Shown: positions 1 to 64,000 of the stretch, in pieces
Layout of the letters: every line of letters begins with the position of its first letter
Position numbering within the stretch: position 1 is the first letter of the stretch
Source: an uncultured Prevotella sp.
Lineage (GTDB): Bacteria > Bacteroidota > Bacteroidia > Bacteroidales > Bacteroidaceae
Length of the DNA stretch: 64,000 nucleotides
NCBI GenBank assembly: GCA_946186115.1
Contig: CAMHLV010000005.1
Coordinates: 30,729-94,728 of the forward strand
Direction of reading: 5' to 3'
Position numbers and translations under genes: made by a program
The notes under the pieces: generated by a model
Told to the model about the DNA's origin: nothing
What the model saw: the letters and a program-made list of their open reading frames with translations, nothing else
Database searches by the model: none

Positions 1-592
1 ACTGCTTGACACTGGTCTGTGTAGGCTTGGTCTTCAACTCGCCTGCAGCGGCCAGATATGGAACATAGGTAAGATGTACGTTCAGCGCGCACTGTGGCCC
101 CAGTTCCCAGCGCAGCTGTCGGATAGCTTCAAGGAAGGGCTGGCTCTCAATGTCGCCAATGGTTCCGCCGATTTCTGTGATAACAAAGTCAAAAGCATCC
201 CCAAGTCTCAGCATCCTCCTTTTGATCTCATCCGTGATATGCGGCACTACCTGAATGGTTTTCCCGAGATAGTCGCCGCGTCGCTCGCGCTCGATGACGG
301 AGAGGTAGATGCGTCCCGTCGTCACGCTGTTGTCGCGGGTGGTCTCAATGCCTGTAAACCGCTCATAGTGTCCCAGGTCGAGGTCGGTCTCCATGCCATC
401 GGCAGTGACGTAGCATTCACCATGCTCATAGGGGTTTAATGTCCCCGGGTCGATATTGATATAAGGGTCGAACTTCTGGATGGTAATGCGATAGCCCCGC
501 GCCTGCAACAACTTGCCGAGCGAGGCTGATATTATACCTTTTCCAAGTGACGAGGCAACGCCTCCTGTAATAAAAATGTATTTTGTTTCCAT
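1..592 (-). CDS. pyrG: CTP synthase, N-terminal part (truncated by window edge)
   Basis: Reverse-strand translation from 592 reads [63 protein letters not shown]..., the CTP synthase N-terminus. Confidence 0.96.
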
Positions 593-664
593 ACTACGTA
601 AGAATAAACGCAAAAAACCTCCCCCCTGCCACAAGGCAGAAGAGAGGGGTGTACCTGGGGAAGA

Positions 665-1378
665 TTAAGGTTGCAGCGTAAAACCGAAAACCAGGTATGC
701 TTTTTGTGAACAGGGGTTTGCCACCACCTGTCCGAAGACGGGTATTGAGAAAGAATCGGTCACCTTGATGTCTTTCGTCGCCTTCAATGCCAGGTTGGTA
801 ACAGCAAATCCTGTTGTACCATACGATGTGGTGGCGAACGGGACGGCACCTGCCGTGGCAGTCCACTCGGCCCCGCCTAAGCGGAATGGGACATTGGCCT
901 CCAGATAGCTGCTATAGGCGCGGTCGCCGTCCTTGTTAGCACCGTCGTTGCCGGCAATATTGGTGTACCATTGCAAACTAGCAACCCCGAAGTCGTAGCC
1001 GATGTTTGCCTCGAAGAGGTGATTGGTTCCGTGAGCATCATATTTAAAATAGCGGCTTTCAGGATCAAGTCCTGCGTTAAACCAGTAGTCGGTGATATCG
1101 ATATTGAATCCACCGACAGTATAAGCCAGCGTGAGGTCAAACTCCTTGGTATCGGCAGGTTCTGTCAGACCTACAGAACCCCATGCCGTCAGGCTAAGCC
1201 CCTTATAGCTTACACCAAGAGTAGGCTGCAGGGAGACATTGCCCAGATCCTGACCACGCCAGATATACTGATTCACTACATCAGCCGCAATAGTGGTTTC
1301 TACTTCCTCCTGAGCCTCTGCGGCTGCTGCTACTGTGAGCAACAAGCCTGCGAGGAACAATCCTTTTACCTTTTTCAT
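665..1378 (-). CDS. Outer-membrane porin-like beta-barrel protein adjacent to amtB
   Basis: Signal peptide MKKVKGLFLAGLLLTVAAAAEAQ followed by alternating beta-strand sequence; start at 1378 preferred over the ORF-track start at 1429. Confidence 0.7.
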   Translation of the reverse strand: MKKVKGLFLAGLLLTVAAAAEAQEEVETTIAADVVNQYIWRGQDLGNVSLQPTLGVSYKGLSLTAWGSVGLTEPADTKEFDLTLAYTVGGFNIDITDYWFNAGLDPESRYFKYDAHGTNHLFEANIGYDFGVASLQWYTNIAGNDGANKDGDRAYSSYLEANVPFRLGGAEWTATAGAVPFATTSYGTTGFAVTNLALKATKDIKVTDSFSIPVFGQVVANPCSQKAYLVFGFTLQP

Positions 1379-1436
1379 AATACTATACTTTCTTTCTGTT
1401 AATAATATGATTAGAATATATATCTTCATTCCCTAT

Positions 1437-2690
1437 TTAGTTATAGCAGCTCTCTCCATGCTCATAGATATCGAGACCTTCTTCCTCTATGCGGGCATCC
1501 ACACGGAGTCCATGCAGCTTCTTGATGCCGAAGAACAGCACCACACCGCAGGCTGCTGCCCAAAGGTCGATACACAGCACTCCAAAGCACTCGGCACCGA
1601 AGAATCCCCAACCATGACCGTACAGTGCACCATTGCTCGTTGACAGCAGACCGGTCATCAGAGTACCCAGGATACCACACACGCCATGAACAGAAGAAGC
1701 ACCAACGGGATCGTCAATATGCAAAACGTGGTCTATGAACTCAATAGAGAAGACAAGCACCAATCCGCAAGCCAGTCCAATAATTACTGCACCCATGGGA
1801 GACACGAGGTCGCAACCAGCCGTGATACCTACCAATCCTGCCAGCACACCATTCAGTGTCAGCGACAGCGACGGTTTGCCATACTTAAACCATGTAGTGA
1901 ACATCGTTGCCACACCACCAGCTACAGCAGCCAGGTTTGTAGTAAGGAACACATGCGAGATAGCCACACGGTTCACCTCGCCAGAGGCTGCCAACTGAGA
2001 ACCAGGGTTAAATCCGAACCATCCAAGCCACAGGATAAACACACCCAGCGAGGCCAAAGTCAGGTTATGACCGGGGATAGCACGACTCTTACCGTCAGTA
2101 CCATACTTGCCGATACGCGGACCAAGAGCAATGGCACCGATAAGAGCAAGCACACCACCCACACTATGCACTATGGCAGAACCGGCAAAATCGTGGAACA
2201 CGTCGCCAAACGCCGTCATCATAAATGAGTCTTCAGCATCGTTGCAAAGCCATCCGCCGCCCCAGGTCCAGTGACCCTCTACAGGGTAAATAATCAGCGA
2301 GATGAAAGCCGAATATATCAAGTACATAGAGAATTTCGTGCGCTCAGCCATGGCACCACTTACGATAGTGGCTGCAGTGGCACAGAATACAGTCTCAAAA
2401 ATCAGGAATCCCTCTACCGGCAGGTCGCCCTTGTAGAAGCTCAGGTCGCCCCAGTTGGGAGCACCGATAAAGCCTGCGCCGTCACTTCCAAACATAAAGC
2501 CGAAGCCCAGGAAGAAAAACAGCAGCGAGCCGAACATGAAGTCAACAAAATTCTTCATCAGGATGTTTGCCGTGTTCTTAGAGCGTGTAAAACCCGCCTC
2601 ACACAGTGCAAAACCAGGCTGCATCCAGAAAACCAACATCGCAGCCAACAACATCCATACGGTATCTAGCGATAATGCAATTTCGTTCAT
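1437..2690 (-). CDS. amtB: Ammonium transporter
   Basis: Hydrophobic 417 aa protein with Amt signatures (WMQPGFALCEAGFTRSKN, FDFAGSAIVHSVGG-like, GASSVHGVCGILG). Confidence 0.95.
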   Translation of the reverse strand: MNEIALSLDTVWMLLAAMLVFWMQPGFALCEAGFTRSKNTANILMKNFVDFMFGSLLFFFLGFGFMFGSDGAGFIGAPNWGDLSFYKGDLPVEGFLIFETVFCATAATIVSGAMAERTKFSMYLIYSAFISLIIYPVEGHWTWGGGWLCNDAEDSFMMTAFGDVFHDFAGSAIVHSVGGVLALIGAIALGPRIGKYGTDGKSRAIPGHNLTLASLGVFILWLGWFGFNPGSQLAASGEVNRVAISHVFLTTNLAAVAGGVATMFTTWFKYGKPSLSLTLNGVLAGLVGITAGCDLVSPMGAVIIGLACGLVLVFSIEFIDHVLHIDDPVGASSVHGVCGILGTLMTGLLSTSNGALYGHGWGFFGAECFGVLCIDLWAAACGVVLFFGIKKLHGLRVDARIEEEGLDIYEHGESCYN

Positions 2691-2739
2691 AATCTTAAAT
2701 TTTTGTGTTTGTGTTGTTTTGTTATCCTAAATCTCTTTC

Positions 2740-3087
2740 TTACTTCTTGTCTCTAAGCACTGTGTCACCATGTTCTCCGGTACGGATAGACCAGGTGTCT
2801 ATCATATCACTGACGAAAATACGTCCGTCGCCGATCTCACCAGTGTGAGCCACGCGCAAGATAACGTTTATGGTGGGCTCAACAAACTGCTCACGGCACA
2901 CGATGGTTACAGCCACGCGCTCTATCACGTCAGTAGAATACTGAACACCGCGATAGATGCGCTCCTCGCGACTCTGGCCGATACCATGCACATTGTGGTA
3001 TTCGAACCAGTCGATGTCAGACTGCAACAATGCTTCCTTCACATCCTCGAACTTTGTCTTACGGATGATTGCCTCAATCTTTTTCAT
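2740..3087 (-). CDS. glnK: P-II family nitrogen regulatory protein
   Basis: MKKIEAIIRKTKFEDVKEALLQSDIDWFEYHNVHGIGQ... P-II fold upstream of amtB. Confidence 0.9.
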   Translation of the reverse strand: MKKIEAIIRKTKFEDVKEALLQSDIDWFEYHNVHGIGQSREERIYRGVQYSTDVIERVAVTIVCREQFVEPTINVILRVAHTGEIGDGRIFVSDMIDTWSIRTGEHGDTVLRDKK

Positions 3088-3205
3088 ACCTTAAATCCTT
3101 TCTTTTTCTGTTAATACCTTATTATATATAAATGTCTCGTATATTACTTTTTCTCTGGTTTGAGAATTAGAGTGTTATTACGCTGCACATCTACTAATGC
3201 ACTGG

Positions 3206-3213
3206 CAAAGGTA
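3206..3213 (-). promoter_or_regulatory. Putative -7 box (TACCTTTG) for the glnK-amtB operon
   Basis: Reverse complement of CAAAGGTA matches Bacteroidetes TAnnTTTG about 120 bp upstream of glnK. Confidence 0.5.
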
Positions 3214-3483
3214 CGACGATTTGCAAATAAATCAAAGGTTTTTCTTTCTATTTGAAACCAAAAAATGTTGTATTCTGACGTTTTGTAAAGCTTTTCTATG
3301 TTTCTGCTTTCATTTTGTTGTCATTTTGCAAATAAATAGTGCCATTTCGTTACAAACTGCCATTTTGCAGAAAAATATCAGCGACGACAAAATAGTTGCC
3401 ATTATTTCATTGAGAGGATTCTCCATTAGGCGCCCGAATGACAAAGTGTAAAGTCGACAAGGTTTCTAAAAAGGAAACAGTTT

Positions 3484-3521
3484 CACTTTGCATAAAATAC
3501 GGGCCGTTTGATTACAAAGTG
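3484..3521. promoter_or_regulatory. Dyad CACTTTG-N24-CAAAGTG upstream of gltB
   Basis: CACTTTG 3484-3490 and CAAAGTG 3515-3521; same half-sites and spacing upstream of glnN. Confidence 0.55.
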
Positions 3522-3584
3522 TCAAAATAGGCGTTTTTGAAGATGAAAAGTAAGCATAAATTTGGTCGTTTGAACATTTTGTCT

Positions 3585-3592
3585 TAATTTTG
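3585..3592 (+). promoter_or_regulatory. Putative -7 box (TAATTTTG) for gltB
   Basis: Bacteroidetes TAnnTTTG motif 41 bp upstream of the gltB start. Confidence 0.55.
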
Positions 3593-3632
3593 CAGCCAAA
3601 TTGAACAAAAAGAAAGAAAAAGTAAGGATAAT

Positions 3633-6600
3633 ATGTCAAATTGTAAATTCCAAACACAAGAACACGGTCTCTATCAGAGCCAGTATGAGCATGACGCATG
3701 TGGTGTTGGCATGGTGGTCAACATCCACGGCAACAAGAGCCATGAGCTGGTTGACAATGCCCTGCGTGTGCTTGAGAACATGCGCCACCGCGGTGCCGAA
3801 GTCGGCAAGGACGGTGATGGCGCCGGTATTCTGCTGCAGATTCCGCACGAGTTCATCCTACTACAAGGTATTCCCGTGCCAGAAAAGGGTAAATACGGCA
3901 CAGGTCTGGTGTTTCTGCCAAAAGACGAGCAGTCACAGGGCGAGATCCTGAGCATCATGATTGAGGAGATAGAGCGCGAAGGGCTGCAGTTGATGCACCT
4001 GCGCACAGTACCCACCAACCCCGACTGTCTGGGCGAGGCAGCACTCTCTACCGAACCCGCCATCAAACAGATTTTCATTACGGGTGTTTCTGACGACAAA
4101 GTAGATTCTTTCGCGCGAACATTATATATTATACGCAAGAAGATAGAGCGCCGCGTAACCCACAAAGACTTTTATATCTGTTCACTGAGCAACACAAACA
4201 TTATATATAAAGGCATGCTCTCGAGCATGCAGGTCAGGCAGTATTTCCCCGATCTGACCAATCCATATTTTACTAGCGGACTGGCATTGGTGCATTCACG
4301 TTTCAGTACCAACACATTCCCGACATGGTCGTTGGCCCAACCGTTCCGACTGCTGGCCCACAACGGCGAAATCAACACCATCCGCGGCAACCGTGGGTGG
4401 ATGCAGGCTCGTGAGAGCGTGCTGTCGAGCGAGGCATTAGGCGACATCAAGCAGATATCGCCCATCGTTCAGCCTGGAATGTCAGATTCTGCATCACTCG
4501 ACAACGTGCTGGAATTCTTTGTCATGTCAGGACTCTCACTCCCTCACGCGATGAGCGTGCTGGTACCAGAGTCGTTCAACGACAAGAACCCGATATCAGA
4601 AGACCTGAAGGCATTCTACGAATACCATTCTATTCTGATGGAACCGTGGGACGGCCCTGCAGCACTTTTGTTCTCCGACGGGCGCTTTGCCGGAGGTATG
4701 CTCGACCGCAACGGTCTGCGCCCGGCACGCTACACCATCACCACAAACAACATGATGGTGGTGGCCTCTGAGGTAGGAGTAATGGATTTCGACCCCACAG
4801 AGATTGCCGAGAAGGGACGACTGCAACCAGGCAAGATACTGCTGATAGACACTCAGGAGGGCAAGATATACTACGACGGCGAGATAAAGCAGCAACTGGC
4901 TGCCGAGCACCCTTATCGCCAGTGGCTCTCTACCAACCGCATACAATTAGAAAAACTGAAGTCAGGACGACACGTAGAAAACAGCGTTTCCGACCTGCTT
5001 CAGAAGGAACTGATGTTCGGATACGGCGAGGAAGACGTGGATGGAACCATCATCCCCATGGCCATCAATGGTCAGGAGCCTACGGCATCAATGGGCAACG
5101 ACACACCGCTGGCGGTGCTCTCTGACAAGCCACAGGTATTCTTCAACTATTTCCGACAGCAGTTTGCACAGGTCACCAACCCTGCCATCGATTCCATTCG
5201 CGAAGAACTGGTGATGAGTCTGACGGAATACATAGGACGTGTGGGCTCGGGAATTCTGAACCCCGACGAGACCAACTGCAAGATGGTACGCCTGCCCCAT
5301 CCTATTCTGAACAATACACAGCTGGATATCCTCTGCAACATCCGATACAAGGGTTTCAACACTATCAAACTGTCGCTGGGAGTACCAACTCCACTGTCGT
5401 CAGCCGATGGGGACGCTAATGTCTCAGCCCGGAGTAATGAAGCCAAGGGTGCCGGCGAGGCTCTTAGAAGTGCTATTGACAAGCTCTGCAAAGATGCAGA
5501 GAAAGCCGTGGATGATGGCTACAACTACATCATACTGACCGACAAGAGTATAGAAACTCCCTCGGGGACAGTAGGTGGGACCTCGGATGCCAATGGGGCC
5601 GCCCCATGGTTCTACATCCCATCGCTGCTGGCAGTAAGTGCCGTACACCATTATCTTATCAGCGTCGGCAAGCGCGTACAGACAGCACTGATTGTTGAGA
5701 GCGGCGAGATTCGCGAAACCATGCATGCCGCACTACTGCTAGGCTATGGAGCGTCGGCACTCTGCCCATATATGACTTTCGCCATCCTCGACGATTTGGT
5801 GAAGCGCCACAAGATACAGGAGGACTATGCCACTGCCGAGGCCAACTACATCAAGGCTGTAAAGAAAGGCCTGTTCAAAATCATGGCCAAGATGGGCATC
5901 TCTACCATCCGCTCGTATCGCGGAGCAAAGATATTCGAGAGCATCGGACTCTCAGAACCGGTGCTGAAGGCTTATTTCGGCACAGAGGTGAGCACCATAG
6001 GAGGTGTAGGACTGGAGAAAATAGCACATGACCAGATAGCCATGCAAAGGGCAGCAATAGTCAATGGTGAAACCGCCGGCCATGCAGGAGATTTCCTGCC
6101 TAACCTCGGCCAGTTCCACTGGCGCAAAGACGGCATCAAGCATGCCTGGAACCCTGAGACTATAGCCACACTGCAACTGGCAACACGCACAGGCAACTAC
6201 GAGAAATTCAAAGAGTGGAGCAAACTGGTAGATGAGAAAGATTCTCCTATCTTCATCCGTGATTTCCTCGGATTCAAGAAACACCCCGTCAGCATCGACC
6301 AAGTAGAACCTGTAGAGAACATCGTCAGGCACTTCGTGGCAGGAGCCATGTCGTTCGGAGCCCTGTCGAAGGAGGCCCATGAGGCTATCTGTTTGGCCAT
6401 GAACAAGTTGGGAGGCCGTTCAAACACCGGCGAAGGCGGTGAAGACGCCGAGCGCTTCCACAGCACGGTAGATGGCATCTCGCTGTCGAGCAAGACCAAG
6501 CAGGTGGCCAGCGGACGCTTCGGTGTTACCACAGAATATCTGGTAAACGCCGAAGAGATTCAGATAAAAGTAGCCCAGGGTGCCAAGCCCGGCGAAGGCG

Positions 6601-8249
6601 GTCAGCTACCAGGCTTCAAGGTAAACGAAGTCATAGCCAAGACGCGCCACTCTATACCCGGCATCTCACTCATCTCTCCACCACCACATCACGACATCTA
6701 TAGCATAGAAGATTTGGCTCAGCTCATCTTCGACCTGAAGAATGTCAATCCGCGTGCTGCCATCAGCGTAAAACTGGTTGCCGAGAGCGGCGTGGGAACC
6801 ATTGCTGCCGGTGTTGCCAAGGCCAAGGCCGACCTCATCGTAATCAGTGGTGCCGAGGGCGGTACGGGAGCCAGTCCCGCATCATCTATGCGCTTTGCAG
6901 GCATATCTCCCGAGATAGGTCTGAGCGAGACTCAGCAGACACTGGTGCGCAACGGTTTGCGCTCTCAGGTCCGACTGCAGGTTGACGGACAGATAAAGAC
7001 TGGTCGCGACGTGGTGTTGATGGCTCTGCTGGGTGCCGAGGAGTTCGGTTTCGGAACGGCAGCACTCATCGTACTGGGCTGCGTAATGATGCGAAAATGT
7101 AATCTGAACACATGTCCTATGGGTGTAGCCACACAGAATCCCGAACTGCGCAAGCATTTCATAGGACGCTACGAATACCTGGTCAACTACTTCACATTCA
7201 TTGCCCAGGAGGTACGCGAATATCTGGCCGAGATGGGCTTCACCCGACTCGACGACATCATAGGGCGCACCGACCTCATCGAAAACCGCGCAGCAGTAGG
7301 CCAAACAGCTGCCGACATGCCTCTCGACTTCTCGCGCCTGTTGGTAAAGGAAGAAGGCACGCTGCACTTCACGGGCAAAATAAACAAGCCCAGTATCCCA
7401 TTGGGCATGCAGGGCACCACACTCGACCAGCAGATGATAAGCGCTGCTGAGCGGGCCATAGAACAGCAGGACGAGGTAAACCTCGACTACGCGATAAAGA
7501 ATACCGACCGCGCCGCCGGCACCATGCTCTCAGGAGTCATCGCCACTAAATACGGCGAAGCCGGACTGCCCGACAACACCATCAACGTGAAGTTCAAGGG
7601 CTCGGCAGGTCAGTCGTTCGGTGCTTTCCTCGTAAATGGTGTGTCCTTCAAACTGGAGGGTGAGACAAACGACTATTTTGCCAAGGGACTCTCTGGCGGA
7701 CGCATAGCCATACTACCGCCCATGCGCTCTAACTTCAATGCCGAAGACAACATCATAGCCGGCAACACCGGACTCTACGGTGCCACCAGCGGCGAACTCT
7801 ACGTCAACGGTAAGGTGGGCGAACGCTTCGGAGTACGCAACTCGGGTGCCATAGCAGTAGTAGAGGGTGCCGGCGACCACTGTTGCGAATACATGACAGG
7901 CGGCAGGGTTGTTGTACTCGGCGAGACGGGACGCAACTTCGCTGCAGGTATGTCAGGAGGCGTTGCCTACGTTTGGGACAAGAACCACAATTTCGACTAC
8001 TTCTGCAATATGGATATGGTGGAGATCAACCTCGTGGAAGACTCCATCTCGCGCAAGGAACTGCATGAACTCATCAGGCAGCACTACCTCTACACAGGCT
8101 CTAAACTGGCTCGCCAGATGCTTGACGACTGGAACAGCTACGTGGGCGACTTCATACAGATTGTGCCTATCGAGTACAAACGTGTGCTGCAGGAAGAGCA
8201 GTTCAAGAAACTACAAAACAAGATTGCCGATATTCAGCGTGACTATTAG
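3633..8249 (+). CDS. gltB: Glutamate synthase large subunit
   Basis: 1538 aa; Ntn amidotransferase domain (HDACGVGMV), FMN-binding synthase domain and GXGXG C-terminal domain. Confidence 0.97.
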
Positions 8250-8322
8250 AATTGAAAAATAAAAAAATGGAAAGATTGAAATCTTAAAGACTTCAATTCT
8301 TCAATATATAAATTTTACAAAA

Positions 8323-9723
8323 ATGGGAAATCCAAAAGCTTTCTTAGAGATACACCGCCAAGAGGCGGGATACCGTCCGATTCACGATAGAATCCACGAC
8401 TTCGGCGAAGTGGAGCAAACGCTGAACACCCGCGAGCGTAAGTTGCAGGCCTCACGATGCATGGACTGCGGCGTACCCTTCTGCCATTGGGCTTGTCCGC
8501 TGGGCAACAAGCCGCCCGAGTGGAACGATGCCCTGTATAAAGGCGACTGGGAACTGGCTTACCGACTGCTCAACGCCACCAACCCCTTCCCCGAGTTCAC
8601 TGGGCGCATCTGTCCTGCACTCTGCGAGAAAGCCTGCGTGCTGAATCTCATCGAGCACGAGCCTACAACCAACCGCGAAGACGAGGCAGCCATCACCGAG
8701 GCAGCCTTCCGCGAGGGTTTTGTCACACTGCATCACCCTGTACGCAACGGCAAGAAAGTGGCTGTTATCGGTGCCGGTCCTGCCGGACTGGCTGCCGCCA
8801 ACGACCTTAACCTCATGGGCTACACCGTCACCGTATTTGAAAAGAACGAGGCTGCCGGTGGCTTGCTGCGCTACGGCATACCCAATTTCAAACTCAACAA
8901 GGCCATTATCGACCGACGCATGGCACTGCTGGAAGAAGAAGGAATAGAGTTCAAGTATGGTGTAGAGATATCCCTTTCGTCCCTCGAAGGGGACACAATA
9001 GCCTCAGCACTCAATTCTATAGTAGCCCCTTCAGGGGCTGAAGGTGGGGCTTTCGATGCCATCGTCATAGCCACTGGCACTCCAACAGCCCGCGACCTTA
9101 ACGCCCCAGGCCGTGAACTAAAGGGCGTACACTTTGCACTCGAACTGCTGGCACAACAGAACCGCGTTCTGGCGGGTATTGAGATATCAAAAGATGAGCG
9201 CATCACTGCCAAGGGTAAAGATGTGCTGGTGATAGGCGGCGGCGACACGGGCTCCGACTGCATCGGCACTGCCCACCGTCAGGGTTGCAAGAGCGTTACC
9301 CAGATAGAGATCATGCCTAAGCCAGTAGAAGGTCCTACAGACCCGAAGAATCCCTGGCCCAACTATCCACGCACACTGAAGACAACGTCATCCCACGAGG
9401 AGGGTTGCACGCGCCGTTGGAACATCAACACACTTGAGTTTATAGGCAAAGACGGCAAGCTCACCGGGGTAAAGGTTCAGGAGATTGACTGGCAGCCCAA
9501 TCCCAATGGTGGCCGACCGCTGATGGTAGAGAAAGGCAAACCCGAAATCATCAAGGCCGAACTGGTTTTGCTGGCTATGGGATTCCTTAAGCCCGAGCAT
9601 CCGCAATATCCCGAAAACGTATTCATCTGCGGCGATTCCGCCAACGGAGCGTCACTTGTAGTGCGTGCCATGGCCAGCGGCAAGCAGACGGCAAAGAGGG
9701 TTGATGCTTTCTTGAAAAGATAA
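8323..9723 (+). CDS. gltD: Glutamate synthase small subunit
   Basis: Cys clusters ([17 protein letters not shown]), dinucleotide-binding [10 protein letters not shown], downstream of gltB. Confidence 0.96.
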
Positions 9724-9746
9724 TAATTAGCATTATATATTATAAA

Positions 9747-10604
9747 ATGGGCAAGATTCAGTTTACAAAGATGCATGGTGCCGGCAACGACTACATCTAC
9801 GTCAACACTATGCTGTACGATGTGCCCAATCCTGCTGCTGCAGCTATTGCGTGGAGCGACCGTCACAAGGGCATAGGCTCCGACGGTCTGGTACTCATAG
9901 GGCGCTCACCCGTTTCCGAGGCCGACTTCACCATGCGCATCTTCAATGCCGACGGCTCAGAAGCCATGATGTGCGGCAATGCCAGCCGCTGCATTGGCAA
10001 GTACCTGTATGAGAGAGGTATTACCGATAAACAGCAAATACGCTTGCTCACCCTGTCGGGCATTAAGGTTATCAACTTGAACCTTAACGGCGCATCGGTG
10101 GAGAGTGTCACGGTAGATATGCTCTCACCAGAGCTTGACGACAAGAATCTGTACATTCCCAACCGCAGACTGCCCAGGGGAACATTTGTATCGATGGGAA
10201 ATCCCCACTACGTCATTTTTACTGATGATGTTGACCAAGTGGATAAGACTGGACCAATACTGGAAAACCACCCAGCCTTCCCTCAGCGCTGCAATATTGA
10301 GTTTGTAGCCCCCCTTTCGTCCCCCGAGGATGACACGATAGTTCCTGCCGGCAAATCTATAGAAGTCCCCTTTGGTGCTTTCCGTGTCCGTGTCTGGGAG
10401 CGTGGCAGCGGTGTCACCCAAGCCTGCGGAACAGGAGCCTGTGCCACAGCAGTGGCAGCAGTGCTCACCGGTCGTGCTCCCCGCCATTCGCAAATAGTGA
10501 TGGACGGTGGCACGCTGAACATAGAATGGCGCGAGAGCGACAACCATGTATATATGACTGGTCCTGCCGCCTACGTCTTCGATGGAGAAATAGAACTGAA
10601 GTAA
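9747..10604 (+). CDS. dapF: Diaminopimelate epimerase
   Basis: [37 protein letters not shown] catalytic motifs. Confidence 0.95.
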
Positions 10605-10623
10605 AAGTAAAAAGGTAAAAGAT

Positions 10624-11931
10624 ATGGCATTAGTTAACGTACATTTCCTCAACCTCCAGAACAACTACCTGTTCGCCGACATCGCCAAGAAGGTGAATGC
10701 CTATAAGGTAATGCACCCCAAGGCCGACATCATCTCACTCGGCATTGGCGACGTCACCCAACCCCTATGTCCTGCTGTCACCGAGGCGATGCATAAGGCC
10801 GTCAGCGAACTCGGCACCGCCGAAGGATTCCACGGCTATGGTCCGGAACAAGGTTACGCCTTCCTGCGCGAAGCCATCCTGAAGAACGATTTCCTGCCCC
10901 GCGGCATACATCTCGACATCGACGAGGTATTCATCAACGACGGTGCCAAGTCGGACACGGGCAACTTCCAGGAGATTCTGCACTGGGACAACTTCATTGG
11001 CGTCACCGACCCTATTTATCCGGTATATATCGACTCAAACGTGATGATAGGCCGCTGCGGCACCTTCGAAGACGGTCGCTGGACCAACGTGGTCTATATG
11101 CCATGCACCGCCGAAAACGGTTTCGTGCCCCAGATTCCCAAGGATCGCCATATGGACGTCATCTACCTATGCTATCCCAACAATCCCACGGGCACCGTAA
11201 TTACCAAGCAGGAGTTGCGCAAGTGGGTAAACTATGCACTCAAAAATGACGCCCTGATACTCTACGATGCAGCCTACCAAGCCTATATTACCGACCCCGA
11301 CATACCGCATAGCATCTACGAGATACGTGGAGCCCGCAAGTGTGCTGTAGAGTTCCGCAGTTATTCCAAGACGGCAGGTTTTACGGGAGTGCGCTGTGGC
11401 TATACAATAGTTCCCAAAGACCTCACTGTGGCAAACCTGACGTTCGGTCGTGAGTACTCACGTTCTGAGGAACTGATGCAAGCGTCGCTCTTCTCACGTT
11501 CAGCCTCCAGCACCGAGGGTGAGCGCATCAATGTCAACAAGCTCTGGAACCGCCGGCAGTGCACCAAGTTCAATGGTGCCAGCTATATCTCTCAGCGAGC
11601 TGCCGAGGCCATCTACACTCCCGAGGGCAAGCAGCAGGTCAAAGCCACCATCGACTACTATATGCAGAATGCACACCGACTGTTGGAGGGACTGCAGCAG
11701 TTGGGATTCGAGTGCTACGGTGGCCGTAACGCTCCATACATCTGGATGAAGACCCCCGAGGGCAGCAGTTCATGGCAGTTCTTCGAGGCATTGTTGTATG
11801 GTGCCCAGGTGGTATGCACCCCTGGTGTAGGGTTTGGCCCGTCGGGCGAGGGCTATGTGCGATTCACCGCCTTCGGCAGTCACGAAACCACCGAGAAAGC
11901 CCTTGAGCGCATCAGCCGGTGGACCAGATAG
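10624..11931 (+). CDS. dapL: LL-diaminopimelate aminotransferase
   Basis: 435 aa class I aminotransferase with SYSKTAGFTGVRCGY PLP motif, next to dapF. Confidence 0.93.
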   Translation: MALVNVHFLNLQNNYLFADIAKKVNAYKVMHPKADIISLGIGDVTQPLCPAVTEAMHKAVSELGTAEGFHGYGPEQGYAFLREAILKNDFLPRGIHLDIDEVFINDGAKSDTGNFQEILHWDNFIGVTDPIYPVYIDSNVMIGRCGTFEDGRWTNVVYMPCTAENGFVPQIPKDRHMDVIYLCYPNNPTGTVITKQELRKWVNYALKNDALILYDAAYQAYITDPDIPHSIYEIRGARKCAVEFRSYSKTAGFTGVRCGYTIVPKDLTVANLTFGREYSRSEELMQASLFSRSASSTEGERINVNKLWNRRQCTKFNGASYISQRAAEAIYTPEGKQQVKATIDYYMQNAHRLLEGLQQLGFECYGGRNAPYIWMKTPEGSSSWQFFEALLYGAQVVCTPGVGFGPSGEGYVRFTAFGSHETTEKALERISRWTR

Positions 11932-11946
11932 AGCTGGGGTAATCCA

Positions 11947-13209
11947 TTATAGTTTGATACGTAAGGCCTGCTTGATATCTTCGAGCAGGTCGCTCTTGTC
12001 TTCCAGGCCTATGCTGAGGCGGACCGTCGTATCAGGAACGGACATCTCGGCGCACTGCTCGGGGGTGAAGAGCCCAAAGATGGTCGAGGCAGGATGGATG
12101 GCCAGCGACTTACGATCGAAGAGGTTGGTGGCACGACGGATTACCTGCAAGTTGTCGATAAACGCCCAGGCGGCTTCCTTCGATTCGAGATCGATGGTGA
12201 AAACGGCTCCAGGCAACTGACCGAATTGTCGTGTTGAGAGCTCGTAGAAGGGATTATCCTCCAAGCCAGTATAGTTGACGCGCTTGATTTCGGGCAACTC
12301 TCGACACTGCTGGGCAAGCCAAAGCGTAGTCTCTGCCTGACGACGGAAACGGATATCGAGCGTGTCGAGACCCAGCGTTTCCATATAGGCTGCCTGCGGC
12401 ATCATCAGCGAGCCGAGGTTTGTTATCAACTCAGTCTTTACACGAGCTGTAAAGGCCAGTTTCTTCCCCACCCTCTTGGTACGAGCCTGCAACACTGGCG
12501 ATGGATGCTGTGACCAGTCATAGCGTCCGTAGTCTATGAGCAGACCGCCCAGTCCGGTGCCTCCGCCGGAGATATATTTTGTGCTGCTGACCACCTCTAT
12601 ATCCACGCCCAACTCATTGGCATGGAAAGTAGAGAACGGCACGATGGTTGTATCGGCTATCAGGGGCACTCCTTTACGATGGGCAATCTCTGACAGCACC
12701 TTGATGTCGGCTACAAACAGCTGCGGATTGGTGATAATCTCAAAAAACAAGGCGCATGTCTTATCGTCTATCTGGGCCTCTACCTCCTCGGTCTTTGTGA
12801 AATCCGCAAAACGGACTTCCACACTGAATGCACCAAGCGTGTCACGAAGAAGCGAGACGCTGTTGCCAAACAAATGCTTCGAGGCTACGATGTTCAGTCC
12901 TGCACCACTCACGGCCGTCAGGGCATAGTGGATAGCTGCCATACCCGTGTTGAGCGCTGTCACGCTCTGTGCACCAGTTATCTGTCTGACACGCTCTTCC
13001 AAATAAGTCACCGTAGGGTTGGCGATACGAGCATACGACGGTGCCATTGAGCGACCGCAAAAGGCGTCGCTCATAGCCTTGGCATCGGGGAACTCGAATG
13101 CCGCCGTGTAATACACCGGCATCGAGAGAGCCCCGTATGCGTCAGGTTTCTGATACTTTGTGGTTAATACTTTTGTTTCGTAATTCATAATGCATAATTC
13201 ATAATGCAC
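11947..13209 (-). CDS. Cys/Met metabolism PLP enzyme (O-acetylhomoserine sulfhydrylase-like, MetY-like)
   Basis: Trans-sulfuration fold (SSTKYISGGGTGLGGLLID); last gene of the encapsulin operon. The start may be 13188, because the first residues MHYELCI derive from a low-complexity repeat. Confidence 0.85.
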   Translation of the reverse strand: MHYELCIMNYETKVLTTKYQKPDAYGALSMPVYYTAAFEFPDAKAMSDAFCGRSMAPSYARIANPTVTYLEERVRQITGAQSVTALNTGMAAIHYALTAVSGAGLNIVASKHLFGNSVSLLRDTLGAFSVEVRFADFTKTEEVEAQIDDKTCALFFEIITNPQLFVADIKVLSEIAHRKGVPLIADTTIVPFSTFHANELGVDIEVVSSTKYISGGGTGLGGLLIDYGRYDWSQHPSPVLQARTKRVGKKLAFTARVKTELITNLGSLMMPQAAYMETLGLDTLDIRFRRQAETTLWLAQQCRELPEIKRVNYTGLEDNPFYELSTRQFGQLPGAVFTIDLESKEAAWAFIDNLQVIRRATNLFDRKSLAIHPASTIFGLFTPEQCAEMSVPDTTVRLSIGLEDKSDLLEDIKQALRIKL

Positions 13210-13218
13210 AATGCATGA

Positions 13219-14727
13219 TTAGCTGCGCTGGCCCACGATCTTGCGCACGGCAATCACGAGTTTATCCACATCTTCGCGGGTGTTGTAGAGAGCGAAGGTA
13301 GGACGTACGCTCATCTCGTAGCCGAGAGCTCGGAGGGCGGGCTGAGCGCAGTGGTGACCGGCACGCACTGCGATGCCCTCCTTATCTAACAACGTACCTG
13401 TTTCGGGAACGGGGATGCTGTCGAGGACGAAACTCACTACCGACACGCGGTTCTTGGGGTCGCCAATAAGTGTGAGACCTGGAATCTGGGCCAGTTGCTC
13501 GCGGGCATACTCTGTCAGTTTGTGCTCGTGGGCCTCGATGTTACGGATGCCGAGATGACTCACGTAGTCGAGGGCAGCACCCAGTCCGATGGCGTCGGCC
13601 ACATTGGGCGTACCAGCCTCAAAGCGTGCAGGAGGCACATTATACTCCGTGCGCTCGATGGTCACGTCCTTAATCATGTTACCACCACCCTGCCAGGGCT
13701 GCATCTTGTCGAGGATGTCCTTGCGTCCATACACCACACCGATGCCGTTGGGACCATAGATCTTATGACCAGAGAAGACGAAGAAGTCGGCTCCTAACTG
13801 CTGCACATCGACAGGCGTGTGGGCAATCGACTGTGCACCGTCAATCAACACGGGGATGTTGTGCGAGTGTGCGATATCGATAATACGCTTCACGTCGTTG
13901 ATAGTGCCGAAGGTGTTGTTCACATGACCCACGCTAACGAAGCGGGTACGCGGCGTGATGATGCGCTCAAACTCTGACAGTATCAAGTCGCCGTTCTTAT
14001 CCGTTGGGATAGCCTTCAGCGTAGCCCCCCTTTCGTGGGCCACCTGCTGCCAGGGCACGATGTTGGCGTGATGATCCAGTTCGCTGACGATGACTTCGTC
14101 GCCAGGAGTCAGGAATTGCCTGCCGTAAGTCTGTGCCACAAGGTTGATACCCTCAGTGGTTCCTCGCACGAAGATGATCTCCTCGCTGCTGCCGGCATTG
14201 ATGAAGCGTTGCACCTTTTCGCGCGCTTCCTCATAGGCATCAGTAGCACGTGCTGCCAAGGTGTGGGCACCGCGATGGATGTTCGAATTATAAGTTTTGT
14301 AGTAATCCGAAATCTTGTCGATCACCTGTATCGGCTTCTGGGTGGTAGCACCGTTGTCGAGCCATACCAGGTCGTGGCCGTTCACCTTCTGTTGGAGCAC
14401 AGGAAAATCCTTTTTGATCTCCTCCGAGTTCAGTGTATCCACCTCCTCGTAGTGCAGGCTCTGCAGTTTCTCGGTCTCAGGGATACCGATGCCGAAGCCA
14501 TTGTCTGCCGGCACGATAGGCGAGGTGCCCTGTCCCGTAGGATGCGACTCTGTCGCATTGAACAGGACCGCCAACGACGAGAGGTCTAACTGCTCATCAG
14601 GAATCACCGCCTTTCGCTCGTCCTGCAACTCTTCAGGGCAGTACTTTTGTGCCACCTGCCGCAACAGTTCGAAGCCAGGATCTTGGATGCCGTAACCGCC
14701 TATATTTTGTATATTTATCATACGCAT
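13219..14727 (-). CDS. Cysteine desulfurase (SufS-like) with ~105 aa N-terminal extension; putative encapsulin cargo
   Basis: Core IKKDFPVLQQKVNGHDLVWLDNGATTQKP..., FVFSGHKIYGPNG..., RAGHHCAQPAL. The extension before the core is not part of SufS and precedes an encapsulin-type shell gene arrangement. Confidence 0.92.
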   Translation of the reverse strand: MRMINIQNIGGYGIQDPGFELLRQVAQKYCPEELQDERKAVIPDEQLDLSSLAVLFNATESHPTGQGTSPIVPADNGFGIGIPETEKLQSLHYEEVDTLNSEEIKKDFPVLQQKVNGHDLVWLDNGATTQKPIQVIDKISDYYKTYNSNIHRGAHTLAARATDAYEEAREKVQRFINAGSSEEIIFVRGTTEGINLVAQTYGRQFLTPGDEVIVSELDHHANIVPWQQVAHERGATLKAIPTDKNGDLILSEFERIITPRTRFVSVGHVNNTFGTINDVKRIIDIAHSHNIPVLIDGAQSIAHTPVDVQQLGADFFVFSGHKIYGPNGIGVVYGRKDILDKMQPWQGGGNMIKDVTIERTEYNVPPARFEAGTPNVADAIGLGAALDYVSHLGIRNIEAHEHKLTEYAREQLAQIPGLTLIGDPKNRVSVVSFVLDSIPVPETGTLLDKEGIAVRAGHHCAQPALRALGYEMSVRPTFALYNTREDVDKLVIAVRKIVGQRS

Positions 14728-14740
14728 TCTCTATTTTAAC

Positions 14741-14762
14741 TCCCCTCCCTTTTGGGAGGGGG
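14741..14762. repeat. GC-rich palindromic element between encapsulin and cysteine desulfurase genes
   Basis: CCCCTCCC-TTTTG-GGAGGGG hairpin followed by GGCGGGGGTGGGCTTTTT. Confidence 0.6.
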
Positions 14763-14776
14763 CGGGGGTGGGCTTT

Positions 14777-16216
14777 TTACTTCTCTACTTTGTTCCTATG
14801 CTGATAATCGTGATAGTAGCCTACTTCCACGTTCTCAAGTACGGCGATAGCGTCGTCGGTGAGGGCTGCTAATGAGAAGTATTTCGTGAGCAGGTACGAA
14901 GCCACGCCAAACTTGTCAAGGCCCATCAGACGAGCTGACAGCGACGGAGCAATCTCACCGGGGATACCACTCTGATGGAGTCCTACTACACCCTGGTTCT
15001 GTTCGCCGGTACGCACGAGGATAATCTTCGTCGTGCCTACGCCGCGACCTGTCAGGTACTGGCCTTCCACCTCTACCTTATCCGATGGAATCAGGGGCAC
15101 GCCGCGCCACAGTACAACTTTCGTGCCGAAGAGGTCGGTGGTCACAGGAGGCACACCGCGCCATGTGCACTCACGCTCGAAGGCGGCGATGGCACGGGGA
15201 TTGGCCACGAAGAATGCCGGCTCCTTCCATACCAGCGACAGCAATTCATCGAGATCGTCGGGTGTCGGCGAGCCATAGCGTGCCGAGATGCGATATGCGG
15301 GGTTGGCAGCAGCCAGCAGACCGAACTTCTTATTGTTTATCAGTTCCCACTCCTGGCGCTCCTTGATGCTCTCTATCGACAGGCGCAGCTGCTCTTCCAG
15401 CTGGTTATAGGGGTTATTATAGAGGTCGCTGACGCGGGTGTGCACACGGACAACCGTCTGCAGGGTGTTGAGCGAGTATTCTGTGGGATTCTCCTCGTAG
15501 TCGATGTATGTCTCAGGAATGATGTTATCCTCCTCGTGGCCGCTTACCAGGTCGATGTGCTTCTCGCCATTGTCGTTGACCGAGGCCTTCAGGCGCAGTT
15601 GCTTGTCAACGGCCTTATTAAAGGTCTCGCGGAAGTCGGGCACTTCTTTAATGAACTTCACCAGTTCCTTCAGCTTCAGGCCGAGGAACACTGTGGGAGT
15701 GATAGCACGGACGCTAACCGTTGACTCCTGCTCGTCCAGCAGGTCGGCCTCGCCAAAATACTCACCGTCGCCCAAGAGAGCAATCCGTAGTTCCTCGCCA
15801 TGTGAGCCACGGCTGATAACCTCTGCCTGACCGGAAGCAACTATAAAGAAGCGCTGCTTGTCTTTGCCCTCCTCAACGAAGAGTTTGTCAACATCCACTT
15901 CCTGTGTCTCAAACGAGCTAACCAGTCGGTTCAGAATCTCGTCGTCAAACTCAGAGAACAGAGGGATGGCCTTGAGGTTCTTGGCTGTGAACGAGGGCTT
16001 TCCATCTACGTATTGTATCGGCAGACGGTCGTTCTTGCGTAGTTCAACTTTAGTACGATTAACGCGGAATGTACCGCCACTAACCTGTACCCAAGGGAGC
16101 AACTTGAGGAGTAATCTCGGAGTGATTGAGCCCATCTGTGGGGCGGTCTTGGTGGTGGTCGCCAGTCTTCTGGCGGTAGCAGTGGTCACACTGCGCTGAA
16201 GATTAGAATCTGCCAT
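14777..16216 (-). CDS. Family 2 encapsulin-like shell protein with internal cyclic-nucleotide-binding-like domain (Family 2B type)
   Basis: N-terminus ATARRLATTTKTAPQMGSITPRLLLKLLPWVQVSGGTFRVNR typical of Family 2 encapsulins; internal CRP-like domain (KLFVEEGKDKQRFFIVASGQAEVI...GDGEYFGEADLLDEQ); HK97-like C-terminal portion. Confidence 0.88.
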   Translation of the reverse strand: MADSNLQRSVTTATARRLATTTKTAPQMGSITPRLLLKLLPWVQVSGGTFRVNRTKVELRKNDRLPIQYVDGKPSFTAKNLKAIPLFSEFDDEILNRLVSSFETQEVDVDKLFVEEGKDKQRFFIVASGQAEVISRGSHGEELRIALLGDGEYFGEADLLDEQESTVSVRAITPTVFLGLKLKELVKFIKEVPDFRETFNKAVDKQLRLKASVNDNGEKHIDLVSGHEEDNIIPETYIDYEENPTEYSLNTLQTVVRVHTRVSDLYNNPYNQLEEQLRLSIESIKERQEWELINNKKFGLLAAANPAYRISARYGSPTPDDLDELLSLVWKEPAFFVANPRAIAAFERECTWRGVPPVTTDLFGTKVVLWRGVPLIPSDKVEVEGQYLTGRGVGTTKIILVRTGEQNQGVVGLHQSGIPGEIAPSLSARLMGLDKFGVASYLLTKYFSLAALTDDAIAVLENVEVGYYHDYQHRNKVEK

Positions 16217-16267
16217 AATGATTTACAATTTTACAATTTACTATTTACTATTTATTTTCTCATTTAA

Positions 16268-16489
16268 CTATTTCTTAATTGTCACGCGATGCGTGGTGCC
16301 TTCTACGTGCTCGACGGAGATAACGTTGTAACCCTGTTCCTTTGCGTTGCGGGGAACGTTGTCGAGAGGTTCGCCCTCGGCGAGGAGCACTTCCAGAATG
16401 TCGCCTTCGTTGAGTTTCGAAAGTTCAATCTTCGTCTTTACGAAAGTCATCGGGCAATGCTCTTTCGTAATGTCTAAAACCTTTTTCAT
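16268..16489 (-). CDS. TusA-like sulfurtransferase / sulfur relay protein
   Basis: 73 aa with conserved HCPMTFVKTKIELSKLNEGDILEV motif. Confidence 0.85.
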   Translation of the reverse strand: MKKVLDITKEHCPMTFVKTKIELSKLNEGDILEVLLAEGEPLDNVPRNAKEQGYNVISVEHVEGTTHRVTIKK

Positions 16490-16623
16490 TTACAATTTAC
16501 TAATTTACGATTTACTATTTATTTACAATTTGGTTGATTTGGCGATTTAACCTCTGGAAAGAAATAACTAAAAACTTGAAATAGTCAATCAATCGTAAAT
16601 AGTAAATCGTCAAATCGTAAATA

Positions 16624-17103
16624 TCAGATAAACAATGTTTGTCCGCCTTCGCTCAAGTTGAGGAACGATGCCACACCAAGAACGTCCTTTACCTCGGGAA
16701 TAAAATCTTCCCTCTTGAGTCCCAGTACGTGCATCGCCATCTCACAAGCATAGAGATTTATGCCCAGGGCCTTGGCGGCCTCAACCAGTTCCTCCAGCGT
16801 AGCCACGTTGTTCTTCCTCATAAGGTATCGGAACAACTTGGGGCCTATACCGAAGAAATTAAAACGCGAGGTGGGTGTCACTTTCAGTCCGCCCATCATG
16901 AATCCGAAGATCTTGGTGAGCCAGTTGCCGCCCGTGAACGAGCGCCCCTGCTTTTTCTTGATAGCATCCAGTCCCCAGAAGGTAAAGAAGATGTTTACCT
17001 CATAGCCTACTGCTGCCGCGCCCGTACCTAATGTAAATACTGCCGTCAGCTTGTCGAAATCGCCACTAAAGGCGATGATACTTAATTTCTTTTGTTCTGC
17101 CAT
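16624..17103 (-). CDS. DsrE/DsrF/DrsH-like sulfur-relay protein
   Basis: 159 aa DsrE-type fold with conserved INLYACEMAMHVLGL cysteine region. Confidence 0.85.
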   Translation of the reverse strand: MAEQKKLSIIAFSGDFDKLTAVFTLGTGAAAVGYEVNIFFTFWGLDAIKKKQGRSFTGGNWLTKIFGFMMGGLKVTPTSRFNFFGIGPKLFRYLMRKNNVATLEELVEAAKALGINLYACEMAMHVLGLKREDFIPEVKDVLGVASFLNLSEGGQTLFI

Positions 17104-17129
17104 AATTTTGTCGGTTATAAATCTGGGTG

Positions 17130-17137
17130 CAAAATTA
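17130..17137 (-). promoter_or_regulatory. Putative -7 box (TAATTTTG) for the DsrE-TusA-encapsulin operon
   Basis: Reverse complement of CAAAATTA, about 27 bp upstream of the DsrE start. Confidence 0.5.
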
Positions 17138-17180
17138 GGGGGTTTTCACGACATAGACAATCGCCTGTTTATGGCATTTT

Positions 17181-17202
17181 GCATACCCATGACATGGTAT
17201 GC
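17181..17202. promoter_or_regulatory. Dyad GCATACC-N8-GGTATGC in the divergent sulfur-locus promoter region
   Basis: Arms 17181-17187 and 17196-17202 between the divergent -7 boxes. Confidence 0.45.
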
Positions 17203-17245
17203 CATTTACCCTATATGAGGGATTGCGCCACATCAGGAAACTCCG

Positions 17246-17253
17246 TACCTTTG
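17246..17253 (+). promoter_or_regulatory. Putative -7 box (TACCTTTG) for the sulfur-carrier operon
   Basis: Bacteroidetes TAnnTTTG motif 116 bp upstream of the ThiS-like ORF. Confidence 0.55.
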
Positions 17254-17277
17254 CAGCGTGATTTGATCACACAGCGA

Positions 17278-17336
17278 AGTCAGGCGGCGCCTCGGCAAAG
17301 AGAAAGCTCTCTGCGCTCGGCTTGCACTGACTTTTT
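17278..17336 (+). other. Leader inverted repeat followed by T-run (possible attenuator or dispersed repeat)
   Basis: AAGTCAG 17278-17284 pairs with CTGACTT 17327-17333, inner stem GCAAAGAG/CTCTCTGC, then TTTTT. Confidence 0.45.
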
Positions 17337-17368
17337 CACCCGAAATCATTTTTTAAACCGACAGAATT

Positions 17369-17581
17369 ATGGCAAAGATTTATGTAAATGGAGACGCGCA
17401 GGAAGTTACTCTGCCTCTCAACATTAGTGAACTCATCAAGAATTTATTAGTTGAAAACCCCGAGATGGTCTCAGTCCAGGTGAACGAGGAGTTTGCCGAG
17501 CGTGACGACTGGGACAACATCCAGATTCAGGAAGGCGACAATGTGGACTTCCTCTATTTCATGGGTGGCGGAAGTCTTTAG
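17369..17581 (+). CDS. ThiS/MoaD/CysO/HcyS-like sulfur carrier protein with masked C-terminus (...GGGSL)
   Basis: 70 aa ubiquitin-like protein ending FLYFMGGGSL, followed by E1-like and JAMM genes. Confidence 0.85.
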   Translation: MAKIYVNGDAQEVTLPLNISELIKNLLVENPEMVSVQVNEEFAERDDWDNIQIQEGDNVDFLYFMGGGSL

Positions 17582-17635
17582 TGAAAAGTGAATAGTGAAA
17601 AGTGTAAAATTTGCTACCGCTTAAAGTAAAGAGTT

Positions 17636-18442
17636 ATGATAGATTTTTCTGAAGAACAGATACAGCGATACTCTCGCCACATACTGCTTAAGGATGTGGG
17701 TGTAGAAGGTCAAGAGAAGATAATGAACGCACGCGTGCTAGTGGTGGGAGCCGGTGGACTGGGAGCCCCCGTGAGTCTCTATCTTGCTGCAGCAGGAATT
17801 GGACGCATCGGTATCATTGATGCCGACGTAGTAGATTTGTCAAACTTGCAGCGCCAGGTAATCCACTTTACTAAGGATGTTGGAGTGCCAAAGGTAGAGA
17901 GTGCCAAGGAAAAGATTCTGGCCATCAACCCCGATGTAAAGGTTGACACCTACTATAAATTCCTTGATTCATCCAACGCACTCGACATTATCAGTGAGTA
18001 CGACTTCATTGTTGACGGTACCGACAATTTCCCAGTGAAGTTCCTCATCAACGATGCCTGCGTCATGGCTGGCAAGCCCTTCTCTCATGGAGGCATCCTG
18101 CGATTCAACGGCCAGACCTTCACACACCTGCCTGGCACGGCATGCTACCGCTGCATGTTCAAGGAGCCACCTCCCGTTGGAGCCGTCCCCACTTGTTCGC
18201 AAGCAGGAGTGCTGGGTGCTATTGCCGGCATGCTGGGTACTATCCAGGCTGCTGAAACGCTGAAATACTTTACCGGTATAGGTGAGTTGCTTACCAACCG
18301 CCTGCTGACATTCGATGCCAAGACCATGCAGTTCCGCACTGTACCTGTAAGACACCGCGACAACTGTGCCATCTGTGGCGAGCATCCCACCATCGATCAT
18401 CTCATCGACTACGAGCAAGCCGCTTGCGACTTGAAACATTAA
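17636..18442 (+). CDS. ThiF/MoeB/HcyF-like sulfur carrier adenylyltransferase
   Basis: RYSRHILLKDVGVEGQEKI, GAGGLGAPVSLYLAAAGIG, CYRCMF / CAIC zinc cysteines. Confidence 0.92.
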   Translation: MIDFSEEQIQRYSRHILLKDVGVEGQEKIMNARVLVVGAGGLGAPVSLYLAAAGIGRIGIIDADVVDLSNLQRQVIHFTKDVGVPKVESAKEKILAINPDVKVDTYYKFLDSSNALDIISEYDFIVDGTDNFPVKFLINDACVMAGKPFSHGGILRFNGQTFTHLPGTACYRCMFKEPPPVGAVPTCSQAGVLGAIAGMLGTIQAAETLKYFTGIGELLTNRLLTFDAKTMQFRTVPVRHRDNCAICGEHPTIDHLIDYEQAACDLKH

Positions 18443-18466
18443 ACAATAAACAATAATCAATTAGCA

Positions 18467-18889
18467 TTGAGAATGATAATTCCACAGAACATCATAGATG
18501 AATTGATTGAGCAGGCAGAAAAGGATGCACCCAACGAGTCGTGCGGCTATCTCTTGGGCATACTCTCCCCCTCAACGGGGGGAGACGGAGGGAGTCTCGT
18601 GACGGAGAACTACTGGATGGAGAACATCGACCACTCACCCGAGCATTTCTCGTTTGCGCCAAAAGATCAGTTTGCCGCTCTGAAATATGCCCGTAGCAAA
18701 GGTCTGAAGATACTGGCCAACTGGCACAGTCATCCAGCCTCGCCCTCACGCCCCTCGCAGGAAGACCTGCGCCTGGCCAACGACCCCACCATCCGCTATG
18801 CCATCCTCTCGCTGCTTGACGGACAACCGAAGCTTAACTCCTTCAAGATACTGAACGGCGAGGTGGTGGATAAGCAGACACACCTATAA
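18467..18889 (+). CDS. JAMM/Mov34 (M67) metalloprotease, Mec/HcyD-like
   Basis: NWHSHPASPSRPSQEDL matches HxHx7Sx2D; directly downstream of ThiS-like and ThiF-like genes. Confidence 0.88.
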   Translation: MRMIIPQNIIDELIEQAEKDAPNESCGYLLGILSPSTGGDGGSLVTENYWMENIDHSPEHFSFAPKDQFAALKYARSKGLKILANWHSHPASPSRPSQEDLRLANDPTIRYAILSLLDGQPKLNSFKILNGEVVDKQTHL

Positions 18890-18900
18890 ACCGGTTTGCC

Positions 18901-18957
18901 GCGATGCGTCGGCTCGATACATTTGTCGGTTAAAGTTTCGAGTACGATGCATCGCTT
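18901..18957 (+). terminator. Possible terminator after the JAMM gene
   Basis: GCGATGCGT ... ATGCATCGC (one mismatch) followed by TTTTTTC. Confidence 0.4.
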
Positions 18958-18968
18958 TTTTCTTAAAG

Positions 18969-19019
18969 TTTCCGATATTTGAAAATTATTCGCTATCTTT
19001 GCACACGCAATATCGGAAA
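18969..19019. promoter_or_regulatory. Perfect 11-bp inverted repeat flanking the tcdA core promoter
   Basis: TTTCCGATATT 18969-18979, AATATCGGAAA 19009-19019, with TATCTTTG (18994-19001) in the loop. Confidence 0.55.
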
Positions 19020-19030
19020 TTATAAAGCTC

Positions 19031-19855
19031 ATGGCAATAGAACAAGCAATATTCCGCAGGGCGGAACTCCTGTTGGGCGATGAGGCGATGAGCCGCATTG
19101 GTGAGAAGCGCGTGATCATCTTCGGTGTGGGCGGCGTAGGCTCTTGGTGTGCTGAGAGTTTGGTGCGTAGCGGCATTAGGGAGCTGACGATTGTAGACTC
19201 CGACCGTGTGTGCATCACCAATATCAACCGCCAGCTGATGGCGACAACGAAGACCGTGGGGCAAGTAAAGGTCGATGCCTTGAAAGAGCGTCTGCTTAGC
19301 ATTAACCCCTCAGCAAATATTAACGCCCTGCAGCAGATTTTCACGGCAGAGACGGCGGAGAGTTTCGAACTAGACACCTACGACTATATCATCGATGCCA
19401 TCGACTCGCTGAAGGACAAAGCGCTGCTCATCCTCATGGCCACGAGCCTTCCCTCCAAGGGGGGGGACAAGGGGGCTGGCCCGAAGTTCTTCTCGTCGAT
19501 GGGTGCTGCACTGAAGCTCGACCCTACGCGCATCAAAACGGCTGAGTTCTGGAAAGTGAAGGGCGACCCTCTGGCTCGCGCCCTCCGCAACCGCTTCAAG
19601 CGCGACAAGGTATTTCCCAAGCGCAAGTTCCAGTGTGTCTATTCTGATGAATTATTGGAGAATAAAGGTCACAACGCCACATGCGGCACGGAACAATGTA
19701 TGTGTCCCAAAGCCAAGAGCGGTCCTGGCGATCCCAACCTGCTGAACCACGAGTGGTGCTCGTCGAAAGCCCAAATCAACGGCACCCTGTCGCATATTAC
19801 CGCCATCTTCGGCTTTATGTTGGCTGGCCTCATCATTCAGGATGCCATTAGCTAA
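19031..19855 (+). CDS. tcdA: tRNA threonylcarbamoyladenosine dehydratase (TcdA/CsdL-like)
   Basis: ThiF-fold GVGGVGSWCAESLVRSG...; DYIIDAIDS; C-terminal HITAIFGFMLAGLII. Confidence 0.9.
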   Translation: MAIEQAIFRRAELLLGDEAMSRIGEKRVIIFGVGGVGSWCAESLVRSGIRELTIVDSDRVCITNINRQLMATTKTVGQVKVDALKERLLSINPSANINALQQIFTAETAESFELDTYDYIIDAIDSLKDKALLILMATSLPSKGGDKGAGPKFFSSMGAALKLDPTRIKTAEFWKVKGDPLARALRNRFKRDKVFPKRKFQCVYSDELLENKGHNATCGTEQCMCPKAKSGPGDPNLLNHEWCSSKAQINGTLSHITAIFGFMLAGLIIQDAIS

Positions 19856-20487
19856 AAAATAGGTCGGCAGCGCAAGCTGTCCATTGTTTTCTGCAGTTCA
19901 TTCAGGAAACGGCAGGCGTGGGCGCCGTCCATCTGGGCGTGATGGAACTGAAGGCTGATGGGCAGCGTGGTTTTGAACAGTCTCTTGCGGTATCTTCCCC
20001 AAGCGAGGAATGGATTGTTCCAGATGCCGTTATACTGGTTGACGATGCAGTCCAGCTCAGTCTGCGGCAATGCTGAGGTTCCCACAATCATGTAGTCCTC
20101 CAGCGACGAGTTCTTGCATGCTTTCGCGGTTTGGTCGGTTATCGCAAGATAGTCTGCATTGAACTGACTGATGTCATCGGAGAACGGTATGTCGCACATG
20201 TTGATACCATCCTTCACATTCTGTACCACGACATTGATGGCCAGCCGGTCGTATTGGTACATTTTATCTTTCTCCGGCAAGACGAAGAACTCCTCAATGT
20301 TACTGGCTGCCTTGCCAATACACCAGCACATCAGCATGTTGAATCGCAAGCCCGTCTTCCGGCTCACCTTCCGCAACCGGCGGACGTCAATGGTCTTCGT
20401 CAGCGTCACCATCGGTACGGGAGACGACATCCACATGCTGAATGCTTCTGCCCGTTTACTGTCTTGAGGGCGTATCTCTCTCTTCAT
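19852..20487 (-). CDS. Chloramphenicol acetyltransferase-fold protein
   Basis: C-terminal LQFHHAQMDGAHACRFLNELQ fits the CAT HHxxxDG motif; start set at MKREIRPQ (20487). Confidence 0.8.
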   Translation of the reverse strand: MKREIRPQDSKRAEAFSMWMSSPVPMVTLTKTIDVRRLRKVSRKTGLRFNMLMCWCIGKAASNIEEFFVLPEKDKMYQYDRLAINVVVQNVKDGINMCDIPFSDDISQFNADYLAITDQTAKACKNSSLEDYMIVGTSALPQTELDCIVNQYNGIWNNPFLAWGRYRKRLFKTTLPISLQFHHAQMDGAHACRFLNELQKTMDSLRCRPIF

Positions 20488-20642
20488 CTTCACTGGGTTT
20501 GAATGATTCGTGTACAAAGGTACGAAATAAATTGAGAATTGAGAATTGATAATTGAAAATTTGGCACTGTTAAGGCGAAATACTAAACGTTTGGTATGTA
20601 ATATGACGCAAAAAGGCGATTGCCGGTATATGGAAATCGCCG

Positions 20643-20650
20643 TACCTTTG
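20643..20650 (+). promoter_or_regulatory. Putative -7 box (TACCTTTG) with adjacent dyad GGCGATT-N13-AATCGCC
   Basis: TACCTTTG 20643-20650; dyad arms 20615-20621 and 20635-20641 directly upstream. Confidence 0.5.
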
Positions 20651-20694
20651 CAGCGGGTAAAGACATACCCTGTTACACGGATTAAACGAAGAAT

Positions 20695-22731
20695 ATGAAG
20701 AGAATAAACATAATAATAGGTATTCTGCTCCTGAATATTGGAGTAACCGAAGGAAAAGGATTGGAGGATAAGGATTCGACAGAGGTGACTACGCTTGACG
20801 GAAAGCGAATCTCGGAGGTAACGGTGTCTGCTCATAAGGCGGGCAGGGTGAAAATGAGTGGTCTTGCTAATACGGAAATGATTAACGCCAACGAACTGCT
20901 TCGTGCTGCCTGCTGTAATCTTGGAGAGAGTTTTACAACGAACCCTTCAGTTGATGTGAACTATGCTGATGCCGCCACTGGCGCACAACAAATCAAGTTG
21001 CTTGGGTTGAGTGGCACCTACGTTCAGATGTTAACGGAGAATATTCCTAATTATCGTGGAGCAGCTGCCCCCTTTTCGTTGGGTTATATCCCAGGGCCAT
21101 GGATGCAGAGCATCCAGGTCTCTAAGGGTGCATCGTCTGTAAAAAACGGCTATGAGTCTATTACCGGCCAGATTAACGTGGAATTTAAAAAACCCCAGGC
21201 TACGCCTTTTGCAGATGCGAACCTCTATTACAACTCAAAAGGTAAGCTGGAAGCGAATGTCGGAGCAAACTTACACCTTTCCAAAAGGTGGAGGACAGCC
21301 TTGCTGGGGCATTATGAGATACTAGACAAAAACCACGATGATAATGGTGACGGCTTTGCCGATCTGCCAAAAATCCGTCAAGGAGCACTCCAGAGTCGTT
21401 GGGCCTGGATGGGTGACCACTATGTGTTTCAGGCTTCAGTTAAGGGACTGAAGGAGCATCGCGAGGGCGGACAGGTTGGCCATCATGCAGCTAATAATAC
21501 TCATCCATATCTGATTGATATCACGAACGAACGATATGAAGCCTTTACAAAGAATGCTTATATCTTTGACAAGGAACGTGCGACAAATATCGCACTTATA
21601 TTATCCGGCTCACAACACCACGAAAATGCGGTGTATGGACACAAATTCTATAATACCGACCAGCGTAATGGCTATGCCTCGCTGATGTTCGAGAGTGATT
21701 TCGGTGAACATCACAATATTTCAACAGGTATCAGTCTGAACCATGATCTGTATGACCAACGCTATCGTTTGGAAAATACCATGAAAGGCGAAGAACTGAA
21801 AGAACGCGACGAAGAAACGACCCCCGGTGCCTATGTGCAGTACACTTACAAGTTGGGAGATAAGCTCACGGCGATGGGAGGCTTAAGATGGGACCACAGT
21901 AATATTTACGGCAGTTTCATCACACCCAGGATGCATCTCAAATATTCGCCCAATGATATCGTCACCCTTCGTGCAAGCGTAGGAAAAGGCTATCGTACTA
22001 ACCACGTGTTGGCGGAAAACAATTTCCTGTTAGCCAGTGGACGTCAGATCGTCATTGATCAGGACCTTGACCAGGAAGAGGCCTGGAATTACGGAATTAG
22101 TGCAGCCTTGAAGGTTCCGGTAGGAGAGAAGACCCTGGAGTTGAACGCAGAGTATTATTACACGAATTTCAATCATCAGTTGCTTGTCGACCTTGATACA
22201 GATCCGCACGCCGTTCACTTTACGAACCTTAATGGCGACAGTTATTCTCACACCTATCAGTTAGAGGCCACTTATCCTTTCTTCAAGGGATTTACATTGA
22301 CAGCCACTTATCGTAGAACGAATGTGAAGTCAACCTATAATGGTGAGTTACGAGAGAAACCTCTGACCAACAAGTATAAAGGATTGTTGACCGCTTCCTA
22401 TGCACCTGGTCTGGGAAAATGGCAATTCGATGTGACCTTGCAACTGAATGGTGGCGGAAGACTACCAACAGCTTATACGACTGCTGAAGGACTGCCCTCG
22501 TGGGACGAGCGCTATAAAGGATATGAACAGTTGAGCGCACAGGTAACCCGCTTCTTCCGTTACTGGAGCATCTATGCAGGAGGCGAGAATATTACAGGCT
22601 TCAAGCAGAAGAATCCGATTATTGGAGCTAACGACCCTTGGGGTCCGAACTTCGACTCAACGATGATCTGGGGACCCGTTCATGGAGCCATCTATTATAT
22701 AGGCGTGAGATTAAATTGGAACAAAATATAA
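20695..22731 (+). CDS. TonB-dependent outer-membrane receptor, likely metal-related
   Basis: Plug/barrel architecture (GATGAQQIKLLGLSGTYVQMLTENIPNYRG, GYESITGQINVEFKKP); His-rich extracellular stretches; followed by an HMA protein. Confidence 0.88.
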   Translation: MKRINIIIGILLLNIGVTEGKGLEDKDSTEVTTLDGKRISEVTVSAHKAGRVKMSGLANTEMINANELLRAACCNLGESFTTNPSVDVNYADAATGAQQIKLLGLSGTYVQMLTENIPNYRGAAAPFSLGYIPGPWMQSIQVSKGASSVKNGYESITGQINVEFKKPQATPFADANLYYNSKGKLEANVGANLHLSKRWRTALLGHYEILDKNHDDNGDGFADLPKIRQGALQSRWAWMGDHYVFQASVKGLKEHREGGQVGHHAANNTHPYLIDITNERYEAFTKNAYIFDKERATNIALILSGSQHHENAVYGHKFYNTDQRNGYASLMFESDFGEHHNISTGISLNHDLYDQRYRLENTMKGEELKERDEETTPGAYVQYTYKLGDKLTAMGGLRWDHSNIYGSFITPRMHLKYSPNDIVTLRASVGKGYRTNHVLAENNFLLASGRQIVIDQDLDQEEAWNYGISAALKVPVGEKTLELNAEYYYTNFNHQLLVDLDTDPHAVHFTNLNGDSYSHTYQLEATYPFFKGFTLTATYRRTNVKSTYNGELREKPLTNKYKGLLTASYAPGLGKWQFDVTLQLNGGGRLPTAYTTAEGLPSWDERYKGYEQLSAQVTRFFRYWSIYAGGENITGFKQKNPIIGANDPWGPNFDSTMIWGPVHGAIYYIGVRLNWNKI

Positions 22732-22751
22732 ATTTATTAAAACCAAAGATT

Positions 22752-23417
22752 ATGAGAACAAAGTTATTATTCCTGAGTTTGGCTTTTGCAGCAGTATGCT
22801 CTGCCAAGGACATTAAGACAGTTGTATTGAACACTTCTCCTGAGATGCACTGTTCAAGTTGTGAGAACAAGATTAAGTCGAACCTGAAGTTCGAAAAAGG
22901 AATTAAGGACATTCAGACTGATCTGACTACCAAGACTGTAACCATTCAGTATGATGCTGACAAGACAAATGTTGAGAACATCATTGCAGGCTTCAAGAAG
23001 ATTAATTATGTAGCAACGGTTGCAGGTAATAATTCTGCAGCAGCAGCTCCTAAAGCAGAAAAGAAAGGTGGCTGCTGCGGCAGTGGCGGTTGCAAGTGCG
23101 GTTCAGCTAAAAAGCCAGAACAGGCCGAAGCTAAACCCGCGGAGAAGAAAGGATGTTGTTGCGGTTCAAAGAAAACAAATCCGGAAACAGCAGCCAACGA
23201 CGGTTCTGTAGTCAAGTTCAAGGCAAAACAGATGAGTTGTGGCGGTTGTGCGAATAAAGTAAAGAAATTGCTGACAGGTGTTGACGGAGTAAAAGATGTT
23301 GCCGTTAATCTGGAATCAAAGATTGTTACGGTCAGTTACGACAGCCAGAAAACGAATGCCGCAAAGATCCAGGACAGTTTCAAGCAAATAAACTATACGG
23401 TAGAGGAAGTCCATTAA
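22752..23417 (+). CDS. Secreted protein with two HMA-like domains joined by a Cys-rich linker
   Basis: Signal MRTKLLFLSLAFAAVCSAKD; MHCSSC and MSCGGC metal motifs; linker KKGGCCGSGGCKCGSAKK...KKGCCCGSKK. Confidence 0.88.
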   Translation: MRTKLLFLSLAFAAVCSAKDIKTVVLNTSPEMHCSSCENKIKSNLKFEKGIKDIQTDLTTKTVTIQYDADKTNVENIIAGFKKINYVATVAGNNSAAAAPKAEKKGGCCGSGGCKCGSAKKPEQAEAKPAEKKGCCCGSKKTNPETAANDGSVVKFKAKQMSCGGCANKVKKLLTGVDGVKDVAVNLESKIVTVSYDSQKTNAAKIQDSFKQINYTVEEVH

Positions 23418-23441
23418 CAGCTTTCGGCTGTGAAGAAATGG

Positions 23442-23472
23442 GGGGCGGCTTCTATCTGAAGTCGCCCCTTAT
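23442..23472 (+). terminator. Probable rho-independent terminator after the HMA gene
   Basis: GGGGCGGCTTC-TATCT-GAAGTCGCCCC followed by TTATTAT. Confidence 0.6.
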
Positions 23473-23543
23473 TATGTGGAAATACCACGTTTATGTGAAA
23501 CGAATACCCCCATGTCGGTATTGTGGATAAGCAGGGGACGCCG

Positions 23544-23551
23544 TACCTTTG
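23544..23551 (+). promoter_or_regulatory. Putative -7 box (TACCTTTG)
   Basis: CGCCGTACCTTTGCA, same context as the box upstream of the TonB gene. Confidence 0.5.
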
Positions 23552-23577
23552 CACCAAGAAATTTAAATAGAGAAATT

Positions 23578-24483
23578 ATGAAATTAAAGATTGTTTTCAT
23601 TATATCATTTGTTGCAACAGTGTCTATGGCACAGGTTCACACTATCAGCACCCCGCGGTTTACCCGTCCGCTGGTTGAGAAGTGGGTAGAAGATTACAAG
23701 AAAGTCGCACCCAATGTACAATTACGGATATTAAAAGGTTGTGGCTGTATAGACGAGTCGGAACTGAGTGTCTTGCCATTTAAAGGAGATGTACAGGATG
23801 ATACCAATGTGATATTCTTTGCCAAGTATGCCATCCTGCCTTTTACGGCCACAGGGTCAGAGGCAGAGAAAATACTTAATAACAAGAAACTTAGTGGCAA
23901 GCGCCTGCGTAAGATTTTCTTCGAGCATGAGGACTATGCTACTGATGAAGAACTGACCAAACAGGAAAAGCGGCAGAAACAGCTTGTCGTTTATAGTGCG
24001 AACAATCCCGCCTCCTTATCAGAGCCGTTTGCCGGATTCTTCAACGAAGTGACTGAGAATTTGAGAGGCCGAAGAATTGCTGGCGATGATGCATTCTTGA
24101 CGTCAGCAGTAATAAAAGATCCCTATGGCGTGTCGTTTGGCACATTGTCCAACATCTTTAGTCTGGACAACCGTCTTCTGAAGAGTGGCATCTCCATCCC
24201 TTCGCTCGACACGAGAAAGGAATTGGAAGCTGGCCTCAAGGAGCCCATCTCACTCGATTCACTGATACCGTTGCTGGAACAGTATCCGGCAGAAGAGGTC
24301 CCCACGGGAATGGTTGGGATTGTATATAAAGGCTATAGTAAGGAAATTGACGATTTCTTGTCATGGGTCCTCACCTCAGGAAGGAATCACGTCCATAACT
24401 ATGGACTGCTGCAAATTGAACAAGAGTTGGCAGAAAGACAGACAACAAAAATAGAGGCTGTATATACAGCGCAAACAAAATAA
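23578..24483 (+). CDS. Periplasmic substrate-binding-like (PstS/PBP-like) protein
   Basis: Signal MKLKIVFIISFVATVSMA; overall PBP-like composition (FAKYAILPFTATGSEAEKILNNKKLSGKRLRKIFF). Start reset to 23578. Confidence 0.6.
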   Translation: MKLKIVFIISFVATVSMAQVHTISTPRFTRPLVEKWVEDYKKVAPNVQLRILKGCGCIDESELSVLPFKGDVQDDTNVIFFAKYAILPFTATGSEAEKILNNKKLSGKRLRKIFFEHEDYATDEELTKQEKRQKQLVVYSANNPASLSEPFAGFFNEVTENLRGRRIAGDDAFLTSAVIKDPYGVSFGTLSNIFSLDNRLLKSGISIPSLDTRKELEAGLKEPISLDSLIPLLEQYPAEEVPTGMVGIVYKGYSKEIDDFLSWVLTSGRNHVHNYGLLQIEQELAERQTTKIEAVYTAQTK

Positions 24484-24511
24484 TATGATTAATATAATAA
24501 TTTGATTAGGT

Positions 24512-27500
24512 ATGAGAAAACGATTGTTTTTATTCGTGATTGCCCTTCTGACCATCTCATCTGGACTGAAGGCGCAGGTCATCACAGGAAAGGTTGTCAA
24601 TGCAGACCAGGAACCTTTGATTGGCGTAGTCGTTAAAGGAGGTAATAATAAAACAGGTGCTACAACTGATGCTGATGGCATTTTCAGCCTGAACCTTGGA
24701 AAAGGTGTGAAATACCCAATACAGGTGCAGATCAACTATGTGGGCTATGACCCTTACGATCTTGACATCTATGAGGAAACAGACAATGTGGGCACTATTG
24801 TCCTCCGTACGGAGCGTTTCTCACTTGATGGAGTTGTGGTGGTGGCTTATGGTTCACAGAAAAGGCGTGACCTGACAGGTGCTGTCAGTTCTGTGGATGG
24901 TAAAGAATTGCTGAAAAACCCCGTAACCAGTTTGGAACAGTCACTTGAAGGCAAATTGAGCGGTGTTCAAGTGACACAGGCAACAGGAGCCCCGGGAGGT
25001 GCCGTCAGCATTAATGTGCGCGGAACAAGTAGTATTTCTGCCGGCAACGAACCATTGTATGTGGTTGATGGTTTGCCCGTCGTTTCCAAGGATTTGTCTG
25101 ATATTGGCGGTTATCAGGGAAACTCTCTGAGTGGAATCGCAGATATCAATCCCAATGATATTGCCAGTGTAGAGGTGTTAAAGGATGCTTCAGCTGCAGC
25201 CCTTTATGGATCACGTGCATCTAATGGTGTCATACTGATCACCACAAAGAAAGGTGCAGCTGGACGTACAAAGGTGACACTCGACAGCTACGTGGGTTTC
25301 CAGAACCTACAGAAGAAGCTTCAGTTCCTAAATGCCTCTGAGTATGTGGCAGCCCGTAATGAGGCCATCGATAATTACAACACATCATTAGGTCTGACAG
25401 CTGCTGATGCAGCCTATAAGCAGCATGTGACAGCTGCCGTACCTGGTGCAGACACCAACTGGCTCGACGAGATTACCCACAATGGCCTACAGACGAGTCA
25501 CCAGCTGACCATCTCAGGCGGTAACGACCGTACACAGTTCTATGCATCAGGTGGCTACTACAAGCAAGATGGTGCCATCATCAACACCAGCTATGAGCGC
25601 TATAACCTGCGTACCAATATCGGGCATCAGCTGAACAAGCGCATCCATATCGATGCTAACATCGCATTAAGCACTTCTGACACATGGCGTGCTACGGGCG
25701 ATAACAACATCTATTCTCCGTGGAGAAATGCCCTTTTTGTGTCACCTGACTATCCTGTCTTTAACGAGAGTGGTGGCTACAGCAGTGTCAATACCGGTGC
25801 CAGGAATCCTGTCCAGCTGATTAAAGAGGAGCCGCAGCACTCAAAGAAATACCGTGCGTTGGTTAATCTGAAAGGCTCGTTGCAAATACTGCCCGACCTC
25901 TACTACCACCTGAATTTAGGTGGTGACTATAACATCCTGCACGAACTACAGGTATGGCCTTCAACCTCATTGCGGGGTTCGAGCGTCAATGGTGAAACAG
26001 TTGACGGACGCGCCTTTACCTTCACCAACCTGGCTGAGCACACCTTCGATTACAATCACACTTGGGACAAGTTCTCACTAAAGGCTCTGGCAGGATATAG
26101 CTACCAAAAAACGATCGTTGACAATGCTTATGTCGATGGTATTAACTTTGTATCACCCACTCTGATATATCTCGATTCTGCAGGTGAGATTACTTACGGT
26201 GGATCATACGTCGAGAAAAATGCCCTTCAATCGTTCTTTGCACGTGCAAACCTGAGCTATGCAGACCGTTACCTGCTCGAGCTTTCATTCCGCAGTGATG
26301 CTTCCTCGAAATTCTCACCCGACAACCGTGTCGGCTACTTCCCAGCAGCCTCTGCAGGTTGGCAAGTGTCGAAGGAGAAGTTCTGGAAGGAGAACAAGGC
26401 CATCAACGACCTGAAGTTGCGTGCCAGCATTGGCTACACGGGTAATCAGGAAGGTATTGGCAACTATGAGTACCATCAGACGTATTCTGCCAGCAGTATC
26501 AAATACAACGGTAACTCAGGCTACGGTTTCCCCACATATAAGCCCAATCCTGACCTTTCTTGGGAAAAGACGCTCCAGTATGATTTAGGTTTTGACGCCG
26601 TATTGTTAAACCGCCGCATTGAACTTATCTTCGACTGGTATAAAAAGGATACCCACGACCTGTTGCTGACGCACAGTATCAATTCACTGAGTGGATATAG
26701 CAGCACTACTTCAAACGTTGGTAATATCACAAATACAGGTGTGGAAGTGGGTATTACTACCCACAACCTGACGGGTGCCCTGAAGTGGGACAGCCACCTG
26801 AACTTCACTTATGCCAAGAACGAAGTGACAGGACTTGTGAAAAATGCCGAAGGCGAGGAGCCTTACATCACTACAGGTTTCTGTAACATCCTACAGGTGG
26901 GAGAGCCGATGGCGGCGTTCTACTTAATCCAAGCCGATGGCATCTTCCAGTCGAAGGAAGAGATTCTGGCACAGCCTGGTGGGCAGACACTTTGGGACAA
27001 GGGAATTCGCCCAGGCGATGTGAAGTATTACGACAAGAATGCAGACGGAGTCATCAACTCAGAAGACCGCGTCATCAGTGGTTCACCTTTCCCAAAAATC
27101 TTCGGTGCATTCTCCAACAACTTCAGCTACAAGGGCTTTGACCTGAGTCTCGACTTGCAGTACTCATTAGGTGCCAAACTATATGCCGCATGGAAGTATT
27201 CGGGTTTAGGCAACCAAGGTGGCCATACAAATGGCTATACCATCCTGAAATCAGAGTGGGATGACCGCTGGACAGAGAGTAACCCATCAAACGACACACC
27301 ACGTGCAGTGGCTTACGGCGCAGCCTACACCAACAACAACATCAACTATACCACGCGCTACTTGGAGAATGCTGATTACTTGAAGATCCGCAACCTATCC
27401 ATAGGTTACACTCTACCCGCAGCCATCACCAAACAGCTGGGAATCAGCCGCCTGCGCTTCTATGCAACCGCACATAACCTCTATACCTTCAGCAGTTATG

Positions 27501-27616
27501 ACGGCTTCGACCCCGAGGTAGCCATGTTCCCCAGCCGCACCACCTATCGTGGCTATGACTCAGGTTCCGTACCACAACTCCGCTCATATGTATTTGGCTT
27601 TAATTTGACATTCTAA
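24512..27616 (+). CDS. SusC/RagA-family TonB-linked outer-membrane protein
   Basis: CarboxypepD_reg-like N-domain (ITGKVVNADQEPLIGVVVKG), SusC plug motifs (NVRGTSSISAGNEPLYVVDGLPV, LKDASAAALYGSRASNGVILITTKKG). Confidence 0.95.
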   Translation: MRKRLFLFVIALLTISSGLKAQVITGKVVNADQEPLIGVVVKGGNNKTGATTDADGIFSLNLGKGVKYPIQVQINYVGYDPYDLDIYEETDNVGTIVLRTERFSLDGVVVVAYGSQKRRDLTGAVSSVDGKELLKNPVTSLEQSLEGKLSGVQVTQATGAPGGAVSINVRGTSSISAGNEPLYVVDGLPVVSKDLSDIGGYQGNSLSGIADINPNDIASVEVLKDASAAALYGSRASNGVILITTKKGAAGRTKVTLDSYVGFQNLQKKLQFLNASEYVAARNEAIDNYNTSLGLTAADAAYKQHVTAAVPGADTNWLDEITHNGLQTSHQLTISGGNDRTQFYASGGYYKQDGAIINTSYERYNLRTNIGHQLNKRIHIDANIALSTSDTWRATGDNNIYSPWRNALFVSPDYPVFNESGGYSSVNTGARNPVQLIKEEPQHSKKYRALVNLKGSLQILPDLYYHLNLGGDYNILHELQVWPSTSLRGSSVNGETVDGRAFTFTNLAEHTFDYNHTWDKFSLKALAGYSYQKTIVDNAYVDGINFVSPTLIYLDSAGEITYGGSYVEKNALQSFFARANLSYADRYLLELSFRSDASSKFSPDNRVGYFPAASAGWQVSKEKFWKENKAINDLKLRASIGYTGNQEGIGNYEYHQTYSASSIKYNGNSGYGFPTYKPNPDLSWEKTLQYDLGFDAVLLNRRIELIFDWYKKDTHDLLLTHSINSLSGYSSTTSNVGNITNTGVEVGITTHNLTGALKWDSHLNFTYAKNEVTGLVKNAEGEEPYITTGFCNILQVGEPMAAFYLIQADGIFQSKEEILAQPGGQTLWDKGIRPGDVKYYDKNADGVINSEDRVISGSPFPKIFGAFSNNFSYKGFDLSLDLQYSLGAKLYAAWKYSGLGNQGGHTNGYTILKSEWDDRWTESNPSNDTPRAVAYGAAYTNNNINYTTRYLENADYLKIRNLSIGYTLPAAITKQLGISRLRFYATAHNLYTFSSYDGFDPEVAMFPSRTTYRGYDSGSVPQLRSYVFGFNLTF

Positions 27617-27634
27617 AAAAAGGAGAATATAGTT

Positions 27635-29050
27635 ATGAATAAGAAGAATATTATCATTTCATTGACATCGCTGGCACTCACTGCCTGCAACCTGGACTAT
27701 TATCCCACCACGGCAGTCAGCGACAGTTCGCTCACGGAAGCCGATTATACCAATCTGCTCACCGGTGTCTATGATGGCGCACAGAGTATTAAAATCAATA
27801 TTGACGATATTGCAGCGGACAACCTCACCAGTCCTGGCTGGTGGCCAGATATCGACAACAACGGACAGACCGCCAGCACCAGCAGTGATATCAACTCACT
27901 GTGGAACAGTCACTACAAATACGTGCAGTTGGCCAATAACCTCATCAACCTCATAGAGCACACAGGATCTCCAACACCTGCCCAAATAGAGATAGAGGCT
28001 CAGGCTCGTGTCATCCGTGCATGGCTCTATGCCCGAATAGCTCAGCACTGGGGCGATGCTCCCCTGCTATTGGAGGTCACCGACGAATTAGTTGGTCGCG
28101 ACCCGGAGATAGAGATATGGAAACAGGTTATTGCCGATCTGGAATATGGCGTACAAAACGCCCCCGACTTCACTGACAGGGGCTATGTCAGCAAAGTAGC
28201 TGCAAAGGCACTTCTGGCACGAACCCTACTTACCGGTCCCTCTGCCGTGCAGGACAAAACCCGAGCCCAACAGCTCGCTGAAGAGATTATCGCATCAGGG
28301 AAATTTAGTCTGGCTGCCAACTTTGCCGACATATGGCATGCTAAATCCTCGAATGAGATCATCCTGCAATGGACGAACCTGAATGGTGACTCAGGCTCTG
28401 ATGGCTGGTTCATGCGTTCCGACATCGTCAATCTCTATGAGGCCGAGAATGGCAGTGGTTCAGCCGGTTATGGTGAACAGGGACGATATGAGAACCACGT
28501 GGATCTGGCTGCTTTCGATGCCTTCGAGGAAGGTGACCTCAGAAAAGCTCCCACCGTGCGTCATCTGAAGTTGGCAAGTGGTGCTGAGACTTGGGACTGT
28601 GTGAAATACCCCAGCTATAATGAAGCTGACCCCTGGCCTGTTATTCGCATTGCAGAACTTTACCTGATTTCTGCTGAGGCACAAGGCTATCCTGCAGGTG
28701 TCGATCGTCTGAACCAACTGCGTGTGGTACGCGGATTAAAGGCCCTGAATGCTGGCTCTGACATTACAGCCGATAACTTTATCGACCGTATCATGGCCGA
28801 GCGTCGCGTAGAATTCTATGCTGAAGGACATCGCTGGTACGACTTGCGTCGCTGGTTCAACTCTGGTGAGGCTGGAAAGAAGGCTGTGCTGTCCTTCCGC
28901 AAGTATCAGCCGGGTGAAGCGGCTGGAAGTCGTCCACAGGCATCAGAGACGATGCAGATTGCAGATGACGGTCACAACCTGCTTTGGCCTGTTCCACAGA
29001 CCGCCATTGATAACGACCCCAATCTGTTGCCACAGAATCCTGGTTATTAA
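27635..29050 (+). CDS. SusD/RagB-family lipoprotein
   Basis: Lipobox LTAC; C-terminal IMAERRVEFYAEGHRWYDLRRW typical of SusD. Confidence 0.93.
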   Translation: MNKKNIIISLTSLALTACNLDYYPTTAVSDSSLTEADYTNLLTGVYDGAQSIKINIDDIAADNLTSPGWWPDIDNNGQTASTSSDINSLWNSHYKYVQLANNLINLIEHTGSPTPAQIEIEAQARVIRAWLYARIAQHWGDAPLLLEVTDELVGRDPEIEIWKQVIADLEYGVQNAPDFTDRGYVSKVAAKALLARTLLTGPSAVQDKTRAQQLAEEIIASGKFSLAANFADIWHAKSSNEIILQWTNLNGDSGSDGWFMRSDIVNLYEAENGSGSAGYGEQGRYENHVDLAAFDAFEEGDLRKAPTVRHLKLASGAETWDCVKYPSYNEADPWPVIRIAELYLISAEAQGYPAGVDRLNQLRVVRGLKALNAGSDITADNFIDRIMAERRVEFYAEGHRWYDLRRWFNSGEAGKKAVLSFRKYQPGEAAGSRPQASETMQIADDGHNLLWPVPQTAIDNDPNLLPQNPGY

Positions 29051-29081
29051 AAAAAAATTCTTTAGTCATATAGTTAGTTAG

Positions 29082-31379
29082 ATGTATTTTAGGTTCATTT
29101 ATTTACGCATGAGTATTGCTGCCATTTTCATAATGGCAGCAATACCTGTTTCTGCGGATCAGATACCCCATCCGCGAATTGAAGGTAGTCATGTATTTCT
29201 TGACATACCCAAGACTTGTTTCTCGCGAGAATACTTGTTGTCTGGGTGCGTTGCGAAAACAGATCATTATAAATGGATGGAAGTGGGAACCCGTCCCTCA
29301 ACGCTTCATGTACGTTTTGAGCAGGTAGGCGATAATGTATGGCTGAGGCGTATCAATACTCCAGTAGTAGGTAATCCTGCAGATTCACTTAGTATTCAGT
29401 CTATCCGTGATAATAATATGGATGGTTATCTGATAAGCTTTCCCATTACATCTTCATCTAACAAAAGTATCGTCACCATTGATGCTACAGACTTGTTCTT
29501 GTCTGATCGGTTCTTGTCACCTTTCTCCTCATGGTTCAACAAAGCAAAGGTGGTTTTTGATCCCAAGTTAAGTTACGTGGCTGGGTGTAAGTCGTTTGAT
29601 GATAATTTTTCCGTTCGTTGCATACTCACTTTTTCCCATGACCAAAACAGTCGTCAACGTCCGAATCTCTGTTCTGCTGAAGTGGTCAGCAGTATGCTGC
29701 TGCTTCCAGAACAGAAAATGCGTCCTCGTCTTGGTGACAATCGGATAGGTCTCTTTACTACTGATAAGAAACGTGTGGATTTTGAGAAGAGTGATTTTAT
29801 TGAGGATATTGAATATGTGGAGCGTTGGCGGGTAGAGCCATCTGATTACGAAGCCTGGAAAAAAGGAGAGACAGTTACCCCCAAACGACAGATTGTCTAT
29901 TATATTGATAATGCATTCCCTGAGAACTGGAAAGAGCCTATTCGAAGAGGAATTTTGGATTGGAATGAGGTCTTTGAACGTATTGGTCTGAAGGATGTAA
30001 TCGCTGTACGCGACTATCCTACAGATGATCCGGAGTTTGATGAAGACAACTTGAAATACAGTTGTATCCGATACATCCCTACTGACCGCGGTGGTGCCCA
30101 AGGACCAAGTTGGATTGATCCCACGACAGGAGAGGTACTGAGCGCTTCCGTTTATGTATGGGGCTCGATGCTTGAAATAATGAACCGTTTTTGTTACGTG
30201 CAGACGGCTCATGCAAATCCTGCTATCCGGTCAGGAAAATTTCCAGAGGATATGTTGGCATCCACCATACAGATTACCTTAGCTCATGAAATAGGTCATA
30301 CACTTGGCTTAGCTCATAATATGGGTGGATCGGCTGTCTATCCTACTGACTCACTTCTGAAAGCAGACTTCGTCAGACAGCATGGAATTACGGCCTCTAC
30401 GATGGATTATGTCTTTTATAATTACATTGTGCCAGTGGGGAATACAGACATCCCTCTGATGTCAACCCGTTTGGGCGATTATGATCGTATGCTAATCGAC
30501 TATATCTATCGACCTACTGCTCCTTCGCTTAGTATAACGGATGACTATGCAGTGGTGGAAAAACGACTCGACAAGTATTTGGAGAATCCTTATTGTCATT
30601 ACGGGCGCCAGCAATGGGGTAATGGCAATGACCCGACGTCGTTGATTTATGATCTGGGTGATGATCCGATAAAGACAGGAAATCTGTCGATTACGAATCT
30701 GAAATATGTGTTGAATCACTTGGAAGAATGGCTACCAGGCGGTGACAATGCTCATTTGCGGAAAAATATGTATGAGTCGTTGGTTGAGCATTATGAGGTA
30801 TTGATGCGTAGTGTAACCCATAATGTGGGTGGTATCCGTGTCAATCTGACCGACTCTGCTCGTGATCGCCACAACAAGTCTGTCCCGCGCCAGCTTCAGC
30901 ATGAGTCAGTGGAGTGGTTGGCAAAGCAGTTGCGACAGTCTGACTGGCTTAACAACCGACGGCTGATTTCTACACTCCCGTTAGCTCAACCACCTGCAGC
31001 CACCATGCTTGCCAAAATTGCGAGCGACCTTGTCAAACGCTCCTCAAAGATTGTATTGTCTTCATTGCTTTCAGAAGATCCGTACACTCTGAGTGATTAC
31101 ACGAATGATCTCTATACACTATTCTTCGATGTGCCGAATCTCTCTGATGCCGACAAAATATTCCAGCGCGCTTTGCTGAGATCTATCACTGAGGAAAAAA
31201 ACAAGAATCTTGAAAAAGGCAGTGATATTAGTTACATCAGCGAAGAAGCTGGCGCATGGAGACTATTGCAAGAACGGATTCTTGAATTGTCAGACAAACG
31301 GAAAAAAGGTGCAAAAGACAAACCCCATTGGACGATGATTCACTCTCTGATATATCCACACTTGGCGCCAGACGCATAA
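29082..31379 (+). CDS. Secreted zinc-dependent metalloprotease (metzincin)
   Basis: LAHEIGHTLGLAHN zinc motif and Met-turn TASTMDYV. Confidence 0.85.
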   Translation: MYFRFIYLRMSIAAIFIMAAIPVSADQIPHPRIEGSHVFLDIPKTCFSREYLLSGCVAKTDHYKWMEVGTRPSTLHVRFEQVGDNVWLRRINTPVVGNPADSLSIQSIRDNNMDGYLISFPITSSSNKSIVTIDATDLFLSDRFLSPFSSWFNKAKVVFDPKLSYVAGCKSFDDNFSVRCILTFSHDQNSRQRPNLCSAEVVSSMLLLPEQKMRPRLGDNRIGLFTTDKKRVDFEKSDFIEDIEYVERWRVEPSDYEAWKKGETVTPKRQIVYYIDNAFPENWKEPIRRGILDWNEVFERIGLKDVIAVRDYPTDDPEFDEDNLKYSCIRYIPTDRGGAQGPSWIDPTTGEVLSASVYVWGSMLEIMNRFCYVQTAHANPAIRSGKFPEDMLASTIQITLAHEIGHTLGLAHNMGGSAVYPTDSLLKADFVRQHGITASTMDYVFYNYIVPVGNTDIPLMSTRLGDYDRMLIDYIYRPTAPSLSITDDYAVVEKRLDKYLENPYCHYGRQQWGNGNDPTSLIYDLGDDPIKTGNLSITNLKYVLNHLEEWLPGGDNAHLRKNMYESLVEHYEVLMRSVTHNVGGIRVNLTDSARDRHNKSVPRQLQHESVEWLAKQLRQSDWLNNRRLISTLPLAQPPAATMLAKIASDLVKRSSKIVLSSLLSEDPYTLSDYTNDLYTLFFDVPNLSDADKIFQRALLRSITEEKNKNLEKGSDISYISEEAGAWRLLQERILELSDKRKKGAKDKPHWTMIHSLIYPHLAPDA

Positions 31380-31407
31380 GAGATAGATTTTTGCATTCAT
31401 ACTTAGT

Positions 31408-31446
31408 TCGGGCGATAAAGTATTTTGGCTTTTCGCCCGATTTTTA
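31408..31446 (+). terminator. Probable rho-independent terminator
   Basis: TCGGGCG (31408-31414) / CGCCCGA (31434-31440) followed by TTTTT. Confidence 0.6.
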
Positions 31447-31471
31447 AGATATTATTTGTATTTTTGCAGCG

Positions 31472-31642
31472 ATGAAGAAGACGATAGTGAGTACCAATCG
31501 GCCCATCATGGGCATCATACTTCCCATATATACCATAATCGACATGGTTGAGACCGCCGTCAATGTCTGGTCCGACTCCTGCGTCTGCGCCATGACCGAC
31601 CACGATCTTTTTCAACCACGTATCACTTTGCATCAAAAATGA
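31472..31642 (+). pseudogene. C-terminal remnant of a dicarboxylate/amino acid:cation symporter-like gene
   Basis: 56-codon ORF MKKTIVSTNRPIMGIILPIYTIIDMVETAVNVWSDSCVCAMTDHDLFQPRITLHQK resembles the DAACS C-terminus; no upstream symporter body. Confidence 0.5.
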
Positions 31643-31664
31643 GGATAATTATTGCAAAGTGATA
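31621..31664. promoter_or_regulatory. 12-bp perfect dyad TATCACTTTGCA / TGCAAAGTGATA upstream of glnN
   Basis: Arms 31621-31632 and 31653-31664; contains the CACTTTG-N24-CAAAGTG core also found upstream of gltB. Confidence 0.6.
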
Positions 31665-31769
31665 AGAAAGAAGAGCAAAAGCCTATCCAAAAGATTACAA
31701 AATGTCAGTTTATTAGATTTTCTATAAACAAAAAGAAAGCGTTTTCTTGCGAAATTTTACATTTTGCCT

Positions 31770-31777
31770 TAACTTTG
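31770..31777 (+). promoter_or_regulatory. Putative -7 box (TAACTTTG) for glnN
   Basis: TAnnTTTG motif, 37 bp upstream of the glnN start. Confidence 0.55.
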
Positions 31778-31813
31778 CAGCGCAATTATAACATTTTGTA
31801 AATCGAAAAGATT

Positions 31814-34039
31814 ATGGAAGCATTAAGATTTCAGGTTGTCGGTGAGGCATTCAAGAAGAAGCCGCTCGACGTAAAAACACCAAGTGAGAGACCTTATGAA
31901 TACTTTGGCAAGAAAGTATTCAATCGTGAGAAGATGTACAAGTATCTGCCTAAGGACGTTTACGAGGAGATGATCGACGTCATCGACAATGGTGCCCGGC
32001 TCGACCGCAAGGTTGCCGATGCCGTGGCTACAGGCATGATGCAGTGGGCCAAGGAGAACGGTGTCACCCACTATACACACTGGTTCCAGCCACTGACAGA
32101 AGGAACTGCCGAGAAGCACGACTCTTTCATTGAGCACGACGGCAAGGGCGGTATGATAGAGGAGTTCAGCGGAAAACTGCTGGTACAGCAGGAGCCCGAC
32201 GCCTCGAGTTTCCCCTCCGGCGGTATCCGTGCCACCTTCGAGGCCCGCGGATATTCCGCATGGGACCCCACAAGTCCGGTATTCATCATTGACGACACGC
32301 TATGTATTCCCACCATATTTATATCCTACACAGGCGAGGCCCTCGACTATAAGGCACCGCTGCTGCGTGCACTGAAGGCCGTCAACGTGGCTGCCACCGA
32401 GGTATGCCACTACTTCGACCCGTCGGTGAAGAAAGTTGTGTCAAACCTGGGTTGGGAGCAGGAGTACTTCCTGGTTGACGAAGGGCTATATTCAGCCCGC
32501 CCCGACCTGCTGCTGACGGGCAGGACGCTGATGGGTCACGACTCGGCAAAGAACCAGCAGATGGACGACCACTACTTCGGAAGCATACCCGAGCGTGTGG
32601 CAGCCTTCATGCGCGACCTTGAGATTCAGGCCCTCGAGTTGGGCATCCCCTGCAAGACACGCCACAACGAGGTGGCCCCCAACCAGTTTGAGGTGGCTCC
32701 TATCTTTGAAGAGACCAACCTGGCAGTAGATCACAACATGCTGCTGATGTCGCTGATGAAGAAGGTGGCCCGCAAGCACGGATTCCGCGCCTTGCTGCAC
32801 GAGAAGCCCTTTGCCGGCATCAACGGTAGCGGTAAGCACAACAACTGGAGCCTCTCTACCGACAACGGCGTACTGCTGCATGCTCCAGGCAAGACTCCTG
32901 AGCAGAACCTCCGCTTTGCTACATTCATCGTTGAGACACTGATGGGCGTATATCGCCACAACGGTCTGCTCAAGGCCAGCATCATGTCGGCAACCAACGC
33001 CCACCGTCTGGGCGCCAACGAGGCACCTCCCGCAATCATTTCAAGCTTCTTGGGCAAGCAGCTGACAGAACTGCTCGACCACATTGAGAAGGCCGACAAG
33101 GACGACATCTTCAGTATGGCCGGCAAGCAAGGCATGAAGATGGATATTCCCGAGATTCCAGAACTGCTCATCGACAATACCGACCGCAACCGCACCAGTC
33201 CCTTCGCATTCACGGGCAACCGTTTTGAGTTCCGTGCCGTGGGTTCAGAGGCCAACTGTGCCAGCGCCATGATAGCCCTCAACAGTGCTGTTGCCGAGGC
33301 ACTGGCCGACTTCAAGAAGCGTGTTGACAAGAAGATAGCCGATTACGCCAAGCGCTCAGAGTTTGCCGAGGGCTCGGGACACACTGCAAAGTTCCATGCC
33401 ATCATCGACGTGCTGCGCGACGACATAAAGACCTGCAAGCCCATCCGTTTCGACGGCAACGGCTACTCTGACGAGTGGATCGAAGAAGCCACCAAGCGCG
33501 GACTGGATGTTGAGAAGTCATGCCCGAAGATTTTCGAGCGCTACCTCGACGATGAGTCTGTGGCAATGTTCGAGAGCCTGGGCGTCATGACCAAGAAGGA
33601 ACTGGAGGCCCGCAACGAGGTGAAATGGGAGACATACACAAAGAAGATTCAGATTGAGGCCCGCGTACTGGGCGACATCTCGATGAACCATATCATCCCC
33701 GTGGCCACCCGCTACCAGTCGCAGTTGCTGCACAATGTCGAGAATATGGCCGCCATCTTCCCTGTTGACAAGGCAGAGCACCTGAGCAGCCGCAACGTGA
33801 AGCTGATAGAGGAAATAGCCGAGCGCACCAGCGCCATCGAGAAAGGAGTCGAAGACCTTGTAAATGCCCGTAAACTGGCCAACAAGATTGACGACGAACA
33901 CGAGAAGGCCATTGCCTACCACGACAAGGTCGAGCCGAAGTTAGACGAGATTCGCTACCAGATAGACAAGCTCGAACTCATCGTCGACGACTCACTATGG
34001 CCACTGCCTAAATACCGTGAACTGCTGTTCATCCGATAG
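31814..34039 (+). CDS. glnN: Glutamine synthetase type III
   Basis: 741 aa; GIRATFEARGYSAWDPTSP, KTRHNEVAPNQFEVAPIFEE, FAGINGSGKHNNWS. Confidence 0.95.
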   Translation: MEALRFQVVGEAFKKKPLDVKTPSERPYEYFGKKVFNREKMYKYLPKDVYEEMIDVIDNGARLDRKVADAVATGMMQWAKENGVTHYTHWFQPLTEGTAEKHDSFIEHDGKGGMIEEFSGKLLVQQEPDASSFPSGGIRATFEARGYSAWDPTSPVFIIDDTLCIPTIFISYTGEALDYKAPLLRALKAVNVAATEVCHYFDPSVKKVVSNLGWEQEYFLVDEGLYSARPDLLLTGRTLMGHDSAKNQQMDDHYFGSIPERVAAFMRDLEIQALELGIPCKTRHNEVAPNQFEVAPIFEETNLAVDHNMLLMSLMKKVARKHGFRALLHEKPFAGINGSGKHNNWSLSTDNGVLLHAPGKTPEQNLRFATFIVETLMGVYRHNGLLKASIMSATNAHRLGANEAPPAIISSFLGKQLTELLDHIEKADKDDIFSMAGKQGMKMDIPEIPELLIDNTDRNRTSPFAFTGNRFEFRAVGSEANCASAMIALNSAVAEALADFKKRVDKKIADYAKRSEFAEGSGHTAKFHAIIDVLRDDIKTCKPIRFDGNGYSDEWIEEATKRGLDVEKSCPKIFERYLDDESVAMFESLGVMTKKELEARNEVKWETYTKKIQIEARVLGDISMNHIIPVATRYQSQLLHNVENMAAIFPVDKAEHLSSRNVKLIEEIAERTSAIEKGVEDLVNARKLANKIDDEHEKAIAYHDKVEPKLDEIRYQIDKLELIVDDSLWPLPKYRELLFIR

Positions 34040-34042
34040 CAG

Positions 34043-34068
34043 AGTAGCTCCCCGAGGGGGGAGCTACT
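34043..34068. terminator. Bidirectional hairpin between convergent glnN and flavodiiron genes
   Basis: AGTAGCTCCCC-GAGG-GGGGAGCTACT, perfect 11-bp arms. Confidence 0.6.
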
Positions 34069-34069
34069 A

Positions 34070-35275
34070 CTACAACTTCAGCCTCTCAGCCATAACCCTT
34101 CCCAGAGCCTCACACTGAGCTTTTGTCTCAGCAGTGAGGCTCTGCTTTATCTCTACAGGTTCGCCCACAGCCTCGAAGTGCAGTCGCTCATCATTCCATT
34201 TCTGTATCTCGCTGACAGCCTTCGATGCCCAGCCATAAGAGCCGAACCAGCCCAGCAGGTGGTTTTTGATATCTTTGCCGGCGAGTTCAGAGAGCAGCAC
34301 ATCCATCTCGTGATAGAGAGCAGTATTGTAGGTCGGTGCACCCACTATCAGTCCCTTGTAGCGGAACACATCGCGGATGATATACGAGTGGTGAGTCTTC
34401 GACACGTTATACATTACTATGTTCCTGACGCCAGCCTCCGAGGCAGCACGAGCTATCACCTCGGCAGCCCTCTCGGTATTGCCATACATGGTGCCGTAGC
34501 AGATTACGAGTCCCGGCTCCGTCTCATATTTCGACATACGGTCGTATTCGGCTATTACCCGGTCGATATACTGGTGCCATACAGGACCGTGTGTGGCACA
34601 GATGTAGTCCAGCTTCACGCCCTCCAGCTTCTTCAGGGCGTTCTGCACGGGAGTTCCGTATTTGCCAACGATGTTAGAGTAGTAGCGCACCATCTCAAGC
34701 CAGAATGTGTCGCAGTTAATCTGCGAGTCGATTATTCCTCCGTTCAGCGCTCCGAAGCATCCGAAGGCATCGCCAGAGAATAATACCGTGTGTTGTGACT
34801 GTGTCACAACAGACGGCACACACAGCGTCACCATAGTCTCAGGCCAGTGCACCATTGGAGTCAGCACAAAGTTAAGCGTCTGTTTGCCCAAAGCAAGGCT
34901 GTCGCCGTTTTTCACCTCCATGGTGCCGTCGCTGATGCCATAGAAGCCCTCCATCATCTGGAAAGTCTTCTTGTTGCCCACAATCTTGATCTCGGGATAA
35001 TACTTCCTGATGAGCGCTATAGAGCCGCTGTGGTCGGGCTCCATGTGGTTTATCACCAGATAATCCACCTGTCGGTCGCCGATGACCTCGTGGATATGTT
35101 CGATAAACTGTGTGAAGAAGTCAACCTCTACGGTATCTACAAGGCACACCTTCTCATCGTCGATGAGGTATGAATTATAACTCACGCCATTTGGCAGGGG
35201 CCAAAGACCTTCGAATAGCGACTTGTTGCGGTCGTTGACACCCACGTAATAGATGTTTTCTGTAATATTCTGCAT
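34070..35275 (-). CDS. Flavodiiron protein (A-type flavoprotein, FprA-like)
   Basis: HMEPDHSGS, GDAFGCFGALNGG diiron motifs; C-terminal flavodoxin YGTMYGNTERAAEVIARA. Confidence 0.92.
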   Translation of the reverse strand: MQNITENIYYVGVNDRNKSLFEGLWPLPNGVSYNSYLIDDEKVCLVDTVEVDFFTQFIEHIHEVIGDRQVDYLVINHMEPDHSGSIALIRKYYPEIKIVGNKKTFQMMEGFYGISDGTMEVKNGDSLALGKQTLNFVLTPMVHWPETMVTLCVPSVVTQSQHTVLFSGDAFGCFGALNGGIIDSQINCDTFWLEMVRYYSNIVGKYGTPVQNALKKLEGVKLDYICATHGPVWHQYIDRVIAEYDRMSKYETEPGLVICYGTMYGNTERAAEVIARAASEAGVRNIVMYNVSKTHHSYIIRDVFRYKGLIVGAPTYNTALYHEMDVLLSELAGKDIKNHLLGWFGSYGWASKAVSEIQKWNDERLHFEAVGEPVEIKQSLTAETKAQCEALGRVMAERLKL

Positions 35276-35280
35276 AATAC

Positions 35281-36222
35281 TTATAATTTTAGATTTTCAT
35301 TTTGTAATTTCCCAAATTCTGTCGAGACGTAGTTATACAGACTGCTGCACACCTCGGCGGCAAACGTCTGGCCGCTCTCTATCAGTGCGTCCCACTGCGC
35401 CTCGCTGAGTCCGCGGTCAAAGTCGCTGCGCGTGATGCCCTGCCTGATGATTCCCAGCAGTAATCCCGCATTGAAGTTATCTCCGGCCCCGATGGTGCTT
35501 ACCGCCTGGATAGGCCTTACGGGATACTGCTTCTTCAGTCCAGCGTCGGCACGCAGTTCTATGGGCTTTGGTCCCTGAGTATAGATAAACTTCTTGGTGT
35601 AGAACATTATCTGCGAACGATACACCACGTCGGGGTCATCCTTCTTAAACAGTATCTCAAAGTCTTCCGACGAGCCGCGCACGATGTCAGCCAGTTCAAA
35701 ATTCTCCAGCAGGTTGGGTGTCAGTTTCATCACCTCATGCTGGTGCGAAGCACGGAAATTGACATCGTAATAGAGTATTGCGCCTCGGCTGTGGGCATAT
35801 TCCAGAAATCCCTTCACCTGGGGGCGTATCACGGGGTTCAGCGCATAGTATGAGCCAAACAGCACCAGGTCGTCAGCCTGCACGTCGGGATAAGTGAAGT
35901 CCAGCCGGTCGTTGGGATGGTCTTTATAGAATATGTATTCTGCATCGTTACGCTCATTGAGGAAAGCCAGCGAGAGCGGCGATTTCGAGTCAGGATACAC
36001 ATTCACGCAGTCGGCCTGGCAGCCGTTATCCTTCAGAAACTGGATTATCATTCGCCCCACTCGGTCGTTGCCTGTCTCACTGATAAAACTCGTCTGCACC
36101 CCACAACGTCCCAGCGATATTATGGCGTTAAACGTAGAACCTCCCGGGACGGCATGCACAGGCTGTCCGTCGCGGAAGATGATGTCAAGCACGGTTTCAC
36201 CGATACCAATAACTTTTCGCAT
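35281..36222 (-). CDS. PfkB-family carbohydrate kinase
   Basis: MRKVIGIGETVLDIIFRDGQPVHAVPGGSTFNAIISLGRCG...; AVSTIGAGDNFNAGLL. Confidence 0.9.
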   Translation of the reverse strand: MRKVIGIGETVLDIIFRDGQPVHAVPGGSTFNAIISLGRCGVQTSFISETGNDRVGRMIIQFLKDNGCQADCVNVYPDSKSPLSLAFLNERNDAEYIFYKDHPNDRLDFTYPDVQADDLVLFGSYYALNPVIRPQVKGFLEYAHSRGAILYYDVNFRASHQHEVMKLTPNLLENFELADIVRGSSEDFEILFKKDDPDVVYRSQIMFYTKKFIYTQGPKPIELRADAGLKKQYPVRPIQAVSTIGAGDNFNAGLLLGIIRQGITRSDFDRGLSEAQWDALIESGQTFAAEVCSSLYNYVSTEFGKLQNENLKL

Positions 36223-36350
36223 AGTTTTAGAATTTTCGGCAAAGATACGTTTTTTCACGCAACCAGCCAAAAGATAATGCAAAAAAATGCACAGTTGCAT
36301 CTGGACAAATTTTGCAACATAAATACCAATAAGTTTGTTACACAGCAGCA

Positions 36351-36545
36351 TACGCAGAAGCGGTAAAGGCAATTAAGGAGGCGATACTTGAAAGTCGCTA
36401 TCGTGCTGCTCGGTTGGTAAACAAGGAAGTGTTGGCGCTGTACTATGCCATAGGTGGGTACATTTCCGTTCAAAGCAGAGCAGCAAGATGGGGCACTAAT
36501 GCTATTGGTACTATCTCTGAATTGCTGCAACAGGTAATGAACGAG
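36351..36545 (+). pseudogene. N-terminal remnant of a DUF1016/YhcG-like protein
   Basis: YAEAVKAIKEAILESRYRAARLVNKEVLALYYAIGGYISVQSRAARWGTNAIGTISELLQQ matches the family N-terminal region, then similarity ends. Confidence 0.6.
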
Positions 36546-36583
36546 CGGGCATCGGCAAGGGTGAGGTCATTTTATATTTGTGG

Positions 36584-37720
36584 TCAATATGACCTGCAGA
36601 TCCACATCTCAAGGAAGCGGTCGGAAATGCTGTAAAGCTTTGTGCGTCCATCGTTCTGGTAAGTCAGAAGTTGTTTGTCCAGCAGGGCGCTGATGGCATA
36701 CTGGACAGAACTGGGCGATTTCAGCGCATGCTTCTTTACATAAGCGACAGAGGTGACACCGCTGGCTTTCCCTTCTTTGGCAATGGCCACCAACGTCTCT
36801 TTCTGCTGGTAGTTGAGCTGGTTCATAACCGAGGCAAACGAACGGCCTTTCTCTTCCAGAATGTCACTCAGAATCTTGTTTATGTCGGTTTCGTCTATGG
36901 TCTTCTCGTGATCAATATATGCAAATGCGTTGTGGAGCACGTTGTGCACGTAGTAGGTGTGCCCTTCGAAAAGGTCATAAGCTAGAGATAGTGCATTGGG
37001 AGCAATCCTTCGTCCGGACTTCGCGAACTGCTCTTCGGCAAAGGCAGTATAGACGTCCTTTGAGATTCTGTCTAAGTATATCTGCTCTGCGCTGTTATAG
37101 AACGGCTTGGCGGCAGAATTGAACATGTTTTCAAGGACATGACGGTTGCTGCCAGCATAGATGAACAGACAGTTGTTCATCTTCTGGATATACGTACGAA
37201 GCATGGCCTCGACGTTCTTCTCCGGATAGTTAGCTATTTGTTGGAACTCGTCAATGGCGAAGATGCAAGGTTTATCGGCCTGTTCCAGATAACGGAAAAT
37301 TTCTTCCAGCGTCAATTCTGGAGAGAGGATGTCGCCCAGTTTGATGTTGAAAGTGGGCATATTGGAAACGGGGTCGTAGCCGAAACTGCCTTCCAGCGAG
37401 TGAAGTGCCGCCAGGAATTTATTCAGGACGTTCTTTCCCTTGGGCACCAGTACGGTGTAGATCTCCTTACTGAGAAACAATACCAACTCGTGTAGGCTGG
37501 TGGTAGGGTAAATGTCCGTATAGAAAGTGTAGCAGTTATCTTTGATAGACGGTTGCTCGAACACATGGCGTATCAACTGCGTCTTGCCCATTCTTCTGGG
37601 CGATGTTAACAGAATGTGCGCTTTGTTTTCAAGAGTGCGGACTATCCACGACGTTTCTTTCTCTCTATCGCAGAAATAGGATTCTGGGATGATGCCAGTG
37701 ATGTAGAATGGATTTTCCAT
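36584..37720 (-). CDS. AAA-family ATPase (ATP-binding protein, archaeal-ATPase-like)
   Basis: LLTSPRRMGKTQLIRHVF Walker A, CIFAIDEFQQI Walker B. Confidence 0.85.
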   Translation of the reverse strand: MENPFYITGIIPESYFCDREKETSWIVRTLENKAHILLTSPRRMGKTQLIRHVFEQPSIKDNCYTFYTDIYPTTSLHELVLFLSKEIYTVLVPKGKNVLNKFLAALHSLEGSFGYDPVSNMPTFNIKLGDILSPELTLEEIFRYLEQADKPCIFAIDEFQQIANYPEKNVEAMLRTYIQKMNNCLFIYAGSNRHVLENMFNSAAKPFYNSAEQIYLDRISKDVYTAFAEEQFAKSGRRIAPNALSLAYDLFEGHTYYVHNVLHNAFAYIDHEKTIDETDINKILSDILEEKGRSFASVMNQLNYQQKETLVAIAKEGKASGVTSVAYVKKHALKSPSSVQYAISALLDKQLLTYQNDGRTKLYSISDRFLEMWICRSY

Positions 37721-37834
37721 TATATTGTTTTTTGCAATTTCGACTGCAAAGTTAAGGAAATTATTTCAATTATACAAATTCTATAATACAAATTCTATAA
37801 TTGCATTCGAACTTAACTTGATTCATTTCGAGTT

Positions 37835-37978
37835 CTATTCCCAGTCCTCCTCGTCGGCCCAGCCGCTCTCACGGCTGTGCACTATGCCGCCCTCGTTGCC
37901 ACCACTGCCGCCGCCATAGCCGATGCCACCGTCACCGTCAATGTCCTTGATGCTATCAGTTAGTATCTTGTAGCCCCG
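37835..37978 (-). pseudogene. Gly-rich C-terminal gene remnant
   Basis: Reverse frame reads RGYKILTDSIKDIDGDGGIGYGGGSGGNEGGIVHSRESGWADEEDWE*, with a stop immediately upstream and no start codon. Confidence 0.35.
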
Positions 37979-38159
37979 TTAGGTAATTCGGAAAAGCAAT
38001 AGTAATGTAACGACGACAACATGAATCTTACACTTTTTTATATAACTGTCTAATTATTAGATGTTTGATTTATATGTAAGATAGTTGAAATCCTACACTT
38101 TTTGATTTAAGATTGCAAACTTTTCCTGTCATAGTCTTGTATTTTTGACATAAAAGGAT

Positions 38160-38190
38160 TATCTTTGTAGGCAGTAACAAACCTACAAAG
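38160..38190. promoter_or_regulatory. -7 box and 9-bp perfect dyad upstream of the VirE-like gene
   Basis: TATCTTTG 38160-38167 overlapping CTTTGTAGG (38163-38171) / CCTACAAAG (38182-38190). Confidence 0.55.
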
Positions 38191-38192
38191 CT

Positions 38193-40211
38193 ATGAAGAT
38201 AACAATCATCAACAACGAAAGAAATGAAAAACGGTACACTCGTGAGGAGCTCGACGAGTTCGTTTCTCAGCTGAAAGACGGAACATTCAGCCAGCATTAT
38301 GTGCAAGACTATTACAAGGAGGTATGCTTTGCTGCAGAATGGATGAAACAGAGCGGCGAGTTGAAGGCCAAAAGCTTCAATGCGCTCGTATTGTTGTCAT
38401 TGGAGAATCTACGCAACTTGGCCACTGTCCAGGAATACAAACGCCTCGCCACGCAGCAGCCCTATACCCAACTCTGTTTTCTCGGCCACGATGGTCATTC
38501 ACTCCGCATCGTCTGTCCATACGCTGTCTCTGACGGTGAGCCTTCGGAAACGGCCCTGCTAAATGCCTTCCGTAAGCTGCACTATATATACTCTTCACAG
38601 TTGGGCACCACACTTGTTGAGACGGAACCCACATTCTTGAGCTGTTGCATGACCAGCTACGATCCGCAGCCATTCTATAACCCCTCGGCCATCGCCGTCA
38701 CCGTATCCAATGAGCCTGAAGAGTCGCCAGAGTTTCGTCCTATGCAGGAGAATATCAGCGACTACAACTGGCCAGAGGAGATTCCGGGACTGACCGTCCA
38801 TGAAAGTCGCTTGCGCCGTTTCCATGACTGCCTCAATGTCGCCATTGAAACACATCGCGATATTAAAGAAGATGAAATGTTCACAGACGCTGTGCTGGAA
38901 CAGTTGGCCGACGGCTGTCGCCAGATGGGTTTGCCACAGGCCTGGTGTGCACGCATGTGTACCTTCATCCCCATGCTCGGAGGAATAAAGAATCAGGAAA
39001 CCATCGAGGCCGTATTCCAGACTGCCTACCTGCGCGAGACACTGAAAACCTTCCCCCTGAAGTATATCCGTCCTTCGGCCTTGCTTACCTACAAGACCGA
39101 GGCATATATGAAGGAACACTACACGCTGCGACTCAACGTGATGACCGGCACACCTGAATACCGTCTGAATGCCGTGGGCTATGGCTTCTGGCCACTGGAT
39201 CAGGCGGCCCGCAACACAATGGCCATCAAGGCCCTGAAGGCTGGCGTCGAGTCGTGGGACAAGGACCTGAACCGCTATATTGACTCGAACCTCATTCCCA
39301 AATACTATCCGATGGAGGACTATATCAAGCATCTGCCAAAATGGAATGGCAAGACAGACTATGTAGGTGAGCTTGCACGCCGCGTGAAGACCGATAACCC
39401 ATATTGGGAAAGCGACTTCCATACATGGATGCTCTCTATGGTGGCGCAGTGGCTAGGCAAGGACCGCCAACACGGCAATGCCATCGTGCCACTGCTCATC
39501 GGTCCTCAGGGCTCAGGCAAGACCACTTTCTGCAAGCGTCTGCTGCCTGGATACTTGCAGATATATTTCAACGACCGTATTTCAATGAAGAGCGACAACG
39601 ACATCTTCATCGCCATGTCGAGCTATGCCCTCATCAACATCGACGAGTTCGATGCTATGTCGAAGTCGCAGCAGCCCATCCTGAAGTATCTGCTCTCGAA
39701 ACACGACGTGAAGTTCCGTCCGCCTTACGGGAAGACGATGGAAGAACGGCAGCGCTTCGCCTCGTTCATTGCCACCACCAACAATCGCCGTCCACTGGTG
39801 GATCCCACAGGTTCCCGCCGTTTCATCTGCGTCTATGCCGATGAAATAGACAACGACGGCAACATCTATTACGACAAGCTATACAGCCAGCTCTATGCAG
39901 AGCTACAGGAGGGGCGTAGATACTGGTTTGAGGACGAGGAAAACGCCCGTATCATTCAGCAGAACGAGTCATTCCAGCAGGTAAGCAGCTACGAACAGAT
40001 GATAGCGCTCACCTACCTGTCACCTGATGACACCCCTGAAGATGCTGAGTTCATACCCCTTCAGTCGATTATGAAGCGACTTGAGAAGATGTTTCCTACC
40101 TTTACCATTAAGAAGGGAACGGATGTTGAACTCGGGAAACGCCTGTCGAAAATGGGATATGAGCGCAAGCGCAACAACAAAGGTTCGGCATTTAAGGTGG
40201 AAGGGATATAA
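38193..40211 (+). CDS. VirE/VapE-like P-loop helicase/primase-type protein
   Basis: 672 aa; LIGPQGSGKTTFCKRLLP Walker A, INIDEFDAM Walker B, FIATTNNRRPLVDPTGSRRFICV; N-terminal BT4734-like region. Confidence 0.85.
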   Translation: MKITIINNERNEKRYTREELDEFVSQLKDGTFSQHYVQDYYKEVCFAAEWMKQSGELKAKSFNALVLLSLENLRNLATVQEYKRLATQQPYTQLCFLGHDGHSLRIVCPYAVSDGEPSETALLNAFRKLHYIYSSQLGTTLVETEPTFLSCCMTSYDPQPFYNPSAIAVTVSNEPEESPEFRPMQENISDYNWPEEIPGLTVHESRLRRFHDCLNVAIETHRDIKEDEMFTDAVLEQLADGCRQMGLPQAWCARMCTFIPMLGGIKNQETIEAVFQTAYLRETLKTFPLKYIRPSALLTYKTEAYMKEHYTLRLNVMTGTPEYRLNAVGYGFWPLDQAARNTMAIKALKAGVESWDKDLNRYIDSNLIPKYYPMEDYIKHLPKWNGKTDYVGELARRVKTDNPYWESDFHTWMLSMVAQWLGKDRQHGNAIVPLLIGPQGSGKTTFCKRLLPGYLQIYFNDRISMKSDNDIFIAMSSYALINIDEFDAMSKSQQPILKYLLSKHDVKFRPPYGKTMEERQRFASFIATTNNRRPLVDPTGSRRFICVYADEIDNDGNIYYDKLYSQLYAELQEGRRYWFEDEENARIIQQNESFQQVSSYEQMIALTYLSPDDTPEDAEFIPLQSIMKRLEKMFPTFTIKKGTDVELGKRLSKMGYERKRNNKGSAFKVEGI

Positions 40212-40220
40212 CAAACAAAA

Positions 40221-40304
40221 GTAAAACAACTTGTTTTACTGTCGTCAAGACGGTTTAAGACATAGACAACATGCTTATAAAAAAAGTAAAACAAGTTGTT
40301 TTAC
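40221..40304. repeat. Two 19-bp palindromes GTAAAACAA(C/G)TTGTTTTAC
   Basis: Copies at 40221-40239 and 40286-40304, exactly 65 bp apart. Confidence 0.75.
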
Positions 40305-40416
40305 AACAAGTAACAGCAGTGTAAGATTAACAGCAACATACACTCTGTATATGTTACTGATTATAAAGCAGATAAGACAAATAGTGTAAGATTGAATAAA
40401 TAAAGATAAAAAGAAA

Positions 40417-40833
40417 ATGGCAGTACATATCAAATTAATCAAGAACAATATCAAGCGCAGCAGTTCATACGGGAAATATTTTGCTAAGGCTGTAAGTCAG
40501 GGTGATGTGACGCTCGATGAAATCGCAGCTGAGGCTTGCCGTAACAGCGGTTTTTCAGAAGGAGCCGTCGTCGGTGTAGTGACAGAATTACAGGATATTT
40601 TGAAGGAGAAACTACGGAATGGCCAGACTGTGGTACTTCCTGGCATCGGCCGTTTCAGCCTCCGCGTGGAGAGCATCGGTGTGGATAATCCCAAGACCTT
40701 CAACATACGCCAGCACATCACCCGAATCATTTGCGGCTTCCTCCCCGCTGGCCGCCGCATTCAGGGCCGTCATATCCTTTACGACTTCTGTGATGGCGTC
40801 GATGCCGTATGGCAAAATGGCTTCAAGCCATGA
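40417..40833 (+). CDS. HU-family histone-like DNA-binding protein
   Basis: Bacteroidales HU-like sequence downstream of VirE (SSYGKYFAKAVSQGDVTLDEIAAE...GQTVVLPGIGRFSLRVES). Confidence 0.8.
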   Translation: MAVHIKLIKNNIKRSSSYGKYFAKAVSQGDVTLDEIAAEACRNSGFSEGAVVGVVTELQDILKEKLRNGQTVVLPGIGRFSLRVESIGVDNPKTFNIRQHITRIICGFLPAGRRIQGRHILYDFCDGVDAVWQNGFKP

Positions 40834-40992
40834 GATGACTAATGAAGAAAAATCGAAAATTTTTCAAAAAAACAACCAGCGTGTTGATTTTTTTTGTATA
40901 TTTGCCGACAAATACCAAATATTGTAAAAACATATATCAACTGGCCCCATATCCCTCACGCAATATGGAGCATTACTAAAAAGCAAAAAGAT

Positions 40993-41550
40993 ATGCTCAA
41001 GAAGAACAAGCTGAACATACAGATTATCATCGAGGCACTATTGGTGCTGGCTGTGACTTTGGGTATATTGGCTTATTTCACACAAAAAGCTCTCAGGCAA
41101 GAGGCACTGCTCAATGCGGAGCAGCTGCTGGAGGGTACCATGCAGGATATAGACAACATCTTGCTGAATGTAGAACAGTCAACGGCAAATGTGTATTATG
41201 ACTTGCTGGAGCATCTGGACGATCCCGACAGGATGTTCACCTACAGCAAGGAACTGGTAGAGAACAACCCCAACATCATTGGTTGCGCCATTGTCTTCAA
41301 ACCCGGTTTCTACCCTGGCAAGAACCTCTTTATGGCCTATGTACACCGTAGGTCGTCAGACACCTATGACCAGGCAGAACTGGTGACGTCGGAAACGTTT
41401 ATCGACCGCCCTTATAATGAGCAGGTATGGTACACCATTCCCGTGGAGGAAGGAAAGATAGGGTGGATTGACCCGCTGAAGGGTAAAGAGACGGAAAATG
41501 AGCCTCCAGCATCGACACAGACTATCACGATGGCTGCAGGATTACGGTAG
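40993..41550 (+). pseudogene. Truncated membrane sensor (cache-like domain; phosphatase/kinase output domain absent)
   Basis: TM helix then cache-like region ending ...DPLKGKETENEPPASTQTITMAAGLR*; nothing resembling an output domain follows. Confidence 0.55.
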
Positions 41551-41573
41551 AAATGCCCAAGTAACAGATAATT

Positions 41574-42800
41574 ATGACAAACTATAACACAACAACACTA
41601 AACAACGGACTACGCATCATACACCTGCCGTCGGCATCGCCAGTGGTGTATTGCGGCATAGGCATCAATGCCGGATCACGCCACGAGGCACTGGGCGAAG
41701 AGGGACTGGCACACTTCTGCGAGCATACCACATTCAAGGGAACTAAGAAGCGCTCGGCACTACAGATCCTAAACTGTCTGGAGAGCGTGGGCGGCGACCT
41801 CAATGCGTTTACCAACAAGGAAGATACCATATTCTATGCAGCCATACAGCGCGAACACTTCACACGAGCCGTAAACCTGCTGACCGACATCGTATTCTTC
41901 AGCATATATCCACAGCACGAGATAGAGCACGAGGTGGACGTGATATGCGACGAGATAGAGAGCTACAACGACTCACCGGCAGAACTCATCTACGACGAGT
42001 TTGAAAACATGATATTCTGCGGACATCCACTGGGACATAACATCCTGGGAACACGTGAGCGAGTACAGGGCTTCACAAGCAATGATGCACAGCGATTTAC
42101 ACAGCGATACTACCGGCCAGACAATGCTATATTTTTTGTATATGGCGACATCAGTTTCCCACAATTGGTAAAGATGCTGGAAAGGAAAGTGGGCCCCCAC
42201 CTCACAGGGGGACAGACCCCATGTGAGGCCCACCTCACAGAGGGTCTGTCCCCCTGTGAGGTTGAGGTTGAGCGCCCCTCTCATCATCAGGCTCACGTGA
42301 TGCTGGGGTGCAAGACTTTCGGTTACGACGATGTGCGCCGCATGCCGCTATACCTGCTGAACAACATACTGGGCGGACCGGGAATGAACGCACGGCTGAA
42401 TATCTCGCTGAGGGAGCGACAAGGGCTGGTATATACCGTGGAAAGCTCGATGGCAAGCTATAGCGACACAGGATGCTGGAGTGTGTACTTCGGCTGCGAC
42501 CACCACGACGTGAAGAGATGCCTGAAACTGGTGAACCGCGAACTGGACCGCATGATGCAGCATCCCTTGAGCCCGCGACAGCTGACTGCCGCCAAACGAC
42601 AGTTGAAAGGACAGCTGACGATAGCCTGCGACAACCGCGAACAGTTTGCCCTCGACATAGCCAAGCACTATCTGCACAGGGGCAAACGGCGCGACATCAC
42701 TGAACTGCTGGCTAACATTGATGCCATCACTGCCACTCAGATACAAGATGTGGCTCAGGAGCTTTTCGCTCCGAGCCACATGCAAATGATAACTCTTTAG
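41574..42800 (+). CDS. M16-family zinc peptidase
   Basis: HFCEH (HxxEH) motif in EEGLAHFCEHTTFKGTKKRS and downstream VDVICDEIE. Confidence 0.9.
   Translation: MTNYNTTTLNNGLRIIHLPSASPVVYCGIGINAGSRHEALGEEGLAHFCEHTTFKGTKKRSALQILNCLESVGGDLNAFTNKEDTIFYAAIQREHFTRAVNLLTDIVFFSIYPQHEIEHEVDVICDEIESYNDSPAELIYDEFENMIFCGHPLGHNILGTRERVQGFTSNDAQRFTQRYYRPDNAIFFVYGDISFPQLVKMLERKVGPHLTGGQTPCEAHLTEGLSPCEVEVERPSHHQAHVMLGCKTFGYDDVRRMPLYLLNNILGGPGMNARLNISLRERQGLVYTVESSMASYSDTGCWSVYFGCDHHDVKRCLKLVNRELDRMMQHPLSPRQLTAAKRQLKGQLTIACDNREQFALDIAKHYLHRGKRRDITELLANIDAITATQIQDVAQELFAPSHMQMITL
42199..42262. repeat. Perfect 21-bp inverted repeat inside the M16 peptidase ORF
   Basis: ACCTCACAGGGGGACAGACCC (42199-42219) and its reverse complement GGGTCTGTCCCCCTGTGAGGT (42242-42262). 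Confidence 0.9.
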
Positions 42801-42812
42801 TATCTAATCTGT

Positions 42813-44747
42813 TCAGAATTCAAGTATCAGCGACTGACGAGGCTTCAGCTTGAAATCCTTTGAGAGGTCGTAGTAGCGGCCTGTTGCGACATCACGGACA
42901 TGGGTGACATCCTGACCGTCGGAGAGTACCTCGGCATAGCGGTCAACCTTGAGAAGGGCCTCACTGGCAGTGCCGTTGAGGATGGTCATGACGGTGTTGC
43001 GGTGCCAGCGGCGGGTAACGACGTAGATGCCGTTATAGGGAATGAACTGAGTCTGATAGCCACGGATGATAGTCTCATTGCCCTGACGCCAGTGCAGCAC
43101 GCGACTGAGCCAGTTGAACATAGAGTTCTCGGCCTGAGTGCGCCCCTCCTTTGTAAATGCATTATGCTGGTCGCCGGGGAATCCGCCGGGGAAGTCTTGG
43201 CGCACATTGCCGTCGGTGACTTCTTTGGTACCATTCATCAGTATCTCAGTACCATAATACAGCTGCGGTATGCGCTGCACGGTAAGCAGCAGTGCAAGGG
43301 CCTGCTTCAGGGCCAGGGTGTCTTTACCGTTGCCCAGGAAGCGGTCGGTATCGTGATTGTCGATAAATGCCATCACGCTCGACGGGTTGGGATACAGATA
43401 GTCATAGACAAACGAATTGTAGAGGCGGTTGAGGCCCGAGAACCACGGATCGGTCTCCTCATTCTTGGCATGATTGATCTTGTCGTAGAACGAGAAGTCC
43501 ATGACGGTCTTAAGATATGAGTTGGGGAAACCGCGACTGACATTCTTTGAGTCTTTCTGCCATGCAGCAGTGTAGGCGGGCTCCGTAACCCACGTCTCGC
43601 CGACGGTATTGAAGTTAGGATACTCTTCGTCGAGTTCCTTCATCCACTGCGCCATGGCATCAGCATAAGCGTAGGGATAGGTATCCATGCGGATGCCATC
43701 GATGCCGACGGTCTCTATCCACCACTTTGAGTTCTGAATGAGATAGCGCATCAGGTGGGGATTGTGCTGGTTGAGGTCGGGCATGGTGGGAACAAACCAG
43801 CCCTCGGTGGTCTCTCGCTTGTCAACCTCAGAGGCATAGGGGTCTAAGACGGGAGTCAGTTTGTAACTGGTCTGCAGAAAACTGGTTCCACTGGCATTCG
43901 ACGAACCTCCCGACTCCTTAAGCCAGTCGGGCAGATTGAGCCAGTCTTTCGACGGCATGTCGCTAGTCCAGGGATGTTCGAATCCGCTATGGTTGAAAAT
44001 CATATCCATCACCACCTTGAGTCCCTTCTGGTGAGCCTCGTCGCACAGACGGCGATAGTCGGCGTTGCTGCCGAAGCGGGGGTCAACACGATAGTAGTTG
44101 GTGGTGGCATAGCCGTGGTATGTGGAATAGCCGCGCTCATCGTCGGGTGAGTCGTTTTCAAGAACGGGAGTGAGCCAGAGTGCCGTTACTCCGAGCTGCT
44201 TGAAATAGTCGAGGTGCTCGCGGATGCCGTTGAGGTCGCCACCATGACGCAGCGAGGGCTTTGAGCGGTCTTCCCTATATGAGCGCATGCCCTTGACCTG
44301 GGGATTGTGGCCGGCGCCCTGGGCGAAACGGTCGGGCATAAGCATATACAGCACGTCGCTATTGTCGAAACCTATGCGCTTGTCGCCCGACATCTCACGC
44401 TGTTTCAGCTGGTACTGGGTTTTGAGTTTTGTGGTTGGAGTCTTAAACAGCAGCGTCATGGTGCCTGGCTGGGCATCGCGCAGATTCATATACACCAAAA
44501 GATAGTTGGGGGAATCGAGGCGCACCACACTGTCTATCGCAACACCGGGATAGTCGGTGGTAACACTGGCCACATTTGCTATCCCCTTGCCATAGACCAT
44601 CAGCTGTAGCTGCGGATTCTTCATCCCTACAAACCAGTCGGTGGGTTCTACACGGTCAATCACTGGACGATTGGTAGTCTTTGCTGCACTCATAATAGTA
44701 GTGTTTGCCATTAATAAGGCACTGAAAAATAATATACGGAGCTTCAT
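42813..44747 (-). CDS. GH13 alpha-amylase-family glycoside hydrolase (neopullulanase/cyclomaltodextrinase-like)
   Basis: DMIFNHSG, GIRMDTYPYA, TVGETW, FIDNHDTDR GH13 regions. Confidence 0.92.
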   Translation of the reverse strand: MKLRILFFSALLMANTTIMSAAKTTNRPVIDRVEPTDWFVGMKNPQLQLMVYGKGIANVASVTTDYPGVAIDSVVRLDSPNYLLVYMNLRDAQPGTMTLLFKTPTTKLKTQYQLKQREMSGDKRIGFDNSDVLYMLMPDRFAQGAGHNPQVKGMRSYREDRSKPSLRHGGDLNGIREHLDYFKQLGVTALWLTPVLENDSPDDERGYSTYHGYATTNYYRVDPRFGSNADYRRLCDEAHQKGLKVVMDMIFNHSGFEHPWTSDMPSKDWLNLPDWLKESGGSSNASGTSFLQTSYKLTPVLDPYASEVDKRETTEGWFVPTMPDLNQHNPHLMRYLIQNSKWWIETVGIDGIRMDTYPYAYADAMAQWMKELDEEYPNFNTVGETWVTEPAYTAAWQKDSKNVSRGFPNSYLKTVMDFSFYDKINHAKNEETDPWFSGLNRLYNSFVYDYLYPNPSSVMAFIDNHDTDRFLGNGKDTLALKQALALLLTVQRIPQLYYGTEILMNGTKEVTDGNVRQDFPGGFPGDQHNAFTKEGRTQAENSMFNWLSRVLHWRQGNETIIRGYQTQFIPYNGIYVVTRRWHRNTVMTILNGTASEALLKVDRYAEVLSDGQDVTHVRDVATGRYYDLSKDFKLKPRQSLILEF

Positions 44748-44885
44748 AGTTATAAGTTTTCTGCAAAGATATGAAAATATATCTTATCGCCATACTACAA
44801 GTTGATGTTTTTATTTCATCAACGTGCAAAAACGATTGCACAACTTATTTCGCAACTGCAGGAGCAGGCAAGGAAACAGGAGTGG

Positions 44886-47800
44886 CTACCACTCCAGTTT
44901 CCTCACATCGATGGCTTTATAGGCTACTCGCTGGCGGCGCCAGGTATAGACGCAATGCAGTGTGCCGTCACGGCCCTGGATGATGGCTGGATAGCTGTAC
45001 TGGTCGATGGGCGAGTCTTCTAATGTCAGGGCATGGTGCCACGACTGTCCGTCGGCGCTGACAGCTATAGAGATGGGCGTGCGCACTCCCTTCTTGGTGA
45101 GGGGGAGCGTTGCGAAATTGTTGTAGATAAGGGCATGGCGGCCGTCGCTCAGCGTCACGGCATCGGTGCCGCTCTGATTGTTTTCCACCTCAGAGAGTGT
45201 GACGGGAGTCCATGTGTTGCCACGGTCGCTGCTGAACGATGTTGCCAGCCGTGCATTATGCGTGCGCATGAGCGCCTGCAGGCGTCCATCTTTTAATTTA
45301 AGGATGCTGGGCTGAATGCAGTCGATGGGATGCGGCTGGTTGTCGTCGGTCTTGATGGCTTCTGTAGATTCCACGGGGATGTATTTCCAGTTAAGGTCTC
45401 TGACGGGGGTGTCGCTCTTCCAACGGCCATCGCTGAGGTCGAGTATCTCCATGTGGAACCTCCAGCCTTTGTCCTCGGTGGATGAGCCGCAGAGCAGGCG
45501 ACCATCGATGAGTTCGGGCTTGTTCTTGATGGGACCGAGGAGGGGGAACTGGCTACCCGACGGTGACCCGTCGGGAACGGTGGCATAGCCCAGGGGCTGC
45601 TTGTCGCTCCACGTCAGACCGCCGTCCTTCGACTTGCAGAGCCAGCCCGTCCAGTCGCCCACCGTAGTACCTATCTTGAAGAAGAGCCAAAGCTCGCCGT
45701 CGGGCATCTCGAAGAGCACGGGGTTCCAGCATGACTTGCGCTTCAGAGTCTCGGGGACGCCAGTGAGGCGGGTGGTCTTGGTGTTATAGTCGTAGGTGGC
45801 CTCGTCGGGGAGGGAGGGCTTGGCGACCGAACTGCCAAGCACGGTGAGACGGATGGGGCCGGCGGTGGCGGGGGTTGTCTCGGATGTGAGGCCCGAGAGG
45901 CCCATGAAGCGGGCAAGGGGGTTGTTGATATCCAGCACTCCGTCGGCAGCAAGGATGGGGGCACTCCAGGTGTCGGAGCCTTTCTTCTTGATATTGACGT
46001 AGATGCAGACATCCGGGTCGCGCTCATGCGTGCCACCGAAGTATGCGCTTACAAGATTGCCTTTCTTGGTCTCTACTATAGTAGAGGCGTGAGCCTCAGG
46101 GAAGAAGGTGTGGTCGTAGAGGAATTCATCCTTTACAATGGCCTTGTTGCCGGTAGGTATGCTGACACTGAAGTCGTAGGAGCCCGAACCTACGGTCTTA
46201 ACGGTGCCATCGGGGAAATGAACGTCGGCCGTTGTATTGCAAGGCACGAGGATGTGCCAGTCAAGATGCTGGAGGGTCTTCTTCCACTCGCTCTTGATGG
46301 TGCCGTAAGGTGTGTCGTGACTGGCATTGACCCACTCGCAGTCTTCGATGTCGAAAGCTGGCTGAAGAGCATAACGAGCCTCCTCGGGGGCTTTGCGTAT
46401 GCCAGCAAGATACTGGTAGCACCACGTGATGAGGTCGCCAAGCAACATGACATGGTTTCCTGAGTTCATCTTGGGTGATGCCTTGTCGCCATTCCACAGT
46501 TCCCAGATGGTGGTGGCACCCTGTTCGGCCATATAGCCCCATGAGGGATAGCTCTTCTGCGTGGCCAGAAGGTAGGCTACATCGCTGAAGCCATTGTCGC
46601 TGAGAGTGCGGAGCAGCCATGATATGCCGATGACACCACATGACACATGGCCCTTGTTCTTGATGCAGATATTCTCAACCACCTGCTTCGCCACATCCTC
46701 ACGGCAGTCGTCGGGCACGATGCCGAAGGCCAGTGGCAACAGGTTTGCCGTCAGCGTGTTGTTGCCGTAGAATACGCTGTCGGGATAAAGCACATGGCCG
46801 GGGCGCGGACTGGTGCCTCGCTTGACGGTGAGGAACTTCTTGTTGAAAGCATCAATCATCTGTCTGCGCAGGGATTGCCAGCCAGCAACTTCGTCGGCAC
46901 TGACGTTGCCGACAATGCCATTGGCCGTCCACTCACTCATCAGTTGCAGACAGCGAATGACGTAGGCCGTTGACATCAGTGAGCCGTCAGTCTTGCGGTT
47001 AGGATCCTCAGAGTGTATCAGCTCCAGCTTTTCGGGCGGAGGGCACCAGTCGCCATAGCGGTCTTTCTCGATGATGCCGTTATCACTGTATTCGGCGATG
47101 ATGTGCTGTAGCCATTTCCTGATGTAGGGATAGCTGTCGATGATGGGCTGGCGGTTGCCATACTGCCTATAGAGCATGTCGCAAGTAAAGGGCAGGGCGG
47201 CAGGCCACGTCACATTATCGGAGAAATAGTTCCAGAACGTGGGAGCAACATCAGGGATGCAACCGTCGGAGCGCTGCGCCTCGCAGATGTCGCGCATCCA
47301 CTTGGTATATAGGCGCTCGTTGTCGAACAAGAACGACTCACCCAGACTTCCTACAGTGCGGTCGCCAAGCCACGGCTGGCGCTCGTCGCGCTGAGGACAA
47401 TCGACAGGCATGCCCTTGTAGTTGTCGAGAATGCCCCACCAGGCATTGCACATCACCTTGTTGAGGATTGTGTCAGAGCACTCAAAGCGTCCTGTATGTG
47501 CCATCTCATCGCTTACCTGCTGGCCAAGGAAATCAGACAAATCAGCATTTTTGAGGCCGATTACTTCCACATATTTGAAACCATGGTAAACGAATGTAGG
47601 AGACCACCAGCGCCCTGAGCCTTCATCGCCATTGCAGACATAGATGTCGGAAGACTGGGCATTGCGGAAATTCTCACGGTACAGAGTGCCGTCGGCATTA
47701 AGCTTCTCGGCATATACGAAACGGATGGTGTCGCCTTGACGACCTCTTACCCTGGCCTTAAGCCAGCCAGACATATTCTGGCCTAAATCGAGGACGACTG

Positions 47801-48905
47801 CTTCGCCACGCCCCTCGCCAGCCAAGGGGGTGATGCTTACAGCAGGGATGTCTTGCAGCACCTTCATGCCCGGTGTCATCTGACCACGGAGCACTGCCTG
47901 CGGAATATCCGTACGCTCGGCCTTCTGCCATTGGGAGTCGTCGAAGCCCACGGCAGCCCAGCCTTTTATCTCGTGACGGGCATCATACTCCTCGCCGTCG
48001 TATTCGTTGTTGGCACGTATCGGACCATCGGCCGTTACCTTCCAACCCTTATCGTCGGTCTGCAGGCGCTGTGTGGTACCGTCTTCATATTCTACAATGA
48101 CATTTATGCGACATTTGGGCAGACCAAAGACGGGAATCTTATAAGGCTTGTGCTGCTGCATAGGGAAGAGGCGGCCATTGCCCAGGACGATACCGAGGCA
48201 GACACCAGAAGAGCCAAAAGTCCCCAATGCGGCTGTAACATCATACGTGTTGTAGTAGATGGTCTTGCGATAGTCGGAGGGAACGGGTGATAAGACACGA
48301 TCGCCCTGGCGCTGTCCGTTGACATAGAACTCATGCAGTCCGATGCCTGCCACATAGGCGGTAGCGCGACGAATAGCTTTGTCTTTCAATTTGAACTCCT
48401 TGCGCAGATAGCGGGCTGCCAGACGGGTGTGGAAGCCGCGCTCCTCACCAGGTTGCAGGCTCTCCAGTCCTATCCAGTATCCACTCCACTTCGACTCGTT
48501 GAGCAGTCCGATGCTGAAGCGACCACCGTCGGTCCATTCCGTCTCGCCTTTGTTGGTATAGACTTTAACCTTCCACGTACAGAAAGTACCACTGGCTAAC
48601 GGTTTCCCCTGATAGCGTATCCATAATTGTTCATCAGATGCTACCTTCCCCGTATTCCACACTTCACCGTTATCATCGCTGACAATGATATGGTAGGCGG
48701 TCTGACTCACGGCTTTCTTGTCGGAGGTAATCTGCCACGAGAAACGAGGCTCATTGGTGTCGAGGCCAAGAGGCTGTGTGAGGTTCTCTACCCGCAGTTC
48801 CTTGACTTCTACCTTGGCGGATAAAGGCAAAAAGGCAAAAAGGTAAAAGAGTAAAACACCAAATACCTTTAATACGCCAATATGATAGTTTATCAATGTC
48901 TTCAT
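44886..48905 (-). CDS. GH78 alpha-L-rhamnosidase fused to C-terminal sialidase-like (BNR) domain
   Basis: GH78 motifs (GMPVDCPQRDERQPWLGD, ATTIWELWNGD) then DHTFFPEAHASTIVETKKGNLVSAYFGGTHERDPDVCIYV and Asp-box SKDGGLTWS. Confidence 0.9.
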   Translation of the reverse strand: MKTLINYHIGVLKVFGVLLFYLFAFLPLSAKVEVKELRVENLTQPLGLDTNEPRFSWQITSDKKAVSQTAYHIIVSDDNGEVWNTGKVASDEQLWIRYQGKPLASGTFCTWKVKVYTNKGETEWTDGGRFSIGLLNESKWSGYWIGLESLQPGEERGFHTRLAARYLRKEFKLKDKAIRRATAYVAGIGLHEFYVNGQRQGDRVLSPVPSDYRKTIYYNTYDVTAALGTFGSSGVCLGIVLGNGRLFPMQQHKPYKIPVFGLPKCRINVIVEYEDGTTQRLQTDDKGWKVTADGPIRANNEYDGEEYDARHEIKGWAAVGFDDSQWQKAERTDIPQAVLRGQMTPGMKVLQDIPAVSITPLAGEGRGEAVVLDLGQNMSGWLKARVRGRQGDTIRFVYAEKLNADGTLYRENFRNAQSSDIYVCNGDEGSGRWWSPTFVYHGFKYVEVIGLKNADLSDFLGQQVSDEMAHTGRFECSDTILNKVMCNAWWGILDNYKGMPVDCPQRDERQPWLGDRTVGSLGESFLFDNERLYTKWMRDICEAQRSDGCIPDVAPTFWNYFSDNVTWPAALPFTCDMLYRQYGNRQPIIDSYPYIRKWLQHIIAEYSDNGIIEKDRYGDWCPPPEKLELIHSEDPNRKTDGSLMSTAYVIRCLQLMSEWTANGIVGNVSADEVAGWQSLRRQMIDAFNKKFLTVKRGTSPRPGHVLYPDSVFYGNNTLTANLLPLAFGIVPDDCREDVAKQVVENICIKNKGHVSCGVIGISWLLRTLSDNGFSDVAYLLATQKSYPSWGYMAEQGATTIWELWNGDKASPKMNSGNHVMLLGDLITWCYQYLAGIRKAPEEARYALQPAFDIEDCEWVNASHDTPYGTIKSEWKKTLQHLDWHILVPCNTTADVHFPDGTVKTVGSGSYDFSVSIPTGNKAIVKDEFLYDHTFFPEAHASTIVETKKGNLVSAYFGGTHERDPDVCIYVNIKKKGSDTWSAPILAADGVLDINNPLARFMGLSGLTSETTPATAGPIRLTVLGSSVAKPSLPDEATYDYNTKTTRLTGVPETLKRKSCWNPVLFEMPDGELWLFFKIGTTVGDWTGWLCKSKDGGLTWSDKQPLGYATVPDGSPSGSQFPLLGPIKNKPELIDGRLLCGSSTEDKGWRFHMEILDLSDGRWKSDTPVRDLNWKYIPVESTEAIKTDDNQPHPIDCIQPSILKLKDGRLQALMRTHNARLATSFSSDRGNTWTPVTLSEVENNQSGTDAVTLSDGRHALIYNNFATLPLTKKGVRTPISIAVSADGQSWHHALTLEDSPIDQYSYPAIIQGRDGTLHCVYTWRRQRVAYKAIDVRKLEW

Positions 48906-48942
48906 CTTTTTACTGTTTTACCGTTTCACCTTTTTACCCTTT

Positions 48943-50400
48943 CTACTCATTGAGATCGCGCTCCTTGGCTTTGTAACCGTCGGGCGACAGCTCTGTCTGG
49001 TCTTTCGTCAGATAATCCTTGGCAACATCGATGGCTATAAGCACGCCATCTTCTATGCGGGCCGACTGAGGATGATAGCGGAAGGTGAGCACCTTTGAGT
49101 CGTATTCGCCTAAATACTTCAATTTACCCGTTGCTGCTGTCATCCACCACACGTTCTTCTTATCGCCGCTGATCTTTGTGAGGTCGATTTTCATTACGTT
49201 GCCATTGTAGTTATAGACCAGCAGATAGTCGCTGCCACGGGTAGCAATGAGGCGGTTATACTGCTCACCATTCTCCTGGATGATGCTCTGGTCGGGGACA
49301 CGCTCGAAATAGGGGAATGAGAGGATGAGGCGCTTCAGATACTGCATCTGAGAGTATCCGGGGTCCTTGAGTCCCTGATACCACGACTTCACGTCGCCGG
49401 CATCACCATACGAGGTGGGATAGCCAGGCTTCAGCATCTGCATGATGGCGTTGTGGCCATAGGTGTGACCACAGCTGCCGGCAAACACACTCCAATAGGC
49501 ATAACGGCGCACATCGTAGTCCTGCCAGCGTCCCTCGTTGGCGTCGTGCAGTCCCTTGGGAATATCCTCGTATGACGGTTCAGCATCGAGTACGGGCTTA
49601 ATGGGATTGTATTTCCATGTGGAATCTACATACATCCAGTTGTCCTCCTCGGTATTGTCGGGGATGGGATAGTCGGCATTGCCCATGCGCTGACCATAGC
49701 GGCGATGGCCGCTCTGGAAGGTATGGAAGTCGATCCACGAGGCCTTGCTCCACCACTTTGCCGACGTATAGCGCCCACGGGGATGATATGTCATGAGATG
49801 GTTCTTGTCGATCGACTTGATGGTGGTGGCCAGCGCTTCCCAAACCTCGGGCTTGATGTCGCCCTGTATGTCGCCACCCATAAACCAGATGATATTGGGC
49901 TTGTTCTTATAACGATTTGCGAGGAATGTGCCGTACTTCTTGGCATCATCGACACTCAGCAGACCGGCTTTCACCAGTCCGCCCCAGATGCATACCATAC
50001 CAATATAGATGCCGTGCTGGGCTGCCATATCCACGATGTAGTCCATATGATCCCAGTAGCCATACACGCCCTTGCGGTTAATATCCTTGAAATTCCAACC
50101 GTCGATGTTCGACATCTGCCCATAAATGTTATATGCCGGCACACCGTCGATGGTCTGCACCTGGACAACGTTGTAGCCTGCCTTGGCACACGACTGCAGG
50201 TACCACTCTGCCTCAGCGCGGTCGAGCCTCTCGGGCAGCAGCCATCCCGTCTCTCCCAGCCAGAAGAAAGGCTGTCCGTTGTCAAACTGCAGATATCGCT
50301 GGTTATCCGATACACGTAACTTACCGTTATCCCACGGCTTGCCTGCCTGTGCCGACACGGTCAGCATGACAAGGCTTAATATCATTAGTAATTTCTTCAT
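48943..50400 (-). CDS. GH140-like (apiosidase-like) glycoside hydrolase
   Basis: Signal peptide; NGQPFFWLGETGWLLPERLDRAEAEWYLQ, NIIWFMGGDIQGD, LDAEPSYEDIPKGLHD. Start reset to 50400. Confidence 0.82.
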   Translation of the reverse strand: MKKLLMILSLVMLTVSAQAGKPWDNGKLRVSDNQRYLQFDNGQPFFWLGETGWLLPERLDRAEAEWYLQSCAKAGYNVVQVQTIDGVPAYNIYGQMSNIDGWNFKDINRKGVYGYWDHMDYIVDMAAQHGIYIGMVCIWGGLVKAGLLSVDDAKKYGTFLANRYKNKPNIIWFMGGDIQGDIKPEVWEALATTIKSIDKNHLMTYHPRGRYTSAKWWSKASWIDFHTFQSGHRRYGQRMGNADYPIPDNTEEDNWMYVDSTWKYNPIKPVLDAEPSYEDIPKGLHDANEGRWQDYDVRRYAYWSVFAGSCGHTYGHNAIMQMLKPGYPTSYGDAGDVKSWYQGLKDPGYSQMQYLKRLILSFPYFERVPDQSIIQENGEQYNRLIATRGSDYLLVYNYNGNVMKIDLTKISGDKKNVWWMTAATGKLKYLGEYDSKVLTFRYHPQSARIEDGVLIAIDVAKDYLTKDQTELSPDGYKAKERDLNE

Positions 50401-50497
50401 AATTCTGACGTTATACATATAATAATAAGACTGACGAGTGACTCTTTTGTAATCAGCCACTCGTCAGCCTTAAATGTATGGTAAGGGATATGCTGTA

Positions 50498-52504
50498 TTA
50501 AAGCTGGTATTCCAACATCACCATAGAATATGGAGCCAGTTCTATGCTGAACTTCTTACGGGCCTTGACAGTCTCCTTCTGAGGAACAATAGGCTGAGCA
50601 TCATAGTTGTTCTCTGCATCGGGAGAACCGATGAGCACAGTCTTGGTGGCTTGCTTCTTCAGTCCGAAACGGCTCAGATTAACATTTGCCTTCTTGGCTA
50701 CGTCGCCAGCATTACAGAGTTTGACATACAGCTTGCGGGTCTTGGCATTCAGGATGACACTCTGACCGTAAGCACTGTTCTCGACAGGCTGAACAACACC
50801 AGCCTCATCTCCTTCGAAGTTCACGCAGTCGCCATAGTAGTACTGGCCGGCTGACTGACCGAACATCTGCTGGACATAATAGCTGCAAGTGAGGTATGTA
50901 CGGTTATTGTCGAAATAGATGAGGTCAGGATTCCAGTTGGTGGCATCCTTCTTGGCGAAAAGGGGCGCATAAGAAGTCATGCACACAATGTCGCCGTTGC
51001 GTTCTACGTGCAACAGGTAGAGTCCCTCAGCCAGGGCATCAATCAGTTTCTTGTCCTTGGCAGCATACTCTCCAAGATATACCTTGGTCTTACGGTCGCG
51101 AGGATACTTGTCGTACTGACGGCTGTTGAGGAAATACTTGTTCGGCTCATAGTAATGCTCGTCAATAATCGGCATACCCAACTCCTCGGCGAGTTTCCAA
51201 CCATTATCCAAATCAGAGTTGCCGGGATGCGAACCAGGACCAGCGGTACCCACAATGATGATATTGGGATAAACCTCCATAATCTTCTTATACATATAAG
51301 TGAAGCGCTCACAGAATTCGGGAGAGATACGCTCCTCGTTGCCAAGACCAAGATACTTCAAGCCGAAAGGCTTTGGATGACCGGCGTCGGCACGCATCTT
51401 TGCCCATTTAGAAGTTGCAGGGTCACCATTAGCCCACTCAATGAGGTCGAGAGCATCCTGCACCCACTCATCCATATCAGACATGGGAACAACATCCTGA
51501 GCCTGGCCCTTCATGCCCCAACCACCGTTGGAACCCTGACACGACACGCCACAAGGCAAAATAGGCAGCGGAGCCATGTTTAGGTCTTCGCACAACTGGA
51601 AATACTCATAGTAGCCAAGACCCATCGACTGGTGGTATCCCCATGTATTCTTCAATCCGCGTCTTGTCTCCTTCGGACCAATGGTGGTCTTCCAACGATA
51701 GGTATCCCAGAAGCCGTCGCCACCACCGTGAACTACACAACCGCCGGGGAAGCGCATGAATGTGGGATGAAGGTCGGCAAGAGCCTGCACAAGGTCTTTG
51801 CGCAAACCATGTCCCTTATAAGTATCCTGAGGAATTAATGACACCATGTCAACATCCAGCACACCTGTGTTAAGCACCAGAATCTGCAAAACAGCATTTG
51901 AGCAGTCTTCTGTTGGTGTCAGAAGAGCAGTATATTTCTTCCAGTCTTTGCTATCGACATCAATAGTGGCCTCTGCCAGCAGTTGAGGGTCCCTACCCCA
52001 GCCCTGCGGTATGCCCAACGCAATTCTAACCTGCTTGGCATCTCCTATGTTGCGCAGGAAAACAGAGAAGTCATAGTTAGCACCAGCCTTGACACTAATA
52101 CCGCCAAAGCCACCATTCTCGATACCAAATCCCTTCCATCCGCTATAGTCATAATACTCTTTTACGCGTTCTACATGCAAACGCATATAAGTGGGATTGT
52201 TCGGATGGATGGAATTATCTTTGCGTACCTCCAAGGTACCAAGTGAGTGTCCCGGACGTATCTGCTTCCAGGAAGTACCTGCTCCCCATCCGTCACGCTC
52301 GGCCGGACTATACTCAAACGAACCGTTCTGAATAAGTTCTGCATTCAATCCGCCATCAGCACTCGAACTGATGTCCTCGAAAAAGATTCCGACAAGTTTG
52401 TCACTAATGGTCTTTCCCCCACGCGGGGCATTCATGGGCTTTTGTGCACTCATTCCCATGGTTGCTGCCACAAAAAGAGCAGCCACTACGAAATGTTTTT
52501 TCAT
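50498..52504 (-). CDS. GH51-like alpha-L-arabinofuranosidase
   Basis: KLVGIFFEDISSSADGGLNAELIQNGSFEY, FMRFPGGCVVHG, LKYLGLGNEERIS, YLGEYAA. Confidence 0.9.
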   Translation of the reverse strand: MKKHFVVAALFVAATMGMSAQKPMNAPRGGKTISDKLVGIFFEDISSSADGGLNAELIQNGSFEYSPAERDGWGAGTSWKQIRPGHSLGTLEVRKDNSIHPNNPTYMRLHVERVKEYYDYSGWKGFGIENGGFGGISVKAGANYDFSVFLRNIGDAKQVRIALGIPQGWGRDPQLLAEATIDVDSKDWKKYTALLTPTEDCSNAVLQILVLNTGVLDVDMVSLIPQDTYKGHGLRKDLVQALADLHPTFMRFPGGCVVHGGGDGFWDTYRWKTTIGPKETRRGLKNTWGYHQSMGLGYYEYFQLCEDLNMAPLPILPCGVSCQGSNGGWGMKGQAQDVVPMSDMDEWVQDALDLIEWANGDPATSKWAKMRADAGHPKPFGLKYLGLGNEERISPEFCERFTYMYKKIMEVYPNIIIVGTAGPGSHPGNSDLDNGWKLAEELGMPIIDEHYYEPNKYFLNSRQYDKYPRDRKTKVYLGEYAAKDKKLIDALAEGLYLLHVERNGDIVCMTSYAPLFAKKDATNWNPDLIYFDNNRTYLTCSYYVQQMFGQSAGQYYYGDCVNFEGDEAGVVQPVENSAYGQSVILNAKTRKLYVKLCNAGDVAKKANVNLSRFGLKKQATKTVLIGSPDAENNYDAQPIVPQKETVKARKKFSIELAPYSMVMLEYQL

Positions 52505-52679
52505 ATCTATAATTCGGTTTTAAAATATTTCCATGTGCAAAGATATGAAAATAATCTGAACACAGCAAGCTCAAATTCCATTTGCAACAAATACGTAATT
52601 ATTTGCAACATCTAGAAAAGTAATTGTTAAGAAAACCAAAAAACATCTATATATATAAGGTGTAACCAAAACTTTTATC

Positions 52680-52687
52680 TACTTTTG
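52680..52687 (+). promoter_or_regulatory. Putative -7 box (TACTTTTG) for topA
   Basis: TAnnTTTG 20 bp upstream of the topA ORF. Confidence 0.45.
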
Positions 52688-52706
52688 CAGCCCGAATAAC
52701 AAACAA

Positions 52707-55064
52707 TTGCAAAATATGCAGAAGAATTTAGTGATAGTGGAGTCGCCTGCAAAGGCAAAGACAATTGAGAAGTTTCTTGGCAGCGACTACAAGGTTATGT
52801 CGAGCTACGGACACATCCGCGACTTGAAGAAGAAGGAGATGAGCATCGACACAACAACCCTTCAGCCCGAATATGAGATACCGGCAGAGAAAGAGAAACT
52901 AGTAAAGGAGCTTCGCACTAATGCACAGAAAGCCGACAAGGTTTGGCTGGCTTCCGATGAAGACCGCGAAGGAGAAGCTATTTCTTGGCATCTGTGTGAG
53001 GTGCTGGGGCTTGATGAAAACAAGACTAACCGTATAGTATTTCATGAGATTACGGAGCCTGCCATCCTACAGGCTATCGAACATCCTCGCCATTTGGACA
53101 TGAATCTGGTAAATGCCCAGCAGGCCCGCCGTGTGCTCGACCGCCTGGTAGGCTTCAAGCTGTCACCCGTCTTGTGGCGCAAGGTTAAACCTGCTTTGTC
53201 GGCCGGCCGTGTGCAAAGTGTGGCTGTACGCCTGATAGTAGAGCGCGAACGCGAAATACAGGCATTTAAAAACGAACCTTATTATAGCATCAGCGGCATC
53301 TTTGCCATCACAAATGCCGACGGTTCTCAGAGTGAGGTGCGTGCATCACTGGCTCAGCGCATGAAGACCAAAGAAGAGGTTGAGCAGTTCTTAGACCAAT
53401 GCAAGGATGCTACGTTCAAAGTGGATTCTATCGTAAAGAAACCTGTGAAGCGTACCCCTGCTCCCCCCTTCACGACATCTACCCTCCAGCAGGAAGCAGC
53501 ACGCAAACTAGGATATACCGTCAGCCAGACCATGATGCTGGCTCAGCACTTGTACGAGCACGGACAGATTACATATATGCGTACTGACTCTGTGAACCTG
53601 TCATCACTATGCATAAATGCAAGCAAAGAAGAAGTATCGAATCTCTATGGTGCAGAATACAGCAAAGTAAGACAGTATCACACAAGTTCAAAAGGCGCTC
53701 AGGAGGCACACGAAGCCATACGTCCTACATATATGGACAAGACTGAGATAGAAGGTACTACCCAGGAGCGAAGACTATATGAACTGATCTGGAAGCGCAC
53801 TATCGCCAGCCAGATGTCGGATGCAGAACTGGAGAAGACCACTGTTGAGATTTCCATCAACGGCCAGCAAGGCGAAACCCTGCCTCAGAAGTTTATTGCC
53901 CAAGGAGAAGTAGTAAAGTTTGACGGTTTCCTGAAGGTTTACCGCGAGTCATCGGATGATGATGAGTCTGCCGACAACAACCAGTGGATTAATGGACAGT
54001 CAGAAAGTCACATCCTGCCTCCTATGGCTGATGGTATGGAACTGACAAAACGCGAGATCCAGGCAACGGAACGTTTCAGCCAGGGACCACAGCGCTATAC
54101 AGAAGCTTCGCTGGTTCACAAACTGGAAGAACTGGGAATAGGACGTCCTTCAACCTATGCGCCCACAATATCTACTATTCAACAGCGCGAATATGTTCAC
54201 AAAGGTGAACAGAAAGGCTTCGAACATACCTATGCCGTCATTACCCTCAAGGGAAGAGTGATAACCCATAAGGAACGAAAAGAAACAACTGGTTCTGACA
54301 AGGGAAAACTGCTTCCGACAGACATCGGACTAGTTGTTAACGACTTCCTGATGCAGTATTTCCCCACTATCATGGATTACAACTTTACGGCAAAGGTAGA
54401 ACAGGATTTCGATAAGATTGCCGAGGGTGGAGAGACATGGACAGACATGATGAGAACATTCTACAAGAACTTTGAGCCTGTTGTAGAGAAGACCATGAAC
54501 GAACGCCAAGAGCATAAGGCAGGAGAACGCAAGATAGGAACCGACCCGCAGAGCGGGCGCCCCGTATTTGTGAAAATTGGCCGCTTCGGTCCTGTCGTAC
54601 AGATAGGTACTGCCGATGACACTGAAAAGCCGCGCTTCGCACAATTGCCCAGCGACAAGAGCATGGAGACGCTCACTCTCGACGAAGCCCTGGAACTCTT
54701 CAAACTGCCGAGAGTAGTTGGTGATTTTGAAGGCGATCCTGTAACCATCGGCGCCGGTCGCTTCGGTCCCTATGTGCTGCACCAGAAGAAATACACCTCG
54801 CTGCCTAAGGGCATTGACCCAATGACCATAACACTCGACGAGGCCATAGCACTGATAGAAGAAAAGCGCAAGCAGGAGTCACAGAAATTCCTGAGAGCCT
54901 TTGATGCCGATGGCAAACTGCAGATACTCAACGGCCGCTACGGTCCCTATATCGTTTACGACGGCAAGAACTACCGCATGCCAAAGGCTCTGCACCAGCG
55001 TGCTGCCGAACTGACATACGACGAGTGCATGAAAATTGTGGAAGGCTCATCAAAGAAGAAATGA
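52707..55064 (+). CDS. topA: DNA topoisomerase I
   Basis: VIVESPAKAKTIEKFLG, ASDEDREGEAISWHL, GQITYMRTDSVNLS. Confidence 0.97.
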   Translation: MQNMQKNLVIVESPAKAKTIEKFLGSDYKVMSSYGHIRDLKKKEMSIDTTTLQPEYEIPAEKEKLVKELRTNAQKADKVWLASDEDREGEAISWHLCEVLGLDENKTNRIVFHEITEPAILQAIEHPRHLDMNLVNAQQARRVLDRLVGFKLSPVLWRKVKPALSAGRVQSVAVRLIVEREREIQAFKNEPYYSISGIFAITNADGSQSEVRASLAQRMKTKEEVEQFLDQCKDATFKVDSIVKKPVKRTPAPPFTTSTLQQEAARKLGYTVSQTMMLAQHLYEHGQITYMRTDSVNLSSLCINASKEEVSNLYGAEYSKVRQYHTSSKGAQEAHEAIRPTYMDKTEIEGTTQERRLYELIWKRTIASQMSDAELEKTTVEISINGQQGETLPQKFIAQGEVVKFDGFLKVYRESSDDDESADNNQWINGQSESHILPPMADGMELTKREIQATERFSQGPQRYTEASLVHKLEELGIGRPSTYAPTISTIQQREYVHKGEQKGFEHTYAVITLKGRVITHKERKETTGSDKGKLLPTDIGLVVNDFLMQYFPTIMDYNFTAKVEQDFDKIAEGGETWTDMMRTFYKNFEPVVEKTMNERQEHKAGERKIGTDPQSGRPVFVKIGRFGPVVQIGTADDTEKPRFAQLPSDKSMETLTLDEALELFKLPRVVGDFEGDPVTIGAGRFGPYVLHQKKYTSLPKGIDPMTITLDEAIALIEEKRKQESQKFLRAFDADGKLQILNGRYGPYIVYDGKNYRMPKALHQRAAELTYDECMKIVEGSSKKK

Positions 55065-55588
55065 AACGCATCATCCTCATAGGCTACATGGGCTCCGGTA
55101 AGACCACCGTGGGTAAAGCTCTCTCAAAAGAGACGGGCATGATGTTCTACGATCTGGACTGGTATATTGAGAGCCGTATGCACAAGACGGTATCACAGAT
55201 TTTTGCAGAAAAGGGCGAGGAAGCTTTCCGCCAACTGGAGTACAACATGCTGCATGAGGTTGCTGAATTCGAGGACGTCATCATCAGTTGCGGAGGTGGC
55301 ACGCCCTGTTTCTTCGACAATATAGACTACCTGAATCAACAGGGTGACGTGGTCTATCTGAAAGCAACACCCGAGGTGCTTTACCGCCACCTGCTTATGG
55401 CCAAGGTTGAGCGCCCACTGCTGAAAGACAAGACTTCGGAGGAACTGACAGCATATATCACTGAGCATCTGAAGGAGCGCGAGCCATTCTACCAGAAGGC
55501 CCGCTACACACTGGATGTCAGCGTGCTCGACGACTATGACAAAATAAAGGTCAGCGTAGCTACTCTACGTAACATGCTGAATATTTGA
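55061..55588 (+). CDS. aroK: Shikimate kinase
   Basis: MKRIILIGYMGSGKTTVGKALSKETGMMFYDLD; ATGA overlap with topA. Start reset to 55061. Confidence 0.93.
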   Translation: MKRIILIGYMGSGKTTVGKALSKETGMMFYDLDWYIESRMHKTVSQIFAEKGEEAFRQLEYNMLHEVAEFEDVIISCGGGTPCFFDNIDYLNQQGDVVYLKATPEVLYRHLLMAKVERPLLKDKTSEELTAYITEHLKEREPFYQKARYTLDVSVLDDYDKIKVSVATLRNMLNI

Positions 55589-55649
55589 AGTTAACAACTA
55601 CTTTTGGACGACAGTAAATTATTCACTTTTCACAATTCACTTTTCAGTT

Positions 55650-57542
55650 ATGAAGAAATGGACGATTGAGGACTCACGTGAACTCTACAACATCAACGGC
55701 TGGGGTACCAGTTACTTTGGTATCAATGAACAGGGCAACGTCTATGTGACCCCCTGCAAAGATGGCACACAGATAGACTTGCGCGAGGTGATGGACGAAC
55801 TGTCGCTGCGCGACGTGCAGTCTCCTGTACTGCTTCGCTTTCCAGATATCCTGGACAACCGCATCGAAAAGACGTGGAGCTGTTTCAAAAAAGCAGCCAA
55901 GGAATATGACTACAAGGGCGAGAACTACGTGGTTTATCCCATCAAGGTAAACCAAATGCAGCCCGTAGTAGAGGAGATAATTTCTCACGGCCGTAAGTTC
56001 AACCTCGGCGTAGAAGCAGGCTCAAAGCCAGAACTGCATGCCGTTATTGCCGTTCAGTGCCAGAGCGACTCCATCATTGTCTGCAACGGATACAAAGACC
56101 AGTCGTATATAGAACTGGCACTTCTGGCACAGAAAATGGGCAAGCAGATATTCATCGTCGTAGAGAAACCTAACGAACTGGAACTCATTGCTCGCGAAGC
56201 CAAGAAACTCGGTGTTCGTCCCAATATAGGAATTCGCATCAAGTTGGCATCTTCCGGCAGTGGAAAGTGGGAAGAGAGTGGTGGCGATGCCTCGAAATTC
56301 GGACTGACCAGTGCTGAACTGCTGGAGGCATTGGAGCTGCTTGACAAAAAAGATATGCGCGACTGCCTGCGACTCATCCATTTCCACATCGGCAGCCAGA
56401 TTACCAAAATACGCCGCATTCAAACGGCCCTGAGAGAAGCGTCGCAGTTCTACATTCAGCTCCATAAGATGGGCTATAACGTAGATTTTGTTGACTGTGG
56501 AGGCGGACTGGGTGTCGATTACGACGGAACACGCTCACCATCAAGTGAGAGTTCTGTCAACTACTCAATACAAGAGTATGTCAACGACTGTATATACACC
56601 TTTGTTGAAGCAGCCAACAAGAATGGCATTCCACATCCCAACATAATCACTGAGAGTGGCCGCTCTCTGGCTGCCCACCACTCAGTGCTGGTAATCGACG
56701 TGCTGGAGACTGCATCACTCCCCGAGATGCCTGAGGAGTTCGAACCTGAAGAGAATTCACATCAACTGGTGAAGGACCTCTACGACATCTGGGACAACCT
56801 GTCGCCGCGCAACGTTCTTGAAGACTGGCACGATGCAGAACAGATACGCGAGGAGGTGCTCGACCTCTTCTCTCACGGCATTGTCGATCTTAAGACACGT
56901 GCCGAGATAGAGTCAATGTACTGGAGTGTTTGCCACGAGATACATGCTCTGGCAAAGAGTCTCAAGCATATCCCTGAGGAACTTATGAACATTGACAAGT
57001 TGTTGGCCGACAAGTATTTCTGCAACTTCTCACTGTTCCAGTCACTGCCAGACTCATGGGCTATCGATCAACTTTTCCCCATAATGCCCATCCAGCGCTT
57101 GAACGAACGCCCGACACGCAATGCCACCCTGCAGGATATCACCTGCGACTCCGATGGCAAGATAGCATCGTTCGTCACCAACCGCCACAACTCGCATGCC
57201 CTGCCGGTACACCCACTGAAGAAGAACGAGTCGTACTATTTAGGCGTATTCCTTGTAGGAGCATATCAGGAGATACTTGGCGACATGCACAACCTCTTCG
57301 GCGACACAACAGCTGTACACATCTCTGTGAAAGACGGCCACTACCATATCGACCAGATTATCGATGGCGAGACAGTGGCCGAAGTTCTCGACTATGTGCA
57401 GTACGACCCCAAGAAACTGGTACGCCAGTTGGAAGTATGGGTTACCAAGAGTGTCAAACAAGGAAAGATTACACTTGAGGAAGGCAAGGAATTCCTCAGC
57501 AACTACCGCTCCGGTCTATACGGATATACTTATTTGGAATAA
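55650..57542 (+). CDS. speA: Biosynthetic arginine decarboxylase
   Basis: 630 aa; YPIKVNQ, HFHIGSQI, DCGGGLGVDYDGT PLP decarboxylase motifs. Confidence 0.95.
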   Translation: MKKWTIEDSRELYNINGWGTSYFGINEQGNVYVTPCKDGTQIDLREVMDELSLRDVQSPVLLRFPDILDNRIEKTWSCFKKAAKEYDYKGENYVVYPIKVNQMQPVVEEIISHGRKFNLGVEAGSKPELHAVIAVQCQSDSIIVCNGYKDQSYIELALLAQKMGKQIFIVVEKPNELELIAREAKKLGVRPNIGIRIKLASSGSGKWEESGGDASKFGLTSAELLEALELLDKKDMRDCLRLIHFHIGSQITKIRRIQTALREASQFYIQLHKMGYNVDFVDCGGGLGVDYDGTRSPSSESSVNYSIQEYVNDCIYTFVEAANKNGIPHPNIITESGRSLAAHHSVLVIDVLETASLPEMPEEFEPEENSHQLVKDLYDIWDNLSPRNVLEDWHDAEQIREEVLDLFSHGIVDLKTRAEIESMYWSVCHEIHALAKSLKHIPEELMNIDKLLADKYFCNFSLFQSLPDSWAIDQLFPIMPIQRLNERPTRNATLQDITCDSDGKIASFVTNRHNSHALPVHPLKKNESYYLGVFLVGAYQEILGDMHNLFGDTTAVHISVKDGHYHIDQIIDGETVAEVLDYVQYDPKKLVRQLEVWVTKSVKQGKITLEEGKEFLSNYRSGLYGYTYLE

Positions 57543-57573
57543 GATGAGAGGTAAATAGTAAATTGAAGATATT

Positions 57574-58023
57574 ATGGAAACTATCAACGAGATACAAGAC
57601 GAAATAATAGAAGAGTTCTCTGGTTTTGATGACTGGATGGACAAATACCAGCTGCTGATTGACTTAGGCAACGAGCAAGAACCCCTTGACGAACAGTATA
57701 AAACAGAAAGCAACCTGATAGACGGTTGCCAGAGCCGCGTATGGCTGCAAGCCGATTATATTAAGTCAGAAGATGCCGGGCAGGAAACAGGAGTCCTGCA
57801 ATTCACCGCCGAGAGTGATGCACTAATCGTAAAAGGCATCGTGGCTCTGCTCATTCGCGTACTCTCAGGACATACTCCTGAGGAAATTCTTGATGCCGAC
57901 CTCTATTTCATCGATCGTATCGGACTTAAGGATCATCTGTCGCCTACTCGTTCCAACGGTTTGCTGGCCATGGTAAAGCAAATGCGAATGTATGCCATGG
58001 CTTTTAAAGCAAAGCAGGATTAG
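57574..58023 (+). CDS. sufE: SufE-like sulfur acceptor
   Basis: ESNLIDGCQSRVWL active-site cysteine motif. Confidence 0.9.
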   Translation: METINEIQDEIIEEFSGFDDWMDKYQLLIDLGNEQEPLDEQYKTESNLIDGCQSRVWLQADYIKSEDAGQETGVLQFTAESDALIVKGIVALLIRVLSGHTPEEILDADLYFIDRIGLKDHLSPTRSNGLLAMVKQMRMYAMAFKAKQD

Positions 58024-59338
58024 GGCTGACTTTGACGCAAGCGTCATACTCGTCAAGTTTCTTCAGATAGTATTCGCGGAAATCGCGCCAGTGATAATAA
58101 GGGGCTATGTCTGTCTGTATAGGCAACATAGCCTCTGCTTCGTTCAGCAAGACCTTGAAGATAACATCACGGTCTGTAGGGCCGGAGCGGTAGAATACCA
58201 GTTGAATATTCGAAGCCATGGGAAACACCAGACAAGCCCACCAGCCATTCTCCTCCAAGTCCTCAAGATTATCAGTTTGCAAGTCAAAACCATTGATACC
58301 CAACAGACAAGTCAGTGGCAACACGACAGTTTCATGGCCATAGCGCAGTTGAACTGTAGTATTTGGCAACTGCAGACAACTGTCAGCATCCTGAATTATC
58401 TGGCGCAGCAGGTAGCGCTGTGAATAGTGACGATAGCCACCATTGTGAGGCGACGGTCCATAAACTAAATACCACCACGCATTCTCACGCTGCCAGAATT
58501 GGTGAATCTCCTCGAACGAGAACAAATCTATCATTGTGGAGCTGTCATCCATATGTGTGTTCTGCTGTATCAAGGCAGTCTTGAGAAGATAGTAATTAAG
58601 CCATTCTTCATCTACCACCTTCCTCACACTGTCAGGATGGATGAACAATTTCTCCATCAGACGAGGATTCCGAATTCGCGAACTACAATAGTTATCGTAA
58701 GCCTTAGTAGCCTCAGCAGTCATTAAACTGTCACGAAACTTACGGTCTTGATGATTCATGTAGAACATAGTGCGATTAGAAGCATCCATCGTAATATTCA
58801 ACTTTGGATTGATGCTCTTCATCTCTTGAAGGGCAGAGCCCATAGAGAGTATGCAATGGGTTACCGTAGTGCTCTTAGCATCGATACTGGCATTGCCACG
58901 GAACACTTCAGGGAAACGCTTCATCATTCTACGCGCTATATTACGGTGCTGCAGCTTGCCAAGTCCACTGAGATCTCCCCAACGGCCTTCAGAGTCGCTA
59001 ATGATAAGCTGGAGTTCTTGAAGAGTCTCCTTACCAGTCTGGGTGAGTTCGCCCATGCTATCGGCACTGCATAACATACGGAATGGGATGTCATATCCCT
59101 TACGGTTATTGAGATATCGTGAGCCATGACAACCGTAATGGGAAATATAGAAAGGACGCTTCCCCGCAGGAGGAGGTGTCATATAGGGCTTCACGCTGTC
59201 GGGATAGATACAGTAGTTGCTGGCAGAGAAATTACGGTTTTGATTGATAAATTCAAAAGCCGACTGTGCCCAAGTACTTACAGACAATAATGTCATAAGT
59301 ACTGCCGCCAATATGATTCTCATCTTAATCCCGTTCAT
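58004..59338 (-). CDS. Histidine-phosphatase-family protein with altered RHG motif (CHG)
   Basis: FYISHYGCHGSRY where the tandem paralog has FYISHYGRHGSRY. Confidence 0.85.
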   Translation of the reverse strand: MNGIKMRIILAAVLMTLLSVSTWAQSAFEFINQNRNFSASNYCIYPDSVKPYMTPPPAGKRPFYISHYGCHGSRYLNNRKGYDIPFRMLCSADSMGELTQTGKETLQELQLIISDSEGRWGDLSGLGKLQHRNIARRMMKRFPEVFRGNASIDAKSTTVTHCILSMGSALQEMKSINPKLNITMDASNRTMFYMNHQDRKFRDSLMTAEATKAYDNYCSSRIRNPRLMEKLFIHPDSVRKVVDEEWLNYYLLKTALIQQNTHMDDSSTMIDLFSFEEIHQFWQRENAWWYLVYGPSPHNGGYRHYSQRYLLRQIIQDADSCLQLPNTTVQLRYGHETVVLPLTCLLGINGFDLQTDNLEDLEENGWWACLVFPMASNIQLVFYRSGPTDRDVIFKVLLNEAEAMLPIQTDIAPYYHWRDFREYYLKKLDEYDACVKVSPNPALL

Positions 59339-60614
59339 ACTTATCCAGTTTTTTCAAAAAATAGTCACGGAAATCACTCCACCGATAATATGGAGGATTA
59401 GAAGTCTTCAATGGCAGTGTTGCCTCATTCTCATTCAGTAACACCTTAAAAACTACATCAGTGTCATATGGGTCACTTCTATAGAAAACAAACTGAATGT
59501 TTGCTCCCATAGGGAAAATCTTGTAATTAGCCCATCCCTTTTTGTCAACCGACTCAAGGTCACTGGTGGCCAGGCCATAGCCGTTCAGATCAAGCAGGCA
59601 TACCAATGGCAGTATGACTGTCTCGTGACCATAACGCAGATGCACACTACTGCGAGGCTGGCGAATACAGCTATCGGCCTGCTCGATGATCTTCCGCAAC
59701 AGGTTGCGTTGTGAATATGGTTGCAGGCCACCATTTAGGGTACATCCCCCAAAGGCTATATACCACCAAGCGTTTTCTTTTTTCCAGTTACGATATATCT
59801 CATCATCAGTAAACAAGTCATATAGGGTGATACTATTACTGATGGCGGTACTCTGGATGTTGCTGGCCACCTTAAACAAGTAGTAATTCAACTTGCCACT
59901 ATCAACATGTTGACGGATGTATGCAGAATCGTTGAAGAGTGTCAGCATAAGCCGGTTGTTGTCTTCATACTTTTTTATAAAGACATTATATGTTGCCTGT
60001 GTGGCAGAGTCTAACTTCATATCAAAAAGTTTCTTGTCCTGCTGGTTAAGATAGTACATATCACGTGAGGTGGCATTATGGTGTATCTTTACTTTGGGAC
60101 GTATAGCCGACAACTGCATCAATGCATTCTCCATAGAGAGCACACATCGGCGCACTACGGTACTTCGCGCATCGACAGTGACATTTCCATCAAAGACTTC
60201 GGGAAAGCGCTGTACCATGCGGGTAATAATATGACGGTGCTGCCTTGCCCCCAATGGAGTCAGTTCACCCCACCGTCCGAAGGCGTCCTCTCTGATTTTT
60301 CTCAGTCTTTCGAGCACGTTGCGCCCAAAAGGGGTCAACTTGTTGGCGCTATCTGCTGCTGCAAGTATAAAATAGGGAATGTCATAGGTGCTCTGCTGGT
60401 TGTGGTAGCGCGAACCGTGACGGCCATAGTGAGAGATATAAAACGGCTGCTTACCGTCGGGAGGAGGTGTGAGATGCAACTGCTTAGGGCTGGGATATGC
60501 CATGTAATTGCTGGCCGAACACCGCAGGTTATTGCTAATCTCCTCGCGTAGTGTCTGTGCCAAGAGACCCCCAACAAATAGTAACAAGGATGCAATAAGC
60601 AGTATTTTTCTCAT
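59325..60614 (-). CDS. Histidine-type acid phosphatase
   Basis: SHYGRHGSRYHN motif; signal MRKILLIASLLLFVGGLLA; tandem paralog of the preceding gene. Start reset to 60614. Confidence 0.87.
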   Translation of the reverse strand: MRKILLIASLLLFVGGLLAQTLREEISNNLRCSASNYMAYPSPKQLHLTPPPDGKQPFYISHYGRHGSRYHNQQSTYDIPYFILAAADSANKLTPFGRNVLERLRKIREDAFGRWGELTPLGARQHRHIITRMVQRFPEVFDGNVTVDARSTVVRRCVLSMENALMQLSAIRPKVKIHHNATSRDMYYLNQQDKKLFDMKLDSATQATYNVFIKKYEDNNRLMLTLFNDSAYIRQHVDSGKLNYYLFKVASNIQSTAISNSITLYDLFTDDEIYRNWKKENAWWYIAFGGCTLNGGLQPYSQRNLLRKIIEQADSCIRQPRSSVHLRYGHETVILPLVCLLDLNGYGLATSDLESVDKKGWANYKIFPMGANIQFVFYRSDPYDTDVVFKVLLNENEATLPLKTSNPPYYRWSDFRDYFLKKLDKYERD

Positions 60615-60687
60615 AATGATTATTAATTTGGCTGCAAAATTAGAAAATTTTCGTATATTTGCAAAATAATTTTCCAAAAAACGTGTC

Positions 60688-61335
60688 ATGGCAAATAAAC
60701 AACAATGGCAAGACGACTACTGGCTGCTGCTTATGCAAGTTTACCTGCGCAAGCCTGTCGGCATCAAACCGATGTATAGTCGTGAGATGGTGGAACTGAG
60801 TATGGAACTTCACATTGCACCACAGGTACTTCACGAACGCTTGGGTGACATAGCCCAGTTGCGCACACCGCGTATTGAGCGCATCTGGAACACTTATGGT
60901 CAAAACCCTCGAAGACTATCACGTGCGGTAAGCCTCTTGCGCCAGATGAAAGGGTTCAACTCGGGTGGCGAGTTCTATGAAGGTGTGGAGATGCAAGAAA
61001 CTTTCGAATGCAATTTCCGCCCTTTGGCAGAAGACGAACACCTTACCCCTGTAATGCTTATTATAATTCTCGACCTCTACTTCAGACTGACACCAATCAC
61101 AATGGTTAGTGGCACACCTGAGGTGCAGGAACTGGCACGCATGTTGCATATTCCCTCAGCGCTGGTAGTGGAGGTGATGGAGGTATTCCAGCATTGCGAT
61201 CCTTATCTTAACCGGCACGATGTCACCTTCAGTCAGTTGCTACTGCCCTGCCAGCGCACTTGGCAGAAATATGGCAACGGCGACATACGGCAATTAGCAG
61301 ATTTTGCCGAACAACTAAAGGCATACTACCAATAA
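60688..61335 (+). CDS. Conserved uncharacterised Bacteroidales protein
   Basis: Intact 215 aa ORF with its own TATATTTG -7 box; no family recognised. Confidence 0.65.
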   Translation: MANKQQWQDDYWLLLMQVYLRKPVGIKPMYSREMVELSMELHIAPQVLHERLGDIAQLRTPRIERIWNTYGQNPRRLSRAVSLLRQMKGFNSGGEFYEGVEMQETFECNFRPLAEDEHLTPVMLIIILDLYFRLTPITMVSGTPEVQELARMLHIPSALVVEVMEVFQHCDPYLNRHDVTFSQLLLPCQRTWQKYGNGDIRQLADFAEQLKAYYQ

Positions 61336-61368
61336 TTTTTCATTAACAATCTAAATACTATATCAACT

Positions 61369-63744
61369 ATGAAAAAATTATTATTTACTGGTCTTTTGGC
61401 CATCTTAACTGCAACAACTATGACTGCACAACCCAAATTACAGGCAGACAACATCGACGAGGTGCTGAAAGCCATGACACTGGAAGAGAAAGCCAAGCTA
61501 TTGGTTGGCGGTGCCAACAACTTCTTCGGAACCGGAGCAGTAGTAGGCGGCGAGGCTGACCTTGTTGCCGGTGCGGCAGGAACATCACCTGAGATTGCGC
61601 GTCTGGGCATTCCTGCTACCGTGCTCACTGACGGCCCTGCTGGTGTACGTATCGACCCCACAAGAAAAGGTACAGACAAGACGTACTATGCCACAGCATT
61701 CCCCATTGGCAGTTGTCTGGCATCAACATGGAACACAGAACTAGTGAAGAAGGTGGGCGAGGCCATAGGCAACGAAACCAAGGAATACCGCTGTGACGTA
61801 ATTCTTGGACCAGGCATGAACCTGCACCGCAATCCGCTGTGCGGCCGCAACTTCGAATACTATAGTGAGGATCCCTTGCTTACGGGAAAGATTGCTGCTG
61901 CCTATATCAATGGAGTACAAAGCCAGGGAGCCGGCGTATCAGCCAAGCATTTTGCCGTCAACTCACAGGAAACCGACCGTACAAGCGTTGATGAGCGTGT
62001 CAGCCAGCGTGCTGCCCGCGAACTCTACTTAAGAGGCTTTGAAATTGCCGTGCGCGAGAGTAATCCATGGACTATCATGGCTTCGTACAACAAAATCAAT
62101 GGCCAGTTTTCGATGGGTAACCACGACCTCCTGACAAAAATCCTGCGTGAAGACTGGGGCTACAAGGGTATTGTGATGACCGACTGGATTGGCATCCGCG
62201 AGGGCTTGCCCACCATTGCCGAGGTGCAGGCAGGCAACGACCTCATGGAGCCCGGACAGCCGGCACAGGTGGAGGAAATCATTGCTGGTGTGAAGAGTGG
62301 CAAACTCAACATGGCCGACGTAGACCGTAACGTACGCCGCATGCTGGAGTATATCGTCAAGACACCCAGCTTCAACCACTATCCGGCAACCAACAAGCCC
62401 GACTTGGAGGCTCATGCCGCCATCACCCGTCAGAGTGCTACCGAGGGCATCGTACTGCTGAAGAATAATGGCGTACTGCCCTTCAATACAGAAAACGAAA
62501 AAACGAAAGACGAAAGACGAAATACCGTCAAGACCGTAGCCCTGTTTGGCGAAAACTCTTACGACTTCCTCAGCGGCGGCACGGGCTCAGGTTGCGTCCA
62601 TCCGCCCTATGTCGTCGACATGCTTCAGGGCTTGAAGAATATCGGCATCCAGGCTTCGCCCACACTGACGGAAATCTATCGCAAGTACATCGACTATGCA
62701 CGTGTGAAATTCCAGGCTGAGCGTCACCCCGCCAAGTGGTTCCAGGTTGAGATGATGGGACAGCAGAAGTATCCTGAAATCGGACTCTCGCCTATTGCTG
62801 TTAATAAAGAGGTAGAGACTGCCGATGCTGCCATTATCACCATTGGTCGTCAGGCTGGCGAGGGCATTGACCGCGATATTGCCACCGAGTTCAACCTGAT
62901 TCCCGAGGAGCGCGCCCTCATCACTGATGTGTGCAATGCTTTCCATGCTGCCGGCAAACCCGTCATCGTCATCATTAACAGTGGCTCGGTCATCGAGACG
63001 GCATCGTGGAGCAGCTACCCTGACGCCATCCTATGCGCCTGGCAGCCGGGTGAGGAAGGCGGCAACTCGATTGCCGACATCCTGACGGGTAAGGTGAATC
63101 CCTCGGCTAAACTGACCATGACGTGGCCCATCGCTGCCACCGACCATGCTTCAACGAAGAACTTCCCCGGCAGTCTGGACAACTATTCGTTTGAACTGAT
63201 GGTGGGCAACAAGATGCCAGTACCTGGTCATACCTATACGAACCACGACGAAGACATCTACGTAGGCTACCGCTTTTTCGACACCTTTCATCGCGAGGTT
63301 GCCTATCCTTTCGGTTTCGGTCTGAGCTATACCACCTTTGACTTCAGCAAGCCTGTCGTCAAAGCAAAAGGCAACGACATCACCGTTTCCGTCACAGTCA
63401 AGAATACGGGCAGCGTCAGTGGTAAGGAGGTGGCACAGGTTTATGTCACCGCTCCGAAGGGCAACATTGAAAAGCCTGCTCAAGAGTTGAAGACCTTTGC
63501 CAAGACGCGTGAACTGCAGCCCGGCGAGAGCCAGACGCTGACCATGCACATCGAGCGCCGCGACCTCGCCTCGTTCGACGAGACTGGAAGCCAGTGGCTC
63601 GGCGAGGCAGGCAGCTACACCTTCCACATCGGCAACAGCAGCCGCAATCTGCCGCTCAGCGCTACGCTGAAACTGTCGGAGTACACGGAGAAAACCACTA
63701 ATGCCCTGGCTCCACAACAGCCGCTGAACCTGCTGAAGCAATAA
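61369..63744 (+). CDS. GH3 beta-glucosidase-like glycoside hydrolase
   Basis: Signal peptide; GPAGVRIDPTRKG, KHFAVNSQETDRT, GIVMTDWIG, C-terminal fibronectin-III-like domain. Confidence 0.93.
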   Translation: MKKLLFTGLLAILTATTMTAQPKLQADNIDEVLKAMTLEEKAKLLVGGANNFFGTGAVVGGEADLVAGAAGTSPEIARLGIPATVLTDGPAGVRIDPTRKGTDKTYYATAFPIGSCLASTWNTELVKKVGEAIGNETKEYRCDVILGPGMNLHRNPLCGRNFEYYSEDPLLTGKIAAAYINGVQSQGAGVSAKHFAVNSQETDRTSVDERVSQRAARELYLRGFEIAVRESNPWTIMASYNKINGQFSMGNHDLLTKILREDWGYKGIVMTDWIGIREGLPTIAEVQAGNDLMEPGQPAQVEEIIAGVKSGKLNMADVDRNVRRMLEYIVKTPSFNHYPATNKPDLEAHAAITRQSATEGIVLLKNNGVLPFNTENEKTKDERRNTVKTVALFGENSYDFLSGGTGSGCVHPPYVVDMLQGLKNIGIQASPTLTEIYRKYIDYARVKFQAERHPAKWFQVEMMGQQKYPEIGLSPIAVNKEVETADAAIITIGRQAGEGIDRDIATEFNLIPEERALITDVCNAFHAAGKPVIVIINSGSVIETASWSSYPDAILCAWQPGEEGGNSIADILTGKVNPSAKLTMTWPIAATDHASTKNFPGSLDNYSFELMVGNKMPVPGHTYTNHDEDIYVGYRFFDTFHREVAYPFGFGLSYTTFDFSKPVVKAKGNDITVSVTVKNTGSVSGKEVAQVYVTAPKGNIEKPAQELKTFAKTRELQPGESQTLTMHIERRDLASFDETGSQWLGEAGSYTFHIGNSSRNLPLSATLKLSEYTEKTTNALAPQQPLNLLKQ

Positions 63745-63824
63745 CAAAACGAAAACGAAAACGAAAGACGAAAACGTCAACGTCAACGAAAACTCAAAAA
63801 CTCATAAACTCAAAAACTAATCAC

Positions 63825-63859
63825 CCACGACACCCCCAATGCGGCTGTCGTGGCTTTTT
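63825..63859 (+). terminator. Rho-independent terminator after GH3
   Basis: CCACGACA (63825-63832) / TGTCGTGG (63846-63853) followed by CTTTTTC. Confidence 0.65.
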
Positions 63860-64000
63860 CGTACGTTTTGCCTCGCTCGGCTTTGCCGCTTGCCATAGCA
63901 AGAACTTTGCAATAAAAAATTGCCATCAAGGGTTTAGTAAATCGGTTTTCGTGTGTATTAAGAGTGTATGACAGATCAAAGTAAACTCGAAAAGCTGTTC

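Follow-up and report, generated by a model that had tools for sequence, protein, structure and literature searches.

Why does an encapsulin shell that carries a CRP-like, cyclic-nucleotide-binding (CNB) domain adjoin a cysteine desulfurase in a rumen Prevotella, where would the liberated sulfur go, and what would the shell domain recognize? These questions are raised by a locus in a window of 64,000 nucleotides (the whole stretch of DNA analyzed here), in which the product of an open reading frame at 14777–16216 (−) is the 479-residue shell protein of a Family 2B encapsulin. The answer that we favor, with a probability of roughly 0.55, is a Family 2B desulfurase nanocompartment that feeds a TusA/thiocarboxylate sulfur pathway and whose shell domain accommodates a phosphate-free ligand instead of acting as a cAMP/cGMP sensor.

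The family assignment is provided by several profiles: the NCBIfam model NF041163 (encap_f2b) matches residues 9–466 with 561.8 bits (cut-off 400), PF19307 scores 370.9 bits, far above its cut-off, and PF00027 covers residues 113–190 with 53.6 bits. The Family 2A model also exceeds its own cut-off (418.8 vs. 380 bits), but 2A shells have no CNB domain, whereas the window shell does. Its closest solved structures by sequence are 2B shells (9bje, E = 2.8e-114; 9bhu, E = 1.2e-101), which align colinearly over the full length and cover both the N-terminal arm and the insert. The arm can be aligned to solved shells of Family 2A and 2B (6x8m, 9bhu, 9bje), and 2A shells align without the insert. The CNB/CRP-like domain itself (residues 79–206; 15599–15982 (−)) is located between the N-terminal arm and the HK97 core, i. 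e. in the E-loop. An earlier note on this DNA described a Family 2 shell into which a CNB-like domain is inserted, and this description holds. When the whole shell was modeled with AlphaFold2 using 40 close sequences, confidence was confined to the CNB domain, with pLDDT values of about 66–92 per 10-residue block for residues 61–200; the isolated domain, modeled without an alignment, gave a poor model. Foldseek ranked the S. griseus 2B shell 9bhu as the top match of the domain, followed by the CNB domains of CRP, HCN and PKG proteins. Structure prediction is hence usable for the insert but not for the HK97 part, where pLDDT remained below 50. As judged from its sequence, the protein is a member of the published Family 2B kind with desulfurase and would presumably assemble into an icosahedral shell. 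Its C-terminal tail GYYHDYQHRNKVEK (14777–14821 (−)) has a YHDY-type end that, according to the alignment, is common to desulfurase-linked 2A and most desulfurase-linked 2B shells but missing from the 2B shells linked to terpene cyclases or xylulose kinase (the cargo of the comparison loci was checked with Pfam). Several long open frames run antisense to the shell gene (window 14975–16199 (+)), without evidence of being genes.

In a tree based on the HK97 columns, the window shell falls within a Prevotella clade (100/99), and the Chlorobiaceae shells (17 rows, 100/99) form the sister group. Terpene- and xylulose-kinase-linked 2B shells constitute one group (100/100) and 2A shells another (100/100), both apart from the window shell. 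Comparing shell phylogeny with cargo type, as had been proposed, therefore places it with the desulfurase-linked shells of Prevotella and Chlorobiaceae. Full-length 2B shells outside the genus were confined to Chlorobiaceae in the phylum sample, and other classes gave 2A-type shells. The sister family (f42) is taken as Chlorobiaceae because the FMO protein was found in all four of its tested genomes. One Prevotella assembly contains two copies of the DsrE2–shell locus (G032:C32 and G032:C63; L050 and L061, same isolate), and several Chlorobiaceae assemblies carry a second shell gene on another contig; such duplicated loci could be mixed strains in a bin or true second copies. The locus is also present in two culturable relatives, Segatella baroniae and Xylanibacter ruminicola.

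The putative cargo is encoded next to the shell gene at 13219–14727 (−). It is a SufS-like cysteine desulfurase of 502 amino acids with an N-terminal extension of about 106 residues (PF00266, 499 bits; TIGR01979, 556.7 bits; NF041166, 717 bits at a cut-off of 800), in which the PLP lysine motif SGHK (319–322) and the motif RAGHHCA with the catalytic Cys460 are intact, as in CyD-type cargo. In Prevotella and Chlorobiaceae, a desulfurase gene directly follows the shell gene at every locus whose contig extends far enough, and the arrangement is also annotated on a Kitasatospora plasmid. Family, gene order and active-site residues all mark this enzyme as the probable cargo of a shell that would have to assemble and load it. 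Systems of this kind have been described: PMC8346489 reports 199 operons from nine phyla that combine a Family 2B shell with a desulfurase and, as in the window, feature an HK97-type shell, a CNB insert and a desulfurase gene nearby. With 904 TC and 900 PT operons in the same account, the earlier remark that 2B shells are mainly linked to terpenoid-type cargo was right by count; the pairing with a desulfurase, which the earlier note had singled out as worth checking, is real but, given the published operons, not anomalous. The source genome contains a second SufS-like gene, a candidate for the housekeeping enzyme, which is itself flanked upstream by glycoside hydrolase genes.

A close parallel is SrpI–CyD from Synechococcus elongatus (Family 2A; PMC8049743), with which the window pair shares an HK97 core of about 57% identity, a SufS-like cargo and a YHxY-type C-terminus. 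SrpI differs by having no CNB domain, and the cargo proteins differ in their loading motifs: neither LARLANEFF nor YYFL, the two known from 2A cargo, occurs in any of 81 Prevotella cargo proteins, whereas Chlorobiaceae cargo retains them in 12/13 and 13/13 cases, respectively. Loading of the Prevotella desulfurases is therefore an assumption. They possess a conserved N-terminal motif of their own, FGxGxPE, in 68 of 78 proteins. The window cargo contains HPTGQGTS, which resembles the GPTGLGT-type motif of terpene cyclases from 2B systems, but this match was rejected, as only 3/83 Prevotella cargo proteins have it. The SrpI lumen residue F262 was likewise dismissed as a desulfurase-specific contact, since it corresponds to Leu in the window shell and to Phe in terpene-linked shells. 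At one locus (L013:7614–9317), the desulfurase extension contains tandem repeats of about 15 residues (ALVQYDASPQHPA), which shows that the presumed loading region changes length fast.

The genes around shell and desulfurase suggest where the sulfur may go. On the minus strand, a DsrE2-like sulfur carrier with a single cysteine, Cys120 (16624–17103 (−); PF13686, 138.9 bits; NF047629, 70.9 bits, below cut-off), and a TusA-family carrier with Cys12-Pro13 (16268–16489 (−); PF01206, 73.1 bits) precede the shell, and a MetY-like PLP enzyme of the O-acetylhomoserine/O-acetylserine sulfhydrylase family (11947–13209 (−); PF01053, 285 bits; TIGR01326, 314 bits, below cut-off) follows the desulfurase. 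The resulting order is DsrE2, TusA, shell, desulfurase and MetY-like enzyme, and the intervals between these genes measure 134, 51, 49 and 9 bp. Divergent to this run are genes for a ThiS-like sulfur carrier ending in GGGSL and thus with a buried Gly-Gly (17369–17581 (+); TIGR01683, 58.6 bits), a ThiF/MoeB-like E1 adenylyltransferase (17636–18442 (+); PF00899, 272.7 bits) and a JAB/JAMM metalloprotease with the motif HSHx7Sx2D (18467–18889 (+); PF14464, 80.5 bits). DsrE2 and TusA are encoded just upstream of the shell on the same strand in all 75 Prevotella loci with 2 kb of upstream sequence. Of the 48 loci with 6 kb available on both sides, 42 contain ThiS/ThiF/JAB and 44 contain the MetY-like gene, in several orders. 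Across loci, GGG is mostly followed by one to four further residues at the end of the ThiS-like carriers, and 62/63 loci have an intact JAB motif, as would be expected if the protease unmasks the carrier. At ≥95% identity, DsrE2 was detected only in the five shell-bearing genomes among 36 of the genus. The JAB gene occurs in four of these five and also in five congeners without a detected shell; this part of the pathway is thus not exclusive to shell bearers.

A related gene set is known from Wolinella, in which thiocarboxylate-dependent homocysteine synthesis relies on HcyS, HcyF, HcyD and MetY. Both sets comprise a ThiS-like carrier with masked Gly-Gly, an E1 enzyme, a JAB protease and a MetY-like enzyme, but the window genes adjoin a desulfurase encapsulin together with TusA and DsrE2, and the pathway here is predicted from genes. 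At one Chlorobiaceae locus (L160), shell and desulfurase are placed between cysK/cysE-like genes and a run of metB-like, thiS, thiG, thiH and thiF genes, with identities read from the sequences and from BLAST comparison with the window genes; this setting again looks like a sulfur-carrier neighborhood. In the main text of PMC8346489, the neighbors named for desulfurase shells are rhodaneses and serine acetyltransferases, without mention of TusA or DsrE. In the window, their place is taken by TusA/DsrE2 and ThiS/ThiF/JAB/MetY, and a further difference from these shells is an acidic residue in the cassette of the CNB domain.

This cassette, FGEADLLDEQESTVSVRA, spans shell residues F154–A171 (15704–15757 (−)). 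In an alignment with PKG and PKA CNB domains, S165 stands opposite the phosphate-binding Arg, so that the shell lacks the residue expected of a cNMP-binding CNB domain; E156 is kept, and D158 provides an acid at the position GE+2, the second residue after GE. Of 116 shells from Prevotella and Chlorobiaceae, 115 have Ser at position 165 and 112 retain Glu156; position 158 is always acidic (Asp in 103, Glu in 13), and R144 is invariant. The Arg-to-Ser exchange noticed earlier is hence fixed and no sequencing accident. Regarding it as an anomaly, in contrast, did not survive comparison. Among 35 aligned Family 2 shells, Arg is absent from the aligned position in every 2B member, whatever its cargo, including the Streptomyces shells that align over their full length (9bhu, 9bje; S. 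lydicus Enc1/Enc2, PMC12407261), which makes its loss ordinary for 2B. Moreover, only 3 of 55 ordinary Bacteroidales CNB domains keep the phosphate Arg, and Arg loss was therefore rejected as a special feature of the window shell. The more informative residue is the acid at GE+2, which the earlier note overlooked along with the surrounding sulfur-relay genes. It occurs in 0/55 of the ordinary Bacteroidales domains (placed by profile alignment, since a phmmer alignment reached only nine), and the residue there is small or uncharged in shells linked to terpene cyclases or xylulose kinase. The Streptomyces 2B shells, whose comparison loci encode terpene cyclases or xylulose kinase, form a separate clade with neither this acid nor the YHDY-type tail. 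Conservation is concentrated in this part of the domain: mean entropy over the 116 shells is 0.60 for residues 140–171 vs. 1.09 outside, and residues 124–155 are the most conserved of the CNB domain, which has otherwise diverged so far that Prevotella and Chlorobiaceae share about 43% identity. Conservation of the block 124–155 in an otherwise fast-diverging domain argues that the pocket has a function.

The closest functional precedent, by analogy, is found in trypanosomatid PKA. Its regulatory subunits have nanomolar affinity for inosine, guanosine and adenosine and do not bind cAMP (PMC10959531). An acid at GE+2 combined with a polar residue in place of Arg is the signature of their 'ribose-binding cassette', in which E311 and E435 set the nucleoside preference (PMC10959531). 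The shells display the same combination, with the GE element likewise kept. The Prevotella and Chlorobiaceae domain profile (positions 3–109) aligned to residues 160–266 of 6flo with equal lengths, which puts E156, D158 and S165 opposite E433, E435 and N442, the latter numbers being derived from the construct 199–499 and the equal alignment lengths. The analogy has its limits: trypanosomatid PKA is a eukaryotic kinase regulator, the two cassettes represent a similar solution without evidence of common descent, and the Asp at GE+2 of the window shell is shorter than the trypanosomatid Glu, which counts against a nucleoside. By this comparison, a phosphate-free ligand is the most likely occupant of the conserved pocket, which combines Glu156, the GE+2 acid and a Ser in place of Arg. 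On the best reading, the shell domain would sense such a ligand, perhaps a nucleoside, or else be structural.

A degenerate but working sensor of cAMP, cGMP or c-di-AMP that controls the desulfurase would fit the PF00027 match and the CRP/PKG-like fold, and a c-di-AMP cyclase is encoded by nearly all congeners, although the gene was not found in the source genome, which is 79% complete. However, sensing of cAMP or cGMP is unlikely because the domain is devoid of the phosphate Arg, and the GE+2 acid would, by analogy with PMC10959531, clash with a phosphate. Class III adenylate cyclase was found in 0/22 and class I in 0/18 genomes of the genus, compared with class III in 9/14 genomes from other families of the order. 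In addition, 2B domains reportedly fail to bind cyclic nucleotides, as was found when such a domain was tested by others (PMC12407261). The doubts voiced earlier about cAMP/cGMP sensing were thus well placed, and a cyclic-nucleotide sensor of any type appears very improbable. A considerably stronger competitor, if still not the one that we would bet on, is a ligand-free module that serves a structural or pore-shielding role and whose ancient pocket is filled by side chains, similar to ligand-independent FNR/CRP regulators. The GE+2 acid could then form a salt bridge inside the pocket, for which the invariant R144 might pair with D158 or E156; cavity salt bridges of this type occur in ligand-independent CRP/FNR proteins (PMC12937710). 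Within 2B shells, moreover, the CNB domains vary more than any other part, with no ligand known (PMC12407261), and Arg is missing from most Bacteroidales CNB domains, too. Retention of E156, the canonical ribose-contact Glu, and the conserved block in a diverged domain are at odds with a pocket that merely fell into disuse.

A separate doubt concerns the sulfur. Conceivably, the main task of the nanocompartment is to store elemental sulfur, a function reported for a desulfurase encapsulin of Family 2A (Benisch et al. 2024, as cited in PMC12407261), and TusA, DsrE2, ThiS and MetY are mere neighbors in a sulfur-metabolism region, in line with a gene order around the core that differs between loci. 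Yet the DsrE2–TusA pair is fixed in its position, and ThiS/ThiF/JAB and MetY stay close even after rearrangement. We consider pure storage possible but unlikely; storage and relay are not mutually exclusive.

For the favored desulfurase nanocompartment with a sulfur relay, a tentative sequence of events can be drawn from the conserved gene content. Cysteine would enter the shell, where the desulfurase forms a persulfide. The sulfur may then leave the shell to TusA and DsrE2, which would pass it to the ThiS-type carrier as a thiocarboxylate, with the ThiF-like E1 charging and the JAB protease trimming this carrier. From there, it could proceed to the MetY-like sulfhydrylase to give homocysteine or cysteine. 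If the CNB domain sits above the two-fold pores as in published 2B shells, ligand binding might alter pore access. A bolder and rather speculative extension is that, in desulfurase-linked 2B shells of Bacteroidota (Prevotella and green sulfur bacteria), the domain is a nucleoside sensor that gates the two-fold pores and thereby controls the flow of cysteine-derived sulfur to TusA and methionine synthesis. Its ligand would perhaps be adenosine, inosine or a nucleoside of the methionine cycle such as methylthioadenosine or S-adenosylhomocysteine.

Taken together, this locus adds two points, both read from sequence, to the published kind of Family 2B desulfurase encapsulins: the ribose-cassette pattern and a conserved neighborhood of sulfur-relay genes. 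The ligand of the 2B shell domain is stated as an open question of the encapsulin field (PMC12407261), and a cassette that is fixed in and specific to this clade, with a precedent solved in eukaryotes, narrows it to a short list of candidate compounds. Likewise, the conserved TusA/DsrE2/thiocarboxylate neighborhood suggests a destination for the sulfur released by an encapsulated desulfurase, and it does so in common rumen bacteria.
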